This document shows positions 1-35,292 of a DNA stretch of 35,292 bases, piece by piece (positions within the stretch are counted from its first letter, which is position 1; every line of letters begins with the position of its first letter). A model generated the notes under the pieces. It did no database searches, was not told the DNA's origin, and saw only the letters and a list, made by a program, of their open reading frames with translations. This DNA is from a virus. The translations under genes and the position numbers were made by a program. The DNA is taken from the IMG/VR virus record IMGVR_UViG_3300021960_000009, positions 1 to 35,292 of that record; one strand, 5' to 3'.

Positions 1-81
1 TATCAGTCGCAGACGCTGACTAAGTTGTTTATCGCAGATCAGGTAGGTGCTTCGGTGCCTACCTATTTGCACATTTAAAGG
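1..81. repeat. Terminal direct repeat, copy 1 (identical to 35212-35292)
   Basis: The first 81 bases are the same, base for base, as the last 81 bases of the window. The stretch covers the last codons of the small head gene at 34953-35234, a hairpin with a TTCG loop and the start of the leader of tail tubular protein A. The join therefore makes sense biologically: the right-end gene is complete and the next structural gene follows at once. Either the contig is circular and the overlap is an assembly trace, or the virion DNA has a short terminal repeat. T7-like phages usually have longer terminal repeats, so I favour an assembly overlap of a circularly closed genome. Confidence 0.95.
41..64 (+). 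terminator. UUCG-loop hairpin after the capsid genes (copy 1)
   Basis: AGGTAGGTGC and GTGCCTACCT pair around a TTCG loop closed by C-G, giving about ten pairs including two G-U wobbles. This is the classic very stable cUUCGg tetraloop. Only a weak T-rich tail follows. It sits between the capsid cluster and the tail genes, so it may be a partial terminator that lowers readthrough from capsid to tail, or an RNA processing or stability element. The second copy is at 35252-35275. Confidence 0.6.
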
Positions 82-88
82 AAAGAAA

Positions 89-703
89 ATGGCTACAGGC
101 GATACCGATATTAAAATATGTTCTGATGCATTATTGATGCTAGGAGCTAATCCTATATCCTCTTTTACAGAAGGCACAGATAGTGCAAACATTTGTGATC
201 GATTATATCCTGATGTCAAAAATCAAGCATTGGCCAGTTATCACTGGTCTTTTTCGTTTAAAAAGGTACAGCTCGCTAGATTAGTGACAACACCTGTAAC
301 GGAATACAAATACGAATATCAACTTCCTAGTGATATGATTGGTGTACCACATGCATTATACGATGCAGATGAGATTGGTGCTCCACGTCGAAAAGAATAT
401 CGAGTCATGGGAGATAAAATTTTAACAGATTACGAAAAAGTATATATTGATTATCAATACTCTGTACCAGAATATGCAATGCCATCATATTTTGTACAAT
501 TGATGAAGTATATTTTAGTATGGCATTTAGCTTTACCTATAACAGATCAATTAGAAAAATCAGATTATTGGAGACAAATTGCAGTAGGGACTCCAAGCGA
601 AAATGGTCGTGGTGGTTTTATGAGACGTGCCATGAGCATTGACGGACAAGGACAACCTGTAAACGCAATACAAGACTTCCCACTTATTGATGTGAGGTAT
701 TAA
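89..703 (+). CDS. Tail tubular protein A (T7 gp11-like adaptor)
   Basis: The 204-residue product resembles T7-type tail tubular protein A, the ring that joins portal to nozzle. It starts with the common helical opening around ICSDALLMLGANPI and has the Trp-rich YHWSF stretch at about residues 65-70, followed by the beta-rich mid-part YEYQLPSDMIGV. I chose ATG at 89 because AAAGGAAAG lies just upstream. The open frame extends further 5' only through the hairpin at 41-64 and gives no phage-like residues. The stop overlaps the ATG of tail tubular protein B, so the two are translationally coupled. It follows the capsid genes across the circular junction, as expected for this family. Confidence 0.85.
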   Translation: MATGDTDIKICSDALLMLGANPISSFTEGTDSANICDRLYPDVKNQALASYHWSFSFKKVQLARLVTTPVTEYKYEYQLPSDMIGVPHALYDADEIGAPRRKEYRVMGDKILTDYEKVYIDYQYSVPEYAMPSYFVQLMKYILVWHLALPITDQLEKSDYWRQIAVGTPSENGRGGFMRRAMSIDGQGQPVNAIQDFPLIDVRY

Positions 704-2670
704 TGGCTCGTTTTGTAAACATACAAACTAACTTTACTACAGGTGAGTTAGATCCACTTCTTAGATCACGTGTTGATTTACAAGCATATAATAATGCATT
801 AGAAACAGCAACGAATGTCATTTGTCAACCACAAGGTGGTGTAACACGCAGACCAGGAACAAAGTTTATTAATGAATTAGGCGGCAGCCCTGAGAATGGC
901 GTGCGTCTTGTACACTTTGAGTTTTCAGTAGATGACAGCTATATGCTATGTTTTACAAACAATCGCATGTATGTTTACAAGAATAAAGCACTCATTACTA
1001 ACATCAATGGCTCAGGTAATGATTATTTAGTGACAACTATACCAAGTGCCAGATTATCTAGCTTATGTTGGACACAATCTGCTGATACATTAATTGTTGT
1101 ACATGAAGATGCTAATCCAATTAAAATTGTTCGTGGTGCAAGTGATTCAACATGGACTATTTCTAACCTTACTTTTGATTCTATACCACAATATGCTTTC
1201 ACAATTACAACAACAAATCCAGCGGCGACGCTTACGCCGTCAGATGTATCAGGCAAGATCACGCTGACCGCATCGGCGGGAGTCTTTAGCGCAGCAAGTG
1301 TCGGACAATACATCAATGCTAGCCCACAAGGTCGAGCAAGAATAGTTAAATATGTAAGCTCTACAGTTGTGAATGCAGTGACTGAATTTCCATTCTTTGA
1401 CACTACAGCAACTGCATCAGGTCAATGGGAGCTTGAAACAGGATATGAAGACGTTTGGTCAGTATCCAGAGGATGGCCACGATCTGTCACATTCCATCAA
1501 GGCAGACTATTCTTTGGTGGTAGTAAATCAAGACCATCCACTATATGGGGATCTAAAGTAGGATTGTATTTTGATTTTGAACCAGTAGAAGGATTAGATG
1601 ATGACGCTGTTGAAGCTACTCTCGATACTAATACTTTTAACGCTATCGTTGACATTATTTCTGGTCGTGATCTGCAAGTGTTTACGACGGGTGGTGAATT
1701 CTATGTTCCGCAAGAAGGACTAACACCAATTACACCAACAGACTTTTTCTTATCATCTACATCACGTAATGGCATTAAAGAAGGTGTACGTGTAAAACAA
1801 TTAGAATCAGGACTATTATTTATACAACGCCAAGGTAAACAACTATCTGAGATTGCATACTCTGATACACAATTAACTTATATTACATCCAAGATCTCAT
1901 TATTATCTGGACATTTATTAAAAGGTCCAAAACATATGGACATACGTCGTGCAGTGGCTACAGATGAAAATGACTTATTATTAATCGTTAATGAAGATGA
2001 TGGCACAATGGCTGTGTTTTCATTATTAAGAACACAAAATGTTATTGCACCATCAGAGTTTGCAACTAAAGGATCATTCTTAGATGTGGGTGTAGACATT
2101 ACAGATATTTATACAGTTGCTAAGCGTGATGATAATGGCACAGATAAATATTATGTTGAAGTATTTGATGATGCTGCACTGACAGATAGTGCTGTTATTG
2201 GTACTAATAATGTTAGTTTAGACGCATCACATATTGATGGACAAACAGTACATGTAATATCAGATGGTTTAGTAGAATTAGATCAAACTGCAGATAGTGC
2301 TGTTACATTTACTAATACACCGACAACATCATGTGAAGTTGGTTTGCCAATTGACATTGAAGTCACTACTGTTCCTATTGACGTTAAAACTCCAGGTGGC
2401 ACTCGTATTGGATTTAAGAAACGTATTGTAGAGGTAAATGCATTATTGTATGAAACACAAAACATTGTAATTAATGGAAATTTAGTCCCAATACGTACTT
2501 TAGGTACTGGAGCATTAAACTCCCCAGTGCCTAATTTTACTGGAACTAAAGTATTAAATGGTATCTTAGGGTATAATGATGATGGAAAGATTACAGTAAC
2601 CCAATCTGCTCCATTAAAATTTACATTACTAGGGTTAGAATATAAAGTATCAGTTTATCAGGGAAGGTAA
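703..2670 (+). CDS. Tail tubular protein B (T7 gp12-like nozzle)
   Basis: This 655-residue protein has the hallmark opening of T7-like nozzle proteins, with TGELDPLLRSRVDLQAYNNA near residues 12-31 and a GGVTRRPGTKF stretch near 45-55. Later come GWPRSVTFHQGRLFFGGS and a beta-propeller-like body. It forms the tail tip below the adaptor ring. GAGGT sits just ahead of the ATG, which overlaps the previous stop. Bases of about 1218-1305 are clearly more GC-rich than the rest and encode a short TLTPSDVSGKITLTASAGVF segment, perhaps an inserted Ig-like piece. Function is assigned with good confidence from these motifs and from gene order. Confidence 0.88.
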   Translation: MARFVNIQTNFTTGELDPLLRSRVDLQAYNNALETATNVICQPQGGVTRRPGTKFINELGGSPENGVRLVHFEFSVDDSYMLCFTNNRMYVYKNKALITNINGSGNDYLVTTIPSARLSSLCWTQSADTLIVVHEDANPIKIVRGASDSTWTISNLTFDSIPQYAFTITTTNPAATLTPSDVSGKITLTASAGVFSAASVGQYINASPQGRARIVKYVSSTVVNAVTEFPFFDTTATASGQWELETGYEDVWSVSRGWPRSVTFHQGRLFFGGSKSRPSTIWGSKVGLYFDFEPVEGLDDDAVEATLDTNTFNAIVDIISGRDLQVFTTGGEFYVPQEGLTPITPTDFFLSSTSRNGIKEGVRVKQLESGLLFIQRQGKQLSEIAYSDTQLTYITSKISLLSGHLLKGPKHMDIRRAVATDENDLLLIVNEDDGTMAVFSLLRTQNVIAPSEFATKGSFLDVGVDITDIYTVAKRDDNGTDKYYVEVFDDAALTDSAVIGTNNVSLDASHIDGQTVHVISDGLVELDQTADSAVTFTNTPTTSCEVGLPIDIEVTTVPIDVKTPGGTRIGFKKRIVEVNALLYETQNIVINGNLVPIRTLGTGALNSPVPNFTGTKVLNGILGYNDDGKITVTQSAPLKFTLLGLEYKVSVYQGR

Positions 2671-2673
2671 TTT

Positions 2674-3303
2674 ATGGAACAAGTCATAGCTGCATATGCC
2701 GTTGCTAAACCATATTTAGCTGCAGCATCTATGGTTAGCAGTGTTGTACAAGGAGTTAATGCTTATAACCAGGGCAGGTATCAATCTGCAATGGCAGACT
2801 TAAAAGGCAAACAAGTAAAAGCAGATTCAGAATTAAAGCAATTACAAGCCAGACAAAAAGCAAATGCAACACTACTTAAAGTGATTGATAAGAATAGTAC
2901 TGTTGTTGCTAATGCTGCTGCAGGCAATATTGATCCTACAACAGGTAGTGCACGTAAATTACAAGAAGTCAATGAAATGTATGCAGGCCGTGATTTAAGA
3001 AATTTACAACTTTTACAAGACTCATACAAAACTTATGGGAATGTAATGGCTGATATTATGGATGCTACATCTGATCAATACGAACAACAAGGTGTAGTAG
3101 GTTTTTTATCAGGTGTAGGTCAAGCTGCATTTATTGGATTAAAATATGCTCCAGGCATGATGGATTCAGCAGTAGCTGATCAAGGTGGATTTGTTCCTGG
3201 ATTTGATGCAGCTGAAGAACAGTTTGCAATGATGGCTGGTAATGAATCGATTGGACCAAGCTTTACACCAGTAAAAGATTTTGGTGGATTTGGTGGATAT
3301 TAA
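2674..3303 (+). CDS. Internal virion protein (T7 gp14-like)
   Basis: A 209-residue protein, rich in Ala, Gln and Lys, placed directly after the nozzle gene where T7-like phages encode internal virion protein gp14. An N-terminal helical hydrophobic stretch (YAVAKPYLAAASMVSSVVQGV) is followed by a long helix with KQLQARQKANATLLKV and then NAAAGNIDPTTGSARKL, a pattern common in these ejection proteins. The C-terminus is Gly/Phe-rich. It is probably ejected and helps form the channel through the outer membrane. GGAAGG lies ahead of its ATG. The family call rests mainly on position, size and composition. Confidence 0.7.
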   Translation: MEQVIAAYAVAKPYLAAASMVSSVVQGVNAYNQGRYQSAMADLKGKQVKADSELKQLQARQKANATLLKVIDKNSTVVANAAAGNIDPTTGSARKLQEVNEMYAGRDLRNLQLLQDSYKTYGNVMADIMDATSDQYEQQGVVGFLSGVGQAAFIGLKYAPGMMDSAVADQGGFVPGFDAAEEQFAMMAGNESIGPSFTPVKDFGGFGGY

Positions 3304-3316
3304 CTAAGGATAAAGA

Positions 3317-5602
3317 ATGGCAGAACTACCTAAGTATCAACGTACACAAGTATTAACAGAAATGGCTCCAGCTGCTGAGCCAGCTAATTTAACGGCTGGC
3401 GTTAAAACATTCAATGTCATGAATAAAGCACTGGATCAGTTATCTCAGTATGCTTTAGAAGGTGCTGAGCGTTATGCTAAAGAATCTGCTATTGAATTTA
3501 ATTTAGATAACCCAGTTACTACAGAGCAATACAAAGAAGCTGTACAAACAGGTAAAGACCCAGTTAAGCAATTTAGAACTGGAGGTATGATCTATAACGA
3601 TACAATCCGTAAACTTTATGCTAGCCAAGCTGCTACAGGCTTAGTTGCTGATACTCAAGAGCACTATGAAAATGTATTAAGGCAAGTTCAGCGTGGTGAA
3701 ATAAAAGATCCAAATGAAATCAAAAGAACACTAACAGATCCAATCAACGGATATGCTGAAGTTATCCAGCGTATGGATCCTGCAACTGCCGCAACATTTA
3801 GATCACGTAGTAATTATTATGGACATACTTATTACAGAAGGGCTATGAGTGAACTCAATACCCTAAATGAATTTGAAACACAGCAAACAGTAGATAAGTT
3901 TAATGATGGATTACTTAAAACATGGACAGAAGGTTTAAAAACATCATCTACTCCAGACGATATTAAAGAGCTTAAAGATATTATATTAGCTGATGCAACA
4001 GAAACTTATCGTAATACAGGTAAGTTTGACATTAATATGAATGCATTAAAATCAAAGCTAAACTCAATTGAACAAGATTCTCTTGCTGTTGAAATTGCTA
4101 AAGAAGCATATAGAGAAAATAAACCATTAGACGTTTTAATGCAAGAAATGACAATTGACATGAAAGCTGGTCGCATGACTGCTATTTATGCTGATAAATT
4201 TGCAGATGAGCAAGCGGATATTAGAGCTAAAGTTAAAACACAATATAACAATTTAGATACGAATGCTAAAGTAAGTAGCACCTCAATTAACAAGTCCTTA
4301 ACTAATATAGACAATAGATTAAAAAAAGGTGAGTTAGTTGATTTTAGCGAATATGATACAAAGATGTTAAGTGCAGATGCTGATCAATTAGCCAAGTATG
4401 ATATGCTAATAGAGAAGCAAAAGATTAATGCACAATACAAAGGCATGAATTTTAACCAGCTCGAACAAGACATTATTGATGCTGAAAAAAACAAGCCTAT
4501 TGTAATGACTGAAGAAGAATCAGAGCTCTATAATCATAAGCTAGCTGTACGTGATTTAATTCAAAAACAAGTTGATGAAGATCCTATTGCCTATGCATTA
4601 CAGCATCCAGCATATCAATCTGTAAAATCATCATTATTATACGATCCAGCTCGTGCATCTGAACCTGGGTACTTAGCTGAGTTTCAGCAACAATTTGAAG
4701 ATAGAGCAGCCTTAAGAGAGAAGTTTGCATTAGACTTTAAAAAACCCAATGTATCATTATTTTCTAAACAAGAAGTTGCCTATTATAAGAACATGTTTGA
4801 TCAGGCTAGCGCAACTGACATGGTAAACATTGTGACTAATTTAACAGATGCATATGGTGGGAATGACTATGAATTATTTAAAGAGTTAGCTAAAGATTCA
4901 GATGCTGCTCGATATGCACATCTAGGTAATTTGGTAGTATCAACACAAAGTGTCCCATCTGATGTGAGAGATATGACAACTATTGAAAAATTAGCAGACG
5001 GTATTCAGATTGCTCGTAACGATGAAGTGGTTAAATTGTATAAATTTGATAACACAGAAATGAATCAAGAAGTCGGTAATGTGTTAGGAGAAGCATACGA
5101 AGATCAAGCACGCCAAGTTGTTGTGTCATCTGCTAAACATATTTACTATTCATTGAATAAACAACGCCCAGAGGAATGGAATAATACCTTATGGAAAGAT
5201 GCATTAAACATGGCTACTGGCAAAAATGGAGATTATGGAGGTATTGTAAATTACAGAGGATCAATGCATCCAATTCCACCAAACGTTAATAGAAACTTAT
5301 TTGGTGATATGTTAGAAGATGCAACGATTGATGATTTAAGAATGGTAGCTGAAGATGCAGCTGGCAATCCATTGCAATCATTAGCTGGTGAAGATGGCGT
5401 TGAATATACATTAGAGCAAATACAACGAGCAGATATTGATTTTATCAGTAGAGATAGTGCTGTATTAGCTGGTAAAAAACTGGTATCTTTTATGGACAAA
5501 GTGTCTGTACCTTTTGCATCACAAGATAACCGTCCTATTGCTATTAACTTTGCAGGATTATATTCTATACTCAAACAACGTTACCCAGCTAAGTATAAAT
5601 AA
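3317..5602 (+). CDS. Internal virion protein (T7 gp15-like)
   Basis: A 761-residue, mainly helical protein with no membrane segment, following the gp14-like gene. Size, position and composition fit T7 gp15, the second component of the inner core that is ejected with the DNA. The N-terminal part has the usual Q-R-T-x-V-L-T-E-M-A-P opening and a tetratricopeptide-like helical body rich in Glu, Asp, Lys and Ala. AAGGATAA lies ahead of the ATG. The stop overlaps the next ATG (TAATG). I see no enzyme motif. Confidence 0.75.
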   Translation: MAELPKYQRTQVLTEMAPAAEPANLTAGVKTFNVMNKALDQLSQYALEGAERYAKESAIEFNLDNPVTTEQYKEAVQTGKDPVKQFRTGGMIYNDTIRKLYASQAATGLVADTQEHYENVLRQVQRGEIKDPNEIKRTLTDPINGYAEVIQRMDPATAATFRSRSNYYGHTYYRRAMSELNTLNEFETQQTVDKFNDGLLKTWTEGLKTSSTPDDIKELKDIILADATETYRNTGKFDINMNALKSKLNSIEQDSLAVEIAKEAYRENKPLDVLMQEMTIDMKAGRMTAIYADKFADEQADIRAKVKTQYNNLDTNAKVSSTSINKSLTNIDNRLKKGELVDFSEYDTKMLSADADQLAKYDMLIEKQKINAQYKGMNFNQLEQDIIDAEKNKPIVMTEEESELYNHKLAVRDLIQKQVDEDPIAYALQHPAYQSVKSSLLYDPARASEPGYLAEFQQQFEDRAALREKFALDFKKPNVSLFSKQEVAYYKNMFDQASATDMVNIVTNLTDAYGGNDYELFKELAKDSDAARYAHLGNLVVSTQSVPSDVRDMTTIEKLADGIQIARNDEVVKLYKFDNTEMNQEVGNVLGEAYEDQARQVVVSSAKHIYYSLNKQRPEEWNNTLWKDALNMATGKNGDYGGIVNYRGSMHPIPPNVNRNLFGDMLEDATIDDLRMVAEDAAGNPLQSLAGEDGVEYTLEQIQRADIDFISRDSAVLAGKKLVSFMDKVSVPFASQDNRPIAINFAGLYSILKQRYPAKYK

Positions 5603-8034
5603 TGACTAGATTTATCAACAAAAATATTCCTAATGATACAACAGGATCTATTACGTATTCCCCAGGAGAAGTATCTTGGGGTGAGCGTATTGATGCTATT
5701 TCGGATGATATGTTCTATCTTAATGGTCGCATGGACGCTAAGTCTAATACGTATCGTAAAGTTTGGGATCCAATTATTAATGAGATTAAACAAAAGACTA
5801 ATCAGGATTTTGAGAATCCAGGTGCTGCGTTTGATCTAAATATTGATACATCGTTTCAAGGATTAGAAGCACCAGACTTTGATGAATTTACAATGTTACC
5901 TAAATTAAATGATCAAGTCCAAGTAAACAAACAAGATATATATAGCAAGAAAGTATTAGAGATACAGGATTTTATTGCTAATAACCGTGAAGCATTTGAT
6001 GAAGGCTCAGATGTACTTAACGTAGATGAAACTTATGTATATGGTAAGGTGCGTGAGTTTGTTAATCAAATACAAGATCGATCAGAGTATGTTAGCCAAC
6101 GTACTGAAGGCTATACTGATATGGCTGTTAATCTTGCTGGTGGTGTACATGGTAGCTTTACAGACCCAGCCAACCTTGTTGCTGTGGGTGCATCAGCTAG
6201 CGTTACAGCAATGTCTGGAGCTGGTGTATTAACTAGCATTCTTATTGATACAATTGCTGGTACTGGCGCAGAATGGGTTATACAGAAAGATATACAAAAA
6301 TGGTATGCAGAGCTAGGATTAGAATACACTGAAGAACAGTTTAGAGATAACATTATTGCAGCAGCAGTAACATCAGCAGCTTTAGGTGGCGCAGCAGAAA
6401 CTGCATTTAGATTGCCTGGTATGACTAAAACACAAATAGCTAAAGGTATTGAACTGTTTGAAAAGTTTAATGCTAAGAAAGCTGGATTAGAATACAAGCC
6501 CAATAAAGAAGTAGACGCAATTTTGCAGAACGATGAAGTACAAGCAACATTAAATAAAAAGAATGTTATTCAAAATGATGTAGGTAATATTGAGCACAAT
6601 GTTAATATTAATACAGCAACTGAAGCAATTATTAACAACAAGTATGATGATCTACCTAAGACTCCACCAGAGCGACTAAAAGACTTTGATGCTTTAATTC
6701 ATGATGAAGCGTTTAACAAGACTGAGATGTTTGATCCAGACGAATTAAATATTGATGCTAAACGTTTCCAGTTTAAAACAGGTGGTGATGAGTTTGGTAT
6801 GCTGGATACACTAAAAGGTGTAGAGAAATGGGAACCACTCAAGTCTAATATTGCATTAGTCTTTGAAGATACCAATGGTAAGTTGTTTATTGCAGATGGC
6901 CATCAGCGAGTAAACCTAGCTAAGCGATTAAAGAAGCAAGGCCAAAAACCTACCATTGTTGCTTATCGAGTTAAAGAAGCAGATGGCTTTACTCCACAAT
7001 TAACTAGAGCTATTGCGGCACGTAAGAATATAGCTGAAGGTAGTGCTGATCCATTTGATGCAGCTAGAGCATTACAGATTGATCCTAATGCATTACAAAA
7101 CCTACCACCACAATCAGCGATGGCTAGATATGCTAATGGTTTATCACAATTAGATCAAAGTATATTTAGATTAGCAGAGAACAGTGATGTGCCATCATCG
7201 TATTCTGCAATGATTGGTCAATATATTACTGGAGCACAAGAACAATTATCTGTACTTAAACTACTAGAACGCACTAAGCCAGGTAATATGGTACAAGCTG
7301 AAAGCATCATACAGCAAGCTAAAATGGCTGGCTTTGAGAAGGTTAAAGCAAGTCAAGCTGGATTGTTTGGTGATGATGATATTGTTCAAAATCTATTTAA
7401 AGAGCGTGCAGATATATTAGATGCCACGATTAAACTTATTAACAATGAACGACGTGTATTTGGTACACTCGTTGAAAACTCTAACTTTATTGAGAAGTAT
7501 GGTAATAAACTCGATAAGCTAGGTAATGCAGAAAGGAGAGCATTAAATGCGGAAATCATCGAAACGATCAAAACGAATGCAAACACAGCAGGAAACATCT
7601 CAAGTAACCTCACAACCATCGCAAGAGAATACGCCAGAAAAGATATTACCCTCAGCGACGCAGCCAGACGGTTCTCAGAAAATGTCGGCTCAGGATTTAG
7701 AACTGGCGAATTCACTAGGTTACCAACTAGCCCAGCTAGGATCACTGATGACATTGAGGAGGTTGTTGGCGAATTCAACCAATCAAGCCAAATACGACAA
7801 GAAGGCTTAGAAAAGTATGACGATGTTAAGCAAATTACAAATGACATTGATGCAATAGAGCAAAATACTCAAGGCTTATTTGATGACTTGGCTGAAGTGG
7901 ATGAGCGTATTAAAACAGAGAAAATCTTTGAATCACCGCAGGGTGATGGATCAACAACGACTAGGACGTTTGATGAAATGCTAGAAGACAACAAGCGTGA
8001 TAAAGATATTATAGATGAATTGAGGAACTGCTAA
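5602..8034 (+). CDS. Large internal virion protein, first half of a gp16-like region, with a ParB-like segment
   Basis: An 810-residue protein in the position of the large T7 ejection protein gp16. Residues of about 170-230 are Gly/Ala-rich and hydrophobic. Residues of about 390-475 hold a ParB-like segment, with LVFEDTNGKLFIADGHQRV, then NLAKRL and IVAYRVKEADG, resembling the D-G-H-x-R core of ParB/Srx-type folds. I do not see the lysozyme-like site of T7 gp16. The ORF ends at TAATG, so the next 829-residue protein is coupled to it and may supply the rest of a gp16-like activity. Codon use between about 7545 and 7800 shifts to C-ending codons, where a second reading frame with its own ribosome binding site overlaps. 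Confidence 0.7.
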   Translation: MTRFINKNIPNDTTGSITYSPGEVSWGERIDAISDDMFYLNGRMDAKSNTYRKVWDPIINEIKQKTNQDFENPGAAFDLNIDTSFQGLEAPDFDEFTMLPKLNDQVQVNKQDIYSKKVLEIQDFIANNREAFDEGSDVLNVDETYVYGKVREFVNQIQDRSEYVSQRTEGYTDMAVNLAGGVHGSFTDPANLVAVGASASVTAMSGAGVLTSILIDTIAGTGAEWVIQKDIQKWYAELGLEYTEEQFRDNIIAAAVTSAALGGAAETAFRLPGMTKTQIAKGIELFEKFNAKKAGLEYKPNKEVDAILQNDEVQATLNKKNVIQNDVGNIEHNVNINTATEAIINNKYDDLPKTPPERLKDFDALIHDEAFNKTEMFDPDELNIDAKRFQFKTGGDEFGMLDTLKGVEKWEPLKSNIALVFEDTNGKLFIADGHQRVNLAKRLKKQGQKPTIVAYRVKEADGFTPQLTRAIAARKNIAEGSADPFDAARALQIDPNALQNLPPQSAMARYANGLSQLDQSIFRLAENSDVPSSYSAMIGQYITGAQEQLSVLKLLERTKPGNMVQAESIIQQAKMAGFEKVKASQAGLFGDDDIVQNLFKERADILDATIKLINNERRVFGTLVENSNFIEKYGNKLDKLGNAERRALNAEIIETIKTNANTAGNISSNLTTIAREYARKDITLSDAARRFSENVGSGFRTGEFTRLPTSPARITDDIEEVVGEFNQSSQIRQEGLEKYDDVKQITNDIDAIEQNTQGLFDDLAEVDERIKTEKIFESPQGDGSTTTRTFDEMLEDNKRDKDIIDELRNC
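7547..7810 (+). CDS. Candidate overlapping gene, out of frame inside the internal virion gene
   Basis: An 87-residue frame starts at ATG 7547 after AAAGGAGAG with about eight bases of spacing, a far better ribosome binding site than most genes here have. It lies wholly inside the 5602-8034 gene in the +1 frame. The product has a basic N-terminus (MRKSSKRSKRMQ), a Gln/Ser/Thr-rich linker and a helical C-terminus with QDLELANSLGYQLAQLGSLM. In this stretch the main frame uses unusual codons (ATC, AAC, CTC, ACC, TTC), while the inner frame uses codons closer to the phage norm. I do not recognise the family. It may be a real overprinted gene or a chance frame. Confidence 0.45.
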   Translation: MRKSSKRSKRMQTQQETSQVTSQPSQENTPEKILPSATQPDGSQKMSAQDLELANSLGYQLAQLGSLMTLRRLLANSTNQAKYDKKA

Positions 8035-10523
8035 TGATGCACTCCAGGAAATGTATTACAAGTAATACACGGATGAATGATGCTGAAAAGAATGATGCGT
8101 TAGATTTATTCAATCAGTATGAAAGACAATTTGGTGATGAGTTAAAATCTGCAGAAGCTACATTTAATGCATTAGAATACAAAGCTAATATTAGACGTAA
8201 AGACAGAATATTAGAAGCTCAAAGATTTGCGAGTATGGTGTCTCGTATTGAACGTTTTGCTGAAGAAGGTAATCGATATGGACATGCGTTATTAAACATT
8301 GTTTCTTCTGATGCACAAGGACGTATGTTGAACTTTAACTTAGAAGATCGAGCTACTTATTATCGTAATGATATTTTAAGTCACATGGGTGATTTAATAC
8401 TAAAGTTTGGTAAGAAAGGTATGCTTGGCTTACGTGGTGATGGCATCCAGGGACTAAAAGGCAACAAGAATGCATATGCTGATCTATTAAAAGAAGCAGA
8501 AGCCATATCACTAGGTAAGGGCCCAGCAACTAATAATCAACAAATGAGATCATTTGCTCAAGGATGGCTAGATGGAGCTGAAAGAGCACGCTATTTAAAG
8601 AATAAGTTTGGTGGCAACGTACCTAAGATGGAAGGTTGGTTTATTCCTCAGTCACACTCTGGACAAAAAGTATCATCTGTACCTCGAGACGAATGGAAAC
8701 AATTTGTATTACAAAGAATAGATCGATCACAAATGGTTGATTATGATACAGGGGCTGCAGTAACAGATCTTAAATTAGAAGTATTGCTGAATGATGTTTA
8801 TGATGCAATCTCTAAAAGCGGATATGTTGGCACAGCGAAGAAGCAATATAACAAAACATTAGAACGTCATCGTATCTTAAAGTTCAAAGATGCTAAGTCA
8901 TGGATTGAATACAGTGAGATGTTTGGTGATGGTGATGTATTTAAAACGATGGTTGATTATGCAGATAAGATGAGCCGTGATATTTCTGAGCTAGAAATAC
9001 TTGGCCCAAGACCACAACAAACTTTAGACAAACTTACATCTTATGTGCAAGATAAAGCAGCTAAAGATCCTTCTATAGATGTTTCAGGATTGCCTAAACT
9101 GCAAGATTACTACAATGTATTTAAACGTAAACAGTTGTTAGTCGATAAAGAATGGTTAGCTGATGTAGGTAGTTCCGTCCGTAACGTATTGACATCTGCA
9201 TTCTTAGGGAAAGCTGTACTGTCTGCTGTATCTGACTCAGCTACATCGATTACGACAATGAAGCGTCTAGGTAAAGCAGGCACTGGGCCACTGCTTCGAT
9301 GGCTTGGTCAAGTCACTGACACTGTGCTATCCGCATCTAACAGTGCAGAGCGTAAGAAGTTTTTGATTAGAGCTGGTATTGTAATGGATGATGCGATTAA
9401 TATTGCACATGCAGCTGGTAGGTTTGCTGGCGAAACTGATGGACCTATTTGGTCACAAGTATTAGCTGATGTCACAATGAGAGCACAAGGCTTAACAGCA
9501 TGGACACAATCAATGCGTAATGCGAATGCATTAGAAATGATGTCAGCCGTAGCAGATAACTTATCTAAGAACTTTGATGAACTTGATCCTGAGTTTCAGA
9601 TCACTTTAAGAAGATATGAGTTAGATAAAGACTGGGATATATTAAGACAAGCTACACCATCTGATTACAAAGGTGTACCAATGTTAACTAAGAATAACAT
9701 CTTAGATCTAAATACTTCAGCTGTGGATACAGATGTGTTAGCAGCAAACTATGGATCTATGTTGATTAACTTAATTAATGATGCTGTGATTATTGGCAAC
9801 ATTAAAGCATCAGCCAACTTAGTCGGTGCTAAGCCACGTGGATCATTATCTGGTGAATTGTTTAGAAGTGCATTTATGTTTAAGACATTCCCAGTGACTG
9901 TATTCATGCAGCATCTATATCGTATGGCAACTGAGCAAGGAATTAACAGTAAGATACTAGGTATGAATGTACCAGTCAAAGCAGCTAAAGCATATCGTAT
10001 TGCTAACTTTGTTGCGTTAACTACAATGTTTGGTGCACTAGCAGAACAACTGCACCAGTTAGCAAAAGGTAAAGATTTTGCAGATATGACAGATCCTGGA
10101 TTTTGGGGAGCTGCGTTAACACGTGGTGGTGGTCTAGGTTTTGTGGGTGACGTATTGAATGAACAAATGATGGGATATAAAACAGAATTGTTTGGACCAT
10201 TATCTTCATTTACTAGAGATACTTATGGACTAACGATAGGTAATATATATGATTATGCAACTGGTGAAGATCCTAAATTTGCAGATGATCTGTTAAGATA
10301 CCTCAAACAATATACACCAGGCAATTCATTATGGTATGCAGAGCTTGCATTAGATCGATTAATACTAGAGCAAACAGCTGAGATTATGGATCCAGGCGTA
10401 TCTAATAGACTACGTACCAGCGCAAGAAGACAAGAGTCTAGGAATAAACAGCGATATTTCTGGTCCCCTGGCAAGACTTCACCAACTCGTGGGCCAAGAT
10501 TAGGTGCAGCTTTAGGAGAATAA
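8034..10523 (+). CDS. Large internal virion protein, second half of a gp16-like region
   Basis: An 829-residue protein coupled to the previous gene by TAATG. The early part is helical (ERQFGDELKSAEATFNALEY). The C-terminal third carries SAFMFKTFPVTVFMQHLYRM and a hydrophobic FVALTTMFGALAEQL, a pattern found at the ends of large podoviral ejection proteins that form a channel in the inner membrane. The end is basic with SPGKTSPTRGPRLGAALGE. Together with the 810-residue protein it would match a single long ejection protein in related phages. The frames differ by one base, so this is either a natural split or a frameshift. The clean restart codon favours a natural split. Confidence 0.72.
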   Translation: MMHSRKCITSNTRMNDAEKNDALDLFNQYERQFGDELKSAEATFNALEYKANIRRKDRILEAQRFASMVSRIERFAEEGNRYGHALLNIVSSDAQGRMLNFNLEDRATYYRNDILSHMGDLILKFGKKGMLGLRGDGIQGLKGNKNAYADLLKEAEAISLGKGPATNNQQMRSFAQGWLDGAERARYLKNKFGGNVPKMEGWFIPQSHSGQKVSSVPRDEWKQFVLQRIDRSQMVDYDTGAAVTDLKLEVLLNDVYDAISKSGYVGTAKKQYNKTLERHRILKFKDAKSWIEYSEMFGDGDVFKTMVDYADKMSRDISELEILGPRPQQTLDKLTSYVQDKAAKDPSIDVSGLPKLQDYYNVFKRKQLLVDKEWLADVGSSVRNVLTSAFLGKAVLSAVSDSATSITTMKRLGKAGTGPLLRWLGQVTDTVLSASNSAERKKFLIRAGIVMDDAINIAHAAGRFAGETDGPIWSQVLADVTMRAQGLTAWTQSMRNANALEMMSAVADNLSKNFDELDPEFQITLRRYELDKDWDILRQATPSDYKGVPMLTKNNILDLNTSAVDTDVLAANYGSMLINLINDAVIIGNIKASANLVGAKPRGSLSGELFRSAFMFKTFPVTVFMQHLYRMATEQGINSKILGMNVPVKAAKAYRIANFVALTTMFGALAEQLHQLAKGKDFADMTDPGFWGAALTRGGGLGFVGDVLNEQMMGYKTELFGPLSSFTRDTYGLTIGNIYDYATGEDPKFADDLLRYLKQYTPGNSLWYAELALDRLILEQTAEIMDPGVSNRLRTSARRQESRNKQRYFWSPGKTSPTRGPRLGAALGE

Positions 10524-10572
10524 GTATTGATTTTTTGGGTAAAATAGGGTAAAAAGGATAAAAGGATAATAT

Positions 10573-13293
10573 ATGGCAATCGATATATCAAGCACAACGA
10601 GACGTATTGTTTACACTGGATCAGCTGGTGTAGGCCCTTACGCATTTAACTTTGAAGTCTTAGCACAGACTGACCTTGCTGTATATTTTAACAATACAGA
10701 ACTGACGCTCACTACAGACTATACTGTTTCTATTTCTGGAGACGGTACAGGTTCTGTGACTATCGTTGTTGGTACTAATGTTCCCTCTACGCCTACTGCT
10801 TCTGATCGCATCACTATTGTAGGTGATCGTACAATACAAAGAACAACAGACTTCACCACAGGTGGTCCTCTATTTGCGACATCACTCAACGATGAGTTTG
10901 ACAGTCAAACAATCTTTGTACAACAAGTATTAGAACAATCTGATCGTTCATTACGTGCGCCTAACACAGATCCTACGACTGTAAATATGGTGTTACCTAT
11001 TAATACAGTTAGAGCAAACAAAACATTAGCCTTTGATGCTAACGGTGATCCAGTCATTGGTGAACAGATTGGTGATTATCGTGGTAACTGGGCAGCAAGT
11101 ACAGCATATAATAAGCGTGACTTAGTTAAAGATACAAGCAATAACAATGTTTACTTATGTGTTGTTGCTCATACGTCTTCTGGATCACAACCTATATCTT
11201 CTAATGCAGACTCAGCTAAATGGGATTTAATTGTAGATTCAGCATCAGCCAGTGGATTTGCAGACGAAGCTGAAGCATGGGCTAAAAAGACAGATGGTAT
11301 TGTAGAGTCAACAGAGTATTCTTCTAAAGCATGGTCTATTGGTGGCACAGGTGTAACCAATACAGCAAGCCGTGGTGCTGCTAAAGAATGGGCAACCAAA
11401 GCTGAAGATTCTACAGTAGATGGTACTGAATACTCAGCTAAACATTACAGTGCAAAAGCATCTGCTAGTGCATCTGCTGCATCAAGCAGTGCAAGTTCAG
11501 CAAGTACATCAGCAAGTAATGCATCAACCTCTGCAAGCAATGCATCCACTTCTGCGACTAATGCTTCTAATAGTGCAACGGCAGCTGCATCTTCTGCGAG
11601 CAGTGCTGCATCATCACAAGCAGCGGCTGAAGCAGTTTTTGATAACTTTGATGATGCATACTTAGGAGCTAAAGCAAGCGATCCTACATTGGATAATGAT
11701 GGTGATGCATTAGCTGACGGTGCGTTATACTTTGATACAACTAATAATGTTATGAAAGTATACGATTTAGGAACTACAACATGGTATCAATTAACGCCTA
11801 CAGTAGTTAATCAAAATAACATTAATACTGTAGCTGGCATATCAGCAGATGTTACAACCGTTGCTGGCATATCAGCAAATGTTACAACTGTTGCTGGTAT
11901 AGATTCAGATGTAACAGCAGTAGCAGCAGATGCAACAGACATTGGTACAGTAGCAACGAATATTGCTAACGTGAATGCAACAGGTACTAACATCGCAAAT
12001 GTAAATACAACTGCAACCAATATAGCAAATGTAAATACTGTAGCTGGGATATCTGCTAATGTAACTACGGTAGCTGGAGACAGTGCAGATATTCAAACAG
12101 TGGCAAGTAATACAGCAAACATTTCCACAGTAGCTGGTATCAGTGCTAACGTAACCACAGTTGCTGGCATATCTAGCGATGTAACTACAGTAGCTACTAA
12201 TGTAAGTGATGTGGTAACATTTGCAACCACATACCTAGGAGCATCAGCATCCGCTCCAAGCACATCGACTACTGGTGCATTGTATTACAATACATCTACA
12301 AATCAATTATACGTATGGGATGGATCTGCATGGGATGAAGCAGCATTTAATGCAACAGGTGCAGTAACTTCATTTAATACAAGAACAGGTGCAGTCACAT
12401 TATCTGCTGCTGATGTTAATACAGCTCTAGGATCTGATGCAGTATTAGACTCAGACATAGGATCAACAGTACAAGCTTATGATGCAACGATACTGAAGTC
12501 AGCCGATATTGGTACAACAGTACAAGGTTATGATGCAGACACAGCTAAATATGATGATGTAACAGCTAACTTCACTGGCACTCTTCAAAACGGTGGTAGC
12601 AATGTTGTAGTTGATACAGACATTGGTTCTACTGTACAGGCTTATGATGCAGATACTGCAAAGTATGATGACACAACTGCAAACTTTACAGGTACTTTAC
12701 AAAATGGTGGAAGCAATGTTGTTGTAGATACAGACATTAATTCAACAGTATTGGGATATGTAGCACCAGGAACATCAGGTAATATATTAACATCTAATGG
12801 AACATCGTGGACAAGCGCAGCACCAGCTGCTTCAGGTGGTTTTGATTCTGGCACATTAATGTTATTCCAACAAACAGCTGCTCCAACAGGATGGACAAAA
12901 CAAACAACTCATAACGACAAGGCTTTGAGAGTTGTATCAGGAACAGCAAGTTCAGGAGGAACAGTAGCATTTGCAACAGCATTTGCATCTAAAACTCCAA
13001 CAGGTTCTGTTAGTATTACGAGTGTGACAGGTAGTGCTGGAGCAACAACTTTGACTACCCCACAAATACCAAGCCACTCTCATAGTTATACCCGTACGTA
13101 TGGTGGTGAGTTTACTCCTGGACCAGCTCCATTTCACGGCAGATTCCAAGATACTCCTAATACTGGAGCAGCTGGTGGTGGTGGATCACACACACATCCA
13201 TTTAGTTTTTCAAGTGGTAGTGGTACATTTAGTGGCGATGCCATTGATCTTGCTGTACAATATGTAGATCTTATTATTGCATCAAAAGATTGA
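10573..13293 (+). CDS. Tail fibre / receptor-binding protein with T7 gp17-like N-terminus
   Basis: A 906-residue modular fibre. Residues 1-150 match the T7 fibre attachment domain (RRIVYTGSAGVGPYAFNFEV, then TDFTTGG and SLNDEFDSQTIFVQQ). Residues of about 172-207 (GNWAASTAYNKRDLV, then VYLCVVAHTSSG) resemble a small carbohydrate-binding fold. Residues of about 290-350 are an Ala/Ser/Asn coiled coil, and residues 419-548 are thirteen ten-residue repeats. Next come two near-identical 38-residue repeats. The tip (APTGWTK, NDKALRV) carries HSHS and SHTHP, His-x-His pairs as in metal-binding collar-type tips. AAAGGATAA precedes the ATG. It sits alone after a 49-base gap and determines host attachment. 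Confidence 0.88.
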   Translation: MAIDISSTTRRIVYTGSAGVGPYAFNFEVLAQTDLAVYFNNTELTLTTDYTVSISGDGTGSVTIVVGTNVPSTPTASDRITIVGDRTIQRTTDFTTGGPLFATSLNDEFDSQTIFVQQVLEQSDRSLRAPNTDPTTVNMVLPINTVRANKTLAFDANGDPVIGEQIGDYRGNWAASTAYNKRDLVKDTSNNNVYLCVVAHTSSGSQPISSNADSAKWDLIVDSASASGFADEAEAWAKKTDGIVESTEYSSKAWSIGGTGVTNTASRGAAKEWATKAEDSTVDGTEYSAKHYSAKASASASAASSSASSASTSASNASTSASNASTSATNASNSATAAASSASSAASSQAAAEAVFDNFDDAYLGAKASDPTLDNDGDALADGALYFDTTNNVMKVYDLGTTTWYQLTPTVVNQNNINTVAGISADVTTVAGISANVTTVAGIDSDVTAVAADATDIGTVATNIANVNATGTNIANVNTTATNIANVNTVAGISANVTTVAGDSADIQTVASNTANISTVAGISANVTTVAGISSDVTTVATNVSDVVTFATTYLGASASAPSTSTTGALYYNTSTNQLYVWDGSAWDEAAFNATGAVTSFNTRTGAVTLSAADVNTALGSDAVLDSDIGSTVQAYDATILKSADIGTTVQGYDADTAKYDDVTANFTGTLQNGGSNVVVDTDIGSTVQAYDADTAKYDDTTANFTGTLQNGGSNVVVDTDINSTVLGYVAPGTSGNILTSNGTSWTSAAPAASGGFDSGTLMLFQQTAAPTGWTKQTTHNDKALRVVSGTASSGGTVAFATAFASKTPTGSVSITSVTGSAGATTLTTPQIPSHSHSYTRTYGGEFTPGPAPFHGRFQDTPNTGAAGGGGSHTHPFSFSSGSGTFSGDAIDLAVQYVDLIIASKD
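11827..12216 (+). repeat. Thirteen tandem 30-bp units coding a decapeptide repeat
   Basis: Thirteen consecutive ten-residue units fit the pattern TVAGISANVT, with variants such as TVATNIANVN and TVASNTANIS. The DNA copies differ mostly at third bases and a few real substitutions. The regular period suggests a beta-solenoid or triple-stranded fibre shaft, with Val, Ala and Ile pointing inward. Confidence 0.9.
12505..12744 (+). repeat. Two 114-bp (38-codon) fibre repeats plus a partial third
   Basis: Copies begin at 12505 and 12619, with a short third start at 12733. At protein level they are nearly the same (TVQAYDADTAKYDD, TANFTGTLQNGGSNVVVDTD). The DNA has drifted at many synonymous sites, so the protein repeat is kept by selection rather than by recent duplication. 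Confidence 0.85.
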
Positions 13294-13305
13294 TAGAAAG
13301 TTTAA

Positions 13306-13602
13306 ATGAGATTAGAACAGGGGACTTTTTGTCCACTCATTAAAAAAGAATGTGTTGGTTTAAAGTGTGCTTGGTTTACTCGAGTACGAGGATTTGATAA
13401 AAACACTGGTAAGGATGTAGATGAATATCAGTGTGCCATTGCATGGATGCCTATGTTAATGGTAGAAAACTCAGGGACACAAAGAGAAACTGGAGCTGCC
13501 GTTGAATCATTTAGAAATGAAATGGTGAAGGCTAATGAAAATAGCGTTAAGCTATTAGCAGAAACTGCAAAACAAAACTTATTAGGAGCTAACAAAAAAT
13601 GA
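13306..13602 (+). CDS. Conserved small Cys-containing phage protein
   Basis: A 98-residue protein with four Cys in the first half (CPLIKKECVGLKCAW, then EYQCAIAW), followed by WMPMLMVENS and a C-terminal helix RETGAAVESFRNEMVKANE. I recall this arrangement as a common unnamed family beside phage tail-fibre genes. The Cys spacing could bind a metal or iron-sulfur cluster, but that is inference. AGAAAG lies ahead of the ATG and its stop overlaps the next ATG (ATGA). Confidence 0.75.
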   Translation: MRLEQGTFCPLIKKECVGLKCAWFTRVRGFDKNTGKDVDEYQCAIAWMPMLMVENSGTQRETGAAVESFRNEMVKANENSVKLLAETAKQNLLGANKK

Positions 13603-13898
13603 GATTGGTGATACTAAAAGAAACTAGCACTGTTGGTAAAGATGGTTATTTCTATGATAACTTAGATTTATCATCATGTAATTTACCAAGTAATCTATGG
13701 GCCTTGCAATGGTATGACAACAATACAGGTCATATTGAATACGATGATCCTATGATTCAGAATGATGAAATCACAGAATTACCAGCTTGGGCAACAACAT
13801 GTGTTACCGTGTGGGAAGCAAAAGAAGCATTAAGACTAGCTGAGGAAGCTGCAATACAAGCTGCACTTGATGCCGCAGCTGAACCAGAAAATCCATAA
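13599..13898 (+). CDS. Hypothetical protein, possible fibre-assembly helper
   Basis: A 99-residue product coupled to the previous gene by ATGA. The N-terminal half is beta-like (LWALQWYDNNTGHIEYDDP) and the C-terminus is a charged helix (WEAKEALRLAEEAAIQAALDAAAE). Small proteins of this build, with WALQW-x-x-x-x-G-x-IEY and an Ala/Glu helix, often follow fibre genes and are sometimes called assembly chaperones. I cannot confirm that here. Confidence 0.65.
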   Translation: MRLVILKETSTVGKDGYFYDNLDLSSCNLPSNLWALQWYDNNTGHIEYDDPMIQNDEITELPAWATTCVTVWEAKEALRLAEEAAIQAALDAAAEPENP

Positions 13899-13904
13899 TG
13901 CATT

Positions 13905-14453
13905 ATGAATGCAGTATTTGATAGCAACAATTATCTGATTGTTGATAAATTTATTAGCTTAGAAGAAGCAGAGAGTTTATATAAAGAGTTTGTAGTATTG
14001 CCGAATGTAGATCCTGGGATAAGAGATTTTCAATGCCCATTATCTCATGCGTATTATAATCACAAACCTTTTTTAGTATTATTAAATTATAAGGTAGCAA
14101 TGCTATCTGATCTTTTAAATGAAAAATTATTACCGACTTACTGTTTTGCAAGAGTATACAATCATGGTGAAGAATTAAAGAAACACTCTGATCGACCATC
14201 TTGTGAAATTAGCGTAACATTAAATTTAGGTGGTGATGCTGATTGGGAGATTTATATTACCAAACCTGATGGTGAGTCAGTGGGGGTAAATTTAAAACCT
14301 GGTCAAGCAATGGTATATAAAGGTACAGTAGCAGAACACTGGCGTAATAAGTTTACTGGCAATAAATACGCTCAAGTATTTTTACATTACATTAGAGCGT
14401 ATGGTGAACACGCAGAACATTATTATGACAGAATTGCAACTAGACGTTCTTGA
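13905..14453 (+). CDS. 2-oxoglutarate/Fe(II) oxygenase-like protein
   Basis: A 182-residue double-stranded beta-helix type protein. The iron ligands appear as His94-Ser-Asp96 (LKKHSDRPSCEIS) and His145 (AEHWRN), with a following basic residue and FLHYIRA near 159-165. The N-terminus NYLIVDKFISLEEAESLYKEF is typical of phage oxygenases of this class. Such enzymes hydroxylate proteins, nucleobases or small molecules. The substrate is unknown. It lies between fibre and lysis genes and is followed at once by a second oxygenase of a different subtype, which suggests joint action on one target or on virion or host surface proteins. Confidence 0.78.
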   Translation: MNAVFDSNNYLIVDKFISLEEAESLYKEFVVLPNVDPGIRDFQCPLSHAYYNHKPFLVLLNYKVAMLSDLLNEKLLPTYCFARVYNHGEELKKHSDRPSCEISVTLNLGGDADWEIYITKPDGESVGVNLKPGQAMVYKGTVAEHWRNKFTGNKYAQVFLHYIRAYGEHAEHYYDRIATRRS

Positions 14454-14994
14454 TACTTACATTGTAGTACTAAAAAATATAGTTCCAAAAGAGTTATGCC
14501 AAACTATATTAGATGAGTATAGCAATACTGATGAATGGATTAGTGCTGGCACAGGTTCAGGTGTACGCAAAGAAGCAAGAGCCTGTGATACGATAGAAAT
14601 ATCACAGTTGTATACTATGAATAACAATGCTAATCGATTAAAAATTGACAATGATTTGTTTGAATGTATGGCTAAGTGTATTGCTGAATACAATGGCAAG
14701 TTTCCACATTCAAGAATAGCAGAAGATACTGGATACGAATTATTACGATACAAAAAAGGTGAGTTTTACATACAACATGTAGATTCATTTTTACAAGCAC
14801 CGAGATTAGTGACAGCATCAGTTCATTTAAATGATGACTATGAAGGTGGGGAGTTTACATTTTTTGATAGACGTTTAAAATATAGATTGAATACAGGAGA
14901 TGTGCTAATGTTCCCATCAACATTTATGTATCCGCATGAAGTGATGCCTGTTACATCTGGAACTAGATATTCAATAGTTACATGGTTTAGATAG
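14425..14994 (+). CDS. Prolyl-4-hydroxylase-type 2OG/Fe(II) oxygenase
   Basis: A 189-residue product when started at ATG 14425; an in-frame ATG at 14401 is also possible and neither has a clear Shine-Dalgarno. It has a full facial triad, His118-Val-Asp120 (FYIQHVDSF), His171 (MYPHEVMPV) and the 2OG-binding Arg181 (GTRYSIVTWF), plus GGEFTFFDRR and TGDVLMFPS typical of P4H/PKHD-type hydroxylases. It overlaps the upstream oxygenase in another frame, so the two are coupled. The likely role is hydroxylation of a protein side chain, and the target is unknown. Confidence 0.85.
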   Translation: MTELQLDVLDTYIVVLKNIVPKELCQTILDEYSNTDEWISAGTGSGVRKEARACDTIEISQLYTMNNNANRLKIDNDLFECMAKCIAEYNGKFPHSRIAEDTGYELLRYKKGEFYIQHVDSFLQAPRLVTASVHLNDDYEGGEFTFFDRRLKYRLNTGDVLMFPSTFMYPHEVMPVTSGTRYSIVTWFR

Positions 14995-15008
14995 AAAGAG
15001 AAATTAAT

Positions 15009-15185
15009 ATGACACCAGACGAAAAGCTAGCAGCCCACGAGAAGTTATGTGCAGAACGATATGCAACATTGCACTATCGTCTCGATCGTCTTGAAGCCAT
15101 GCTCAACAAGTTAATCTGGGGAAGCATGACTGGCTTCGGTGCAATCGTGATTGCAGTGATTATTGGTAAAATAAATGTTATCTAG
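15009..15185 (+). CDS. Small one-TM protein, XhlA/holin-accessory-like
   Basis: A 58-residue gene. The N-terminal 35 residues are charged and helical (LHYRLDRLEAMLNKLIWGS) and are followed by one hydrophobic segment, FGAIVIAVIIGKI. This layout, a cytoplasmic amphipathic helix with a C-terminal membrane anchor, matches small holin partners such as XhlA-type proteins. It opens a three-gene membrane-protein cluster that ends with a 3TM holin. AGAAAGAG lies upstream of its ATG. Confidence 0.65.
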   Translation: MTPDEKLAAHEKLCAERYATLHYRLDRLEAMLNKLIWGSMTGFGAIVIAVIIGKINVI

Positions 15186-15217
15186 AATATGTCAAATGTT
15201 AAGAAGGGGAATACAAA

Positions 15218-15352
15218 ATGTGGATGATCTATATACTCATAGTTATCTTGATACTCGTGGCCTACGAAGTTATCCGAAAGCCAGCACTAAAAAAAAGCAA
15301 GAGTGTCCTTATAAAATTGATCGATTGGTTGAAGGCGATTGCGTCTAAATGA
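15218..15352 (+). CDS. Tiny membrane protein of the lysis cluster
   Basis: A 44-residue gene with AAGAAGGGGA ahead of its ATG. It has one strongly hydrophobic N-terminal segment (MWMIYILIVILILVAY) and then a basic amphipathic tail (KPALKKSKSVLIKLIDWLKA). The stop overlaps the holin ATG (ATGA). It could be a pinholin-like or antiholin peptide, or a spanin-like partner. No lipobox is seen. Call by position and topology only. Confidence 0.6.
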   Translation: MWMIYILIVILILVAYEVIRKPALKKSKSVLIKLIDWLKAIASK

Positions 15353-15741
15353 TTAATGCATTACTGCCATTAATTAGCACTGTCCTTGACCGTGTTATCC
15401 CTGACAAGAATGGTGCAGCAAAAGCTAAAGCTGAAATTGAAAAGACACTGATTGATAATGCAGTGCAGCTTAACCTTGCTCAGGCTGAGACCAATAAAAT
15501 TGAAGCTGGGCATAGAAGTATATGGGTAGCTGGATGGAGACCATGTTTAGGCTGGATTGCAGCACTAGGATTCGGATGGATGTTTGTGCTACAGCCTATT
15601 GCACAATGGATTATGTTACTCACAGGTAACGCTGTGCCATTGCCTGACTTCCAAACAGATGCGTTGATTGAATTGACTTTTGCAATGCTTGGTCTTGCTG
15701 GACTCAGAACCTACGAGAAACAAAAGGGTTTGACAAAGTAA
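15349..15741 (+). CDS. 3TM-family holin (gene transfer agent holin type)
   Basis: A 130-residue protein with an N-terminal amphipathic region (LISTVLDRVIPDKNGAAKAKAEIEK), then AGHRSIWVAGWRPCLGWIAALGF and two more hydrophobic stretches (WMFVLQPIAQWIMLL and LIELTFAMLGLAGLRTYEK). The WVAGWRPxxGW motif and the C-terminal GLRTYEK are signatures of the holin family named for gene transfer agent release. It would open the inner membrane for the lysozyme-like enzyme at about 30 kb. It is coupled to the upstream small membrane gene by ATGA. Confidence 0.88.
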   Translation: MINALLPLISTVLDRVIPDKNGAAKAKAEIEKTLIDNAVQLNLAQAETNKIEAGHRSIWVAGWRPCLGWIAALGFGWMFVLQPIAQWIMLLTGNAVPLPDFQTDALIELTFAMLGLAGLRTYEKQKGLTK

Positions 15742-15743
15742 CC

Positions 15744-15771
15744 TTGCAACAGAGCGTAAATCCTATATACT
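15744..15771 (+). promoter_or_regulatory. Sigma70-like promoter ahead of the metallophosphoesterase
   Basis: TTGCAA at 15744-15749 and TATACT at 15766-15771 are 16 bases apart in the gap after the holin gene. Transcription would begin near 15778, about 20 bases before the ATG at 15798. Confidence 0.5.
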
Positions 15772-15797
15772 AATATAAACCAATAACTGGATTTACT

Positions 15798-16502
15798 ATG
15801 AATTATAAATCAGTCTTGGTGATTTCGGATTTACATATTCCTTATCACCATCCAGATGCTTTTGAGTTTCTCAAGGCACTGAAGAAAAAGTATAAACCAG
15901 ATCTTGTTGTAAACATCGGTGATGAGATAGATCAGCACGCTATTTCTTTTCATAACCATCACCCAGATCTCAAGTCACCAGGTGATGAATTGCGAGCGGC
16001 TCGTGTATATTGCCAAGAGCTGCAGAAAATTTTTCCTGAGATGACTATCGTTCATTCCAATCACTCTTCATTAGTCTACCGTCGAGCTGTAGCTCATGGT
16101 TTAAGTTTAGAATATCTTAAATCTTACAATGAATTCTTACAAGTTCATGAAGGATGGCAATGGGTAGATGACCTCAAAGTAACCTTGTCTGATGATCAAC
16201 GCTGCTTCTTTACACATGGCATGTCTGCTGATGTAATGAAAGTAGCTCAGCAATATGGTATGAATACAGTACAAGGCCACTATCATTCTAAGTTCAAAAT
16301 TGAATATTATTCCAATCCTGATAAGTTAGTCTGGGGCATGCAAGTCGGATGCCTAATCAACCAGAAGGAACTAGCATTTGAATATGCTAAGAACTTCAAG
16401 TCTCGGTTCGTCGTAGGATGTGGCATGATCCTTGATGGGCAACCTAAACTCATGCCTATGGTATTAAAGGATGGTGGATCATGGATTCAGAAGATAGTTT
16501 AG
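15798..16502 (+). CDS. Calcineurin-like metallophosphoesterase
   Basis: A 234-residue protein with the full metal-site set: D11-L-H13 (SDLHIPYHH), G41-D42-E-I-D45, N88-H89 (HSNHS), H140 (FFTHG) and G160-H-Y-H163. It is a phosphodiesterase or phosphatase of the calcineurin-like superfamily, and the bimetal core is intact. The substrate may be a nucleotide, nucleic acid end or protein, and the sequence does not decide. It has its own likely promoter just upstream and overlaps the next small gene by 22 bases. Confidence 0.88.
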   Translation: MNYKSVLVISDLHIPYHHPDAFEFLKALKKKYKPDLVVNIGDEIDQHAISFHNHHPDLKSPGDELRAARVYCQELQKIFPEMTIVHSNHSSLVYRRAVAHGLSLEYLKSYNEFLQVHEGWQWVDDLKVTLSDDQRCFFTHGMSADVMKVAQQYGMNTVQGHYHSKFKIEYYSNPDKLVWGMQVGCLINQKELAFEYAKNFKSRFVVGCGMILDGQPKLMPMVLKDGGSWIQKIV

Positions 16503-16711
16503 TTCAAAAAATAGAAGAGTTGGATTCAGAACAAGCAGACATTATTGATGGACTCATTGGTAAAAAGATTTGGAACATTGAGATCCTGGAAGATCATAAA
16601 GATTCTGCAATCAAAATACAATTCTCTGAGGATGAAACAGATTATATTCTGATTTATGGGCAAAACATGGATATGTATGTGTTAAGTGCAAAACCAAAGA
16701 CGACTCACTGA
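16481..16711 (+). CDS. Small acidic hypothetical protein
   Basis: A 76-residue product, acidic, with an N-terminal helix (EDSLVQKIEELDSEQADIIDGLIGKKI) and a beta-rich second half (IKIQFSEDETDYILIYG). It is coupled to the metallophosphoesterase, whose last 22 bases it overlaps. It is the last gene of the rightward block and faces the leftward gene ending at 16800. No family is recognised. Confidence 0.65.
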   Translation: MDSEDSLVQKIEELDSEQADIIDGLIGKKIWNIEILEDHKDSAIKIQFSEDETDYILIYGQNMDMYVLSAKPKTTH

Positions 16712-16799
16712 AAAATAACCCACACAATCGCTCTGTGTTGCACGATCTTGAGGTAACCTAGGCTAGGGTATTAAAAATAAGTAACTCTTTACCACGGCT

Positions 16800-16985
16800 T
16801 TAAAAAGGTGCTTCACCGTACATGTCAATTAAATCGTCGTAATCTAGCCCTGGAATTTCCTCAATGTGGCAATCTGGCTTGTGACGTATAAAATCTTCAG
16901 CTTCTTCCTTAGTTCTAAATGCTTTTAATGTTTCTTGATAACCATCTACAACTACATATTTGAAATTTTCTTGTATCATAATCAT
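16800..16985 (-). CDS. Small hypothetical protein on its own leftward promoter
   Basis: About 61 residues if started at 16985 (MIMIQENFKY), or 59 from 16979. A longer open frame begins at 17030, but that codon lies inside a near-consensus promoter, so I reject it. The product is a short alpha/beta protein (KYVVVDGYQETLKAFRTKEEAEDF) with an acidic end (GLDYDDLIDMYGEAPF). It is transcribed away from pqqA and towards the end of the late block. No strong Shine-Dalgarno is visible. Function unknown. Confidence 0.6.
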   Translation of the reverse strand: MIMIQENFKYVVVDGYQETLKAFRTKEEAEDFIRHKPDCHIEEIPGLDYDDLIDMYGEAPF

Positions 16986-17009
16986 GATTTTACTGATGCT
17001 TAAAAATTT

Positions 17010-17038
17010 AGCATAGGTTATTCTGCTCATAATGTCAA
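17010..17038 (-). promoter_or_regulatory. Strong leftward sigma70 promoter beside pqqA
   Basis: On the minus strand a perfect TTGACA (17033-17038) is 17 bases from TATGCT (17010-17015). Initiation would be near 17003, a short way before the start codon at 16985. This is the best promoter match in the window. It lies immediately upstream of the plus-strand pqqA gene, so the two divergent units share this control region. Confidence 0.75.
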
Positions 17039-17068
17039 TAAGGCAGAAATCATTTTAAGGAGTTCATT

Positions 17069-17140
17069 ATGTGGACAACGCCTGCTGCAACTGAAATGCG
17101 TTTCGGTTTCGAAGTCACGATGTACGTATGCAATAAGTAA
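17069..17140 (+). CDS. pqqA: PqqA, pyrroloquinoline quinone precursor peptide
   Basis: A 23-residue gene starting MWTTPAATEMRFGFEV. It has AAGGAG six bases ahead of its ATG. Its length and layout match cellular PqqA: Trp2, Pro5, the R-x-G-x-E-V-T-x-Y core, with Glu15 and Tyr19 at the exact positions that PqqE crosslinks to build PQQ. From family knowledge, PqqD carries the peptide, PqqE (radical SAM) joins Glu to Tyr, and proteases and PqqB/PqqC finish the cofactor. None of these is in the window, so the host would supply them. It resembles methylotroph PqqA most closely in my recollection. Its C-ending codons (TTC, GTC, TAC, TGC) differ from phage late genes and suggest host origin. It is divergent from the gene at 16800-16985. 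Confidence 0.93.
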   Translation: MWTTPAATEMRFGFEVTMYVCNK

Positions 17141-17144
17141 TTAT

Positions 17145-17180
17145 TGTTGACTAAAAACAACAGGGGGCTCATCGCCCCCC
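17145..17180 (-). terminator. Terminator of the leftward operon, next to pqqA
   Basis: GGGGGC (17163-17168) and GCCCCC (17174-17179) form a GC stem with a five-base loop. Read on the minus strand it is followed by TGTTGTTTTTAG, a U-rich tail, so it should stop leftward transcripts just as the 17169-17507 gene ends; the stem covers that gene's last codons. A small TGTTG/CAACA hairpin lies next to it. It keeps antisense RNA out of pqqA and could also end pqqA transcripts on the plus strand. Confidence 0.75.
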
Positions 17181-17507
17181 TATGTTAATTAAATCATAAG
17201 TTACCATCTTTGTTAACTCTTTCCACTTTTCCTCACCAAGTTGACGTTGGATCTTTAAAGTTAAAGCAGCTTTTGTCCATCCAGTAACTTCCATTGCATA
17301 GTCCCTCATGTTTGTTGAATGCTCATCTGTGTCAAATAACAGCCACTTAAATGCTTCAACTCGGGTATGTAAGGCTTGCTTATTATCACAAACTTCTTGA
17401 ACTGCTTGTAATAATATTTTGCTAATCATACGTCTCATCGGATCATGGTCTTGTGGGCCCTGATGCTCATCAACGTAATGCTTTTTAAAATGTCTAACTA
17501 TGTCCAT
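17169..17507 (-). CDS. Hypothetical early protein, last gene of leftward operon
   Basis: A 112-residue, mainly helical protein (HFKKHYVDEHQGPQDHDP, then ISKILLQAVQEVCDNKQALHTRVEAFKWLL). GGTGAAA lies ahead of the ATG and the gene overlaps the upstream gene by 14 bases. The segment EVTGWTKAALTLKIQRQLGEEKW could be a DNA-binding helix pair, but I do not recognise a family. The terminator stem lies over its stop codon. Confidence 0.72.
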   Translation of the reverse strand: MDIVRHFKKHYVDEHQGPQDHDPMRRMISKILLQAVQEVCDNKQALHTRVEAFKWLLFDTDEHSTNMRDYAMEVTGWTKAALTLKIQRQLGEEKWKELTKMVTYDLINIGGR

Positions 17508-17709
17508 GATATTTCACCATTAACTCATCAAATTTATAGTTAAGTTCCAGGTTAATTTCAGGGGATGCCCTCATAAATACAGCTGAGTTCATTTTACGTA
17601 ACCCTTGTAATTTCTTAAGCTTGGCTTCCTCACTTGCATTGAATCCCTCTAACTGTTTAAGTATTTCTAATAGTTTGTCCTTGTAAGTTCTCATATCTTT
17701 GCACTTCAC
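17494..17709 (-). CDS. Small helical hypothetical protein
   Basis: A 71-residue, Lys- and Glu-rich, coiled-coil-like protein (YKDKLLEILKQLEGFNASEEAKLKKLQGL). The start is GTG at 17709 behind GGTGAAA, the same signal used by the next gene; an ATG five codons in (17694) is the alternative. It lies 26 bases after ERF and may act in the same recombination unit. No family assigned. Confidence 0.65.
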   Translation of the reverse strand: MKCKDMRTYKDKLLEILKQLEGFNASEEAKLKKLQGLRKMNSAVFMRASPEINLELNYKFDELMVKYHGHS

Positions 17710-17735
17710 AGTTTCACCATTAGTCAGATAGAGGG

Positions 17736-18161
17736 TTATGTCTTTTTTATTTCAGACTGTTCCTTCCTGTAAGGTTTCTCAGCGGCTTCACCATCATCAT
17801 CCTCTGGTGCAATACCACATGCGGCCATCAACGAGTAACGCCTTGCATAGGTCAATGCTGATCCATACCCTTGTGGTGTATTTTTATCAGCAGGCAAATG
17901 AAATAAACCACCAGTCATCTGTTCACCAGATTCATGTACGAATACAGTTTCTATTTTGATGCCAGTTTCACACTCATGCGTGCGTTGTATTAATGCAATA
18001 CCATGGTTATGTAGTGCATCAATAACAGCTTCAATACACCCTGATAAGTCCACATAGCTTGATCTAAAATGTGGGTTAGTTGATTTTTTAAGAGCTGGGG
18101 CAAACTCTTTTTGCGCTTCGACAAAAGCCTTAGCAATCCCCAAAGTTTTCTGTGATTCCAT
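17736..18161 (-). CDS. erf: ERF-family single-strand annealing protein
   Basis: A 141-residue protein with the ERF recombinase core: KTLGIAKAFVEAQKEFAPALK at the N-terminus, YVDLSGCIEAVIDALHNHGI, then PQGYGSALTYARRYSLMAA and the acidic GIAPEDDDGE that closes the domain. ERF proteins coat single strands and anneal homologous DNA, replacing RecA or Red beta. It is short for the family and ends soon after the core with a basic tail. GGAG precedes the ATG. The YqaJ-type exonuclease two genes upstream would supply its single strands. Confidence 0.9.
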   Translation of the reverse strand: MESQKTLGIAKAFVEAQKEFAPALKKSTNPHFRSSYVDLSGCIEAVIDALHNHGIALIQRTHECETGIKIETVFVHESGEQMTGGLFHLPADKNTPQGYGSALTYARRYSLMAACGIAPEDDDGEAAEKPYRKEQSEIKKT

Positions 18162-18339
18162 GATTTTCTCCAGTATAAAGTTTGATTAATTCATTACGAC
18201 GTGTCTTGCTTCTGATACGCCTTGTAATAATTTCCATAAATGCAGCAAAATCCATCTCACGTTCAATCTGCTCTTGTTCTTCAAGCAGTTGTTGGTGATA
18301 CCAGAAGTCTGCCGCTTCATAACCTATATTTTCCATCAT
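18130..18339 (-). CDS. Small charged hypothetical protein
   Basis: A 69-residue helical protein (FWYHQQLLEEQEQIEREMDFAAFMEIITRRIRSKTRRNEL) between exonuclease and ERF. The ATG overlaps the stop of the 51-residue gene (ATGA) and its end overlaps the start of ERF by 32 bases. AAGGAGGG lies about eleven bases upstream. It may bridge the exonuclease and the annealing protein, but that is inferred from position only. Confidence 0.68.
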   Translation of the reverse strand: MMENIGYEAADFWYHQQLLEEQEQIEREMDFAAFMEIITRRIRSKTRRNELIKLYTGENHGITENFGDC

Positions 18340-18491
18340 GATAAAAGTCCCTCCTTTTCCAGTGCGTCTTTGATGCGTTGTTTAAGAATGTCATCTCGAC
18401 TCATCCACTCCTCTATGTCTTGATCACTGTTGTCTTGCAATACTTTTTGTGCAAGCTGAAATAACACTTGCCTTCTTTTCTTTTCATCCAT
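18336..18491 (-). CDS. 51-residue hypothetical protein
   Basis: A short gene that fills the space between the exonuclease and the next small gene. It overlaps the exonuclease end by eight bases and the following ATG by four. AAGGAT lies upstream. The product is helical and charged (KRRQVLFQLAQKVLQDNSDQDIEEWMSRDD). The double overlap argues that it is translated. Confidence 0.65.
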   Translation of the reverse strand: MDEKKRRQVLFQLAQKVLQDNSDQDIEEWMSRDDILKQRIKDALEKEGLLS

Positions 18492-19437
18492 TGTATTTAA
18501 TCCTTAATTTAGATTGTCTTACTGAGTAGGCAGGCTTAGCAGGAACAAGACGCTCAGCTGTGCCCTTGTAATTCAACATAGGCCAGTAGATTGTATAGTT
18601 GCCTGCTTCGGCTCGCTTACTATCCCTCATACGCTCCATAATCTGAGCTTGTAATTGATCCAGCTCTTCATGTTTTGCTTGTATGTCCTTCTTTAACTCC
18701 ACGATCTGTTCTGCTATCGTTTCCATATCATGTAACTCTATCATTGTATCGCTTGCTTCGTCAAATACTTTGGACGCTTCTTTTGTACTGGTAAAATCAT
18801 ACCACTCAGTTTCTTGATTATCCTTGTACTTTTGTACACGTCGCTCAAAGTCCACAGCAAGATCTGCAATAATCTTTTGCATTTCCTTATCAGCTTGATA
18901 GACAAAGAGTTTTAACATCGTGCCCTTGTAAAGCGTAGCTAAAACGCCCCATTTACAGCCTGTGCACATCATTTGAGCTTGTAATTGCCAAACTCCACGA
19001 TATTCTGATGGTTCATTTTCAACTTCAGCACCTGTAAGCTTGCACTCCAGGCACCCCAATCCATCAAAAACTATTTCATCAGCGTTCATGCAGATAATAT
19101 TCTTATCAATGTCTGTTGATCTAGCCTTGCCATCACCTACAACTGTTGCATCTAAACTCACTGCCAAGGGCAGATTCTTGTGATAGATTGCTTCTTCGTA
19201 GTTTGTTTTTGGGTTGCCTAAACCTAAACGAATGCAGGCTTCCTGGGCTATTGTAGGCTCTAACTTATTGCCCCAATATCCAGGATCACCGATGTCAATT
19301 GACTCAGGTTCGTGCCCTTGTATTGCGTTAAAAGCTTCTTGCAAAAGCTCATTTGCATTCTTCCAGTTGTTTTTGTGCAATAAAACAGGCACGCCCGTGC
19401 CCGTTAATATTGTGTATGGTGTTACTTTTCCTACCAT
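18484..19437 (-). CDS. YqaJ-type PD-(D/E)xK exonuclease
   Basis: A 317-residue protein with the viral recombinase nuclease layout. Glu60 lies in GNKLEPTIAQEAC, Asp96 in LAVSLDATV, and Glu131-Cys-Lys133 in GCLECKLTG, followed by WQLQAQMMCTGC at 150-161, the Gln-bearing helix of this family. The C-terminus carries a long coiled coil (IAEQIVELKKDIQAKHEELDQLQAQIMERMRDSK). It should chew DNA ends to give 3' single strands for the ERF protein downstream. AGGAAGG precedes the ATG. Four copies of TACAAGGGCA on the coding strand lie in this gene and its upstream neighbour. Confidence 0.88.
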   Translation of the reverse strand: MVGKVTPYTILTGTGVPVLLHKNNWKNANELLQEAFNAIQGHEPESIDIGDPGYWGNKLEPTIAQEACIRLGLGNPKTNYEEAIYHKNLPLAVSLDATVVGDGKARSTDIDKNIICMNADEIVFDGLGCLECKLTGAEVENEPSEYRGVWQLQAQMMCTGCKWGVLATLYKGTMLKLFVYQADKEMQKIIADLAVDFERRVQKYKDNQETEWYDFTSTKEASKVFDEASDTMIELHDMETIAEQIVELKKDIQAKHEELDQLQAQIMERMRDSKRAEAGNYTIYWPMLNYKGTAERLVPAKPAYSVRQSKLRIKYNG

Positions 19438-19600
19438 GATAATTTGCCTTCCTTTTTTAGTTTTAAAACAGTCATACGTGCGCTTGCATAGCTAAAATCC
19501 TTGTAAAACCTAGTTTTATAGCCATTGTTTGTTAACGATTTTGCAAGTTTCGTATAGTTGATTTTTCCGTCTACTGCGAGTCTGTTAATTTGCCCTTGTA
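18561..19600 (-). repeat. Dispersed TACAAGGGCA motif, four exact copies
   Basis: On the minus (coding) strand TACAAGGGCA occurs exactly at 18561-18570, 18921-18930, 19313-19322 and 19591-19600. All point the same way. Two copies are read as Tyr-Lys-Gly and two as Gln-Gly, so two reading frames are used and codon choice alone does not explain them. Looser forms (ACAAGG) lie near 17603, 17680, 18220, 18823 and 19499. Confidence 0.6.
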
Positions 19601-19847
19601 ATACCTCAGCAATATGCTCATAATACCTCAGACCCTCAGTCACTTTGATGTTGTTCCTGCTGTCGTTCTCGTAGTCGTCCAGGTTTATTGTGTACGGCTC
19701 GAAAAGTCCCTGAATAAATTGATGGTTAATGATTAAACTCATATCATTTATATCCACAGCATCAGAGAAACGCAAACGATCAGCACCAGAACTGCCATTA
19801 TTTTCTCTTTGATCTCTGGCTCCATCAATCTGTCCCTCCATAACCAT
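19431..19847 (-). CDS. Hypothetical early protein with possible C-terminal helix-turn-helix
   Basis: About 138 residues from ATG 19847 (MVMEGQIDGARDQ); ATG 19841 and an earlier in-frame ATG at 19901 are alternatives, and none has a clear Shine-Dalgarno. The middle (DINDMSLIINHQFIQGLFE) is helical. The end, INYTKLAKSLTNNGYKTRFYKD then SYASARMTVLKLKKEGKL, looks like a winged-helix DNA-binding unit. It overlaps the exonuclease start by seven bases and so may be co-regulated with it. Confidence 0.65.
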   Translation of the reverse strand: MVMEGQIDGARDQRENNGSSGADRLRFSDAVDINDMSLIINHQFIQGLFEPYTINLDDYENDSRNNIKVTEGLRYYEHIAEVLQGQINRLAVDGKINYTKLAKSLTNNGYKTRFYKDFSYASARMTVLKLKKEGKLSW

Positions 19848-20103
19848 AAGTGTAATTGTAATCAGGCTCTGGCGTGTCATCTTGTTCAACGTGATCGTCA
19901 TACGTCAACCACCAGTCAATAAGATACTGGCTTGGGTTAGCTTCAATGGACTCCTCAGCAAGCTTAAACAGATGCGAGGGGTTATCGGAGTATGCTTCTA
20001 CCTCTACCTCATACTCAATTATTTTACTGCACTTTACCAGGTACTTCCTGGGCTTGTCCGTGGTGTTTTCGTCACCATGGAATAGATCGTTTTGTGATTT
20101 CAT
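19825..20103 (-). CDS. Acidic hypothetical early protein
   Basis: A 92-residue acidic protein with TAGGAG ahead of its ATG. It contains KYLVKCSKIIEYEVEVEAYSD, a beta-strand pattern, then a helix and an acidic Tyr-rich tail (DDHVEQDDTPEPDYNYTYGYG). No family recognised. Its acidity and early position would fit host-takeover or DNA-mimic roles, but this is inference. Confidence 0.7.
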   Translation of the reverse strand: MKSQNDLFHGDENTTDKPRKYLVKCSKIIEYEVEVEAYSDNPSHLFKLAEESIEANPSQYLIDWWLTYDDHVEQDDTPEPDYNYTYGYGGTD

Positions 20104-20126
20104 AATGTACTCCTAAGTTTGTTTAT

Positions 20127-20178
20127 GTCACGGACGCGCTCGCGCGCGTTTCGCTTACTAAAAGCTCTTCAGCGTGAC
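20127..20178. other. GC-rich nested inverted repeat between early genes
   Basis: GTCACG (20127-20132) pairs with CGTGAC (20173-20178), and inside it ACGCGC (20134-20139) pairs with GCGCGT (20144-20149) around TCGC. No U-tract follows on either strand, so it is not a standard terminator. It occupies the only sizeable gap in the leftward operon and might reduce readthrough or mark an RNA processing site. Confidence 0.5.
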
Positions 20179-20387
20179 TGATACACCAGTTTATAATCAA
20201 GCACAATAAAATCCTCTACGCCTTCGATCATACAGCCCTTAACATCACGCTCACCCGTGCAATAGAAAAAACTGTAGTCGTCGTCTGCGCCCTCGTCAAA
20301 GTTGAAAAAGTAGTCATGTGCCACTGTGCCGTCGTCGAGCCATTTAATGGTGGCATAGGCTCCGATTGGTTGTGTTGATTCGATCAT
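20169..20387 (-). CDS. Small acidic hypothetical protein
   Basis: A 72-residue product with roughly three times more Asp/Glu than Lys/Arg, including FNFDEGADDDYSFFYCTG. GGAGGTG precedes the ATG, which overlaps the previous stop (ATGA). It seems a compact beta protein. No family recognised. It is the last gene before the GC-rich hairpin gap. Confidence 0.68.
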   Translation of the reverse strand: MIESTQPIGAYATIKWLDDGTVAHDYFFNFDEGADDDYSFFYCTGERDVKGCMIEGVEDFIVLDYKLVYQSR

Positions 20388-20578
20388 GATTGCACCTCCA
20401 TAGTGTTATTAAGTGTAATGTAGTCTGTAGCTATCTCACGTTTTGCAAAGTTCTCAATGGCAAAACTTGTAGGCTTGCCGTCGTCGTCGCAACGTATGAC
20501 TAGATCATAATCGCGCAATAGTTTGTTAACCTCATCATCAGTGTGCATGAGTTGTAGTTGTATAAATTGATCTTGCAT
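20384..20578 (-). CDS. Small hypothetical early protein
   Basis: A 64-residue protein (FIQLQLMHTDDEVNKLLRDYDLVIRCDDDGKPTSF) with GAGGT ahead of its ATG. It is one of a tightly spaced run of small leftward genes and its stop overlaps the next ATG. No domain recognised. Confidence 0.66.
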   Translation of the reverse strand: MQDQFIQLQLMHTDDEVNKLLRDYDLVIRCDDDGKPTSFAIENFAKREIATDYITLNNTMEVQS

Positions 20579-20579
20579 A

Positions 20580-20780
20580 TTATTTTACCTCTTCTATTGT
20601 TTGCTCGATAACGTCCCAGTTAATGCCAACGTTCGCATTATGATTATGTTTAAGCAAATACAAAACCTGTTTTGCTTGTGATTCTGTTAATGTGTCATCA
20701 ACTTCAAAAATGTCATCAATGTGCCAGGTGATTGAAATTGTATATTCCTTAGTCCAACCATTACATGTTTGATCGTTCAT
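20580..20780 (-). CDS. Small acidic hypothetical early protein
   Basis: A 66-residue product with CTGGAG upstream of the ATG. The sequence (TKEYTISITWHIDDIFEVDDTLTESQAKQVLYLLKHNHN) suggests a beta hairpin then a helix. It lies one base from the next gene. No family recognised. Confidence 0.66.
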   Translation of the reverse strand: MNDQTCNGWTKEYTISITWHIDDIFEVDDTLTESQAKQVLYLLKHNHNANVGINWDVIEQTIEEVK

Positions 20781-20781
20781 A

Positions 20782-21054
20782 TTATGACTCCAGTCTGAAT
20801 TTAAGATTAAATAAAGGGATCAGGGCAAGTGCCAGGAAGCATCCCAGGGCTGATCCAGTAGCCAGGGGGGCATTCATAGCGAATACACCCCCCAGAAAAT
20901 CGCTTGTCATGTTGCCTATACCTGCACCCACAATAGGCATCAGAGCCCCTAGTCTGAAGCGTTCAGGGAGGTATTTTTCAACCTCCACCCCAGTAAACGC
21001 CCCTGCGATCATGACAGCATTATCTACAACACCAAATATCACATAATCAATCAT
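20782..21054 (-). CDS. Small membrane protein with TMEM65-like motifs
   Basis: A 90-residue protein with at least two hydrophobic stretches (YVIFGVVDNAVMIAGAFTG and GSALGCFLALALIPLF). The pattern V-D-N-A-V-M-I-A-G followed later by GAGIGNMTSDFLGG resembles the DN...MI and GN..SD motifs of TMEM65-type membrane proteins. Small relatives occur in other phages to my knowledge. The role is unknown; it might act in membrane takeover or superinfection exclusion. GAGGT precedes its ATG, which overlaps the upstream stop. Confidence 0.7.
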   Translation of the reverse strand: MIDYVIFGVVDNAVMIAGAFTGVEVEKYLPERFRLGALMPIVGAGIGNMTSDFLGGVFAMNAPLATGSALGCFLALALIPLFNLKFRLES

Positions 21055-21419
21055 GATATTACCTCACTGGCTCGCTCTTTGACGTATTCAATAACAGATA
21101 GAGGAAGTAAGTCATTCAGCTCAGCCCCCTCTATGGGTATGTATTGAGTACAGCTTGACGCTAAGTAAGCCACAGTCAATTCATCTTGATCTTTTTCTCG
21201 AATCTCATCGCACGGGTATAGATACAAGGTAAGCTCTTCGTCGTATATGAAATGCACGTCTACATAACCATCATTAGACATTTTGAAAGTCGTCCAAACA
21301 TCAAGCCCGAGAATTGCTCTTCGTCCATCGCTACTTCTTACCCAATCTACAAAATGCTCTTTGACCTCTTGTTTGAGCTCTGGGGTAATGTATCTAATTA
21401 GTATCATTGAATCGCTCAT
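21051..21419 (-). CDS. Hypothetical early protein
   Basis: A 122-residue protein with a very strong Shine-Dalgarno (GAAGGGGTG). It is mixed alpha/beta, with VDWVRSSDGRRAILGLDVW, VDVHFIYDEELTLYLYPCDE and an acidic C-terminus. It is coupled to both neighbours by overlaps. No family recognised. Confidence 0.7.
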   Translation of the reverse strand: MSDSMILIRYITPELKQEVKEHFVDWVRSSDGRRAILGLDVWTTFKMSNDGYVDVHFIYDEELTLYLYPCDEIREKDQDELTVAYLASSCTQYIPIEGAELNDLLPLSVIEYVKERASEVIS

Positions 21420-21832
21420 TATTGCACCCCTTCCATGATCATATCTACAGCCTGGAGGATGTCATCACGATGCCAGACGGATTGCTCTGTGTGTTGGTAC
21501 CAGTCCTGGAAAACGTAGATAATTTCTCTAATGTTTGAGTCATCGTCTACATAAACACGAAATTCATCTGAGGGACCTCCCCAGGATATCTGCCACCTCC
21601 AATATCCTGCGAGCTGTCCGTCAAATGTAAAGGGGGGGACGTAGTCCAAAGATAACCCATATTGAAATAACTCTTCATAGGCTTGCTCTGAAACTTCAGG
21701 TTCGCTGCTTTCCATACGTTCTAATATGCTGCTTAAATCTTCAGACCTGCTCTGAAAGTGTGACTCACCAACACGCTCAAAACTAGCGAGCTCTTCAGCC
21801 ACAGTGGCAGGGGTTGCTGTTGTATCGTTCAT
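21419..21832 (-). CDS. First gene of the leftward operon, conserved-type early protein
   Basis: A 137-residue acidic protein. The core EEVFQYGLSLDYV-like region (here EELFQYGLSLDYVPPFTF) then GYWRWQISWGGPSDEFRVYVD and VFQDWYQH resembles a small family that I recall from early regions of phages and plasmids, with no known function. AAGGA precedes the ATG. It is the first gene behind the leftward promoter near 21880-21906 and should be among the first proteins made. Confidence 0.75.
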   Translation of the reverse strand: MNDTTATPATVAEELASFERVGESHFQSRSEDLSSILERMESSEPEVSEQAYEELFQYGLSLDYVPPFTFDGQLAGYWRWQISWGGPSDEFRVYVDDDSNIREIIYVFQDWYQHTEQSVWHRDDILQAVDMIMEGVQ

Positions 21833-21877
21833 AATTAAGTTCCTTATATAAAGTTAAAATAAATTACTACATCTGAC

Positions 21878-21906
21878 ATCTTATATCATTCTGATATCAA
21901 ATGCAA
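21878..21906 (-). promoter_or_regulatory. Leftward early promoter
   Basis: On the minus strand TTGCAT (21901-21906) is 17 bases from TAAGAT (21878-21883), with TATAAG overlapping as an alternative -10. It drives the long leftward operon. It is back to back with the rightward promoter of the winged-helix gene. Confidence 0.55.
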
Positions 21907-21914
21907 ACTCTTTT

Positions 21915-21941
21915 TTGCACCCTGGTTGCACCCTGGTTGCA
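21915..21941 (+). repeat. Tandem TTGCACCCTGG repeats, iteron- or operator-like
   Basis: TTGCACCCTGG occurs at 21915-21925 and again at 21926-21936, followed by TTGCA at 21937-21941. The period is 11 bases, about one helical turn, so a bound protein would sit on one face. The repeats lie between the two divergent promoters and touch the -35 box of the rightward one, which fits autoregulation or origin binding by the protein encoded next. Confidence 0.8.
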
Positions 21942-21964
21942 GGGGTATGTTTATACCTTATAAT
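21937..21964 (+). promoter_or_regulatory. Rightward promoter of the winged-helix gene
   Basis: TTGCAG (21937-21942) and a perfect TATAAT (21959-21964) are 16 bases apart. Initiation should be near 21971, one base before the ATG at 21972. No Shine-Dalgarno is present, so the transcript looks leaderless or nearly so. The last repeat unit overlaps the -35 box. Confidence 0.7.
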
Positions 21965-21971
21965 ATGTATC

Positions 21972-22643
21972 ATGTATGAAATACCAGAAAAGCCAGGGAT
22001 TAAAAGGGAAGTAGGACAGCCAGATCAGAGGAAGTTTTGCGTCTTGCCCTTGCGCATCTTGCAGACAAAAAAAATCACCCTGGGCATGCTGAGGGTATTG
22101 ATCTGCCTGGCGTCATATTGTAATAAATCAGGGAGCAGTTTCGTATCACTGGATCGAATAGGGAGCGACCTGGGCATCACCAGGCAGGCTGTTGGGCAAC
22201 ACATGAAAAAGTTGATTGCCCTGGACATCGTCAAAGAATATAAGAACTACTATAAGAATATAAAAGGTGCTACCAGGCGCATCATTTATGATGAGACCTT
22301 GACTGATGAGGAAGTCCAGCAGATATCAAACGAGCCGATAGAGCCTTATAATAACCAACAGATCAACATGAAATATAAAGATATACAAGGTAAGAAAATC
22401 AATGAGATAGATAAAGCTCCGAAAGTCTCAGAGGTTGCACTATCAACACAGAATAATAATGAGTTAATAGCTAGCTTGTTTGAGTGTGTGTCAACCGAGC
22501 GTGAAACTAAGATCCTTGAGACTCTTTTACACGTGCTATCACCTCAGGAAGTAGACACCAAGTTGAAATCTGGGCAGTCTGTAGAAGATATCAAGACCAC
22601 TTTGGAGAAGGCACCCCTTGCCCCCCCACCCCCTGGCCTATGA
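21972..22643 (+). CDS. Winged-helix protein, probable replication initiator or regulator
   Basis: A 223-residue protein from ATG 21972 (MYEIPEKPGIKREVGQPDQ). I reject the earlier TTG at 21915 because it runs through the repeats and promoter. Residues of about 30-85 form a winged helix (LGMLRVLICLASYC, FVSLDRIGSDLGITRQAVGQHMKKL, LDIVKEYKNYYKNIKG), as in the N-terminal domains of RepA/O-like initiators and MarR-like regulators. The rest is polar, with a Pro-rich end. The tandem repeats upstream and the apparent lack of any polymerase make an initiator plausible. The gene is more GC-rich than the late genes, with codons such as CTG and GGC. The leaderless start is unusual. Confidence 0.75.
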   Translation: MYEIPEKPGIKREVGQPDQRKFCVLPLRILQTKKITLGMLRVLICLASYCNKSGSSFVSLDRIGSDLGITRQAVGQHMKKLIALDIVKEYKNYYKNIKGATRRIIYDETLTDEEVQQISNEPIEPYNNQQINMKYKDIQGKKINEIDKAPKVSEVALSTQNNNELIASLFECVSTERETKILETLLHVLSPQEVDTKLKSGQSVEDIKTTLEKAPLAPPPPGL

Positions 22644-22658
22644 CATGTCCCGTCTCAC

Positions 22659-22850
22659 TCAAATTTTTGCTAGTTTTTTCAAATTCTGTTTACAGCGTTT
22701 GATACACTCACGTTTTTCTTGCTTATCCATATAAAACCAATGAGACAAATCATCATAAGTACGACCACATCCCACGCATGTTGGAACTTTGTTTAACTCT
22801 ACATACTTACATTGTCCATTGCATGGTGATTCTTGTGGGTTATCTGGCAT
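22659..22850 (-). CDS. DUF1289-type Cys-rich small protein
   Basis: A 63-residue protein with SPCNGQCKYVELNKVPTCVG, a C-x3-C...C-x2-C pattern, then GRTYDDLSHW and a Lys-rich tail. This fits DUF1289, a small family of bacterial proteins thought to bind metal or an iron-sulfur cluster. GAGG lies ahead of its ATG. It converges on the winged-helix gene, which ends 15 bases away. It is more usual in bacterial genomes, so it may be a host-derived gene. Confidence 0.82.
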   Translation of the reverse strand: MPDNPQESPCNGQCKYVELNKVPTCVGCGRTYDDLSHWFYMDKQEKRECIKRCKQNLKKLAKI

Positions 22851-23164
22851 GTTGTCCTCATGAATTCATTGTTTATATATATAACTTGTGTTTGTGGTCC
22901 GCATGACATGCTGTTTGCATGGAGTAAATAGAACCTAACCCGAATAAAAAAGGTATTCAGTGAACAGCCTAAGCTGGATAGCTCTCGTTTATCTAGTAAA
23001 CTATACGCCTGCTTTCTCGATCCCCGATACCTATTTGTTAATAAAGTAGGGAGTACCTCTGCAGTTAAACACGTTTATTCCCTTGGTCGCTATCTACCGA
23101 CGGGAGGGCTGGGTAATGGCCCCGTTACCAAATACTATACATGAAATAAATATAAAATCAATAC
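22851..23164. other. Long non-coding stretch with many potential RNA hairpins
   Basis: No open frame with a ribosome binding site is seen on either strand. The left part has a perfect GCATG-A-CATGC palindrome at 22901-22911, with another GCATG at 22917. The middle, about 22935-23130, is richer in GC and full of pairings: AGGTAT 22951-22956 with ATACCT 23027-23032, CAGC/GCTG (22965-22976), GTTTA/TAAAC (22987-23001), AGGGA/TCCCT, GTCG/CGAC and GGTAA/TTACC (23112-23129). It could be a non-coding RNA, a complex leader, or an origin region. Confidence 0.55.
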
Positions 23165-23192
23165 TTGCATCAAGATATATATATGATATATT
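23165..23192 (+). promoter_or_regulatory. Rightward promoter opening the long plus-strand block
   Basis: TTGCAT (23165-23170) and TATATT (23187-23192) lie 16 bases apart in a very AT-rich stretch. Initiation would be near 23199. It is the most likely driver of the small genes, terminase and head genes that follow without a clear break. Confidence 0.65.
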
Positions 23193-23197
23193 AAACG

Positions 23198-23213
23198 AGT
23201 AGAGAGATCTACT
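23198..23213 (+). other. 5' leader hairpin with GNRA loop
   Basis: AGTAGA and TCTACT form six pairs around a GAGA tetraloop. The stem begins at the predicted first base of the transcript, a place where phages often put a hairpin to protect mRNA from 5' decay. The ribosome binding site GAAAGGA follows. Confidence 0.65.
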
Positions 23214-23232
23214 ATTCTTTGAAAGGATAATT

Positions 23233-23424
23233 ATGTTTGAGTTTGTGTTGGTAGTGTATTTATTTAATGACTATAAAAACCCAGAATATGTGGGACATTT
23301 TACAAACTGCGCTGAAGCAAACAAATATCAAAAAGAACATTACCCAACGCATCAATCATCAGTATGTTTAATGGAAGATTTTATTTACTTACCTAAAGGT
23401 TTAGTGAAGAAAGAAATTAAGTGA
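23233..23424 (+). CDS. Small hypothetical early protein
   Basis: A 63-residue protein with AAAGGATAA ahead of the ATG. It has FVLVVYLFNDYKNPEYVGHF, then NCAEANKYQKEHYP and SVCLMEDFIYLPKG. I recall similar small proteins in other marine podoviruses but no function. First gene of the rightward block. Confidence 0.72.
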   Translation: MFEFVLVVYLFNDYKNPEYVGHFTNCAEANKYQKEHYPTHQSSVCLMEDFIYLPKGLVKKEIK

Positions 23425-23690
23425 CATTAAGAGAATTCTATAAACTCATCTGCAATGAGTTCAACGATGGTAAACCGTTGGAATACAAGTTTACCGATCC
23501 AAGCGGCTACTACCGTTTAACTAAGGGTTTCACTGGACATGGCATGAAGATGATAGGTGCCAGTCAGTGGCTTAAGATGATGGAGATGTGTAAACGTGAC
23601 GTAGCTAAAGAGCATGAAAATGAAATACGGAGTCGTGGACGTCCGAAGAAAAAGGTCCAAAACAAATATGTAGGAGACTTATATGAGTAA
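23421..23690 (+). CDS. Hypothetical protein with AT-hook-like tail
   Basis: An 89-residue protein with a GTG start at 23421 that overlaps the previous stop (GTGA). The body is helical (LREFYKLICNEFNDGKPLEYK, then GASQWLKMMEMCKRDVAKEH). Near the C-terminus RSRGRPKKK resembles an AT-hook, a short minor-groove DNA-binding motif. DNA binding is inferred. Function unknown. Confidence 0.66.
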   Translation: MTLREFYKLICNEFNDGKPLEYKFTDPSGYYRLTKGFTGHGMKMIGASQWLKMMEMCKRDVAKEHENEIRSRGRPKKKVQNKYVGDLYE

Positions 23691-23931
23691 ACAAGTGGAT
23701 CAAACAGTCTGGGCTATGATTATTGTTGTCTTTTGTTTTGCAGTTATTTTTGCAATTCTAGGAACACGTCAGAAATCTCAGACAGTAGAGCTTGAAGTTT
23801 TCGATGTTGAAGAATTATTTATTGAAAATTCTGAGCCACTACCAGAAATTACAATTGAGGTAGAAGTATTACCAGAGATCTTACCTCCGCTGTATGAAGA
23901 ACCATTACCACCATTACAAGGAGAAGTTTAA
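23683..23931 (+). CDS. One-TM protein with acidic proline-rich tail
   Basis: An 82-residue protein with TAGGAG ahead of the ATG. One N-terminal hydrophobic segment (VWAMIIVVFCFAVIFAILG) is followed by a tail with many Glu and Pro (FIENSEPLPEITIEVEV, then PEILPPLYEEPLPPLQGE). No lipobox or spanin pairing is visible. Such an anchored, stiff acidic tail might sit in the periplasm. Role unknown. Confidence 0.68.
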   Translation: MSKQVDQTVWAMIIVVFCFAVIFAILGTRQKSQTVELEVFDVEELFIENSEPLPEITIEVEVLPEILPPLYEEPLPPLQGEV

Positions 23932-24281
23932 TGAATGAGTTAAGTAAGGAAGAGTTTAAGAAGTATGCTGATAAAGGTGTACATTTGTTTGGTGCATATA
24001 CCATTAGTGAAGGATTGAAAAGTCGTGCGCCAAAAGATGTTGATGTAGGTGGGTATTGGACATTAGAACAATCTGATTACGCAGAGATGATGGAATATGC
24101 CAAGATTATATTACCTGTTGTATTACAGCAATATCTAAAGGCTATTAACTATGATGGATCTGAAGATATTAAACGACCACATAATGTTATGTATGATGTG
24201 TTTCAACTAGCCAGTGCTATGTGGAGCGCACGCCAAGATGAACTAGATCAATATGATAATAAAAGAAAGGCAGTAGCATGA
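23931..24281 (+). CDS. Hypothetical protein
   Basis: A 116-residue, mostly helical protein (LSKEEFKKYADKGVHLFGAY, then YWTLEQSDYAEMMEYAKIIL). AAGGAG lies ahead of the ATG. It overlaps the following ribbon-helix-helix gene by four bases. No family recognised. Confidence 0.7.
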   Translation: MNELSKEEFKKYADKGVHLFGAYTISEGLKSRAPKDVDVGGYWTLEQSDYAEMMEYAKIILPVVLQQYLKAINYDGSEDIKRPHNVMYDVFQLASAMWSARQDELDQYDNKRKAVA

Positions 24282-24442
24282 GTGACTTTAAACCTTTTCT
24301 AGTGAGACTTAGTCCAACCAATGTTGAATTATTGAATGCAGCTAAGAAAGACTTAGAAAAATCTAAATCATCTATTATCAATGATGCAATCCGTGCATAC
24401 TTGAATAAAGATAAACTTGGGGCTAGACTCAATAAACTATGA
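24278..24442 (+). CDS. Ribbon-helix-helix (Arc/CopG-type) protein
   Basis: A 54-residue gene in ATGA overlap with both neighbours. FLVRLSPTNVELLNAAKKDL, then SKSSIINDAIRAYL gives a short beta strand and two helices, the ribbon-helix-helix fold that binds DNA as a dimer. It is likely a small transcription factor that controls the early-to-late switch or its own operon. Confidence 0.78.
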   Translation: MSDFKPFLVRLSPTNVELLNAAKKDLEKSKSSIINDAIRAYLNKDKLGARLNKL

Positions 24443-24801
24443 GACCCACTGTAAAGCTTACTTTACCTTACCCACCATCAGTAAATAACTATTGGCATGC
24501 AAGTGGTAAAAGACGATATATATCACCTGCTGGAAAAAAATTTACTGAAGAGGTGTTTGCTGTAGTCAAGCAATCAGGATATAAATCTTTTGGTGAGATA
24601 AAATTAGCAATTAGTGTTATGATACATCCAAGAAGTAAACGCAAGTTTGATTTAGATAATACTTTAAAAGCAATACTAGATGCGTTAATGAAAGCAGGAA
24701 TGTATGATGATGATAGTCAATTTGAATTTATAGAGATTGCCCGTGGAGAAGAAGTTACAGGCGGCCAGGCGGTGGTACATATATACCCATATGAGGAATG
24801 A
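24439..24801 (+). CDS. rusA: RusA-type Holliday junction resolvase
   Basis: A 120-residue protein with the RusA signatures: LPYPPSVNNYWHASGKRRY near 9-27, the catalytic KFDLDNTLKAILDAL (Asp71, Asp73) and a further DD pair at 90-92. The length matches the family. It cuts four-way junctions and would resolve concatemers and recombination products before packaging. It works logically with ERF and the exonuclease of the leftward operon. Confidence 0.93.
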   Translation: MRPTVKLTLPYPPSVNNYWHASGKRRYISPAGKKFTEEVFAVVKQSGYKSFGEIKLAISVMIHPRSKRKFDLDNTLKAILDALMKAGMYDDDSQFEFIEIARGEEVTGGQAVVHIYPYEE

Positions 24802-24934
24802 GAAGTTTTGTAGTTCCTGTAATCGTTTCCGTAATAAAGATACGGGAGAATGGGTAAATACAGTTAGTGGTAAACACCAACGCTGGGTGTGTAAAGAATG
24901 TTTTAATAATCGAAAACCAATAAGGAGAAAATAA
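24791..24934 (+). CDS. Small zinc-ribbon-like protein
   Basis: A 47-residue product from ATG 24791 (MRNEKFCSSCNRFRN). An earlier in-frame start would run deep into rusA and is less likely. CSSC and CKEC, about 25 residues apart, form a four-Cys zinc site, and the tail is basic (NNRKPIRRK). It resembles the many small zinc-ribbon proteins of phages that bind DNA or RNA polymerase. Function unknown. Confidence 0.75.
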   Translation: MRNEKFCSSCNRFRNKDTGEWVNTVSGKHQRWVCKECFNNRKPIRRK

Positions 24935-25230
24935 TGGCTGAAGATAAAAGACCAGTTGAATTAAATGAACGAGAAGGCAAGTTATTTTTAAACAATGATA
25001 AGACAGAAGATTGGCATGGAGACTACACAGGTCAGATTCTATTACCAGATGGAACACGATGCTACATTAATCTATGGCAAAACGTTGGCAGAAATTCAGG
25101 CAATACATGGTTCAAAGTTAAAGTCGGTAATCCAGTTAAGCAGAGTGCCAATACCGAACCACAAGCACCAGTACAGAATTCGGTCTCGTCGGATTCTCTT
25201 GTAGAACTAGATGATGATATGCCGTTCTAA
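24934..25230 (+). CDS. Small beta protein with SSB-like acidic C-terminal tip
   Basis: A 98-residue protein with AAGGAG ahead of the ATG. The body (GKLFLNNDKTEDWHGDYTGQ, then CYINLWQNVGRN and TWFKVKVGNPV) is a compact beta fold of a type that I recall as phage single-strand binding-like or DUF736-like. The C-terminus after a flexible linker ends LDDDMPF, almost the DDDIPF tip by which bacterial SSB recruits its partners. It sits beside RusA. It may replace or compete with host SSB. Confidence 0.78.
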   Translation: MAEDKRPVELNEREGKLFLNNDKTEDWHGDYTGQILLPDGTRCYINLWQNVGRNSGNTWFKVKVGNPVKQSANTEPQAPVQNSVSSDSLVELDDDMPF

Positions 25231-25703
25231 TGTCTAAGACTATAAAAAATAAAAAACCCATGGATTCACTGGCAGGTTACGGAGGTGTGCGTAGCCTGCA
25301 AAAAAAGATTGAACGCAGTAAAACAATTGTCGCAAATAAAGAAGCAGTAACTTATTCTATGCTATCTATGGCAAATGCTACACTGCTTGATGTGATGGAG
25401 TGGGACAAAGATGGAATGCGATTTAAAGATAGTAAAGACATTCCAGATCATGTAGCTCAAGCTATACGAGAAATTAAATTTAATGATCAAGGTCAGATTA
25501 TTGACATTAAGTTACAAGATAAACCAGCCATACTAAGATTGTTGGCAAAAGCATCTGGCTTGCTGGATAACCCAGAAGAGTCTGATAAGCCATCAGTCAT
25601 TGGTATTAACGTAAGAGCACCAGAGGTAATTGACATTGAAGATGACGACGGAGAACAGGAAGAGATACCTGCAGGCCCTAGAGGAAGTGAAGATGAAGAG
25701 TAA
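25230..25703 (+). CDS. Probable small terminase subunit
   Basis: A 157-residue protein. The middle has the features of small terminase C-domains: ANATLLDVMEWDKDGMRFKD, AQAIREIKFNDQGQIIDIKL, then DKPAILRLLAKASGLLD. An acidic tail follows (DIEDDDGEQEEIP). It lies a few small genes upstream of the large terminase. The N-terminal DNA-binding helices are less clear than in typical members. It would recognise the packaging site and hand DNA to TerL. Confidence 0.74.
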   Translation: MSKTIKNKKPMDSLAGYGGVRSLQKKIERSKTIVANKEAVTYSMLSMANATLLDVMEWDKDGMRFKDSKDIPDHVAQAIREIKFNDQGQIIDIKLQDKPAILRLLAKASGLLDNPEESDKPSVIGINVRAPEVIDIEDDDGEQEEIPAGPRGSEDEE

Positions 25704-25824
25704 AGATGTAAACAGACAACGTGATTGGATAAAAAAAATCTTAGACAATCCAAACAAGCATTTTGAAATTGTGGTAAAATTCGCAGAAGAAGCAAAAAAA
25801 AGATTAGGAATTAAAGATGAGTGA
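25693..25824 (+). CDS. Small basic hypothetical protein
   Basis: A 43-residue product from ATG 25693 (MKSKDVNRQRDWIKK), with GAGGAAG upstream; an in-frame ATG at 25642 is less likely. It is one long charged helix region. It overlaps the small terminase end by 11 bases and the next gene by eight. No family recognised. Confidence 0.6.
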   Translation: MKSKDVNRQRDWIKKILDNPNKHFEIVVKFAEEAKKRLGIKDE

Positions 25825-26059
25825 TAACGTCAATAGGCCCAAGCATTATACGCAAGGTAAGGTAGAATGTATTGACGCAATCGAATCAGCAACCATGGGC
25901 TTGGTGGGGATAATTGCAGTTTGTGTAGCAAATGTAATTAAATATGTTTGGAGGTTTGCTTTAAAGAATGGGGTGGAAGATTTAGATAAAGCAGATTATT
26001 ACTTACAAAAACTTCGCAAGAAAGTGAGGGAACGTGATGGATCTCAAGCCGCAAATTGA
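25817..26059 (+). CDS. DUF3310 family protein (T7 gp1.7-like)
   Basis: An 80-residue protein with the DUF3310 pattern: NRPKHYTQGKVECIDAIES, then VANVIKYVWRFALKNGVEDLDKADYYLQKL. Family members include T7 gp1.7, reported as an unusual nucleotide kinase. This copy is short and holds only the core. Role in nucleotide metabolism is possible but not proven from the sequence. Confidence 0.85.
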   Translation: MSDNVNRPKHYTQGKVECIDAIESATMGLVGIIAVCVANVIKYVWRFALKNGVEDLDKADYYLQKLRKKVRERDGSQAAN

Positions 26060-26198
26060 TCAGTTACGTGAAGAGTTCGCCATGGCACATCTTAATAATA
26101 CAAGGGTGATGGAGATTATTGATAAGTTGTGGAAAGAGAATCAAGAGCTCAAGCGTATGATGACAATGCAGTTCAAAGACATAGACGATGAGCAATAA
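26037..26198 (+). CDS. Small coiled-coil protein before TerL
   Basis: A 53-residue gene overlapping DUF3310 by 23 bases and TerL by 11. It is one charged coiled coil (QIDQLREEFAMAHLNNTRVM, then EIIDKLWKENQELKRMMTMQ). The double overlap supports translation. It may assist terminase assembly. Confidence 0.62.
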   Translation: MDLKPQIDQLREEFAMAHLNNTRVMEIIDKLWKENQELKRMMTMQFKDIDDEQ

Positions 26199-27744
26199 AA
26201 AAGATCGTAGTCAAAAACAATTATCTGGACCAGGAATAGATTTAGACTTTTCTGGAGCAGCAACAACGTATCATTTTTTGCAAAGCAATGCATTTGTACG
26301 AGGGTTAATGGGTCCAGTAGGATCAGGAAAATCATATGCTTGTGCAGCAGAAATTATGATGAGGGCAGTACGACAAAAGCCATCGCCTGCAGATGGTGTT
26401 CGTTACTCTCGTTTTGTTATTGTACGTAACTCCTATCCTGAATTAAAAACAACAACAATAAAAACTTGGCAAGAGTTATTTCCAGAAAACACTTTCGGTC
26501 CGATGTTATGGACTCCACCAATTACGCATCATATTCGCCTACCCTCCCGAGGTGATGCTGCAGGTATTGATTGTGAAGTCATTTTCTTAGCATTGGACCA
26601 ACCTAAAGATGTTCGCAAACTTCTCTCTTTAGAGCTTACGGGTGCGTGGGTGAATGAAGCTCGTGAGCTACCAAAAGCGGTCATCGATGGGTTGACTCAC
26701 CGTGTAGGTCGTTATCCAACTAAAAAGGATGGCGGCCCAACATGGCATGGAGTTTGGATGGATACTAACCCAATGGATGATGATCATTGGTGGTTTAGAC
26801 TATCTGAGAAAGAACCGATTACAGGTAAGTATGCATGGGACTTTTTTAAACAACCAGGTGGAGTCGTAGAAGTATCCCCTGAAGATTTACCTGATAATCC
26901 TGAAGCAAATGATCACATCTTCTCAGGTGGTCGTTGGTGGAAAATAAATTCAAAAGCAGAGAATGTTAATAATCTACCAGGGGGTTATTATCAACAAATG
27001 CTAGGCGGTAAGAACTTAGATTGGATACGTTGTTATGCTGAAGGTAAATATACTTATGTTCAAGAAGGTCGTCCCGTATGGCCTGAGTATGATGATCATT
27101 TAATGAGTAGTAGCGAAATAGAATATGATCCTACACAACCTTTGCATATTGGATTAGACTTTGGTTTAACTCCAGCTGCTGCTATTGGGCAGCGATTAGC
27201 AAATGGTCGATGGATAGTCTTACATGAGATTGTTACAGAGGATATGGGACTAGAACGCTTTGGTCAACAACTACTAGCAGAAGTCAATGCACATTTTCCT
27301 AAAGCACAAATTATGTGTTGGGGGGATCCAGCAGGTATGCAACGAGATGCTATTTATGAAGTCACGGCATTTGATTACTTACGTACTCTAGGACTTAAAG
27401 CACAACCCACTGCATCAAATAATTTTAAAGTACGACGTGAAGGTGCAGCTGCTCCTATGCAAAGATTGATTGGAGGAAAGCCTGGATTGATTATACATAC
27501 TTCTTGTAAACGTTTACGTAAATCTTTAGCAGGCGGTTATCATTTTAAACGAATTGCTGTCGGTGCTGGACAAGAAAGATTTAAAGATAGTCCAAACAAA
27601 AATGAACACTCACACGTTGGTGATGCATTTGGTTATCTGATGTTAGGTGGTGGTGAACACAAACGCATGACAAAATCACCATTACAACAAAATACTATCG
27701 TTGTACAAACAATAACCAATTCAGAATTTAATGTCTTTGATTGA
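26188..27744 (+). CDS. terL: Terminase large subunit
   Basis: A 518-residue protein with an ATPase and a nuclease domain. Walker A is GPVGSGKS at residues 42-49. A Walker B-like segment is LTGAWVNEARELP near 150-162, with the preceding VIFLALDQPKDVRKL typical of the group. The RNase H-like nuclease has HIGLDFGLTPAA near 315, MCWGDPAGMQRD and, at the end, HSHVGDAFGYLML. Length fits T7-like TerL of marine podoviruses. It packages the DNA together with the small subunit and portal. Confidence 0.94.
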   Translation: MSNKKDRSQKQLSGPGIDLDFSGAATTYHFLQSNAFVRGLMGPVGSGKSYACAAEIMMRAVRQKPSPADGVRYSRFVIVRNSYPELKTTTIKTWQELFPENTFGPMLWTPPITHHIRLPSRGDAAGIDCEVIFLALDQPKDVRKLLSLELTGAWVNEARELPKAVIDGLTHRVGRYPTKKDGGPTWHGVWMDTNPMDDDHWWFRLSEKEPITGKYAWDFFKQPGGVVEVSPEDLPDNPEANDHIFSGGRWWKINSKAENVNNLPGGYYQQMLGGKNLDWIRCYAEGKYTYVQEGRPVWPEYDDHLMSSSEIEYDPTQPLHIGLDFGLTPAAAIGQRLANGRWIVLHEIVTEDMGLERFGQQLLAEVNAHFPKAQIMCWGDPAGMQRDAIYEVTAFDYLRTLGLKAQPTASNNFKVRREGAAAPMQRLIGGKPGLIIHTSCKRLRKSLAGGYHFKRIAVGAGQERFKDSPNKNEHSHVGDAFGYLMLGGGEHKRMTKSPLQQNTIVVQTITNSEFNVFD

Positions 27745-28222
27745 TGAACAAATGCTCAAAGACTATATGCCGCCTATTGATGGCTGCGTATACCTTCCAT
27801 ATCATCCAAGTCATTTAGATAATTTTACAGGAATTTATAGTTATGGATCTGAACAAATGTCGGATCAAGATAGAAAACGGTATATTAATTATCAGTCTCA
27901 GTGCGGTCCAGCTGTTTCTGTATTCATTAATGATCACGTTGTTTGTATGTTTGGTATGGTTAACATATGGACTGGCGTGGGTGAAGCGTGGGCTTTATTT
28001 ACTGAAGAAGCCCGACAATACCCCATCGCAATGACTAAAGGAGCAATTGCATTTTTTGATATAGTAACGATATTATTTCGCTTGCATAGATTGCAAATAA
28101 CTGTTAAAAAGAAAGATACACGTGCTGTACGTTGGGCAAAAGCATTATCTTTTGTAGAAGAAGGGTTAATGAAAGCTTATAGTGCAGATAAAGAAGATAC
28201 ATACATGATGAGGAGATTTTAA
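27731..28222 (+). CDS. T7 gp13-like acetyltransferase-fold protein (DUF2833 type)
   Basis: A 163-residue protein that overlaps the TerL end by 14 bases. It has GPAVSVFINDHVVCMFGMVN, GVGEAWALFTEEARQYP and LHRLQITVKKKDTRAVRWAKAL-like order, then FVEEGLMKAY, a GNAT-like fold layout as in T7 gp13, an internal virion assembly protein. Acetylation activity is not assured. Typical position next to TerL and upstream of the portal. Confidence 0.82.
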   Translation: MSLIDEQMLKDYMPPIDGCVYLPYHPSHLDNFTGIYSYGSEQMSDQDRKRYINYQSQCGPAVSVFINDHVVCMFGMVNIWTGVGEAWALFTEEARQYPIAMTKGAIAFFDIVTILFRLHRLQITVKKKDTRAVRWAKALSFVEEGLMKAYSADKEDTYMMRRF

Positions 28223-28473
28223 TGAGTGGTGCATTTGGTGGCGGAAAGCCAGACACATCAGCAGCAGAAGCGCAATTAGCAATGCAACGTGAAGAAACAG
28301 CACGGGCAAGAAAAGCAGCTGAAGAAGAAAAACGTGATTTACAAGAACAGATGGCATCAAAACAAAAAGCCAGACGTGTTGGTGGTAAGCGTTCTTTATT
28401 GTTCCAATCAAGATTAACACCAGAAGCTGGAATAGATGAAGGAGAAGGTAACACATTAGGAACTAATAAATAA
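28222..28473 (+). CDS. Small basic virion-assembly-type protein
   Basis: An 83-residue protein with GAGGAG ahead of the ATG. A Gly/Pro opening is followed by a charged coiled coil (ETARARKAAEEEKRDLQEQM) and an Arg-rich end with KARRVGGKRSLLF, TPEAG and NTLGTNK. Its C-terminal pattern (Arg-rich, LL, then G-x-TLG) recurs in the next gene. This is a frequent small family before portals. Confidence 0.7.
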   Translation: MSGAFGGGKPDTSAAEAQLAMQREETARARKAAEEEKRDLQEQMASKQKARRVGGKRSLLFQSRLTPEAGIDEGEGNTLGTNK

Positions 28474-29006
28474 TGGCTGCCCTTGACTTTGGTATGGCGT
28501 TAGCAAAAGGACTTATTTCTCCTGTAAAACAACAACAAGAAGAAGTTTTAAAATTAGCTGGAGGAGCTAATATTTTTAAATCTGAAGATTGGTGGAATAA
28601 ACAATTAGACAGACAGATCAAAGCTAAGATTGAATCCCCACTGACTTTAAATGAATATTTTGTTCCTAGTGGATATGGTGGTTCTTGGATACGACAAGAA
28701 AAAGATCCAGCAGGTAGATTGAGTACGTCTCCTCAAGCTTATACGCAAATGCGCCAAGTGCAAACGACAGAACAGCGTTATTTAAATCCAGAAGAACTGT
28801 CACAAATTACAGCAACAGCAAAGCGTGGAGCTGAGAAAGCAAAAAGGACTACAGCAGAAACACAGCAGGCTAAAAAAAGATTAAGACGTGGTACAGGAGG
28901 ATTGTTAGCTAAAGCAGCAACACCAGAAGAAACTGGATTACCAGCACTAGGTCAAGGTGGTTTAGGATACACATCAACAATTTTAGGACAGGAGACTAAA
29001 TTATGA
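28473..29006 (+). CDS. Hypothetical head-region protein
   Basis: A 177-residue protein coupled to the previous gene by a one-base overlap. The N-terminus is helical, the middle has NEYFVPSGYGGSWIR, and the C-terminus repeats the motif of the previous small protein: AKKRLRRGTGGLL, TPEETG, YTSTILGQ. The two genes may share a binding partner in the capsid. No function known. Confidence 0.7.
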   Translation: MAALDFGMALAKGLISPVKQQQEEVLKLAGGANIFKSEDWWNKQLDRQIKAKIESPLTLNEYFVPSGYGGSWIRQEKDPAGRLSTSPQAYTQMRQVQTTEQRYLNPEELSQITATAKRGAEKAKRTTAETQQAKKRLRRGTGGLLAKAATPEETGLPALGQGGLGYTSTILGQETKL

Positions 29007-29155
29007 TGAGCAAGATGCAAAAGAAAGCACAAAAAGTAATGAAGGAATATAAATCAGGTAAGTTAAAATCTGGATCTGGGGCAGCAGTTAAATCACGTAA
29101 ACAAGCAGTTGCTATTGCAATGTCGAAATCTGGTCAAAAGAAAAAGGGATACTAA
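29003..29155 (+). CDS. Lys-rich small protein, DUF6496-like
   Basis: A 50-residue gene in ATGA overlap with the previous gene. KKAQKVMKEYKSGKLKSGSG, then AVKSRKQAVAIAMSKSG matches a small basic family (I recall it as DUF6496). It is probably a DNA-binding or virion-packaged peptide. Translationally coupled to its neighbours. Confidence 0.8.
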   Translation: MMSKMQKKAQKVMKEYKSGKLKSGSGAAVKSRKQAVAIAMSKSGQKKKGY

Positions 29156-29286
29156 TGGAAAAGAAAGGCTTGTATCACAATATTAATGAACGCAAGAAAA
29201 AAGGAATTAGCAGATCTAAAAAAGATTCTACTATTTCACCTAAAGCTTATGCCAATATGGTAGCTGGATTTAAAAAGAAAAAGTAA
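29155..29286 (+). CDS. Lys-rich small phage protein
   Basis: A 43-residue gene, started by TAATG at the previous stop. KKGLYHNINERKKKGISRSK, then STISPKAYANMVAGFKKKK matches a recurrent small phage protein of unknown role. Very basic, so it may be packed with DNA. Confidence 0.75.
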   Translation: MEKKGLYHNINERKKKGISRSKKDSTISPKAYANMVAGFKKKK

Positions 29287-29420
29287 TGTGGTCATATCAT
29301 TTATATTGGGGATTTAACTTAGGATTCGAAATTTATGAAGGCGAAGTGGATGGTGCGCCAGTAGATTATTTTCTAGTTAACATTGGTCCGATTAGAATAC
29401 AAAAAGCAGAGTGGGCTTAG
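29286..29420 (+). CDS. 44-residue hypothetical protein
   Basis: It starts by TAATG at the previous stop and ends one base before the next ATG. It is rich in aromatic residues (WSYHLYWGFNLGFEIYEGEV). Perfect tiling with its neighbours supports translation. No family recognised. Confidence 0.6.
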   Translation: MWSYHLYWGFNLGFEIYEGEVDGAPVDYFLVNIGPIRIQKAEWA

Positions 29421-29924
29421 ATGGAGTTATATAAAGGGGCATACCCAACCCGTAATATTGAACAGGTTAGATTAATTGATGGACAGGCTTTTAGTTTAGG
29501 ATATGTGCGTTCATTTACAGATCCATTACCAGCTGGACAAAGTATTGACATTGCTTTAGCTTTTCCATCAGGAATAAATCCTATTATAAGCATCTCTGGA
29601 TTATGTAATGGTAATGCAATAGGTTACTTGTATGAAGGGTCAAATGCTTCTGGTGGTACATCATTGCCGATTATTAATCGTAATCGTGCAAGTACAATTC
29701 CAAGCAAAGGTGTAGCAATTGTAGGACCAACAGTAACTACATTAGGCACATTAGTCTTACAAGAGATACTTACAGGTGGAGTTGGTAAAAAAGGTGGTGG
29801 CGGAGAAGTAGGTGGTAACAATCTTATTCTTAAAGAATTGACGACTTACTTATTTAGATTAACTAATGCAGATCAAAATAATAATGCACAAGCTGCTGAA
29901 ATTATATTAAGTTGGAATGAATAA
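29421..29924 (+). CDS. Hypothetical virion-region protein
   Basis: A 167-residue, beta-rich protein (FSLGYVRSFTDPLPAGQSIDI, then NPIISISGLCNGNAIGYLYE). A Gly-rich loop (GGVGKKGGGGEVGGNN) precedes LTTYLFRLTNADQNNNAQAA. Such proteins lie between small basic genes and the lysozyme in related podoviruses and may decorate the head. Function unknown. Confidence 0.7.
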   Translation: MELYKGAYPTRNIEQVRLIDGQAFSLGYVRSFTDPLPAGQSIDIALAFPSGINPIISISGLCNGNAIGYLYEGSNASGGTSLPIINRNRASTIPSKGVAIVGPTVTTLGTLVLQEILTGGVGKKGGGGEVGGNNLILKELTTYLFRLTNADQNNNAQAAEIILSWNE

Positions 29925-29933
29925 TGGAATGGC

Positions 29934-30530
29934 ATGAAGTGGCTTTACCTCCTATTAATTTGTATAATGCTCCAAGGAGTAACAATGGCAGATAATGCAA
30001 AATTAGATCCAAAACGGATGGAAAAGGTTTATTCTTTTATCCAGAAGAATCTTGGATTAAATAAAGAACAATGGGATCTTTACAGAGAAAGTGTAGCTAG
30101 TATTGAGTCTGGCGGCAAATATATGATTCAAGGTGGATCAGGTAATGCATATGATGGTCGTTATCAATTAGGCAAGAATGCTAAAATTGATGGAGCTAAG
30201 TTTTATCAAGCACAAGATCCTGGACATACAGCAGAAAATAGAAAAGCATTTATTAATGATCCAGCATTACAAGAAGAAATGTTTGCTGGATATACAGTGG
30301 CTAATAATCATTACATGACTAATATGGATTATGCTAAAAAAGATACTTATATGAACGCAGATCCATTCCGTAAATTACAATATTTAAGCTATGGGCATAA
30401 CCAAGGTCATGGTGCTGTTAAAAAGTTTATGGAAACTGGTATTGTGACTAAAGATGGATTTGGAACTAAAGGTACAAAATATATGAGAACATTAGAAAAC
30501 ATGAAAAGTAAAGAGGGGATAGAGTTCTAA
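29934..30530 (+). CDS. Exported lysozyme-like glycan hydrolase, with second internal start
   Basis: A 198-residue protein. Residues 1-19 form a textbook Sec signal (MKW, then LYLLLICIML and QGVTMA before the cut). The core (YRESVASIESGGKYM, then GNAYDGRYQLGKNAKIDG) matches the catalytic Glu and the Gly-rich beta turn of lysozyme/transglycosylase folds, with LSYGHNQGHGAVKKFM later. A second ATG at 29985 gives a leaderless enzyme and has AAGGAG five bases upstream, better than the first start. The two forms may both be made. It is the likely endolysin to go with the 3TM holin, or a virion-associated lysozyme. Confidence 0.82.
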   Translation: MKWLYLLLICIMLQGVTMADNAKLDPKRMEKVYSFIQKNLGLNKEQWDLYRESVASIESGGKYMIQGGSGNAYDGRYQLGKNAKIDGAKFYQAQDPGHTAENRKAFINDPALQEEMFAGYTVANNHYMTNMDYAKKDTYMNADPFRKLQYLSYGHNQGHGAVKKFMETGIVTKDGFGTKGTKYMRTLENMKSKEGIEF

Positions 30531-30802
30531 TGGTGGCTAAAAAATATCAAAATCCAAAAGGTGGACTGAATGAAGCTGGGCGTAAACATTTTGAAAGTAA
30601 AGACGGTGGAGATCTTAAACCACCACAAAAGTCTGGGACAGATGGTCGTCGTGTTAGCTTTGCTGCACGCTTTGCTGGTATGTCTGGTCCACTAAAAGAT
30701 GAAAAAGGTAGACCAACAAGATTAAAAAAAGCTTTACAAGCATGGGGCTTTGGTAGTAAAGAAGCGGCACGTAACTTTGCAAATAAAAACAAAAAGGGAT
30801 AA
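30530..30802 (+). CDS. Small basic protein, DUF6321-like
   Basis: A 90-residue protein with GAGGGG upstream. NEAGRKHFESKDGGDLKPPQ, then RRVSFAARFAGMSGPLKDEK and WGFGSKEAARNFANK fits a small basic phage family that I recall as DUF6321. Role unknown; usually near portals. Confidence 0.8.
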   Translation: MVAKKYQNPKGGLNEAGRKHFESKDGGDLKPPQKSGTDGRRVSFAARFAGMSGPLKDEKGRPTRLKKALQAWGFGSKEAARNFANKNKKG

Positions 30803-31236
30803 TGATGGTTGAAATGTATATGCCACGTCACATGATGACACTTTCAAAGCAAGAACAAAATATTGTGAAGTATCATCATGACACAATTAAATCAGGCAAG
30901 GTAGGGCGCGATGCTGAAGGTCGTCCTGTCACAGTATACTCGACTGGAATTATGATTCCAGAAGGACCTAATAAAGGTAAATTTGTTTCTGTTCCAGGAT
31001 ATGTTAGAGATCAAGGCAGAATTGTTCGAGATGAAGATGAATTGTATAAAATATGGGAGCGTGATATTAAAAGTGGAAAGTTTCCAATATATAACACTCC
31101 ACAGGAATTAAACAAAAGATCAGAAGAAATACATACAATTATGGATCAAGAAGAAAAGCAAGCATTACAAGCAAAACAAAATCCAAGATTAAAAAACAGA
31201 AGTTTATTAATGGGATTAATGGGAATAGGTGAATAA
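30802..31236 (+). CDS. Conserved hypothetical protein before the portal
   Basis: A 144-residue protein with AAGGGA ahead of the ATG. VTVYSTGIMIPEGPNKGKFV, then VRDQGRIVRDEDELYKIWER and LNKRSEEIHTIMDQEEKQAL is a pattern seen in many podoviruses just before the connector gene. It may help head assembly. The family has no known function. Confidence 0.78.
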   Translation: MMVEMYMPRHMMTLSKQEQNIVKYHHDTIKSGKVGRDAEGRPVTVYSTGIMIPEGPNKGKFVSVPGYVRDQGRIVRDEDELYKIWERDIKSGKFPIYNTPQELNKRSEEIHTIMDQEEKQALQAKQNPRLKNRSLLMGLMGIGE

Positions 31237-31238
31237 TT

Positions 31239-32825
31239 ATGGCAGAGATGATGAGATTAAATGCAGATCAAGTAATTAGTAGACATGAAAAAGCATTAAT
31301 AAGAAAAGAAAACTTTAGGAACTTGTATGAAGAAGCCTATGAGTTTGCATTACCACAACGTAACCTTTATGACGGACATTATGAGGGTAAAGTAGGCGGT
31401 AACAAAAAAATGAATAGAGTGTTTGATTCTACTGCTATTAACTCTACACAGAGATTTGCTAACCGTATGCAATCAGGCATCTTTCCTCCACAACGCAAGT
31501 GGTGTCGATTAGAGCCAGGAACAGACATCCCAATGGAGCGTCGTGCTGAAGCACAAATGGCATTAGATAATTATTCAGAAAAGATGTTTTCTTCATTAAA
31601 ACAATCTAACTTTGATATTGCAATTGGTGAGTTCTTACTTGACTTATCTGTAGGGACAGCTGTGATGATGGTGCAACCAGGAGATGATATTAATCCTATT
31701 AACTTTATTTCTGTGCCACAATACCTGGTATCATTTGAAGAAGGTGCAGACGGTCAAGTAGACAATGTATATCGTCGCATCAGGATGAAAGGTGAATCAA
31801 TCCAACGTCAATGGCCAGATGCTGAAATACCAGCCGCATTACAAAAAAAGATTGATGATAAACCAACAGATGATATTGAATTAATTGAAGCTACATTGTT
31901 TGATCAAAAGCGTGGTGACTATTGCTATCATGTAATTCACAAAGAATCTAAAACAGAATTATTATACAAGCGTATGGAATATAGCCCATGGGTTGTATCA
32001 AGATATTCTAAAGTAGCTGGTGAGATTTACGGTCGTGGCCCATTAATTACAGCATTACCAGACATTAAAACATTAAACAAAGTAGTTGAGTTAGTCTTAA
32101 AAAATGCATCTATTAACATTACAGGTGTGTATACAGCTGCTGATGATGGTGTATTAAATCCTAATACAATTAAAATTGTTCCAGGTGCAATTATTCCTGT
32201 AGCACGTAACGGTGGTCCACAAGGTGAATCACTTAGACCATTACCTAGAGCTGGTGATGTAAACTTAGCACAGATTGAAATGAATGAATTACGTGCAAAT
32301 ATTAAACGTGTATTACTTGACGAATCCTTACCTCCTGATAATATGTCAGCTAGGAGTGCAACTGAAGTTGTTGAGAGAATGAAAGAGTTATCTCAAAACT
32401 TAGGTTCTGCTTTTGGTCGATTAATCAATGAAACCATGGTGCCATTAGTTACTAAAGTATTGGCAGTAATGGATGAAAAAGGAATGATTAATTTACCATT
32501 AAAAGTAAATGGGTTAGAAATTAAGATTTCACCAGTGGCACCATTAGCTCAAGCACAAGCAATGGAGGAAGTAGATAAAGTATTACAGTATGCTCAGATT
32601 GTACAAGCAGCTGGACCACAAGCGCAAATGAGCTTGAAGGTTGAAGAAATGATGGACTTTATTGCTGAGCAGTTAAATATACCACAACGAATCTTAACGA
32701 CTAAAGTTGAAAGAATGATGATGCAGCAACAAGCAATGCAAATGGCACAACAACAAGCAGCACAGAATCCTGAAGCTGCAGGTGAAGTTGTAAGCCAGAT
32801 GGCTGCACAAGCACAACAAGGATAA
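31239..32825 (+). CDS. Portal (T7-type head-tail connector)
   Basis: A 528-residue protein with the head-tail connector layout: NFRNLYEEAYEFALPQRNLY near the N-terminus, VFDSTAINSTQRFANRMQSG, and later GEIYGRGPLITALPDIKTLN, then ARSATEVVERMKELSQNLGS. The C-terminus is Gln/Ala-rich. It forms the dodecameric ring at one capsid vertex through which TerL drives DNA. AGGTGA precedes the ATG. Size and motifs are typical. Confidence 0.93.
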   Translation: MAEMMRLNADQVISRHEKALIRKENFRNLYEEAYEFALPQRNLYDGHYEGKVGGNKKMNRVFDSTAINSTQRFANRMQSGIFPPQRKWCRLEPGTDIPMERRAEAQMALDNYSEKMFSSLKQSNFDIAIGEFLLDLSVGTAVMMVQPGDDINPINFISVPQYLVSFEEGADGQVDNVYRRIRMKGESIQRQWPDAEIPAALQKKIDDKPTDDIELIEATLFDQKRGDYCYHVIHKESKTELLYKRMEYSPWVVSRYSKVAGEIYGRGPLITALPDIKTLNKVVELVLKNASINITGVYTAADDGVLNPNTIKIVPGAIIPVARNGGPQGESLRPLPRAGDVNLAQIEMNELRANIKRVLLDESLPPDNMSARSATEVVERMKELSQNLGSAFGRLINETMVPLVTKVLAVMDEKGMINLPLKVNGLEIKISPVAPLAQAQAMEEVDKVLQYAQIVQAAGPQAQMSLKVEEMMDFIAEQLNIPQRILTTKVERMMMQQQAMQMAQQQAAQNPEAAGEVVSQMAAQAQQG

Positions 32826-32828
32826 GTT

Positions 32829-33092
32829 ATGCCAGGTTGGGATGATTTAGAACAACCTCTACCGTTAGAGATAGGGGATGTAAAACAAAAAAGAGATGAC
32901 ATAGATCGTCTCTGTCTAAGAGTTTTAGGCAACGAAGATGGACATAAACTAATGGAATGGCTGCGCCATACCGTTGTTGAGCAACCTGTTGCCTTGCCAG
33001 GTAGCGATCCAAGCTACGCATATTACCGTGAAGGACAAAATAGTATCGTAAAGGATTTAGAAGCAAGGTTAATTAGAGCAAGGAAGTTATAA
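32829..33092 (+). CDS. Small hypothetical protein between portal and scaffold
   Basis: An 87-residue protein with AAGGAT upstream. The second half (NSIVKDLEARLIRARKL) is an amphipathic helix. The middle (RVLGNEDGHKLMEWLRHTVVEQ) is typical of a small family between portal and scaffold. The stop overlaps the scaffold ATG. Confidence 0.74.
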   Translation: MPGWDDLEQPLPLEIGDVKQKRDDIDRLCLRVLGNEDGHKLMEWLRHTVVEQPVALPGSDPSYAYYREGQNSIVKDLEARLIRARKL

Positions 33093-33916
33093 TGGAAGAA
33101 GCAATCGAGCCTAGTGTTCAAGAGGAAACAAAGGAATCTACTGGCCTACTCGATCAAGCAACTATTGAGACCGAAGAAGCCAGCGATAAAAATCCACAAG
33201 AAGTAGAAATTGATCATCGAGATCCTGCAGAGGTAAAAGCAAAAGAAGAATATGCATTATCTCAAGAGCAAGATGATGATGAGCCATTAGAGAAACCAGA
33301 ATGGTGGCCAGAGAACTTCTGGAAAAAAGAAGATGCAGCACCTGACTTAGAGGGTATTGCAAAATCTTGGATGGATCTACGCAAACAAATATCTCAAGGT
33401 AAACATAAAGCACCAGCAGATGGAAATTATGATTTATCTGCATTTGGAGAAACTCCAGATGATGATCCTGTAAAGCAACATGTTGTTAGCTGGGCTAAAG
33501 AAAACAGCATTAGTCAAGCGGCATTAGATGAATTGGTTGGTCAAGTTGTTGATATGGGACTAACTAATCAACAACAAGAAGAAATCAGTATCAAAGAAGA
33601 AATGAAATTGCTAGGACCCAACGCCCAAGCAAGAATCAATAGCACAGCAACATGGTTACGTGGCTTGAATCAAAAAGGTATCTTATCTAAAGAAGATATG
33701 GAAGAAGCTCAAGTTATGGCTGGTACTGCAAGAGCTATTTCAATCTTTGAGAAAATAAGAGGATCTTTAGAAGGTCGTATTCCAGTCGAAACTACTCCAA
33801 TAGATGGTGCGCCAACTAAAGAAGAACTCCAACAATTGGTAGCAGATCCTAAATATCAAACAGATCCTGCCTATCGTCAAAAAGTCGAACGAGCTTTCCA
33901 GCAAGTTTACGGCTAA
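33092..33916 (+). CDS. Scaffolding / capsid assembly protein
   Basis: A 274-residue, very acidic, Gln/Glu-rich protein placed between portal and capsid. It has EKPEWWPENFWKKEDAAPD then SWMDLRKQISQGKHKAPADG, a block found in T7-like capsid assembly proteins, then helices and a C-terminal KVERAFQQVYG that could touch the capsid. Scaffolds leave or are cut out at maturation. AGGAAG precedes its ATG. Confidence 0.86.
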   Translation: MEEAIEPSVQEETKESTGLLDQATIETEEASDKNPQEVEIDHRDPAEVKAKEEYALSQEQDDDEPLEKPEWWPENFWKKEDAAPDLEGIAKSWMDLRKQISQGKHKAPADGNYDLSAFGETPDDDPVKQHVVSWAKENSISQAALDELVGQVVDMGLTNQQQEEISIKEEMKLLGPNAQARINSTATWLRGLNQKGILSKEDMEEAQVMAGTARAISIFEKIRGSLEGRIPVETTPIDGAPTKEELQQLVADPKYQTDPAYRQKVERAFQQVYG

Positions 33917-34098
33917 ATTTCTTGCAATAGCCTTGGTTTTGTGGTAAAAAGAAATCAAGGCTTATTGTATCTATTCTGTATACAACCCTTAACGCAAGTA
34001 ATCTTGTCGACTGGCTATCGTAAATAGCAAGCACGGCCCAGACCTCTCTGGCATACCACAGCGATTAAACATTTATTTTAATTACTAAGGAGCTAATA
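33917..34098 (+). promoter_or_regulatory. 182-base structured leader ahead of the capsid gene
   Basis: The longest gap in the head-tail block. Potential stems: CAATAGCCTTG with CAAGGCTTATTG (eleven pairs, one bulged base) across 33925-33966, GCTAT/ATAGC (34014-34028) and CCAGA/TCTGG around CCTC (34038-34051). The strong AAGGAG of the capsid follows. I see no clear sigma70 promoter. It may stabilise or process the capsid message to raise its dose, or act as a partial terminator of upstream transcripts. Confidence 0.55.
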
Positions 34099-34941
34099 AT
34101 GGCTATTGGATTATCTAATGCTTTTGTTACCCTCTTTGATGCCGAAGTAAAACAGGCTTACCAAGCGAAAGCACAATTGGTTGGTGCCGTAAGACAAAGA
34201 CGTGGCGTTGAAGGGTCAACAGCAAAATTTCCTAAAGTAGGAAAAGGCGTTGCTACATTGCGTATTCCACAAACAGACGTAACACCTTTGAATGTGGAGT
34301 TCTCACAAGTAACAGCAACAATGCAAGATTGGAATGCTGCAGAGTATTCTGACATCTTCATGCAACAAAAAGTTAACTTTGACGAAAGACAAGAATTAGT
34401 GCAAGTTGTTGCTAATGCTATCGGTCGTCGTCAAGATCAGTTAATTATTGATGCGTTAAATAGTTCTGGTACATCACTCGCTGTCACTAATGACATCGGT
34501 GGTACTGATACTAACCTTAACGTAGCAAAATTACGTGAAGCTAAAAAACTATTAGACAAAGGTAACGTTCCTCCACAGGACCGTCACATTGTTTTACACG
34601 CTAATAACTTAGCATCACTATTATCAGAAACAGCAGTTACATCTTCTGACTTCAACACTGTTAAAGCTTTAGTGGCTGGTGAAATCAATACATTCTTAGG
34701 TTTCACATTCCACGTATTAGGCGACAGAACTGAAGGCGGTTTAACTGTTGATGGTTCTTTAGACAGAACTGTTTTAGCATTCCATAAAGATGCTATCGGT
34801 TATGCTGAAGGCATGGGCCCTAAAAGTGAGATCAACTATGTTCCAGAAAAAACTTCATTCTTAGTGAATGCTATGTTCTCTGCTGGTGCTGTAGCGATCG
34901 ACGCAGAAGGTATCGTAACCCTCACATGTCGTGAATCATAA
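34099..34941 (+). CDS. Major capsid protein
   Basis: A 280-residue protein in the HK97-fold class of short podoviral capsids. It follows the scaffold, has AAGGAG six to seven bases before the ATG and shows the expected features: LFDAEVKQAYQAKAQLVGAV, a strand-rich middle (FPKVGKGVATLRIPQTDVTP), then RRQDQLIIDALNSSG, and the end ETHFLV-like stretch EKTSFLVNAMFSAGAVAIDA. Codons TTC, AAC, GTC are more common than in other late genes, as for a highly made protein. Confidence 0.9.
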   Translation: MAIGLSNAFVTLFDAEVKQAYQAKAQLVGAVRQRRGVEGSTAKFPKVGKGVATLRIPQTDVTPLNVEFSQVTATMQDWNAAEYSDIFMQQKVNFDERQELVQVVANAIGRRQDQLIIDALNSSGTSLAVTNDIGGTDTNLNVAKLREAKKLLDKGNVPPQDRHIVLHANNLASLLSETAVTSSDFNTVKALVAGEINTFLGFTFHVLGDRTEGGLTVDGSLDRTVLAFHKDAIGYAEGMGPKSEINYVPEKTSFLVNAMFSAGAVAIDAEGIVTLTCRES

Positions 34942-34952
34942 GGAGATAAGTA

Positions 34953-35234
34953 ATGGCTTATAATAAAGACAATTTACAACCTATTGGTGGTCAAGCCAAA
35001 GCTGGTAATGCTCCACAGATGTGGTCATATACCGCTCCTGGAACTGACACACTTGCTGACATTAATACAGCTGGTTATTTCAATGACGCACACTCAGTAT
35101 TAAAAGTGGGCGACTTAGTATACTTATGGGACTCATCTGTTCCTACAGCATCTTTAGTCGTTGTACTTTCTAATGCTTCTGGTGTTGTTGACGTATCAGA
35201 TGGTACAGCATTATCAGTCGCAGACGCTGACTAA
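34953..35234 (+). CDS. Small head protein after the capsid gene
   Basis: A 93-residue beta-rich protein (MWSYTAPGTDTLADINTAGY, then LKVGDLVYLWDSS and TASLVVVLSNASGVVDVSD). AAGGAG lies ahead of the ATG, 11 bases after the capsid stop. Small proteins of this type follow the capsid gene in many marine podoviruses and may decorate or cement the shell. The last codons lie in the terminal repeat. Confidence 0.75.
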   Translation: MAYNKDNLQPIGGQAKAGNAPQMWSYTAPGTDTLADINTAGYFNDAHSVLKVGDLVYLWDSSVPTASLVVVLSNASGVVDVSDGTALSVADAD

Positions 35235-35292
35235 GTTGTTTATCGCAGATCAGGTAGGTGCTTCGGTGCCTACCTATTTGCACATTTAAAGG
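35212..35292. repeat. Terminal direct repeat, copy 2 (identical to 1-81)
   Basis: Right-end copy of the 81-base repeat. It includes the stop of the small head gene and the UUCG-loop hairpin at 35252-35275. See copy 1 for interpretation. Confidence 0.95.
35252..35275 (+). terminator. UUCG-loop hairpin after the capsid genes (copy 2)
   Basis: The same stem as at 41-64, eighteen bases after the stop of the small head gene. Here its place at the 3' end of the capsid unit is clear, which supports a terminator or message-stabilising role. Confidence 0.6.

Follow-up and report, generated by a model that had tools for sequence, protein, structure and literature searches.

A conserved gene probably overprinted within an internal-virion-block gene of T7-like phages

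The window, i.e., the whole stretch of DNA analysed (IMGVR_UViG_3300021960_000009, 35,292 bases), carries T7-like portal, scaffold and capsid genes and belongs to a marine T7-like phage. An 81-base direct terminal repeat (1–81 and 35212–35292) and a contig crossing the junction (L008) make the record look like a complete, circularly assembled genome. The gene order is tail tubular A, tail tubular B, gp14-like, gp15-like, outer gene, gp16-like and fibre, where the outer gene (5602–8034, 810 amino acids) and all features mapped within it below lie on the plus strand, as does the gp16-like virion structural gene directly downstream (8034–10523, phrog_684). The outer gene was called an internal virion gene in the initial annotation, which is fair by position, since it stands in the T7-like internal-virion block immediately upstream of the gp16-like gene. 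However, the name is unproven, because the outer product finds its only match in a PHROG whose function is unknown (phrog_10691) and contains a ParB/Noc-like domain. This domain (6727–7326), which contains a DGHQR motif, was modelled by AF2 with pLDDT above 80 across most of its length, and Foldseek returned Noc/ParB as the top matches (probability 1.00, E 3e-3). VIA-align against ParB/Noc gave Z of 7–9.6, with one alignment at 8.4 and an rmsd of 2.7 over 91 residues. The domain is thus predicted to adopt the N-terminal CTPase-type ParB/Noc-like fold, and in the model it is followed by helices and then by a disordered stretch.

Wholly inside the outer gene, in the +1 frame relative to it, lies a second open reading frame of 87 codons (7547–7810) with its own ATG start and TAG stop. 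It is preceded by the Shine–Dalgarno sequence AAAGGAGAG (7532–7540), the GGAG core of which ends 8 nt 5′ of the ATG. Both the enclosed frame and its well-spaced ribosome-binding sequence had been claimed by the initial annotation and are borne out. A TAA stop in the inner frame, read from the sequence, directly abuts the ATG (7544–7546), so that the whole inner protein could be made only via internal initiation. The inner gene would accordingly be translated from its own Shine–Dalgarno sequence and ATG, presumably on the same late mRNA as the outer gene.

To examine the conservation of this arrangement, IMG/VR was scanned with a profile of the outer domain and two sets were taken, i.e., the best 80 of 536 and the best 80 of 517 confirmed relatives; removal of duplicates from both sets left 103 distinct viral outer sequences. 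Among the matches listed, an ORF of the inner family was found in 102 of these 103 relatives, always in the +1 frame, although the outer proteins are in some cases as little as about 33% identical. The +1 frame is open across the span in all 59 non-redundant sequences (window included), the +2 frame in none, and the best antisense frame in 29%; an antisense ORF of 153 codons (7386–7847) was rejected as a gene on this last count. The inner start is ATG at 55 of the 59 loci and TTG at one, while three have no ATG, GTG or TTG near the expected position. A Shine–Dalgarno match of at least 4 nt stands upstream of the inner start in 55 of 56 tested relatives (98%), versus 11.7% of 2542 control ATGs. 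The check set by the initial annotation, namely a kept start and no inner stops in relatives, was thereby passed. The family consensus is MAKRSxSSKxxQTxK...LSExQLxxAISxGxQLAxLDALSMLRRK, and in the close relative L002 the inner protein is 92% identical to that of the window, with start and stop both kept.

Among cultured relatives, Dunaliella viridis virus SI2 encodes a clear, albeit divergent, inner homologue (65 bits) and Ruegeria phage 45A6 a short, weak one, both unannotated; the Roseobacter-phage branch (L009, L112) has only a weak, shortened version. In SI2 (L010), an unannotated, helical-looking 49-codon GTG ORF (7302–7451) also separates the outer-gene homologue from the gp16-like gene. 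A tblastn search of two inner proteins against phage records found no relative, and full-length searches of 28 genomes or records recognised no standalone copy, the matches there being the loci with the nested form plus one weak match in the record of L211. Comparison of 46 inner proteins with PHROGs, Pfam, NCBIfam, PADLOC and PDB yielded no family, only scattered weak matches each common to at most two members. A literature search, with few subscription papers within reach, found no report of the nested gene.

Constraint on the outer frame was analysed by a codon-sharing test in 15-codon bins over the 59 non-redundant sequences, in which the observed sharing of codons for identical outer amino acids is divided by the expected sharing. 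All six bins of the zone 7537–7806 gave ratios of 1.56–2.30, whereas every flanking bin (6727–7536 and 7807–8031) gave 1.01–1.20, and the edges of the zone coincide with the inner start and stop. The reduction in synonymous change that the initial annotation had asked to see in 7547–7810 is thus present. The same pattern recurs in a second viral set (52 sequences, partly from the same contigs), and, as a negative control, 32 homologues that carry the ParB/Noc-like domain without the nested gene show no rise of codon sharing in the same columns. Since these tests pair related sequences, neither the pair counts nor the combined probabilities are independent, and the argument is carried by the sharp edges and the negative control.

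A direct comparison with L002, whose outer gene aligns to that of the window without gaps, shows the same boundaries. Of the 87 codons in the overlap, 6 show synonymous changes, versus 183 of the 724 outside it (Fisher p=4e-5), whereas amino-acid changes are not reduced (4 of 87 inside vs. 25 of 724 outside). The last change before the overlap falls at codon 641, and dense change resumes at codon 737, immediately past the inner stop. Over outer residues 694–720, the least variable codon position is outer position 3, i.e., inner position 2, which is expected if the inner frame governs.

Codon usage points the same way only in part. As the initial annotation had claimed, the outer frame drifts within the span to codons that the phage avoids elsewhere (ATC, AAC, CTC, ACC and TTC), which make up 17 of its 87 codons there, compared with 28 of 722 over the remainder of the outer gene and 205 of 4960 in other genes. 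The accompanying statement that the inner frame looks normal holds for these avoided codons (2 of 87); however, the inner frame does not exceed the outer one in mean log codon frequency (−4.26 versus −4.13).

Could the synonymous constraint instead reflect an RNA or DNA element, e.g., a structure or a packaging or replication signal, rather than a protein? Such elements likewise suppress synonymous change, but the fold energy of 7520–7820 is like that of shuffled sequences (z −0.09), no Rfam family reaches its gathering score, and the constraint zone stops at the inner start and stop. Moreover, the +1 frame is always open and the inner amino acids are conserved while being encoded by differing codons, which makes this explanation highly improbable. 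Alternatively, ribosomes could slip by +1 from the outer frame into the inner one and so make a fusion protein, as might be suggested by the +1 relation of the two frames and by the many relatives in which the open inner frame extends some codons 5′ of the ATG. However, the TAA directly before the ATG rules out such entry from upstream in the window, and it recurs in L002, in which the stop-to-stop ORF of the inner frame begins with the ATG as its first codon; a stop stands there also in L044 and L070. The conserved Shine–Dalgarno sequence and ATG would in addition be needless, and frameshifting is scarcely credible here. A chance open frame, produced without any inner protein by local composition drift or by recombination from a higher-GC relative, draws on the local GC (0.45 in the overlap vs. 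0.36 in the rest of the outer gene) and on the mosaic genome, but it is already refuted by the frame being open in 59 of 59 sequences against a mean chance of 5% under synonymous resampling (0.4% of draws for the window itself), by the retained Shine–Dalgarno sequence and ATG, and by the sharp-edged constraint in two sequence sets that is missing from the negative control. A double compensating frameshift in the outer gene was also considered and discarded, because distant homologues can be aligned to the outer frame all the way across the span.

The locus thus combines a reading frame enclosed in another with its own start and stop, conservation of that frame, and an outer synonymous constraint limited to the overlap, as found for overprinted nested genes. 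A nested gene is strongly supported by the comparative sequence evidence, i.e., the conserved start, Shine–Dalgarno sequence, open frame and inner amino acids together with the outer synonymous constraint. Because the same hidden, unannotated ORF occurs in about a hundred related phages, dual coding of 7547–7810 appears close to certain, and the span very probably holds a genuine protein-coding gene that was overprinted, in the +1 frame, on an older member of the T7-like internal-virion block.

In an 82-sequence tree of the outer domain (root not fixed), presence of the inner gene is strongly clustered, requiring 8 changes versus 27 when shuffled. It is missing from most outer homologues of Rhizobiales, the Caulobacter group and gut bacteria, and it was found at 12 of 50 loci in bacterial genomes. 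The simplest reading is that the outer frame is ancestral and that the inner gene was overprinted on it, having been gained long ago in phage lineages with some losses. In the methylotroph phage MEP301 (L216; OM43 host), the closest cultured phage, the portal, capsid, tail-tube (tail tubular B) and fibre (N-terminus) are 77–90% identical to those of the window. Despite this identity, MEP301 has neither the outer nor the inner gene, which suggests that the inner gene travels with a core module that can be exchanged. The core gene set of MEP301 differs from that of the window, as if the ejection-core module had been swapped.

The inner protein is predicted by AF2 to be disordered in its first half and then to form one helix. 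Residues 1–20 (7547–7606) constitute a conserved basic head, predicted disordered, with a family mean net charge of +4.7; residues 21–47 (7607–7687) form, according to the model and the family alignment, a variable linker rich in Ser, Thr, Gln, Asn and Pro; and residues 48–86 (7688–7804) form the C-terminal helix, with pLDDT of 92–98 over residues 51–80 and the conserved core L-S-[ED]-x-Q-L-x-x-A-I-S-x-G-x-Q-L-A-x-L-D-A-L-S-M-L-R-R-K. The basic head, Gln/Ser/Thr linker and helix described beforehand are thus recovered, but the amphipathic character then ascribed to the helix was not supported by a hydrophobic-moment test. The disordered stretch predicted in the outer protein (7729–7809, model residues 335–361, pLDDT under 50) carries most of this helix: inner residues 61–87 lie over it, whereas inner residues 1–50 lie over confident outer helices. 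One protein is therefore ordered mostly where the other is disordered, an arrangement that would relax the twofold constraint, in agreement with general reports that disorder relieves the constraint of overlaps (PMC8227390).

Based on its location, its constant linkage to the outer gene and its make-up of a basic head plus a helix, the inner product is tentatively proposed to serve the internal-virion (ejection) core module as a small accessory protein, a much weaker claim than that of coding. It may bind nucleic acid or large core proteins via the head and helix while the core assembles or DNA is ejected. Such a role would explain both the lack of copies outside the outer gene and the absence from MEP301, in which another module takes its place. 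The T7 proteins gp6.7 and gp7.3 are likewise small ejected virion proteins, basic or low-complexity, that accompany the ejection machinery, and the inner protein resembles them by description; unlike the inner gene, however, their genes are separate and non-nested. The ParB/Noc likeness belongs to the outer protein. The fullest version of this proposal, in which an old, near-universal and unannotated nested gene of a large environmental T7-like phage group encodes a new genome-ejection-core protein and the overlapping proteins divide order and disorder between them, is possible though rather doubtful.

Nearly as likely, though still improbable in itself, is that the nested gene is real but its product is directed at the host, in host takeover, anti-defence or regulation. 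According to a review mainly on eukaryotic viruses (PMC8227390), viral proteins that arose de novo and are small and disordered often target the host, and no family assigns the inner protein elsewhere. However, a late role on the structural side is favoured by the position in a late structural block and by the constant association with the outer gene. A lysis gene comparable to lambda Rz1 nested in Rz comes to mind because o-spanins of the Rz1 type are familiar cases of gene nesting in tailed phages (PMC6139136), in which, as here, a small gene of a tailed dsDNA phage is fully embedded in another frame of a larger one. Rz1, however, is a lipoprotein of the lysis cassette with a lipobox cysteine, whereas the inner gene lies in a virion-core block and neither the window protein nor the aligned relatives shown contain cysteine, so that there is no lipobox. 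The AF2 model shows one polar helix, no signal peptide is apparent, and the gene is nested in a ParB-like core-block gene rather than in an i-spanin gene beside endolysin (29934–30530) or holin, which leaves lysis very unlikely. PhiX174 gene E, nested in gene D (PMC8227390), is likewise a whole phage gene out of frame with its own start, but PhiX174 is a single-stranded DNA microvirus, E is a lysis protein, and it has no known sequence relation to the inner gene.

Out-of-frame nested genes are mostly missing from phage annotation, and 7547–7810 has unusually strong comparative support. Its host is a structural-region gene of widespread aquatic phages, and outer homologues without the inner gene provide a natural negative control. 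The inner gene would represent a testable new protein family and a clean case of one DNA stretch serving two proteins, and it warns that conserved nested genes escape the phage protein catalogues (PHROGs, Pfam, NCBIfam).

Several further observations concern the surrounding genome. L008 and L002 are 99.8–100% identical to the window in the tail tubular B and gp14-like genes and 86–90% identical in the next three genes, with a sharp mosaic boundary near 3303–3317 (703–3303 versus 3317–10523). The tail fibre gene (10573–13293) contains repeated segments at 11818–12750, seen as multiple offset matches to relatives, and behind it lies a 2OG-Fe(II) oxygenase-like gene (14401–14994, phrog_61).

Follow-up and report, generated by a model that had tools for sequence, protein, structure and literature searches.

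The window analysed here, the whole IMG/VR virus record IMGVR_UViG_3300021960_000009 with a length of 35,292 bases, contains pqqA, the gene for the 23-residue precursor peptide of the cofactor PQQ. By its coding sequence and its 3′ flank, this pqqA is a captured host mini-gene of the OM43 type, taken together with its 3′ end. It is quite probable that the captured gene works and keeps PQQ supply and methanol oxidation going during infection, where expression, use by the host PqqE and benefit are the parts that we infer. Comparison with cultured and environmental phages makes us lean towards a broader view, i.e. that nearly all phages of methylotrophic Methylophilales are marked by a free-standing pqqA, repeatedly acquired and missed at its length of 23 codons, and that these phages supply just the consumable substrate, exploiting the dispersed multi-copy mini-genes of their hosts.

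Identity of the pqqA gene

Translation of the plus strand at 17069-17140 yielded MWTTPAATEMRFGFEVTMYVCNK followed by a TAA stop. The codons are ATG TGG ACA ACG CCT GCT GCA ACT GAA ATG CGT TTC GGT TTC GAA GTC ACG ATG TAC GTA TGC AAT AAG TAA, with CGT, GAA and TAC encoding Arg11, Glu15 and Tyr19. Two family models recognised the peptide, Pfam PF08042 with 40.3 bits against a curated cut-off of 21.1 (E 3e-10) and the NCBIfam equivalog model TIGR02107 with 43.6 bits against a cut-off of 20 (E 1.7e-11). A degenerate PqqA DNA pattern matched the window once, at the pqqA locus, and did not match shuffled windows. Glu15 and Tyr19 have three residues between them, i.e. the spacing cross-linked by PqqE, and correspond to Glu16 and Tyr20 of Methylorubrum PqqA (PMC10906245). 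The initial annotation of this DNA had described a complete 23-residue PqqA with Trp2, Pro5, Arg11, Gly13, Glu15, Val16, Thr17 and Tyr19 and a good ribosome binding site; all eight residues were in place, and the ribosome binding site was confirmed as well (Table 1). Judged by its sequence, the gene encodes a genuine and complete PqqA, and its family membership is unambiguous.

Table 1. Features of the pqqA locus and the terminase gene in the window
Feature	Position	Strand	Basis or remark
Phage metallophosphoesterase, left boundary of the accessory region holding pqqA	15798..16502	+	PHROG 221, E 8e-64
Small phage ORF of unknown function, facing away from pqqA	16800..17030	-	Homologue in MEP301
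Possible 5′ leader stem, TTCTGC ... GCAGAA, weak	17021..17048	+	Fold
Shine-Dalgarno sequence AAGGAG, ending six bases before the pqqA ATG	17057..17062	+	Sequence; comparable site before nearly all viral copies
pqqA, 23-residue PQQ precursor peptide MWTTPAATEMRFGFEVTMYVCNK plus stop	17069..17140	+	Translation, PF08042, TIGR02107, Glu/Tyr invariance
3′ flank homologous to the flank of OM43 host solo pqqA (TTATTGTTTACT... plus hairpin)	17141..17200	+	Local alignment
Hairpin GGGGGC-TCATC-GCCCCC, terminator-like on both strands, better T-run on -	17162..17181	.	Terminator scan
Phage ORF of unknown function, converging on pqqA	17169..17507	-	ORF list; MEP301 comparison
Erf-like ssDNA annealing protein, recombination module adjoining pqqA	17736..18161	-	PHROG 2324, E 8e-42
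RecE-like (YqaJ-type) recombination exonuclease	18484..19437	-	PHROG 434, E 1e-25
Terminase large subunit, 86.5% identical to that of methylophage MEP301	26188..27744	+	PHROG 2; assigns lineage and likely host

Genome and locus

The window carries an 81-base terminal direct repeat (positions 1-81 equal 35212-35292) and apparently represents a terminally redundant, podovirus-like genome that is complete as if circularly assembled. A head-tail adaptor and the major head protein were also named by PHROGs. Among the isolates P19250A, Venkman, MEP301, MEP401/402 and Melnitz, only MEP301 matched the window terminase; MEP301 is a phage of OM43, and its host strain is HTCC2181 (PMC8024684). Beyond the methylophages, the nearest relatives of the window phage include pelagiphages (Hodr).

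The pqqA gene lies mid-contig, away from the contig edges, in an accessory stretch bounded by the phosphoesterase on one side and the Erf/exonuclease module on the other, where it is opposed to the neighbouring leftward genes. A promoter-like site at 17038-17010 on the minus strand implies that the real start of the small ORF on the left of pqqA is downstream of its first listed ATG. Further host-like accessory genes of the window encode a 2OG-Fe(II) oxygenase (14401-14994) and a DUF1289 protein (22659-22850). In MEP301, this stretch again contains pqqA, which there lies across a small ORF of weak similarity from its position in the window. When relatives were fetched by their terminase, five of the six with a length of at least 30 kb contained pqqA. 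The 35-kb, near-full-length relative G146 (L357/L358) has an intact phosphoesterase-to-Erf stretch, and pqqA is absent from it despite the same neighbourhood; the gene is therefore not essential in the MEP301-type lineage, and G146 provides a natural comparison for the benefit of pqqA. Within the genomes compared, pqqA is a position-shifting accessory gene kept by most members of the lineage.

A chimeric assembly, which had been named at the outset as a possible source of the gene, is very unlikely. The genome is terminally redundant, pqqA is situated mid-genome with phage genes on both sides, and the same locus recurred in independent IMG/VR contigs, identical in L251/L380 (one contig) and about 95% identical in L252.

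Host genes and origin of the phage copy

All 121 Methylophilaceae genomes searched contained pqqA, with 1-12 copies each; the occurrence of 3-12 copies with a single pqqB-E set had been noted earlier (PMC4109929). A pattern scan of GTDB gave at least 120 matches, whose titles were nearly all Methylophilaceae or Methylophilales, the rest having broader or unassigned MAG names. Three copies are kept in the OM43 genomes, which are streamlined to 1.2-1.4 Mb. In the OM43 strain LSUCC0665, pqqA was found at 52, 875.1 and 875.3 kb. The pqqBCDE cluster, at about 764-768 kb, has no adjoining pqqA, so that the source of PqqA in the hosts, too, is a set of dispersed solo mini-genes. Both database checks suggested in the initial annotation thus had a positive outcome: candidate hosts possess pqqBCDE along with methanol dehydrogenase, and a search of the peptide against Methylophilaceae pqqA genes and phage contigs returned identical OM43 host peptides and many phage copies.

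The solo PqqA of KB13, LSUCC0665 and LSUCC0401 has exactly the amino acid sequence of the window peptide. At the DNA level, 61-62 of 66 bases are shared with the OM43 solo pqqA genes, and the 4-5 differences are all synonymous. The 60 bases past the window stop, terminator included, align with the host flank; the local alignment scores were 38 for LSUCC0401, 34 for KB13 and 30 for LSUCC0665, the 99.9th percentile of shuffled sequences being 29. Similarity to the host gene was not significant in the 80 bases upstream. The near-identity of the coding sequences together with the shared 3′ flank indicates the host origin of the gene. The nearest neighbours of the pqqA copies were viral in 79 cases, host in 19 and tied in 29, at the low resolution that 66-base genes allow, and these counts suggest long residence in phages plus some fresh captures. 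A pqqA copy with a 3′ flank matching those of the viral loci L002 and L062 was also seen on a bacterial-binned contig (L224, MAG Loclat_bin-07551), which is probably a phage contig inside the MAG. As is expected of an auxiliary metabolic gene, pqqA is a host-derived gene in a genuine phage genome and is under selection across phages.

The rest of the pathway in phages

The phage had been said to carry the substrate peptide alone, and this was borne out, as no PqqE over the cut-off was detected in the window record; the same applied to 30 other whole viral records. Genes for pqqB, C, D and E and for methanol dehydrogenase were found in none of 232 viral loci (2.03 Mb). The window phage does not possess a complete PQQ biosynthesis operon. 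Methanol dehydrogenase was absent from 30 of the 31 whole viral records. The sole case was G164 (locus L045, IMGVR_UViG_3300025120_009955, 72 kb), which has pqqA at 718 and, at G164:34049-35731, a gene of the methanol dehydrogenase family that scored above the TIGR03075 cut-off; the Lake Baikal virus discussed below shows this pairing as well.

Occurrence in cultured phages

A six-frame search for the PqqA peptide covered 50,697 phage records. PqqA was found in P19250A, MEP301, Venkman, MEP401, MEP402, four Melnitz phages and one uncultured podovirus. The genes of the cultured methylophages are solo and 23-24 codons long, with a ribosome binding site, and their peptides are 68-96% identical to that of the window. 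At least four methylophage lineages are represented, i.e. the P19250A/Venkman type, the MEP301 type, MEP401/402 and Melnitz. P19250A and Venkman belong to a single genus-level cluster (PMC8163748), the record of MEP402 gives Zobellviridae, and Melnitz, described as T4-like (PMC9004378), has a record that lists Kyanoviridae. The tally of four out of four isolate lineages refers to those in the phage collection; MEP431-434 and EXVC038S, which are present in the taxonomy, lie outside it. Two mis-assigned contigs aside, no phage of another named host among the 50,697 records matched, pelagiphages included. These two contigs, CAKLQF020000010.1 and CAKLQH020000055.1 (L008), are labelled Acinetobacter phage MD-2021a, look like mis-assigned host sequence and were dropped; the one inspected, CAKLQF020000010.1, contains bacterial ppk and a host pqqABCDE operon.

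Most isolate records show no annotated feature at pqqA. In Melnitz and the uncultured podovirus, an opposite-strand hypothetical ORF is annotated over it (L006 2961-3056, Melnitz gene 152, and L007 2067-2195, ctXG6705). These ORFs are probably spurious and the unannotated pqqA the true gene. The pqqA of Melnitz adjoins a tRNA-Leu gene.

Environmental copies and selection

A pattern scan of IMG/VR revealed at least 120 contigs with pqqA, all of them encoding a PqqA of the usual length; in nearly all, the gene is preceded by a clear ribosome binding site. Exactly one copy was present in each of 33 large viral records. Arg11 and Tyr19, which were free in the first pattern, showed no variation in 116 distinct viral coding sequences, while the invariance of Trp2, Pro5, Gly13, Glu15, Val16 and Thr17 in this set was partly forced by the search pattern. 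In a second scan, which left the codons for Glu15 and Tyr19 fully free, Glu and Tyr were kept in 127/127 matches, which argues that the viral copies are maintained as competent PqqE substrates. The pN/pS ratio among the 116 sequences was 0.19, an upper-end estimate since it was obtained from raw Nei-Gojobori proportions with saturated synonymous sites. Arg11 is encoded by AGA in 39 of the 116 viral copies vs 1 of 113 host copies. On these measures, purifying selection acts on viral pqqA and retains the Glu and Tyr that are cross-linked. A more divergent viral PqqA type was observed in L028, L083, L116, L123 and L126 (e.g. WSTPTFKDIRIGFEVTCYILNR) and possibly stems from phages of other PQQ-making bacteria; the DNA of L123 weakly matched that of pelagiphages, of a roseophage and of a gammaproteobacterial phage.

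These data bear on two other explanations of the gene. It is hardly credible that pqqA is useless host cargo, a recent chance capture or an assembly artefact that is still undecayed. The closeness of the window copy to the OM43 gene (61-62/66 bases) and its differing position within the same accessory region among relatives would fit such an origin, but several unrelated phage lineages and at least 120 viral contigs carry pqqA, the low pN/pS is accompanied by invariance of both reactive residues, and the viral copies have codon habits of their own at Arg11; an artefact is further contradicted by the terminal redundancy, the mid-contig position and the independent contigs. We also regard it as very improbable that phage PqqA is a decoy tying up PqqD/PqqE (or their SAM) and thereby lowering or redirecting host PQQ synthesis, e.g. 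sparing resources. Because the affinity between PqqA and PqqD is sub-micromolar (PMC10906245), the complex could become saturated if the peptide were present in large excess. A decoy would, however, not require the reactive Glu and Tyr that are kept in all 127 copies, the window peptide equals the host peptide residue for residue, and the one phage that pairs pqqA with methanol dehydrogenase points to use rather than blockade.

Flanking RNA elements

In 46/109 viral pqqA genes and 106/124 host ones, a terminator-like hairpin was present at most 80 nt past the stop; the control figures were 23/219 for other phage genes that had free space downstream and 16/1090 for shuffles. In the window, this hairpin may shield pqqA from the early genes that oppose it. 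In the viral loci L002-L128 and the host loci L129-L248, the 60 bases before pqqA were noticed to contain short inverted repeats that vary in sequence. Placed after a TATAAT-like box and ahead of the ribosome binding site, they are commoner than before other phage genes and may act as an operator or as a 5′ stem that stabilises the mRNA. The leader hairpins, first spotted by eye, had a mean z of 0.96 in viral, 0.77 in host and 0.45 in control leaders, with p values for enrichment over the control leaders of 4e-4 (viral) and 2e-3 (host). A conserved 5′ leader hairpin is not put forward as a defined element, as this signal is modest and the stem in the window leader was not significant by itself (per-sequence p 0.36). 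A search just upstream of the window pqqA found no convincing sigma-70 promoter, which counts against the role proposed below.

Proposed role in infection

It is known that PqqE, to which PqqD presents PqqA, links Glu to Tyr and that a protease, PqqB and PqqC then complete PQQ (PMC10906245). For pqqA to sustain PQQ supply, the phage would transcribe it during infection as its own short mRNA, host PqqD and PqqE would accept the 23-residue phage peptide and cross-link Glu15 to Tyr19, and the host protease, PqqB and PqqC would finish PQQ from it. One PqqA is spent on each PQQ, while the catalysts PqqB-E are not consumed and would persist after host gene expression falls. If it does fall during infection, PqqA would be exhausted before the other components, a shortage for which a phage gene of 23 codons would be a cheap remedy. 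We propose that the phage carries pqqA alone because PqqA is the sole pathway component that is consumed. Continued PQQ for newly made methanol dehydrogenase (XoxF) would then maintain energy and carbon flow during phage production. The xoxF transcript is the most abundant one in OM43 and may turn over fast (PMC5120137); fast turnover of xoxF would create a demand for new PQQ.

Several points weigh against such a need. In Acetobacter, raising pqqAB alone increased PQQ by 29%, whereas overexpression of the whole pqqABCDE led to an eight-fold PQQ level (PMC7936290). The difference between the two indicates that PqqA need not be limiting. The host also already has three pqqA genes, which argues against the need for a phage copy. 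The main weakness of the proposal is that mature methanol dehydrogenase binds PQQ tightly, so that a short infection may need little new PQQ. A related explanation, that PQQ synthesis is supported and the benefit lies elsewhere than in methanol oxidation in the infected cell, e.g. in an antioxidant effect, in other PQQ enzymes or in a long carrier or pseudolysogenic state, appears unlikely to us. Some hosts may possess further PQQ-dependent enzymes besides XoxF, as suggested by weaker matches in G004 and G006, but LSUCC0665 and KB13 each have a single full PQQ alcohol dehydrogenase and, among phages with known hosts, pqqA tracks methylotroph hosts.

We thus retain PQQ supply for methanol oxidation as the preferred role. 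As to the initial interpretation of an auxiliary gene for PQQ supply, a real PqqA, a methylophage, the lack of the rest of the pathway and purifying selection were all upheld, and its functional part is what we infer. OM43 and its relatives are important methanol oxidisers of coastal and fresh waters and act via XoxF, which needs PQQ. If nearly all of their phages carry pqqA, PQQ supply would be a bottleneck in infection and viruses would share in methanol turnover.

Comparison with known systems

The initial annotation could not tell whether pqqA had been described in phages before. It had: a viral pqqA was reported in 2020 in VP_266 from Lake Baikal, a predicted Methylophilaceae virus, with a proposed PQQ boost for methanol oxidation, and methanol dehydrogenase is encoded in VP_266 and also in VP_139 (PMC7678222). 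VP_266 resembles the window phage in carrying PqqA in a predicted Methylophilaceae virus and in the functional idea; it differs in being T4-like and in encoding methanol dehydrogenase, whereas the window phage is of the small MEP301 type and has pqqA alone. A survey of reservoir sediment likewise counts pqqA among viral genes (PMC13188868). As a phage gene, pqqA goes unmentioned in the papers that describe MEP301, MEP401/402, Melnitz and Venkman (PMC8024684, PMC9004378, PMC8163748), and the near-universality of pqqA in methylophages seems to be unreported. Beyond the known viral pqqA, the present analysis adds how broadly the gene occurs in methylophages, that it stands alone, that its residues are conserved and that it was captured as a host mini-gene.

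The pqqA genes of P19250A, Venkman, MEP301, MEP401, MEP402 and Melnitz share with that of the window the solo form of 23-24 codons with a ribosome binding site, but have other genomic sites and peptides that differ from it. The solo pqqA of the OM43 strains KB13, LSUCC0665 and LSUCC0401 has the identical peptide, a ribosome binding site, an adjacent terminator and a homologous 3′ flank; the host genes are chromosomal with several copies per genome, whereas the phage has one copy with 4-5 synonymous changes. Standard gene calling misses this auxiliary gene of 23 codons even in well-studied isolates, so that other genes for consumed peptides may be hidden likewise. A solo PqqA of the form WTxPxxTEMRFGFEVTMYV in a viral contig is a simple and specific pointer to a methylotroph host.

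A functional parallel is provided by cyanophage auxiliary genes such as psbA, with which the phage supplies the fastest-consumed component of host type and sustains energy metabolism. The psbA product is a protein subunit, whereas pqqA encodes the peptide precursor of a cofactor, from which the phage may benefit.
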